Source: a virus. Taken from it: a stretch of 20,256 bases of DNA. Of the stretch, positions 1 to 20,256 are shown piece after piece (within the stretch, counting starts at the first letter, position 1; each line of letters begins with the position of its first letter). A program made the translations under genes and the position numbers. The stretch lies in the IMG/VR virus record IMGVR_UViG_3300043449_000261, positions 1-20,256 of that record. The stretch is one strand, 5' to 3'. Below the pieces are notes generated by a model, which saw only the letters and a program-made list of their open reading frames with translations, searched no databases and had not been told where the DNA came from.

Positions 1-643
1 CGGCAGTATTACGATTGGCTGTATTCATCTTGGTGTTTTTAAACTGTTTCTCGTTACCTTCAATGGTGCCACCCATCGCGTAACCAGACGGTTTGCTTTC
101 TTTGTGCGCCTTGGCAGAAGAAAGTGATTCATGGTGCTTTAGTTCACGTTCAAGAGAAGCGCATTTGGAATCTGCAGCGCCACCCTTCTTCATGCCGGTT
201 AGGGCTTTACGAACCATTGCGGCACGCGCAGCACGTTGAGCAGGAGTCATACCAGTCAGCGCAGGACGACCCATTGGAACGGGAGGCCGAGTCATAGGAG
301 GACGCGCCATCAATGGAGCGCCAGAAGGCTCATTAGTAGGCATCGCCGCAGGCATTGCAGCCGGAGCGCCCATCATCCCACCACCAAGCTTATGAGCGAC
401 TTTACCGCCCTTAGCGTATTGATTGGGATTCATGGCACGACGACGCATTGACATTGACGGCTTCTTCGGAGACATCCCATGCTCTGCATGCATAGCAGCA
501 TGCATGGCACGAGTTTTATTTTGCATCGGGCTATGACTAGATTCCATCGAAGCTTTTGCGGCTACCTTGCCACCCTTTTTAAGCTTCAAGATGACCGAAG
601 GCTCGGTGGTCATCATTTTGACCATTGGTTTAAATTGACCCAT
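1..643 (-). CDS. KGG-motif basic phage protein, partial (runs off left edge)
   Basis: This is an open frame of 214 codons that starts at 643 and has no stop before the window edge, so the C-terminus is missing. The start is supported by GGAGA seven bases upstream, which overlaps the end of the preceding decoration-protein gene. The visible protein is rich in Met, Ala, Lys and Pro. It contains four glycine-pair motifs spaced through the chain (LKKGGKVAAK, YAKGGKVAHK, MKKGGAADSK, YAMGGTIEGN), joined by low-complexity Pro/Met-rich stretches. No enzyme motif or membrane segment is visible. Similar KxGG motifs occur in the two large proteins encoded at 8122-13919. Its place downstream of the capsid genes suggests a virion or head-associated protein. 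That role is inference, and the function is unknown. Confidence 0.8.
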   Translation of the reverse strand, partial: MGQFKPMVKMMTTEPSVILKLKKGGKVAAKASMESSHSPMQNKTRAMHAAMHAEHGMSPKKPSMSMRRRAMNPNQYAKGGKVAHKLGGGMMGAPAAMPAAMPTNEPSGAPLMARPPMTRPPVPMGRPALTGMTPAQRAARAAMVRKALTGMKKGGAADSKCASLERELKHHESLSSAKAHKESKPSGYAMGGTIEGNEKQFKNTKMNTANRNTA

Positions 644-655
644 GTCGTTCTCCTA

Positions 656-1633
656 TTAGGCTTGCGTGACGCCAAAAGCGCCAACACGGGTTGCATTTGG
701 GCCTGCCGCAATTGCTGGAAGGGCTATTCCCATCACAAGACGTTTGATGCCGTCACAAGCCGATGAGGGCAAATAAGTACCCCTGACATCACCAGTAGTG
801 GTGGTTGCTGTGGCGGTAGCGGCAACAGTCATAGTTCCAGCATCTTCAGCCAAAGTATTGTCCCAACCAGCGCGGGTAACGTAGCCTCGATCAATGATAC
901 GCAATGGTGCGCCCAAAATGTCGGTTGTACCTACCGCGACGGTAACAACACTCCCGCCAGAAGCAGTGACACTAGCAATCTGGTAGAAAGCTTTCTTACC
1001 ATTGACAGTTGTTGATGCCACTGTACCTGTCGCGATTACCTCGCTCATGGCTTGACCGTAGTAGTCGTAACCAGAAACAGTAATGTTTACAGTAGTGGGA
1101 GAGCCAGCGCCTGTGGTTGTAGACACAGCACGGGGGCAATCAAGTTGCAGACCTGTACCCCCGCCAGTAATCGTAGCGGATGTAACGCCAGCACCTGCGG
1201 CAAGCGTGAGCGTAGTAGCAGTTGTGATAACAGCGGCAACAATGTTGTTTGTCAACTTTGCTTGTGGTACAGCATCCCAAACATAAACTCGACCAAGTGG
1301 GCCAACGCCTACGGTCATGGTAGATGGGTTTTGCAACAGTGCATTCCCAGAACCAATGATGGTGGCGCTTGCTACAGTTTGTGAGGCGCTTACGATGTAA
1401 GTACCTGTCCCGCCAGAACCCGTGCCAAAAGCGGTGATGTAGGTTCCATTGGTGAGTGACGTTGAACTGTCAATAAACATCCCCACAGCAATATTGTCAC
1501 CAGACAGCATGGCGGTGACGGTCAAGGTAGTCGCGGAAATTGAGCCAGTGAAAGTTGCAACAGCAGGGTAGGCATCCGCACCTTGATAGGTAATAGCGGA
1601 ACCTAGAAACAGATCATCTGAAAATTGAGGCAT
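656..1633 (-). CDS. Putative head decoration/structural protein with inserted tail-fibre-type repeat
   Basis: The 325-residue protein is dominated by Thr, Ala, Gly, Val and Ser with few charged residues, as in all-beta virion surface proteins. It begins [13 protein letters not shown] and ends in a beta-rich segment. Residues 27 to 91 form a separable module containing [13 protein letters not shown] and SQTVASATI, a repeat pattern widespread in phage tail-fibre and head-fibre proteins. The flanking parts read as one continuous domain around it. The start has AGGAG eight bases upstream, and the stop lies 12 bases before the next start. It follows the major capsid gene, which fits a decoration or head-fibre role. 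Placement and composition support a structural protein; the specific role is inferred. Confidence 0.75.
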
Positions 1634-1668
1634 TTGGCTTGCTCCTTGAAAAGTTTAGCCAGATGTAA

Positions 1669-1691
1669 GCGGGGGATTAAGGCTCCCCCGC
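1669..1691 (-). terminator. GC-rich hairpin after the major capsid gene
   Basis: A perfect inverted repeat, GCGGGGG and CCCCCGC, encloses a 9-base loop and lies 14 bases beyond the capsid stop codon. No run of U follows in the minus-strand transcript. It is therefore not a textbook intrinsic terminator and may instead block 3' exonucleases, raising capsid mRNA relative to the gene downstream. Confidence 0.5.
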
Positions 1692-1704
1692 ATCGCCTTA
1701 TGGC

Positions 1705-2619
1705 TTAAACGCCAGCAGTGCCGTACATCGCACGCGGGTCAGTGAAGCCCATGTCGTAACGCTCGGTTGCTTTGTAACGCATGCTATCGGTCTCGAAATC
1801 ACCTTCCATGGTTTTCTCAAGGCGACGACGCATCAGAAGCTTCATACCTTCCGGCGCATCGGTCTGCACCCACCATGCGGTGGACGAGGTCAGACGCGAC
1901 AGAACAGCGGCACCTTCATCCAGCAAGCCAATTGACTTGACCGGATTGATGTCGTTGTTCGCGTTACCAGCGCGAAGAACGCTCTTCAGAAGGACTTCAG
2001 CTTGGAAGATGTTGCCCGGGGCCACGACGAGTTGACGCGGAACCAGACGAATCTTCTTACCGTTGTTGTCCACCGCTTGACGAACTTGAATAAGCATCTG
2101 TTCAAGTGAAGTCTGCGAAAGGTTTGCAGAAGTCGTCAGTTGGTTGCTAAAAGTGCCATTCACGATGGGGTGAGCGGTGTTGGTAAGCGACACACCGTCC
2201 CCGCCGGGGTAGGCAGCGTTGAAAGCCGTGTTCAGCACGTTGGCACCCAACAGTTCTTTGGTTTCCACCAAAGACTGAGCCAGATGGCGAGCATAAACTT
2301 GACCGATACGGATGTGATCACCGTCTTCAACCAGCACCTTGGTCAAAGCGAAGGCAAGGCCATACACTTTGTAGAGGTAACGCTTGAGGAACAGTACACC
2401 ACCCTGTTGATACGTAACCGGAGTGCCGTCAGGCAACTGCGGAGCCGCACCAAAGCCGTAAAGGACAGGCTCTTCGTGATAGTTACGGGGAATGCCATCT
2501 TCTTCGCGGAACACACGGCTCCACTCATCGGCACGTTGATCATAGACTCCATCGAAACATTCATTGAGGATAGGCTCAACGATTGAACGGAAGTCAGTAC
2601 TACGCATTGGAGCAGCCAT
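1705..2619 (-). CDS. Major capsid protein (HK97-like fold expected)
   Basis: The 304-residue protein is a candidate for the coat subunit that forms the icosahedral head. Residues 194-213 (PRQLVVAPGNIFQAEVLLKS) match the pattern seen in many HK97-fold coat proteins, where a strand is followed by Pro and a helix. The C-terminus (residues 277-300, with RYKATERYDMGF and DPRAMYG) also fits that family. The N-terminal helix lacks an obvious protease cleavage region, and a separate scaffold-like gene lies upstream, as in scaffold-dependent heads. The start at 2619 has AAGGAG nine bases upstream. The gene lies between two small structural genes and is followed by a strong hairpin. The assignment rests on motif, size and gene order; no fold search was possible. 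Confidence 0.85.
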   Translation of the reverse strand: MAAPMRSTDFRSIVEPILNECFDGVYDQRADEWSRVFREEDGIPRNYHEEPVLYGFGAAPQLPDGTPVTYQQGGVLFLKRYLYKVYGLAFALTKVLVEDGDHIRIGQVYARHLAQSLVETKELLGANVLNTAFNAAYPGGDGVSLTNTAHPIVNGTFSNQLTTSANLSQTSLEQMLIQVRQAVDNNGKKIRLVPRQLVVAPGNIFQAEVLLKSVLRAGNANNDINPVKSIGLLDEGAAVLSRLTSSTAWWVQTDAPEGMKLLMRRRLEKTMEGDFETDSMRYKATERYDMGFTDPRAMYGTAGV

Positions 2620-2636
2620 TGTCTAGACTCCTTTAA

Positions 2637-3194
2637 TTAAGCAATTGCGGTGACAGCACCGAAGAATTGCGAGTTAGCGACAACGACGCGAACGATAGTG
2701 TACGCATCACCCCAAGCATTACCCACATACGGAGCCAAATCAACAACACGCATCTGAGCCTGACCACCGCTACCAGCGGCGCTAGAAGCATCTAGCGTGC
2801 AAGACGATAGGCCAGTGGTCGAAGAACCACCAGTTACCGAACTGAAGTTGTACTCGTTACCAATCGTGGTTTGTGCCATCGAACCATCTGCCTGAATTTC
2901 ATAAACGATGTTTTGATCGTTGTAGAAATAAGCAGTGCAAGTCCCCGCAGTATACGCAGTGCTGGCAGGCCAGTAATTGGAAACACGGGCGCGTCCCGTA
3001 GTATCCGTAAACTCGACGCCAGAAAAGGCACCTACAAATGCACCGGTAGCACCGGCAGGGATAATGGTACCAAGCGTGCCGCTATTGGCGGTCGTGCCGT
3101 ATTGAACGGGTTGACCTTTGAAAATGTTCGAGGCGTACCCCGAAACTATGCCGCCAGCAAGCGCCTGAGCGCGATCCAGAAGTTGCTGACATAT
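2637..3194 (-). CDS. Small head/structural protein with an unresolved start (ATA or frameshift)
   Basis: A coding-quality frame runs from an in-frame TAA just upstream of 3194 to the stop at 2637. It gives about 185 residues rich in Gly, Ala, Thr and Ser (for example QQLLDRAQALAGGIVSGYAS near the N-terminus and NEYNFSSVTGG in the middle). The only ATG in this frame is at 2879, far inside the conserved-looking sequence. The well-placed ATG (3190-3192, AGGAG six bases upstream) is in another frame that stops after about 36 codons. Initiation at ATA (3192-3194), a +1 shift right after the start, or a one- or two-base sequence error would each reconcile this. The composition and position immediately before the capsid gene suggest a head decoration or stabilising protein; function is inferred. 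Confidence 0.7.
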   Translation of the reverse strand: MCQQLLDRAQALAGGIVSGYASNIFKGQPVQYGTTANSGTLGTIIPAGATGAFVGAFSGVEFTDTTGRARVSNYWPASTAYTAGTCTAYFYNDQNIVYEIQADGSMAQTTIGNEYNFSSVTGGSSTTGLSSCTLDASSAAGSGGQAQMRVVDLAPYVGNAWGDAYTIVRVVVANSQFFGAVTAIA

Positions 3195-3206
3195 CTTTCT
3201 CCTAGA

Positions 3207-3764
3207 TTAGCCCGAAAATACGGGCGTACGGTTTGGTTGCTTTTCAATAGAGCCGATACCCTCGCCCTCAACTTGCACAAGCGAACGACCATTGCTGTCG
3301 CGTTGCCCTTGGAGACTTTCCACTTGAACACGGATTTTGTCAGCTTCTTCACGGGGCTTGTCGTGATGCTGATAAACCATGATCTCTTGGTAGATATCCA
3401 TTGGCAATTTAAACAACAACATTTCGTTGCATGACACATACCCAACATGTTCACCTGACTTCACGCGATAGTCTTCGTAGCCGGGTAACTCTTCAGATTT
3501 AACTGGAACGTACCCCAAGCGCATCCGCTTATCGATGCTGTCGTAACTGTTGGTTGTTGAAAGCCAGCAAAGGTGCCACCCAGAAATTTCGGGCAGTTTC
3601 GGCAATGCTGATTGCGTCCATTCCTCGCTCCACATCCTGCGACGTTCCTGCGTAGAAATGAACTTTTCTTCCGGTGCTGCGCGGTTTGTGTCCTCGCTTG
3701 CGCGATCCTCACGACCACCAGCACTGAGAGATTTTTTGAGACGAGATTCACCAGAAGTGACCAT
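3207..3764 (-). CDS. Hypothetical phage protein of the head-assembly block
   Basis: I do not recognise this 185-residue protein. The N-terminal 45 residues are charged and probably disordered (RLKKSLSAGGRED, RAAPEEKF). The central part (residues 45-135) looks folded, with Trp, Tyr and Cys residues (SGWHLCWLSTTNSYDS, MRLGYVPVKSEELPGYEDY). The C-terminal third is Gln/Glu/Arg-rich and helical before a short tail ending PVFSG. There is no membrane segment or catalytic signature. AAGGGG lies nine bases before the start. It sits between the scaffold-like and capsid genes, so a role in head assembly or completion is likely, but that is inference from position only. Confidence 0.75.
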   Translation of the reverse strand: MVTSGESRLKKSLSAGGREDRASEDTNRAAPEEKFISTQERRRMWSEEWTQSALPKLPEISGWHLCWLSTTNSYDSIDKRMRLGYVPVKSEELPGYEDYRVKSGEHVGYVSCNEMLLFKLPMDIYQEIMVYQHHDKPREEADKIRVQVESLQGQRDSNGRSLVQVEGEGIGSIEKQPNRTPVFSG

Positions 3765-3782
3765 AATGTTTTTCCCCTTAGA

Positions 3783-4781
3783 TTAATTGCGGCGACCGTT
3801 GTTACGGTCGAAATCAATGAACTGCTTGACCATTCGTGCTTTGCGCTCAGGGTTGTCCCACGCGCCAACTTCTTTCATCGCTTTAACTCGATCAGGCGAT
3901 AGAACAAATTGGGTTCTGTTGGAACCACCATATGCCGCTGAAGCTTCGCGTCCTGCACTTCCCACAATATTCCTCGGTCGTCTGACATTACGGGGTTCGT
4001 CGTCATTACCATCATTGTAACGATGTGGCAACTCTTTCTGCAAGCGACTATCCAATTCGTCCCAATAATCAGGATCGGTTGGATTCCACCCCTGTGCAGT
4101 CATGAGTTCGTCGATCTTTTTGGTGATCCGGCTGTCCTTGTCAGTTCCAGCAGGGTTATACCAATTGTTCTTGGCAACCCAGTTGGACGCCAGACGCTTA
4201 ACCTCTGGATCAACCCCTTGTTCATCTTGATGATCAGGCTCTCTCCGCAGTTCCTGATCAGCCTTTTGCCTCATGTAGCTGAGATTACGCACTTCTTCCT
4301 GTGCGCTCTGCCACAGAGTCTGAGCTTCCACCATTGCTTGACCATCGTTGTTGTCGGTGGCCTCGGCAAGCTTCATCTTGGCGTATTCAAGGCGCACATT
4401 GGCGTCCTCAATACCTTTATCGATGCGAGTGACATGCTCACTCTTGGTGTTCCGCTCCAGTTGTCCTAAGCGCCGCTTGAATTCCTCATTTTCCCTCTGC
4501 AGAGAAGTCAAACGAGCGTCTTTTTCCTGATTTGTCTTGCGGATCAGTTCCTTTTTGGCGCGGCGACGGTTCCTTTTTGCCTGCCGAAGCTCTTCATCAT
4601 CATCAGGATGGTCTGTATCCTCTTCCGATACAGCGCCACCATCTGCTTTGACAACCGGATCAGCGTTTTGATCGCCATCCTCAGCCTCATTCATCATTTT
4701 TTCCGGCAAAATCACCGTTGCAGAGCCATCTTGACTCTCCGTAACAGCAATTTCTTCGGCTTTTTCTTTGGTTTCAGCCAT
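3783..4781 (-). CDS. Putative scaffolding protein (acidic N-terminus, coiled coil, basic C-terminal tail)
   Basis: This 332-residue protein has the layout expected of a phage scaffold. Residues 1-65 are acidic and disordered. Residues 65-180 are a long charged region with heptad-like spacing (RRRAKKELIRK, LQRENEEFKRRLGQLERN). A mid-section holds Trp/Asn/Pro motifs, and the basic C-terminus (RKARMVKQFIDFDRNNGRRN) resembles the short coat-binding helices of P22-type scaffolds. Residues 14-27 (TESQDGSATVILPE) share a motif with the portal N-terminus. The gene precedes the capsid gene, the usual position. It lacks a protease motif. Scaffold function is inferred from architecture and order, since scaffolds have little sequence conservation. 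Confidence 0.7.
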   Translation of the reverse strand: MAETKEKAEEIAVTESQDGSATVILPEKMMNEAEDGDQNADPVVKADGGAVSEEDTDHPDDDEELRQAKRNRRRAKKELIRKTNQEKDARLTSLQRENEEFKRRLGQLERNTKSEHVTRIDKGIEDANVRLEYAKMKLAEATDNNDGQAMVEAQTLWQSAQEEVRNLSYMRQKADQELRREPDHQDEQGVDPEVKRLASNWVAKNNWYNPAGTDKDSRITKKIDELMTAQGWNPTDPDYWDELDSRLQKELPHRYNDGNDDEPRNVRRPRNIVGSAGREASAAYGGSNRTQFVLSPDRVKAMKEVGAWDNPERKARMVKQFIDFDRNNGRRN

Positions 4782-4792
4782 TTTTCATATCC

Positions 4793-5248
4793 TTAGACGT
4801 AAGCTTTGAAGGAAAGTGGGTTTGCAACGACCTTTGCGATCAGTTCATGATCATTCAGAGTCATGAAAAGCACAGGATCGTCATCATCGTTACCGCTGGG
4901 AACCTTAATCTCCCATCGGTCACCGCCCCATTTCGGAACACGTACGTAATCGCCCACCTGCGCCCATGAGCCTTCAGGCCATGACTGCATTGTGTCGCGA
5001 TTCTTGTACGCAAGTGGGCCAACAGCGATCACTTTGCCGATCATGTTGTTCCACTTCTCGTTCTCTTTGGTCTCTTGAACCAAAACAATACGCTCCGATT
5101 TCTTCTTGATTCGCCTAAGCTGGACAATGATGCGTCCACCAAACGGTTCCATCCCCGATGCTACGTTAGGGAAAGCCCAGTCCAAATCTGACTGACTCGG
5201 GACATCATACGATGCTTCAAATGTTGCTATTTTTACTACTTCGCTCAT
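4793..5248 (-). CDS. Phage-encoded GroES-like co-chaperonin (Cpn10 family)
   Basis: The 151-residue protein carries a GroES-like domain at about residues 35-146. It opens PFGGRIIVQLRRIKKKSERI, continues GKVIAVGP (71-78) and VGDYVRVPKWGG, and ends LFMTLNDHELIAKV. These match GroES landmarks in order: the opening strand, mobile loop, GxVxAVG strand, VGDxV strand, and the final strand and helix. Within the mobile loop, IVL at residues 54-56 aligns with the GroEL-binding IVL of GroES. It would cap host GroEL, as T4 gp31 does for capsid folding. There is a 34-residue N-terminal extension. I chose the start at 5248 because AGGAGA lies seven bases upstream; the longer frame from 5281 has no such site. 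Its place next to the scaffold and capsid genes suggests coat-protein folding. Confidence 0.85.
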   Translation of the reverse strand: MSEVVKIATFEASYDVPSQSDLDWAFPNVASGMEPFGGRIIVQLRRIKKKSERIVLVQETKENEKWNNMIGKVIAVGPLAYKNRDTMQSWPEGSWAQVGDYVRVPKWGGDRWEIKVPSGNDDDDPVLFMTLNDHELIAKVVANPLSFKAYV

Positions 5249-5287
5249 CTTACTTCTCCTAACACCATATCTCAGGTGCATCGTTAT

Positions 5288-5323
5288 GCGCTTTGCAGCG
5301 CGGTCTTGCCTCGGAGTGAGGCA
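5288..5323 (-). other. Tandem small hairpins before the co-chaperonin gene
   Basis: Two inverted repeats lie side by side: GCGCT/AGCGC with loop TTGC (5288-5301), and TGCCTC/GAGGCA with a 5-base loop (5307-5323). The second begins right after the stop of the 59-residue gene. Neither is followed by a U run on the minus strand, so RNA processing or mRNA stabilisation is more likely than termination. Confidence 0.4.
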
Positions 5324-5503
5324 CTAATCTTTGTTTTTATCTTCGTCCAACATTGCATCAATCATATCCATCGTAGCCTGTAGGCCAAAGTTCTCACCCA
5401 CCATCCGATGGTATAACTCCCAACTGCTCGCGGAACCAGCCGCCAAAGACTGCTGGATTTCCGCTTGCCTCAACTTGATCCTATGGATCAATTGTTCAAT
5501 CAT
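5324..5503 (-). CDS. Small hypothetical protein, 59 residues
   Basis: This short frame begins MIEQLIHRIKLRQAEIQQSL and ends in an acidic tail, DEDKNKD. Its ATG overlaps the stop of the preceding gene as ATGA (5500-5503), so it is probably translated by coupling. Most of it is predicted helical, with a central SSWELYHRMVGENFGLQATM segment. There is no Cys, signal or membrane span. It lies between the portal and the co-chaperonin in the head block. The function is unknown; a small assembly or adaptor factor is possible. Support comes from the coupled start, the gap-filling position and protein-like composition. Confidence 0.65.
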   Translation of the reverse strand: MIEQLIHRIKLRQAEIQQSLAAGSASSWELYHRMVGENFGLQATMDMIDAMLDEDKNKD

Positions 5504-5661
5504 TTTTGCTTCTTGACATGCGACAGGCCACCCTTGGATTTACTAGTCTGACTAGTATTCCCTTTTGACTGTAGAGTTGTCCCATCAAGCTTTTCGCCCA
5601 TGGCAAGCCGCTTGTGCATCGGCACATTGATACCTTTTTGTTCCTGATCTGATGTAGCCAT
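5500..5661 (-). CDS. Small basic hydrophilic protein with a KGG motif, 53 residues
   Basis: The protein begins MATSDQEQKGINVPMHKRLA and ends SKSKGGLSHVKKQK. It is polar, Lys/Thr/Ser-rich and probably disordered. The start at 5661 has AAGGAG six bases upstream. The longer upstream frame to 5769 would overlap the portal gene and encode an Arg/Leu/His-rich shadow, so I rejected it. The C-terminal SKGGLSHVKK resembles the KGG motifs found in other proteins of this phage. The coding region contains the 15-base palindrome at 5542-5556. Function unknown. Confidence 0.65.
   Translation of the reverse strand: MATSDQEQKGINVPMHKRLAMGEKLDGTTLQSKGNTSQTSKSKGGLSHVKKQK
5542..5556. repeat. 15-base CTAG-rich palindrome, copy inside the 53-residue gene
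   Basis: ACTAGTC and GACTAGT form a perfect inverted repeat around one central base. Read on the minus strand it lies within the 16-base string ATACTAGTCAGACTAG, which also occurs on the plus strand at 15443-15458. It looks like a dyad operator, but no binding protein is known here. Confidence 0.5.
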
Positions 5662-5671
5662 TTGCTTCTCC

Positions 5672-8122
5672 TTATTGTGGTGCGGCGGGGGCCGCTTGTG
5701 GTGCAGGCATTGCTTGAGGTGGCGGCAAAGCCTGCGGTTGAGTCTGAGCCGTCTGTTCAATAATCTCATGCGTTAATTTTGCATTCTCAATGGCAATCTT
5801 TGTCTGATTGTCAGTGGTATGTTCTTGCATCTCATTCTGAAGCTTGGCTTGTGCAATCTGCAGATCAGCCTGATCCTTTTGAGTCTTGCGCTGGGTCTCA
5901 GCCATGCTTGTATCCTTGACCACCTGTGCATCTGGTGGCAAAGGAGGCAGTTGACCCTTGCGCTGTTGCGCCATCTTCACCAGTGTCTGCAGTGCGTGCT
6001 GGAACTGACCAAACACTTCATTGCTGTCCAGCATTACGTGTGCGCCAACGGTTGTATATACCTTGTCGATCTCGGCGGTTAGCTTTGGATCGTTGTAGTC
6101 ATCAACCGGCTTGCCAATTGATTTCTCCACATACCCATTTGACCGGTTCAAATACCACAAAGTCATGTGCTGCTTTGTGTGTTCAATCAAGTTGTTTAGG
6201 TAGTTTGGATCGGCAAATGGGGACTGACCCAAGAAAGGATTCATAGCAAACTGCAAGTGGTCTTGCATGTGAGCAATGTGATCCTGTTGCAAGTAAGCAT
6301 AGGCCGGTTGCCCAATCAACATAGCCGCGTTCTCATCGGCAGATGTTCTTTGCTCAGGAGCGGGGACATCCTTCAACAGTTCGTTGATGTTTGGAACCTT
6401 CATCTGTTTCAAGACTCGGGCCAAAACACCACTGATGTTGAACTCGTTTGGATGCTTATCTGCAAGCGCCAGAACAGCTTGGTTCTGCGCCATACGCTGA
6501 GTCTCAGAGAAGATGTGCGGATCGCTGACCGGAACTACGTCCGTATTCTTGTCAAAGTCCTCGCGAGTGATCTCCAAATCAACAACGACATCGCTCTTCT
6601 CCATCTCGTCAAAGTGCCAACGGTTTAACCGGCACAAGACTTTCAGCACACGCGCTTGCGAATCATGCAGACGAGCATGGATAGCACTGAATACCGCAGC
6701 GCCCTGCTCGATCAGTGCTTGAGTGGTGCCTACGGGCGTATTGGAGGTCACATCAGCGATCTTTTCCTCGCTGGTGGTGATAACCCCCTTAGCAGCTTGA
6801 TCTAGCCAGCCTAGAAGCTGGAATAGCACCGCAGAAGGGGGGTTGAACGGCATCGGCATTGCAATCTGACGAATGTCTTGCACGCCGGGTGCGCCTTCGA
6901 TCTCCACCACCTGAGTCACATCCACCTGTGCGCTCTGACCACTGATCTTCGCACCCTTCAACTTCAGCATGGTTGCTGAGTTGTTGATGTGAGCAGTATC
7001 CAGCAGCGCACGCAAAGCGCCAGTAAGCGCCGCAGACAAGCCGCCAATCAGTTGTGGCAAGCCAATCGCATACGCTCCACGCCATGGAATGAACTTGAAT
7101 TCCACCACCCAATCCAGCTTGGTGCGAGTCTTGTCCTTTTCTTCCCAGTTTCGATACAAACCGACAACTTCATTGTCCAATTCGTCGATCATCAAGATGT
7201 AGGGAGCGTATTCACCCTTCGTCTTGTTGTCGTCTTCCAGTTCAAGGAAGCAATAGATGTGGTAAACCTTGCGGATACCATCCTTGTTTGTCTCAAACTG
7301 CTTGCCCTCAATCTTGTTGTTGGCCTGCTCAACCTTGTTCTGTTCAAGCGTGCCAGTCGCTTTCATGATATTGACATCGCGATACATGCCAGTGCGAACA
7401 CGACGTTCAAACTCATACTGCGTCAGTTCATGCACCTCGGCAGCACGCTGCGCGGTGTAGAAGTTGGTCGCAGCAAACGGTAGGATCACGCGGTCGATCG
7501 GTAGGAACTCAACAACCGGACGCTTCTTCTGCTCATCAAACCACAGCTTGAAGTATTGCGATCCTCCCAGCGGCAGTTGAGTCAGTAGCTGCTCCTGCTC
7601 ATCGCGGAACTCTTCGATCTGCTCGGTGATCTGCCAGTTCAGGAAGTCACGCTTGCGCTCAGACTTCGCTGCCTTGATGTCGTCCATCTTGCCAATGATC
7701 TTGGTCTTGACGGGGCCATCAGGAGGGAACAGTTCTTTGATCGCTCTAGCGGCAAAGTCTACGCAGCCTTCAGCCATCGCAGGATGAACGACCTTGCTGG
7801 CACCCATGAAGGTTGCCCCACCGGGGGCGTCTTCCCCCATACCAGTCCGTCTAATCCCCTCCTCATACTGCTTGTCCCGCCTCTCCCGCGCCTGCTTATC
7901 CGTCTCCAGCAGGTCAAGGTAATGTGACGACATGCCACGCAGCGTCCCGTCTGACATTGAGTCAGCAAGGTTGTCGTAGAAGTCAGGATTGAACTCAGGC
8001 CCATCATCCAGCGTGATTACCGCCGATCCGTCAGCACGTTCTTCCGTCTCCATCTCAGGAAGATCAACAACGGCGCTACCGTCAACCTGTTCTTCCGTCT
8101 GATATTCCTCTTGAGGTTCCAT
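5672..8122 (-). CDS. Portal protein
   Basis: The 816-residue protein should form the dodecameric portal ring through which DNA enters and leaves the head. The central region has portal-type features: PLGGSQYFKLWFDE, the segment from IAMPMPFNPPSAVLFQLLGW into LDQAAKGVITTSEE, and TPVGTTQALIEQGAAVFSAI. Its length is near the 725 residues of P22 gp1, larger than siphovirus portals. The N-terminus holds two copies of a DGSAVxxL motif (residues 10-23 and 27-40), also seen in the scaffold-like protein. The last 80 residues are a Gln/Ala-rich helix and a Pro/Ala tail, comparable to the C-terminal barrel of P22 portals. Its ATG shares a base with the stop of the upstream gene (TAATG), indicating coupled translation. 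Confidence 0.85.
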   Translation of the reverse strand: MEPQEEYQTEEQVDGSAVVDLPEMETEERADGSAVITLDDGPEFNPDFYDNLADSMSDGTLRGMSSHYLDLLETDKQARERRDKQYEEGIRRTGMGEDAPGGATFMGASKVVHPAMAEGCVDFAARAIKELFPPDGPVKTKIIGKMDDIKAAKSERKRDFLNWQITEQIEEFRDEQEQLLTQLPLGGSQYFKLWFDEQKKRPVVEFLPIDRVILPFAATNFYTAQRAAEVHELTQYEFERRVRTGMYRDVNIMKATGTLEQNKVEQANNKIEGKQFETNKDGIRKVYHIYCFLELEDDNKTKGEYAPYILMIDELDNEVVGLYRNWEEKDKTRTKLDWVVEFKFIPWRGAYAIGLPQLIGGLSAALTGALRALLDTAHINNSATMLKLKGAKISGQSAQVDVTQVVEIEGAPGVQDIRQIAMPMPFNPPSAVLFQLLGWLDQAAKGVITTSEEKIADVTSNTPVGTTQALIEQGAAVFSAIHARLHDSQARVLKVLCRLNRWHFDEMEKSDVVVDLEITREDFDKNTDVVPVSDPHIFSETQRMAQNQAVLALADKHPNEFNISGVLARVLKQMKVPNINELLKDVPAPEQRTSADENAAMLIGQPAYAYLQQDHIAHMQDHLQFAMNPFLGQSPFADPNYLNNLIEHTKQHMTLWYLNRSNGYVEKSIGKPVDDYNDPKLTAEIDKVYTTVGAHVMLDSNEVFGQFQHALQTLVKMAQQRKGQLPPLPPDAQVVKDTSMAETQRKTQKDQADLQIAQAKLQNEMQEHTTDNQTKIAIENAKLTHEIIEQTAQTQPQALPPPQAMPAPQAAPAAPQ

Positions 8123-10410
8123 TATTTAACCTTTTTCCGCATGATCATCTCGTATTTCATGGTGTCCGGTTTAGTGTGAACAACTACCGATCTTTTGTGG
8201 ACATGACCGCCGTGCGCCTTGGTCTGCACTATATCTCCCTCTTCATCAGGATCACGCCGATGGGCAAGGTGCGCCATAGCAGCAAAGCTTTGCTCAGGAA
8301 ATTCCATATTGTCTCCAAAACTTTCGCCATGATGCACTGAACCACCATCTGCTTTGAACTGAATAGGTCTCGGCGCAACATATTCTTTGCCAGACGCAGA
8401 ATCTTGATGATGCGGAGAATCAATCTCATATTCTCCATTGTTACGCTTGGCATGCTCAAGGTGACTTTCATCAACATTGTGCGTGAACGACGAATTATGC
8501 CCGACATTACTCGTTGATTCAGTAGGCGTTGTCATCAATATAGCACCAGCGTTTTTTCCATTCTTAGTCTTGAACCGATTCTTTGGAAGAAAGTCCTCAT
8601 CCTTAAACCTTGAGTCGGTAGGAATCATATGCGGAGTGCCATCCTCATTCTTGCCAACCTGAACCAATCTCGAATGAAGGATATGCTGCTTCTGATAGTC
8701 GTAACGCTTGTCATTGACTACCGCATGCCCATAGTGCGCCTTATCAGGCGTCGTAGGCTTGCCATTGCCATTAAAGTGACCTTCTGCACCCTCTTCTTTC
8801 TCTGACTCAGAGAGACTGCTGGTAGGTCTGCCGGTAGACCAATACTTCGCATGCGTAATCGACTTCTGCATCTTTTTATCCAACGCAGAATGACGTTTTA
8901 CGTTGGTGACCATGTATGAATTCTTCGGAGGCGTCACGTTGTTATCGTCATTCTTGAAGTCTTCACCATTTGCTTTGGTGGCGGTAATTGTATTTCTGAC
9001 ACGTTGCTTATCACGCGCAATGTTCTCAGCAATAGATTTACCGTGCTTTGTCTTCGGGCCTACGTTTGAATGCGTAACATAGTATCCATTCTCAGGATCA
9101 TGCAACTCATTGGTCTTGCCATATGAGTTCGCAATAATTCTAGGCTTGTCCTCTGCTTTGCGTTGCTTATTCAGGTGCCTGATGGCATGCCGTGACGAAA
9201 CGTCAGTCTCATCAACTACGTTCGGTCTGAACAACAAACGATTGTTTTTTCTGTCAGCAAGACGCGCTGCATTACGCAGTGATCCTGTGTGCGCCAGAAT
9301 CCAATCTTTGGTCATGGCGGGGTCGTGCTTTGCCTGCTCATGGCATGATCTTCGAATAGCAGCGCCAGCGTATTGGGTTTCAGCTACCGGAGCAAAACAG
9401 GTTCCTTTGCTGGTGTCTACAATGCCATGCTCATCAACACCACCGCCACAACCGGTGGTCTGACCGGGACAGGTGTTCAATATGTGATGCTTCTGATTCT
9501 CTCCATGACCAGACGTATACAACGCATGCCCTGCAACACCTTTAGACGCAAATCCAATGTAGGTTCGACCCTGCTTATCATGCTCATGACGAACCGTATC
9601 AAGCTTTTCACTTTCGTCCAAAGTGTTTGCGGTCTTGCCAAGGTGTTTTGCTGCACGCAACTTATCCAATGATGCCTTTTCATCGGCATTCTGTTGCTCA
9701 ATAGGTTTGTTGAAATGCTCTTCCAATGTTTTCTTATGGATATCACCAACCTGACCAATTGTCAGCGGAGTTCTGTTCTCACTGCCATAGACATCTGCAC
9801 GCGCTTTGTTGATGTCCTTCATGCCCTCATTTGTCTTACTTCCGAACCACATGTGACGCGGAGCTTTAATTCCTTTGACGCCACCCGAACCTTCGGCAGG
9901 AAACAAAATACGGCTGGAAACTTTTTCTGGCTTACCCTTGCTCTCTATTTCATCTTTCATCTCAGCTACGGATTTAGCCGATCCACCACTCTTCATGCCC
10001 TGTGGCTTAAGAGGCTGCTGCGGCCCTCCCATCGCGCCCAGAGCCTGTCCCTGCGGTGTCATCGATAGCATGTTACCCATAGGAGGAGCGCCTGCCGGAG
10101 CGCCCAGAGGAGCGCCCTGTGGCCCTTGTGGGCCTTGCGGTTGACCTTGGGGAAGACCACCCTGCGGCTGCATCATCGACTGAGGGAGCATTTGCTGACC
10201 GGCCTGCTGTTGACTCATGTCGATCCCACCAACCGGCATGCCGTTGCTCATGTTCACCCCACCAACAGGCGGCGTCTGACCGTCGCCAGCGTCTGGAGAT
10301 ACGAATGACTTCGGTGACATGCTGGGAGCTTCGCTTGCGCCAATGTTCTGGATATTGACAGGATTCTTTCCAGCTATTGCCAGACGCATTTGTGCCAGTG
10401 TGGGTTGCAT
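8122..10410 (-). CDS. Large KGG-motif protein with a gp88-like four-cysteine centre
   Basis: This 762-residue protein lies between the polyvalent protein and the portal. Residues 1-140 are Gln/Pro/Gly/Met-rich, with a collagen-like stretch at 84-107 (GPQGPQGAPLGAPAGAP). Residues 141-158 (SGGSAKSVAEMKDEIESK) look like a module boundary. The folded centre (about 165-480) contains the only four cysteines, C314, C321, C338 and C356, in TCPGQTTGCGGG, GTCFAPV and RRSCHEQ. This resembles the TCPG...C...CYA signature of the phage gp88 family. The second half is His/Lys/Asn-rich and ends with KADGGSVHHGE and KAHGGHVHKR. Four cysteines suggest a metal or iron-sulphur site. The family link is from memory and tentative. 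It may be an injected or head-internal protein. AAGGA precedes the start, inside the end of the previous gene. Confidence 0.8.
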   Translation of the reverse strand: MQPTLAQMRLAIAGKNPVNIQNIGASEAPSMSPKSFVSPDAGDGQTPPVGGVNMSNGMPVGGIDMSQQQAGQQMLPQSMMQPQGGLPQGQPQGPQGPQGAPLGAPAGAPPMGNMLSMTPQGQALGAMGGPQQPLKPQGMKSGGSAKSVAEMKDEIESKGKPEKVSSRILFPAEGSGGVKGIKAPRHMWFGSKTNEGMKDINKARADVYGSENRTPLTIGQVGDIHKKTLEEHFNKPIEQQNADEKASLDKLRAAKHLGKTANTLDESEKLDTVRHEHDKQGRTYIGFASKGVAGHALYTSGHGENQKHHILNTCPGQTTGCGGGVDEHGIVDTSKGTCFAPVAETQYAGAAIRRSCHEQAKHDPAMTKDWILAHTGSLRNAARLADRKNNRLLFRPNVVDETDVSSRHAIRHLNKQRKAEDKPRIIANSYGKTNELHDPENGYYVTHSNVGPKTKHGKSIAENIARDKQRVRNTITATKANGEDFKNDDNNVTPPKNSYMVTNVKRHSALDKKMQKSITHAKYWSTGRPTSSLSESEKEEGAEGHFNGNGKPTTPDKAHYGHAVVNDKRYDYQKQHILHSRLVQVGKNEDGTPHMIPTDSRFKDEDFLPKNRFKTKNGKNAGAILMTTPTESTSNVGHNSSFTHNVDESHLEHAKRNNGEYEIDSPHHQDSASGKEYVAPRPIQFKADGGSVHHGESFGDNMEFPEQSFAAMAHLAHRRDPDEEGDIVQTKAHGGHVHKRSVVVHTKPDTMKYEMIMRKKVK

Positions 10411-10412
10411 AA

Positions 10413-13400
10413 TTAATCCTTAAAATTCTGTAGTAGCGACGTTGAGCCGCCGTGCTTGAAACCCCAATCCTTTAGATTGAGCGGCTCACTACGAGGCAAG
10501 TCAGATACCTTTGCCTTCTTGTTGATCTTCTGCACTTCTTCATCAGGCAGAACTCGCTTCACTTTCATCTCACCACCAATCAACCAACTGCCAGACATAT
10601 TCGGATTGGTCTTGTAGCGATAGTGACCGCCCTTCGGAATCTGATCGGTGATGTGTGCATTCTTGGCAATCAGCTTGCCCTTCTTGTTCATGCCGCGTTC
10701 GTTGGCTTTCTTTTGCCAGTCTACATCATTTGGCATGTCGATCTCAGCCCACACCTGATTGTTGGGTCGGCGGTCGGGCTTGTTCAGCTTCGGATCAGAC
10801 TTCTCGCCAATGTGAGTGGCGATCGGAAGATCACCCGCATGCCAGCCCGGTCGGTAAGCCAAGGGGCCAATCTTTGACTTTACTTTTTTCCCAGCCATCT
10901 CGCCAGCCTTTGCCGGAACCCATTTGTCCTTTTCGACCGGAGTATTCGCATCCACAAAAAGCGGAAAGAGCTTGCCGGGTTGCTTTTTGTCCACGCGGAA
11001 TAGCTTGTAGGCAGGCACAGTGCTTTTCGGTTCCTTCATACCGCCACCATTCCCCATCAACGAATAACGCATTGCGTCCAAGCTTGGTGGCTTTACTGCG
11101 CCACCATTAGATTTGGTAACACCATACTTTGCCTTGATGTATTGAACGGCCTTTCCAGTATCGCCGCCCAAATTGTCATGCTTGCCAGTCAATACATTAT
11201 TCAAGGACTGTTTGTTATCTTCTGAATCAAGATATCGTGCATGCCTGTGCCAAGGATAGTGAGCGGCAATGATGTCTTTAGGCGCGACATCACGCAATAC
11301 AAACGGTGACTGCCAATGTTCTTTGGGAACTTGGAACTCAAGCGTAGGTCTTTCTGCTGCCTTGCCATAGAACGGAGTCTCTCCAGCATAGATGGCTCTC
11401 GGCCCTTCTATCCCCTTGGCGTGCTTGAGCAGTAATCCCTCCCTCTCAATCTTCCGAAGATTATTCTCATCAGTCTGGTGATACAGACGAACGTGACCCT
11501 CTTTCAGAGGAGTGCTGCCAGCTTCTGCAGGCAAAGGCTTGACGCTACCACCCTTGTTGTAACGTGACTGGCCCTTGCTCATGATGTCCTCACGCATCTG
11601 CGGAGTGATATCAAATGAATGCAGGTTCATTGCACGTTGTTCAGCGATACTTTTCCTGTGTATTTCTTTGGCCTCTGCAGACTGGTCTGAGGTCATGTCC
11701 CTCTGATTGACGCCGAACCGCTCCATACCAATGCGGTTCATGTCATCTGTATTTGGGACGTAATCGCTCCAGTTGTAGTCCTTGTTGGGATCATCCATAC
11801 GATAAGTCCCAACCTTTGCGCCCCACTTCTTGCCATACTTGTTGAGGAAGTCAGGAACGATCTTGTCGTAGAAGCCCTTCATACCTTCATCACCAGTCTT
11901 GAGGTCAAGATTGGATAAGGTCATCTTGCCAGCATGACGCCCAGTTTGAGGAACATAGCTCTGCACCTGACCAGATGGATCGCCGACACGCATGGGGTTG
12001 CCTTCACCCGCCATGATCTTCTTCGCAATACCTTTGCCAACATACCGATGAATCTTGTGGTGCGGGACATCCTCTTCATGCAAGACCGTGCTGCCGCTCT
12101 CTTTGTCGGTCGCCATCAGGCTCACGGTTTTATCGGGATTGTGCTTGTAGTTTATCTCGCCAATGTGTTTGCTTAGGTCATACCGCTTGGCTTGTTCGGC
12201 ACCGGGCGTGATGATCATCTTGTCGTAGCCATTCTTCACGGCATGATCCAACAGATGCTTCAGCGCCAGTTCATGCCAGTCTTTCTTAAAGGGAGCATCG
12301 GGAACTACCCTGTTTGAAAGCAATTGCCTGCGCCTTGATTCTTCTTCTGGCGTAAGCTTTTCATCCCTAGCCAATTTATCAACAATATGTTTACGTTCCT
12401 CTGGGGTTCCATATCCCCAGTTGGTCGGCACAGATTTCTTTGCCTCCTCTTCGGGCATGCCTTTTTCAACTAGACGGTCAATCTCTTCATGCCGAAGATC
12501 GCGTGCCTGTTGATGCCAGTCCGACTGTATCTCCTCAACGTGCAGTATCTTCTCCCCGTTTGGGCCTTTGCGGTCGGAGACCCTTGCATGCGCCAGAATG
12601 TTCGGCTCGTCTTTAAAGTGCGAGGATTTAAAATTATTTGATGCGCCGTAACCTAAACTTAATTCCCCTTTTCCATATGCACCTCGATTTTTTTCCTGAA
12701 CCGGCAGCTTCAGTTTGATCTCGCGGTAGTTGTTCCCGCCCTTCAACTGATACTTCTCATACTGCGTCTTGTTTTCCTTCAGCCGATTGATGGCTCCCTC
12801 AGCATTCTGCTGCGTCTCAAACGGCCCTGAGATACGCTTGCCCGTATCGTTGAGGACGTAATGCTTATCGTCATCACCCTTTTGAGTGACAAAGAAATCA
12901 CTCTTGTGCGCCACGCTCTCAGTGATCTTTGGCATGGGGTTCTCTGATGCAATGCGTTGCACATCAGGCAATCCCATCTTGCCAGTCATCTTCTGTTCGA
13001 GGCCGCGATCCTCAATCTCCTGCGGCTTGACGCCATGGGTGTTGCGGATCATCGATAGGTATTGGTCGCCAGTCCCTTTGGCCTGACTCAGCTTGGATAT
13101 GGCTTGATCGACCGGTGAGTAGAACGGTTGCCCACCGTCAGCCATGCGAATGGCACCACCTTTGGCCTTATACGTAGTTACACGTACGGAGTTCCCCTCA
13201 TGGATAGCGCCACCCTTGGCTTCCCTGTGGACGACCTTCATGATGTGTTCGTTGCCGGGGAAGACTACGAAGTTGCGCGTTCCCTCGCCAGCATCGCGTG
13301 AGTTTTGGTCAAGGTATTTGATGCCAGCAACCCCAGCGCGTCTCAGCTTATCTGATGCCGCCTTTGCGGTCATACCATACTGGTTATACAGGTCTTGGCC

Positions 13401-13919
13401 CAACGTATCGTGAGGCGCATCAGGCAACTCCTGTCTGATCGCAGCCTGCACATGCGGATGCTGCTCACTCAGCGGCTTGTCCCAGTCCAGCATCTTCTCA
13501 ATATGCTCATGCGGTATGCGAACGTGGTAGAGCGCACCGACAGTTCTAGGTATTTTTTCAATCTGTTTTATTACATGCTCTCCAGCTTTTCCATGAATAT
13601 CCCGCAATTCTGTTGGCGTTTTATGAGTTAAGGAATTTTCAAGAATTTCCATTGCCAAAAAGTTGCCCCTTGTTGCGGCGGCGTTGTATAACTTCAACAA
13701 TCTTTTTTCATTAGCAAAATCTCTTGGTTGATATACTTTGGCAACATTTGGACTTTCAGCAAGGTAATGCCCATATCCATAAGCCTGCGCTCCCTCACCA
13801 GTCCCGATCTTCGTTGGGTCGAACTCGCCAAGCGGGTTCTTCTCGGTCGGTGAAAAGCGGTGCGGTGAGCCGTGATAGGCGTTGAGTTCCTGCTTCATTT
13901 GCTCAAGTGATTTGGGCAT
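10413..13919 (-). CDS. Multidomain polyvalent protein with ADP-ribosyltransferase-like modules
   Basis: This 1168-residue protein has four visible modules. Residues 14-225 match polyvalent-protein ADP-ribosyltransferases: AYHGSPHRF, IGTGEGAQAYGYGHYLAE and, at the end, GIKYLDQNSRDAGEGTRNFV. Residues 265-785 look like a large polyvalent-associated domain: YSPVDQAISKLSQAKGT, NILAHARVSDR, ILHVEEIQSDWHQQAR, PDAPFKKDWHELALK and DEGMKGFYDKI. Residues 803-930 look like a second ART-like fold: GHVRLYHQTDENN, GPRAIYAGETPFYG. Residues 967-1146 form a further domain: KLFPLFVDANTPV, LAYRPGWHAGDLPIATH, QVWAEI, YRYKTNPNM, GSWLIGGEMKV. KGG linkers separate them. Such proteins are thought to be delivered with phage DNA and to act on the host or its defences. 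AGAGGA lies six bases before the start. Target and activity are unknown. Confidence 0.85.
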   Translation of the reverse strand: MPKSLEQMKQELNAYHGSPHRFSPTEKNPLGEFDPTKIGTGEGAQAYGYGHYLAESPNVAKVYQPRDFANEKRLLKLYNAAATRGNFLAMEILENSLTHKTPTELRDIHGKAGEHVIKQIEKIPRTVGALYHVRIPHEHIEKMLDWDKPLSEQHPHVQAAIRQELPDAPHDTLGQDLYNQYGMTAKAASDKLRRAGVAGIKYLDQNSRDAGEGTRNFVVFPGNEHIMKVVHREAKGGAIHEGNSVRVTTYKAKGGAIRMADGGQPFYSPVDQAISKLSQAKGTGDQYLSMIRNTHGVKPQEIEDRGLEQKMTGKMGLPDVQRIASENPMPKITESVAHKSDFFVTQKGDDDKHYVLNDTGKRISGPFETQQNAEGAINRLKENKTQYEKYQLKGGNNYREIKLKLPVQEKNRGAYGKGELSLGYGASNNFKSSHFKDEPNILAHARVSDRKGPNGEKILHVEEIQSDWHQQARDLRHEEIDRLVEKGMPEEEAKKSVPTNWGYGTPEERKHIVDKLARDEKLTPEEESRRRQLLSNRVVPDAPFKKDWHELALKHLLDHAVKNGYDKMIITPGAEQAKRYDLSKHIGEINYKHNPDKTVSLMATDKESGSTVLHEEDVPHHKIHRYVGKGIAKKIMAGEGNPMRVGDPSGQVQSYVPQTGRHAGKMTLSNLDLKTGDEGMKGFYDKIVPDFLNKYGKKWGAKVGTYRMDDPNKDYNWSDYVPNTDDMNRIGMERFGVNQRDMTSDQSAEAKEIHRKSIAEQRAMNLHSFDITPQMREDIMSKGQSRYNKGGSVKPLPAEAGSTPLKEGHVRLYHQTDENNLRKIEREGLLLKHAKGIEGPRAIYAGETPFYGKAAERPTLEFQVPKEHWQSPFVLRDVAPKDIIAAHYPWHRHARYLDSEDNKQSLNNVLTGKHDNLGGDTGKAVQYIKAKYGVTKSNGGAVKPPSLDAMRYSLMGNGGGMKEPKSTVPAYKLFRVDKKQPGKLFPLFVDANTPVEKDKWVPAKAGEMAGKKVKSKIGPLAYRPGWHAGDLPIATHIGEKSDPKLNKPDRRPNNQVWAEIDMPNDVDWQKKANERGMNKKGKLIAKNAHITDQIPKGGHYRYKTNPNMSGSWLIGGEMKVKRVLPDEEVQKINKKAKVSDLPRSEPLNLKDWGFKHGGSTSLLQNFKD

Positions 13920-13969
13920 ATCAATCCTCTGGATGCCAGATTATGCGCCTACCCCATCTGCTCCTGCAA

Positions 13970-15400
13970 TCATGCAGCATACGGGTTCGCTCTCGACTGC
14001 TTGTTGAATATCTCTGCATCGGTGATGTCGCTCTCATCATAATCTTCTCGTTGCGGCGCGTCGATACTGATCCAGCCTGCATCACGAAGATATCTCAGCC
14101 CCTGACTGATGCAATCGACGAACTCGTCATGCACCGTGTCTGGGAATGAGCATATCTGACTGACCATGCCCTCAGCCCAATCACGTACGTACCCTTCACG
14201 CTTGCCGCTCTCCGGCACCCAGACTCGACCGGCCTTGATGATGTTCGCCACAATGCTCAGGCGTTGAATCTTGTCAGCCCGACCGGGGTTGTAGGCGTGA
14301 ACCGGTAGGTGCGCTCGCTGCAAGTCCTGTATCAGTGAGATACCGGCGCTCTTGTCCTCCACCAGCAGCAAGTCTACCAGCTTCTTGTTCTTGCCCTCGC
14401 CGTAGGCCACCTCGAACTCCTTGATCACCTTTGGTCGCAGGTCGGGATACTGCAGGTATTCCTGCCAACAGTCCAAGATCATCACGCACATCCCTCCATC
14501 CAATGGCTTGAAGACGCCCAGCGTGATCGATCCGGTCGGGTCGTTGACCGTTTTGTCGCTGGTCGCGCAGTCGTATGACTGTAGGACGAACTCCAGCTTG
14601 GGAAAGGGCTTCCCATCAGGCCAGAGCCGGAACCAGTCCCGCTTGACGATACCGGCCTCCTCGGGATCGATAATCTCAGCGTGAATCTCCTGCCTGCCGA
14701 GGTTCGTCCCCTCATACGCCAGAATCTGCTTCTGGAAGCTTGGGGCGAGGTTCTTGATGTTGGCATAGGTTGATGCCCGTGTGATAACTACGTCGTCACC
14801 CTCGCGCCCTATGAGGTCTAGGATGACATCCTTTGGCTTCGGTGTGGTCGAGCAGATCAGCTTGGTGTTCTTGCCCAGTCGGATGCCGAACTGGATCATG
14901 TCCCAGCTATCCTGCAGATACTCCCATGCCGCCAATTCATCCAGCCAGCCGCCATGGAACTGTGGGCCTCGGAACCGCTCCGGTTCGCTGGCAGGTATAC
15001 CCTTGATCAGCGATCCATTGACCAGATGTATCTCATGCAGACTGCTATTGTATTTTTCCACGATGGGGGCTGGAAGAACCTTGAGCAGCCCTGAGTCGCC
15101 CTCAAAGCATGTCCCTTTCAAGTCTCCACTGGTTGGCGCAGAGACCAGCCAGCGCGTGTTGGGTTGCTCCCATGCCCATCCTGCGAGGCATTCAGCGGAT
15201 GCGCGAGTCTTACCCGCTCCACGACCAGCCAGCATCAGCCAGATTGACCACCAGTCCCCAGCCGGTTCGATCTGGTGCTTGTGCGCCTGCAGCCGGAGCC
15301 ACTTGAACTGCCAGTTGAATACCGCCTGCGCCTGCGGCGTCATCTTCGCAAACTCGGCCTCAGCCGATCCGTCGAGCAGAATGTCCTCGGCTACGCCCAT
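13970..15400 (-). CDS. terL: Terminase large subunit (packaging ATPase and nuclease)
   Basis: The 476-residue motor protein pumps DNA into the procapsid and cuts it. The ATPase half shows Walker A at residues 57-65 (LAGRGAGKT), Walker B with catalytic glutamate at 150-155 (GGWLDE) and a coupling motif LICSTT at 181-186. The nuclease half shows acidic clusters at D277 (SYDCATSDK), E348/D349 (LLVEDKSAG) and D425/D429 (HDEFVDC), the RNase H-like metal-binding arrangement of large terminases. Length is within the family range, and both active sites look intact. The N-terminus carries LLDGSAEAEF, reminiscent of the DGSA motif in portal and scaffold. AAAGGA precedes the start. The small subunit lies immediately upstream, separated by an 80-base gap with inverted repeats. 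Confidence 0.95.
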   Translation of the reverse strand: MGVAEDILLDGSAEAEFAKMTPQAQAVFNWQFKWLRLQAHKHQIEPAGDWWSIWLMLAGRGAGKTRASAECLAGWAWEQPNTRWLVSAPTSGDLKGTCFEGDSGLLKVLPAPIVEKYNSSLHEIHLVNGSLIKGIPASEPERFRGPQFHGGWLDELAAWEYLQDSWDMIQFGIRLGKNTKLICSTTPKPKDVILDLIGREGDDVVITRASTYANIKNLAPSFQKQILAYEGTNLGRQEIHAEIIDPEEAGIVKRDWFRLWPDGKPFPKLEFVLQSYDCATSDKTVNDPTGSITLGVFKPLDGGMCVMILDCWQEYLQYPDLRPKVIKEFEVAYGEGKNKKLVDLLLVEDKSAGISLIQDLQRAHLPVHAYNPGRADKIQRLSIVANIIKAGRVWVPESGKREGYVRDWAEGMVSQICSFPDTVHDEFVDCISQGLRYLRDAGWISIDAPQREDYDESDITDAEIFNKQSRANPYAA

Positions 15401-15442
15401 CCTGATCCTTTACTCAGAGCAAGAGGTATAAGATTTCTTAAC

Positions 15443-15480
15443 ATACTAGTCAGACTAGAGTCTCCCTACTTTTAGTAGGG
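15443..15480. promoter_or_regulatory. Inverted repeats in the gap between the terminase genes
   Basis: Two elements fill this gap. ACTAGTC-A-GACTAGA at 15445-15459 is a near copy of the palindrome at 5542-5556. CCCTACT-TTT-AGTAGGG at 15464-15480 is a perfect 7-bp hairpin directly after the small terminase stop. No U run follows the hairpin on the minus strand. A weak promoter (CTGACT, 18 bases, TATACC) could overlap the palindrome, but I would not rely on it. Confidence 0.45.
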
Positions 15481-15996
15481 TCATTTCTCGGTCTGGCGCT
15501 GCAGTTTGATGTTCTTCAGTAGCTCGCCAAACACGTTCATGTTGTTCTCGATCACCACAGGGCTGGCGTCGTCTCCACCGTGGGTAATCCGATCGCCATA
15601 CTTCTTCGGACGCAGCTTGCTGGCAGTCCACTTCCGCGCATCGACACGGTTCTTCTGCCACTGGATATAGGCCGAGTCCATCCTGACATCGATCAGGTTC
15701 CCATCCTTGTCGAATACCGGCGCGGTCTGGGGAGTCTCGTCAGCAATGGCTACGATTTCGTCAGCCATAGTTTCGGCCTGTTCCTCCCGCGCTCGCGTGT
15801 ATTTCTCCAAGAAACTTGGCCTGCTGAACACCCATGAATACACTGTCTGCTGGCAGGGCATTCCTTCTTGGTTGCAGATTGACCTCAGAGACTCTCCTCC
15901 TGACAGTCGCATGCATATCGATGCTGCGAGTTCTTCTGTGTAGATTTGGGGTCTCCCATGGGGGAGACAGTCTTCTGGGTTTTTTCGTTTGGTCAT
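15481..15996 (-). CDS. terS: Terminase small subunit
   Basis: The 171-residue protein recognises packaging sites and loads DNA on the large subunit. Residues 19-63 form a helix-turn-helix region (YTEELAASICMRLSGGESLR, SICNQEGMP, QQTVYSWVF) typical of Sf6-like small terminases. This is followed by the oligomerising helical core (KYTRAREEQAETMADEIVAI) and the RKWTASKLRPKKYGD segment conserved in the family. I chose the start at 15996, MTKRKNPED, because AAAGGA lies seven bases upstream; the ATG at 16020 has no ribosome-binding site. It lies directly before the large terminase, the expected order. Confidence 0.9.
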   Translation of the reverse strand: MTKRKNPEDCLPHGRPQIYTEELAASICMRLSGGESLRSICNQEGMPCQQTVYSWVFSRPSFLEKYTRAREEQAETMADEIVAIADETPQTAPVFDKDGNLIDVRMDSAYIQWQKNRVDARKWTASKLRPKKYGDRITHGGDDASPVVIENNMNVFGELLKNIKLQRQTEK

Positions 15997-16046
15997 GGCA
16001 GTCCTTTGTCGCGCAATCATTTCAGCGCATTGGGATAGAGTCTAAC

Positions 16047-16292
16047 TCATTCGGCCTCCGATCTCAAAATGCGGTGTTCTGCGAACTTCCTATACGCCTT
16101 TAGGTTGATGTTCTCCTCCTTTAAGGTAGCAACCTGTGTCTTCAGGTGCTGGATCGTGCTGTTGGCTCTCTCTATCCATTCTGAGACCTCTTTGGGCATG
16201 GTGTAGAGAGTCTCCATCAATTGTTTTGGTTTCGCGGCTGGCTTGGCGGGTTTTGGCTTGGCTTTCTTCGCGGCCTTAGATTTCGTTGTCAT
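16047..16292 (-). CDS. Small Lys/Ala/Pro-rich coiled-coil protein, 81 residues
   Basis: The N-terminal 24 residues are a basic tail resembling histone H1 tails (KSKAAKKAKPKPAKPAAKPK). The rest is a heptad-like helix (IERANSTIQHLKTQVATLKE, then NINLKAYRKFAEHRIL). Such a layout suits nucleic-acid contact by the tail and oligomerisation by the helix. The start at 16292 has GGAGA six bases upstream and overlaps the end of the preceding gene by 17 bases. It is the last gene before the terminases. The role is unknown; DNA binding is inferred from charge only. Confidence 0.7.
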   Translation of the reverse strand: MTTKSKAAKKAKPKPAKPAAKPKQLMETLYTMPKEVSEWIERANSTIQHLKTQVATLKEENINLKAYRKFAEHRILRSEAE

Positions 16293-16476
16293 TGATGTTC
16301 TCCAGAACGTGTTTGGCGTATTTGTATTCCTGCGTGTCTTGCAGGATCGGGGCCAGCCGGTCAATCAATGCGACCAGATTCTGTGCCGCCTGCAGCAGGT
16401 GCGTTCTGTCACAACGCAGTCCTTCGATCTCCTGCAGATCAACACTCATTTTCATCATTGTCTTGAAGCCTTCCAT
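16276..16476 (-). CDS. Small helical hypothetical protein, 66 residues
   Basis: The protein begins MEGFKTMMKMSVDLQEIEGL and appears all-helical (HLLQAAQNLVALIDRLAPIL), with one Cys and an acidic tail NINDNEI. AGGAA lies six bases before the ATG. The longer frame to 16596 would add an Arg-rich segment overlapping the previous gene and was rejected. The 3' end overlaps the next gene by 17 bases, which suggests co-expression. No family recognised. Confidence 0.65.
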   Translation of the reverse strand: MEGFKTMMKMSVDLQEIEGLRCDRTHLLQAAQNLVALIDRLAPILQDTQEYKYAKHVLENINDNEI

Positions 16477-16484
16477 GTTGTTTC

Positions 16485-16712
16485 CTATCCTGAAATTGGT
16501 AGTATCAATTCGCGCCGAACGCGCACGCCATAAAGTTTTTTGAGTTCGCGCTCGACACGATAGATTTCGTCTATGTCGCCTGCAGGCGCTTCCCAACTGA
16601 TGCGTCCCGCCTTGATCAACCGATCTTGATACATTTTTGGAATCGGAAATGGAATTGCAAAATACTCAATTTGATTCCCAGAAATTTTAACGTCGTCATG
16701 GTGAACAATCAT
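16485..16712 (-). CDS. Hypothetical phage protein, 75 residues
   Basis: The protein begins MIVHHDDVKISGNQIEYFAI and continues IPFPIPKMYQDRLIKAG, with a charged C-terminal half (EIYRVERELKKLYGVRVRRE). It looks like a small mixed alpha/beta domain without cysteines or membrane spans. AAGGAG lies seven bases upstream, and its ATG overlaps the preceding stop (ATGA), so translation is likely coupled. Function unknown. Confidence 0.7.
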   Translation of the reverse strand: MIVHHDDVKISGNQIEYFAIPFPIPKMYQDRLIKAGRISWEAPAGDIDEIYRVERELKKLYGVRVRRELILPISG

Positions 16713-16933
16713 TTTAATACTCCTTGTTTGTCGTTGAATTTCGTAGGTGTATTATCAACCTTTTGATGGCTAACAATGCGTTGGATAAACTCAAGTTTAC
16801 CTGTTACTGCGTCTAGTGTTTTCCAAAGCCCAATTGACTGTGGTTGCGTTTCGGCAATTCGACTAGCCTCAAGCATTGCGTTTTTTGCCTTGGCTACCGC
16901 CTCGCCTATCCTTCGTTTCGCGTCTTCGTTCAT
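16709..16933 (-). CDS. Small helical hypothetical protein, 74 residues
   Basis: The start at 16933 overlaps the stop of the upstream gene as ATGA and has no strong ribosome-binding site of its own, so translation is probably reinitiation. The protein is helical and basic (MNEDAKRRIGEAVAKAKNAM, then TLDAVTGKLEFIQRIVSH). A longer frame to 17035 lies inside the neighbouring gene and was rejected. No family recognised. Confidence 0.65.
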   Translation of the reverse strand: MNEDAKRRIGEAVAKAKNAMLEASRIAETQPQSIGLWKTLDAVTGKLEFIQRIVSHQKVDNTPTKFNDKQGVLK

Positions 16934-17193
16934 TTCTGATACACCGAAAGCATGCCCGGGTTTACCCACTCGGCATACAGTTTGTGTTTGTCCAGCACAT
17001 CGGTCAGCTTTGGGTTGACGTTGTCTCCATTCCAAAAATTAAAGCTGCCGCATCCTGCGTAGTAATTCACCCACATCTGGCTGTTCTCCTCCTCCCCGCT
17101 GATGCTGAAGTTGCCCTTGTTGTCACCATGCTCGAAGACCGGCACGCCTAGCTTCTTCAGCGCGTTGAATGCCTTGATGTATGCACGTTTCAT
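16930..17193 (-). CDS. Hypothetical phage protein, 87 residues
   Basis: The basic N-terminal helix (MKRAYIKAFNALKKLGVPVF) is followed by a beta-rich part with acidic and aromatic residues (NKGNFSISGEEENSQMWVNY, CGSFNFWNGDN) and a C-terminal helix/strand. It appears to be a compact folded domain. GGGAGA precedes the start, and the 5' stem-loop element at 17212-17225 lies just upstream. It heads a run of coupled small genes. Function unknown. Confidence 0.75.
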   Translation of the reverse strand: MKRAYIKAFNALKKLGVPVFEHGDNKGNFSISGEEENSQMWVNYYAGCGSFNFWNGDNVNPKLTDVLDKHKLYAEWVNPGMLSVYQK

Positions 17194-17211
17194 TTTACTC
17201 TCCCTATAAAC

Positions 17212-17225
17212 CTGCTAGATCGCAG
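17212..17225 (-). promoter_or_regulatory. 5' leader stem-loop element, copy 4 (no promoter attached)
   Basis: On the minus strand CTGC-GATCTA-GCAG is followed by GTTTA and then GGGAGA. It matches copy 3 closely (CTGCGA..GAGCAG versus CTGCGA..TAGCAG). It lies between two genes with no TTGACA element nearby, which suggests the stem-loop acts on mRNA and not on transcription start. Confidence 0.55.
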
Positions 17226-17228
17226 TGA

Positions 17229-17417
17229 TTACTCTTCCTCGTTGTCTTCGTCTTCCTCGTCTTCTTTGTCCTCGTTTTCCGGTTCATCCGGCAACGATTC
17301 GTTTGCTATACGCCGCTCCTCCCATCTGCGTTGATCTCTAGCTTCATCCTCTGGAGTTTGAGCGGGGTTGCGGAAGTCCTCTGGGTTTTCTGCCTCAAGC
17401 TCTGCCATCGTTTTCAT
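17229..17417 (-). CDS. Small highly acidic protein, about 62 residues
   Basis: The C-terminal 20 residues are almost all Glu and Asp, after a charged, probably disordered middle (EDEARDQRRWEERRIANE). Three in-frame ATGs lie at 17423, 17417 and 17408. The middle one is six bases from AAGGGA, while the first is nearly adjacent to it, so 17417 is preferred. The acidic tail could mimic DNA, as some phage anti-restriction proteins do, but composition alone does not show this. Function unknown. Confidence 0.6.
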   Translation of the reverse strand: MKTMAELEAENPEDFRNPAQTPEDEARDQRRWEERRIANESLPDEPENEDKEDEEDEDNEEE

Positions 17418-17435
17418 TTTCATTCCCTTTAGGAT

Positions 17436-17453
17436 GCGCCCCCGAGGGGGCGC
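17436..17453 (-). other. Very strong GC hairpin between two small genes
   Basis: GCGCCCCC and GGGGGCGC are perfectly complementary around a GA centre and lie just after the stop at 17459. There is no U run on the minus strand, so it may be an mRNA-end barrier or a weak terminator. Confidence 0.45.
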
Positions 17454-17458
17454 TCGGT

Positions 17459-17722
17459 TTACATGTAGCAGTCTGATTTACGCTTGACGCTTTTACCAAT
17501 CTCAAATTGTTTTTCAGCCTCGACTGCGTAGAAGCCATACCGCTGGCAAAAAGCAAGATACTGTCGGCGCAAAGCCATCGGCGCAAAATGTTCTGCTTCG
17601 GCATGCATGTCTAACTCATGCAAGCATATCCAGCACAAGTCTTCGACCGTCTTGTGCGCGAACGAATCAAACCCTGTTCCTTCGGGAAGTCTTTTGTATG
17701 CTGCCTCAAAATCTGTTTTCAT
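17459..17722 (-). CDS. Hypothetical Cys/His-containing phage protein, 87 residues
   Basis: The protein begins MKTDFEAAYKRLPEGTGFDS and is largely helical. C30 and C33 (DLCWICLHEL) with H35, H40 and H45 could bind a metal, although no known finger pattern is met. It is the first gene after the promoter at 17759-17789 and its stem-loop, with AGGAG six bases upstream of the ATG. No family recognised. Confidence 0.7.
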   Translation of the reverse strand: MKTDFEAAYKRLPEGTGFDSFAHKTVEDLCWICLHELDMHAEAEHFAPMALRRQYLAFCQRYGFYAVEAEKQFEIGKSVKRKSDCYM

Positions 17723-17737
17723 CTTGCTCTCCTAAAC

Positions 17738-17751
17738 CTGTCACTCGACAG
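17738..17751 (-). promoter_or_regulatory. 5' leader stem-loop element, copy 1
   Basis: On the minus strand CTGTC-GAGT-GACAG is followed by GTTTA and AGGAG. The stem sequence differs from copies 2 to 4, but pairing is kept. It lies in the leader between the promoter and the gene ending at 17459. Confidence 0.6.
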
Positions 17752-17758
17752 TAGTGAC

Positions 17759-17789
17759 ACTATAACACGATGTTAGATTCTTGTGTCAA
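17759..17789 (-). promoter_or_regulatory. Sigma70-like promoter, copy 1
   Basis: TTGACA (17784-17789) and TATAGT (17759-17764) are 19 bases apart, with a TG extension of the -10. The spacer contains GAATCTAAC, which is identical in copies 2 and 3. It is oriented toward the gene at 17459-17722 in a 99-base gap. Confidence 0.75.
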
Positions 17790-17799
17790 CTATTTTGCA

Positions 17800-17815
17800 A
17801 GGGGGTTTCCCCCCT
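17800..17815 (-). terminator. GC hairpin after the gene at 17822-18436
   Basis: AGGGGG and CCCCCT pair around a 4-base loop, a few bases after the TAG stop and just before promoter copy 1. On the minus strand TTGC follows instead of a clean U run, so termination efficiency is uncertain. Confidence 0.5.
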
Positions 17816-17821
17816 CCCAGA

Positions 17822-18436
17822 CTAGGCCGACTCTAACTTTCTCCAAGCCGCAATCCCGATCCAGCCCCTGAACGTATTCTCACCACGCGTCATGCGGTAG
17901 TGAACACGCGCACCTTCAACGTAGCGGCAAGTGTAGGTCTTGCCATCCTTCGTTTTTTTATCTCCAGTGGTAACGGGAGCCGAAGCCTCTTTGCGTTCAA
18001 CTTCGATCAGGGCGGTGCCATGCTTTTGATCTGCAGTTTCAGCAAGATACTTGGCAAAGTCTTCGCCTGCCTTGGCGCGTGAGCGCAGATTCCAGTTCAG
18101 GCATTGAACTTCGTGCGCCTGCTCATGAGCGGTCGCATCGGCAAAGTCAATTTCATATGCTTTCATGCACTGACCGCGCACCACCTTGGTCGGCTTCATT
18201 TTGCCAGCCAGCACTTGATCTGCCTGAAAAAGCAGCGCAGTTACTTCTTCGGTGATATCAGCAACGATCCTGTCGGTGGTGGTGCGGCTCACCTGCATCG
18301 GCTCATGACGGTCACCGCTGCACACGCCTTGGAACCAGCCGTTGGCTACGGTGTAGCCATGCTTCGACATAGCGCCATTGACCACCGCCTGTTGGCGACC
18401 GCAGCACTGGCAATTCCCGCGAATCTGTTTGTCCAT
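17822..18436 (-). CDS. Putative zinc-binding phage protein, 204 residues
   Basis: The N-terminus has a dense metal-site candidate: C9, C11, C12 (GNCQCCGRQQAVVNG), C39 and H44 (FQGVCSGDRHEPM), with the segment KHGYTVANGWFQG between. This looks like a phage zinc-finger type I have seen but cannot name. A helical middle (DITEEVTALLFQADQVLAGK) and a basic beta-rich C-terminus (TYTCRYVEGARVHYRMTRG) follow. GGAGAG lies eight bases before the ATG. It has its own promoter (18477-18507) and is followed by a hairpin, so it is probably a single-gene unit. Function unknown. Confidence 0.75.
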   Translation of the reverse strand: MDKQIRGNCQCCGRQQAVVNGAMSKHGYTVANGWFQGVCSGDRHEPMQVSRTTTDRIVADITEEVTALLFQADQVLAGKMKPTKVVRGQCMKAYEIDFADATAHEQAHEVQCLNWNLRSRAKAGEDFAKYLAETADQKHGTALIEVERKEASAPVTTGDKKTKDGKTYTCRYVEGARVHYRMTRGENTFRGWIGIAAWRKLESA

Positions 18437-18455
18437 TTTGCTCTCCGAAATAAAC

Positions 18456-18469
18456 CGGTCACTTGACCG
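18456..18469 (-). promoter_or_regulatory. 5' leader stem-loop element, copy 2
   Basis: On the minus strand CGGTC-AAGT-GACCG is followed by GTTTA and then GGAGA. Compared with copy 1, stem positions change on both sides so that pairing is retained. Copy 1 has loop GAGT and this copy AAGT. Confidence 0.6.
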
Positions 18470-18476
18470 TAGTGAG

Positions 18477-18507
18477 ACTATAACACGGGGTTAGATTCAA
18501 GTGTCAA
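18477..18507 (-). promoter_or_regulatory. Sigma70-like promoter, copy 2
   Basis: TTGACA (18502-18507) and TATAGT (18477-18482) are separated by 19 bases, with TGT before the -10 and GAATCTAAC in the spacer. It drives the zinc-binding gene at 17822-18436. Confidence 0.75.
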
Positions 18508-18517
18508 CTATTTTTTA

Positions 18518-18535
18518 AGGGGGGCGAACCCCCCT
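18518..18535 (-). terminator. UUCG-type GC hairpin after the gene at 18543-19409
   Basis: AGGGGGG and CCCCCCT enclose TTCG on the minus strand, an exceptionally stable tetraloop, seven bases after the TAG stop. Only UU follows, then A-rich DNA. It probably separates this unit from promoter copy 2 downstream. Confidence 0.55.
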
Positions 18536-18542
18536 ACCTTGG

Positions 18543-19409
18543 CTACCAGCCGTATTTCTCGGCACAGATCGGGCCGATACCGCGCTCGATGCTGGTGTGG
18601 TCTGTCAGTTCGCGCCCACAGACGGCGCAGGAGCCGAATTTCTGACCGTAGGCTACCGCCGCCTTATGCGGGTCGCTGGAAGCCGCCAGAATGCGTTCTG
18701 ACGCGTCCTGAGTGCATTCGCGGGTGGCAAACAGCTTGCCGCCCATGATCTTGCCCAGATACTGCTCGCCAGACTTGATGTAGACCGCGCCAGCGTTCTT
18801 GCCGGTCGCCGGAGCGGGGGTAAACACAAAATCGTCCAAACGCAGGCGCGGGTAACGAATGCCGGAGTCTTTGGCCTTGGCGAAAGCCACTTCGATTGCC
18901 TCCACGCTCACGGTCGGGGCGGCGGCGGTCGCCTGCGCTTTCTCAGCAGCCCACTTCACCTTGCGCTCGCCATCGGCAACAGCGCATTTACGGACTGCAG
19001 CCAATTGCTTTTCGGTCAGCGAGCCGAACTTGATCAGTGCGGCGCTCAAGCTGGCGGCGAACTCAAAGCCGCGAGCGGCTGCTTCGTCCAGCCATGCAGC
19101 TTCGGCTTTGTTCTCATCGCGCCATGCTTGAATCTGAGCGGCTTTGTCTTCAACAGCCTTGACCTTGCGGGTCTCGGTGCTGGCCTTGGCACGCGCACGC
19201 TGCTCTGGAGAGGTCTTGAAGGTCAGCTTGCCGGTGCCGCTGCAGGCAAAGCAGCTTGCCAAACGGACAAACGTCCAGCCGATGGTGACTTTGCCCTTGC
19301 CGTCACACTTCTTGCACTTCTCTTCAAACCAGACGGTCTCTTTGATTACGGCTACCGGCGCGTTGAAGATTGCGTCCAGATCGTCCTTCATGTCGTCGAA
19401 TGCACCCAT
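18543..19409 (-). CDS. Zinc-ribbon protein with DUF6011-like C-terminus
   Basis: The 288-residue protein has a DnaJ-type zinc ribbon near its N-terminus, C32/C35 and C53/C56 (KCKKCDGKGK and CFACSGTG). An Ala/Lys-rich helical middle spans about residues 66-170, and a beta-rich domain follows. The last 35 residues, with C261, C264 and C282 (SCAVCGRELTDHTSIERGIG, then PICAEKYGW), match the DUF6011 pattern CxxCGRxL...RGIGPxC seen in phages and actinobacteria. Two zinc sites suggest nucleic-acid or protein binding, but no catalytic residues are visible. GGGAGA precedes the ATG. It has its own promoter (19451-19481) and a following hairpin. Confidence 0.8.
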   Translation of the reverse strand: MGAFDDMKDDLDAIFNAPVAVIKETVWFEEKCKKCDGKGKVTIGWTFVRLASCFACSGTGKLTFKTSPEQRARAKASTETRKVKAVEDKAAQIQAWRDENKAEAAWLDEAAARGFEFAASLSAALIKFGSLTEKQLAAVRKCAVADGERKVKWAAEKAQATAAAPTVSVEAIEVAFAKAKDSGIRYPRLRLDDFVFTPAPATGKNAGAVYIKSGEQYLGKIMGGKLFATRECTQDASERILAASSDPHKAAVAYGQKFGSCAVCGRELTDHTSIERGIGPICAEKYGW

Positions 19410-19428
19410 TTTCGTCTCCCTGATAAAC

Positions 19429-19442
19429 CTGCTCGTTCGCAG
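19429..19442 (-). promoter_or_regulatory. 5' leader stem-loop element, copy 3
   Basis: On the minus strand CTGC-GAACGA-GCAG is followed by GTTTA and GGGAGA. It lies between promoter copy 3 and the gene at 18543-19409. Pairing is only four base pairs. Confidence 0.5.
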
Positions 19443-19450
19443 TGGGTAGA

Positions 19451-19481
19451 ACTATAACATAGAGTTAGATTCTTGTGTCAA
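19451..19481 (-). promoter_or_regulatory. Sigma70-like promoter, copy 3
   Basis: TTGACA (19476-19481) and TATAGT (19451-19456) have a 19-base spacer holding GAATCTAAC, with TGT before the -10. It begins right after the 52-residue gene, and unlike copies 1 and 2 no GC hairpin precedes it. Confidence 0.75.
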
Positions 19482-19495
19482 CATATTTTTACTGC

Positions 19496-19654
19496 CTATT
19501 TTTTGAGCAATTTCTCGTAGTCCTGCTCTGATGCTATCAACGCTGCCTCAAGCACCCTGATCCGCGCTGCTTGTTCATCGTAGTTCAGTATTGGTTTATT
19601 CATCTTCTCCCGCGCTTCCTTTGCTAGTGCTTCCTGCCTGTGCTTTTTGGTCAT
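19496..19654 (-). CDS. Small helical hypothetical protein, 52 residues
   Basis: The charged helical protein begins MTKKHRQEALAKEAREKMNK and ends SEQDYEKLLKK. AAAGGA lies nine bases upstream, and its ATG overlaps the stop of the membrane-protein gene as ATGA. It is the last gene of that chain, ending just before promoter copy 3. Function unknown. Confidence 0.65.
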   Translation of the reverse strand: MTKKHRQEALAKEAREKMNKPILNYDEQAARIRVLEAALIASEQDYEKLLKK

Positions 19655-19779
19655 GTGTTTTTATCCTTTAGCTTGGCTTCAATTTTTTCTTCAACTGCCG
19701 CTTTTGCCATATCAAAAATAACAACAAAAAATGCAACAGGAATCATCAGCAAAACAAACGGAATCAAAATAATCTTCAT
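19651..19779 (-). CDS. Small single-span membrane protein, 42 residues
   Basis: Residues 3-22 (IILIPFVLLMIPVAFFVVIF) form one clear membrane helix. A short charged tail follows (KAAVEEKIEAKLKDKNT), so the positive tail is probably cytoplasmic. The ATG overlaps the stop of the upstream gene, the stop overlaps the next ATG (both ATGA), and GGGAGA lies upstream. Candidates include a holin-like or superinfection-exclusion protein, but size and one span alone cannot decide. No lysis genes are adjacent. Confidence 0.65.
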   Translation of the reverse strand: MKIILIPFVLLMIPVAFFVVIFDMAKAAVEEKIEAKLKDKNT

Positions 19780-20237
19780 GTGTTTTTCTCCCGCAGTTTG
19801 GCTTCAATGGCTTTGGCATATTGACCAACGTGAGTTTGTGGTTCTGCGTAAATCAGGTTTACTTCATCCCCCGTCAGCCCAACCCACTCCCTTTTCTCAG
19901 GGTTCATCTCAAGCATTGGTTTCTGTTCCGCAAGTGGGGAGGTATAAAGAGGCTGATAGTATGTATCAACAACCATGTTTGGCTTCGTATACTCAACATG
20001 CGTGAAGTTTCCATACGTCACCAACCACGCAATCGGCTCCGCAACTGTTAAGGATTCCTGAACATCTGGTTTCGCAAGCGCGGCTTCAAGTTTTTTAATT
20101 ATGGGGTTCCATCCATTCCATTCCGCATTCCTGAACTCATACAACGCCGCTTGCGCGGCGGCTCTCAGGTTGTCGCTCATTTCAACTCTTTCAAATTGTT
20201 TGTCGTAGGCCGCGCCTACGTCGATTATTTTGCTCAT
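19776..20237 (-). CDS. Hypothetical phage early protein with EPIAW/PLYTSP motifs
   Basis: The 153-residue protein has a helical N-terminal half (LRAAAQAALYEFRNAEWNGW). The C-terminal part contains EPIAWLV (67-73), YQPLYTSP (94-101) and REWVGLTGDEV (116-126). This series of short motifs recurs in many uncharacterised accessory proteins of phages of proteobacteria; the match is from memory. GGGGGA precedes the ATG. A 7-bp palindrome (CGTAGGC-CGC-GCCTACG, 20204-20220) lies in codons 6 to 11 and could fold near the ribosome. It starts the three-gene ATGA chain. Function unknown. Confidence 0.75.
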   Translation of the reverse strand: MSKIIDVGAAYDKQFERVEMSDNLRAAAQAALYEFRNAEWNGWNPIIKKLEAALAKPDVQESLTVAEPIAWLVTYGNFTHVEYTKPNMVVDTYYQPLYTSPLAEQKPMLEMNPEKREWVGLTGDEVNLIYAEPQTHVGQYAKAIEAKLREKNT

Positions 20238-20256
20238 GTCGTTCCCCCAAAATGGC

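Follow-up and report, generated by a model that had tools for sequence, protein, structure and literature searches.

A short protein motif at the termini and module junctions of large multimodule proteins from the terminase-portal gene block of an uncultured podovirus and related phages

Two very large proteins are encoded between the terminase and portal genes of an uncultured podovirus, and a short motif stands at the N-terminus of each and again inside each chain; the question raised by this locus is what such a motif is for. The window, that is, the whole stretch of DNA analyzed here, is a 20,256-base virus record whose minus strand carries, in order, genes for the small terminase, the large terminase, an 1168-residue protein, a 762-residue protein, the portal, a GroES-like protein, a scaffold-like protein, and the capsid protein. 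The sequence-only reading of this locus had proposed that the motif is a reusable module header, possibly a capsid-targeting or processing signal, and that the two proteins are polyproteins cut or loaded during head assembly. The relevant features are as follows.

10413..13919, minus strand: 1168-residue protein, with an ART-like module (residues 14-234), a GNAT-like fold (266-783), an unassigned stretch at 798-936, and a phrog_30118 module (969-1154)
8122..10410, minus strand: 762-residue protein, with a core at about residues 163-685 that is a GP88-family (PF17338) module
10369..10407, minus strand: copy 1, QPTLAQMRLAIAG, residues 2-14 (N-terminus) of the 762-residue protein, with a predicted helix at 5-13; 31.5 bits on the score matrix (PSSM)
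9940..9978, minus strand: copy 2, AKSVAEMKDEIES, residues 145-157 of the 762-residue protein, directly ahead of the GP88-like core; 20.6 bits
9979..9993, minus strand: Gly-Gly linker KSGGS ahead of copy 2, with codons GGT GGA and without a start codon
13878..13916, minus strand: copy 3, PKSLEQMKQELNA, residues 2-14 (N-terminus) of the 1168-residue protein; 27.6 bits
11052..11090, minus strand: copy 4, PPSLDAMRYSLMG, residues 944-956 of the 1168-residue protein, ahead of the phrog_30118 module; 23.8 bits
11091..11111, minus strand: Gly-Gly linker SNGGAVK ahead of copy 4
8125..8178, minus strand: degenerate C-terminal copy HTKPDTMKYEMIMRKKVK of the 762-residue protein, directly ahead of the portal start, with a predicted helix at 748-761
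10417..10421, minus strand: AAGGA, read from the sequence as the Shine-Dalgarno site of the 762-residue gene, within the last codons (NFKD and stop) of the 1168-residue gene

The motif in the window and the modules that it adjoins

All four segments that had been aligned in the sequence-only reading are present at the residues given and align without gaps, and the glycine-pair linkers described there (KSGGSAKS and SNGGAVKP) do precede both internal copies. Scored as [ST][LVI]xxM[KR]xx[ILV], a pattern that was picked post hoc from the window and then held in other sequences, the motif matches only at these four copies within the two proteins, where shuffling leads one to expect 0.02 matches per pair. 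The glycine codons of KSGGS lie in a linker that has no start codon, and this linker is therefore a protein-level feature. Gly-Gly linkers also occur in the 1168-residue protein at the boundaries near residues 236-262 and 790, where the motif is absent. The two genes are separate (split) in the window, and the location of ribosome-binding sites within the final codons of upstream genes suggests, on inspection of the sequence, translational coupling across the block; the final KK[AV]K of the 762-residue protein (KKVK and stop in the window) can similarly be read as overlapping the portal ribosome-binding site. The GroES-like gene encodes a co-chaperonin (Cpn10, phrog_3188) and occupies window positions 4793-5281, between the portal and scaffold-like genes.

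The core of the 762-residue protein is a member of the GP88 family: the PF17338 profile matches all 62 of 62 homologues of this core at an E value of 0.01 or below (best, 8.5e-7), the window's own core alone scoring below the curated cutoff, and GP88-domain structures in BFVD match it with E values down to 4e-11. A literature search on GP88 gave nothing. The N-terminal module of the 1168-residue protein is assigned as ART-like because relatives match PF18760, which was found in 4 of 35 of them, the match in the L112 homologue being weak. A GNAT-like fold (Z scores up to 11.2) that contains a large insertion makes up the middle of the same protein. Residues 798-936 (window positions 11112-11528) have no Pfam match; the segment RLYHQTDENNLRKIEREGL within them looks, by eye, like ART-type folds. 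Neither large protein had a match in a sequence search of the PDB, and Foldseek searches of the PDB with both models returned nothing at an E value of 0.001 or below.

Structure prediction supports a short helix, clearly for the copies in the 762-residue protein and weakly for that at residue 944. The AlphaFold model of the 762-residue protein (mean pLDDT, 73.7) has a confident core, and its helices at 5-13, 148-157, and 748-761 are isolated, within stretches mostly under a pLDDT of 60; that of copy 2 is predicted to sit in a disordered linker. The model of the 1168-residue protein is poor (mean pLDDT, 59.6), with copy 3 forming a helix at 5-14 of low confidence and copy 4 merely a short helix at 948-953 with a pLDDT under 50, so that a helix at copy 4 is extrapolated from the pattern of the sequence. 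The four conserved positions (1, 4, 5, and 8) share a single 100-degree arc, tighter than that of any other among 70 choices of positions, and the hydrophobic moment over 11 residues was not above that of shuffled sequences.

Distribution of the motif among related phage loci

Relatives were collected in two fetches by protein similarity, of 80 and 51 loci; one of the six query peptides of the first (AEMKDEIE) overlaps the motif, which entails some selection, and those of the second do not overlap it. All open reading frames (ORFs) of these loci together hold 75 copies after Gly-Gly and 28 at N-termini, against 0.15 and 0.2 in shuffled sequences, and copies elsewhere in the fetched ORFs are at chance level (4 versus 3.7). 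A DNA pattern for linker plus motif gave 103 further stretches, some of them in contigs fetched before. Over approximately 230 related phage loci there are 195 copies so placed, compared with about 1 by shuffling: 157 follow Gly-Gly and 38 are N-terminal (shuffles, 0.4 and 0.5). New copies were also held by 2 of 3 contigs fetched later. A matrix of 13 columns, applied with a threshold of 15 bits, recovers 219 distinct copies, of which 154 follow Gly-Gly, 39 are N-terminal, 16 are C-terminal, and 10 are not preceded by Gly-Gly.

The motif is confined to one place in these genomes. Among ORFs of at least 100 residues, it is carried by 111 of the 189 in the terminase-portal block and by none of the 1046 placed elsewhere, another 27 lying in loci without an anchor gene. 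When whole records of 15 relatives were searched with a 22-column profile, each held one to four copies, nearly all within one block, and the few matches outside it were weak (E values above 0.004). Module homologues are detectable by tblastn in CRP-212, HTVC028P, and phiGT1, and the profile found no copy in any of the three; nor was the motif found on ART-like module homologues from other phage groups, and it is because of these homologues that we regard the motif as tracking the phage lineage and not the module family. PhiGT1 is a cultured Sulfitobacter phage for which virion mass spectrometry has been published, and in it the ART-like module homologue (phiGT1_5, L234) lies between portal and scaffold; for the phage group of the window itself, no virion proteome was found. 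Two metagenome-assembled genomes that hold relatives are named Rubrivivax and Betaproteobacteria, a weak hint as to the host. Since codons differ between copies while residues hold, conservation acts at the protein level, and a DNA-level repeat as the origin of the motif was rejected on the same ground. The motif is a real protein-level family across related loci.

It is also more than a header, as C-terminal capping by the motif, which is new here, makes plain. A related form, [LMI]D[TA]MxxE[LM]..K, a pattern drawn up after examples had been viewed, occurs in 50 of the 86 proteins whose end lies at the portal start and in 5 of 1522 other ORFs. The window's own C-terminal copy fails the matrix threshold and is recognized by its position and its homologues only (e.g., HKDLDTMRLELTKRK and stop). 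The notion of a reusable module header is well supported, in that one motif precedes unrelated modules in one gene block and moves with them; it caps C-termini too and is missing from some module boundaries. Sequences downstream of the motif group into 18 clusters, of which half are singletons, and by our own reading of the cluster list about ten unrelated module types appear to follow it; what we found is a short motif common to unrelated modules of one phage. The motif moves with its module: in the window protein the phrog_30118 module comes last (969-1154, motif at 944), and in a relative it comes first (L014; 40-229, motif at 13). Loss of the motif from module starts in homologues, the outcome named beforehand as fatal to the header proposal, was looked for and did not overturn it; no motif was found at the corresponding place in 16 of 71 core homologues.

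A second motif, DGSA[VT][VI]x[LI][PD], was observed in the neighboring head genes, twice at the N-terminus of the portal (8057-8083 and 8006-8032) and once in the scaffold-like protein of 332 residues (4704-4730). Across loci it is carried by 77 of 121 portal ORFs, by 58 of 65 scaffold ORFs, and by a single further ORF that resembles a fragment of the scaffold; it recurs in the later contigs L235 and L237. The motif may be a docking site that these proteins share during head assembly.

A docking tag and its alternatives

We suggest, with a probability of roughly one-half, that the motif is a helical docking tag, iterated along these proteins, by which exchangeable effector modules are recruited, the probable destination being the head as it assembles. 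Recruitment of this kind is the best explanation for the presence of a common tag on unrelated modules adjoining head genes; the position of the genes between terminase and portal is, as a sign of packaging in the virion, only suggestive. The tag spans some 12 residues, with the consensus P-[ST]-[LIV]-x-[QE]-M-[RK]-x-[AE]-L. It can be read as a short helix that has an N-cap box and bears a stripe of conserved residues (L1, M4, R/K5, and L8), and Gly-Gly linkers join it to neighboring modules; it is placed at the N-terminus, between modules, or, in its related form, at the C-terminus of the multimodule terminase-portal proteins. Each copy would most likely bind one repeated component of the head, be it the scaffold, the portal, or the coat protein, and modules of any kind that bear a tag would thereby be recruited, packed, and then delivered along with the DNA; encapsidation of the tag-bearing proteins is what we infer. 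Genes of the block are repeatedly fused or split, with the tag staying with its module. Copies on different modules within a genome are no more alike than copies from different genomes (P = 0.63), and genome-specific coevolution with a partner, sought through such likeness, accordingly gave no sign.

The strongest alternative, which we consider unlikely but by some distance the best of those remaining, is that the motif is what is left of the N-termini of formerly separate genes, internal copies being points of fusion that need no docking role, and that Gly-Gly is largely a Shine-Dalgarno sequence read in frame at a junction that acts as an internal start. In its favor, neighboring genes are fused in frame in many relatives, and in many of these the Gly-Gly codons form a Shine-Dalgarno sequence (GGAGG), 4 to 6 nucleotides ahead of an in-frame GTG or ATG that corresponds to the start of the split gene; the V of KAEGGNVQP, for example, aligns with Met1 of the split 762-residue gene, which in one relative (L030) begins GTG CAA CCA at that very codon, with TAAGGAG upstream. 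Where GGx[VM] includes a start codon, a Shine-Dalgarno sequence is present at 40 of 46 junctions followed by the motif versus 32 of 148 others, in a Fisher test that ignores kinship between sequences. Over 68 junction clusters, formed under 85% identity, the mean Shine-Dalgarno score is 2.65 versus 1.44 for synonymous recodings, and 12 of the 68 reach P < 0.05; V/GTG junctions score 5 to 8 against about 1 to 2 when recoded, while for ATG junctions the recoded versions often score nearly as high. The tree of the core has 31 fused sequences that carry such a site, 10 fused ones that lack it, and 12 split ones, and it requires at least nine changes between split and fused states. On these grounds, internal initiation appears likely in many relatives. 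Against the motif being a relic and nothing else, the junctions are bimodal, some having AAGGAGG, 4 nucleotides, and an in-frame GTG and others lacking a start codon that is paired with a Shine-Dalgarno sequence; about half of the junction clusters are of the latter kind, the junctions of both internal copies of the window among them. Moreover, the motif is found at C-termini, and its conservation as protein over unrelated modules requires a reason at the protein level.

The docking reading includes the initiation-like DNA: a ribosome-binding site and start codon are kept in the linker of many fused forms, so that the downstream part is probably produced by itself as well. More tentatively, and as a possibility to which we give rather less credence than to docking as such, the position-independent helix may act as a plug-in address code. 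Any effector module that it flanks would be loaded into the head, and modules would be free to be exchanged, fused, or split; the Gly-Gly linker would have a second role as a ribosome-binding site, with the fusion and, separately, the product of its downstream part coming from one gene.

It is improbable that the motif is no more than a joint, structural or evolutionary, in the form of a linker helix that modules tolerate between them and that serves recombination: module shuffling and fusion are indeed frequent, but copies at termini are no linkers, DNA identity is not kept between copies, whose codons differ, and the motif is missing where these modules occur in other phage groups. Least probable of all, and in our view very doubtful, is cutting of the Gly-Gly adjoining the motif by a phage or host protease during head maturation, although Gly-Gly precedes 154 of 219 copies and DarA of phage P1 is believed to undergo processing (PMC9024508). 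What is conserved is not the glycine pair but a probable helix, and a cut at the C-terminal copies would free just a tail. Prohead proteases of families S78, S14, and S49, the three families searched for, were not found in the contigs of 14 relatives, which may be incomplete, in a search whose controls worked, and no protease was seen among the named head genes of the window. The capsid protein, judged from its sequence, seems to have no obvious long N-terminal extension. The proposal of polyproteins cut in head assembly thus finds no support in the 14 relatives, and the model of a cut leader is at odds with the presence of copies at both termini.

Comparison with known packaged proteins

How large injected phage proteins are selected for the head is understood in few phages. 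A tag of 12 residues on many unrelated modules would give a testable rule, applicable to sequence alone, for spotting packaged effectors, and a candidate loading tag for protein delivery with phage heads. The idea that it is a capsid-targeting signal akin to that of the T4 internal proteins is plausible as an analogy. Those proteins are packaged defense proteins, otherwise diverse, in which the capsid targeting sequence is the sole shared part (PMC3012670); like the present motif, it is a short N-terminal sequence common to diverse proteins, but the motif described here is repeated and stands also between modules and at C-termini, the sequences do not match, and of the protease step of T4 there is no sign. 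The likeness to DarB of P1 is that of a huge multidomain protein that is packaged, its 30 N-terminal residues being sufficient for entry into the capsid (PMC9024508). The N-termini of DarB, DarA, and other Dar proteins do not match the motif, however, and P1, unlike these relatives as far as S78, S14, and S49 are concerned, has a prohead protease. The best scores of P1 Dar and T4 IPII and IPIII N-termini against our matrix lie between -3.9 and -13.4 bits, compared with the threshold of 15; in view of this lack of sequence similarity, the motif is not classed as a member of either group of signals.

Encapsulation peptides and repeat scaffolds of microcompartments, such as CsoS2 (PMC11365436), offer a likeness in concept only, and no homology is claimed: in them, cargo is brought to a shell by short repeats that lie in disordered stretches. 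A parallel in architecture is provided by the polyvalent proteins of phages, which are predicted to be packaged (Iyer et al., 2017; PMC5512222). No common tag between modules is reported in the passages of that survey on linkers, tags, repeats, and head targeting; the likeness to these proteins lies in the multimodule build, the ART-like and GNAT-like modules, and the terminase-portal context, and several different domains, including ones of the published set, are joined in one polypeptide at the locus described here.
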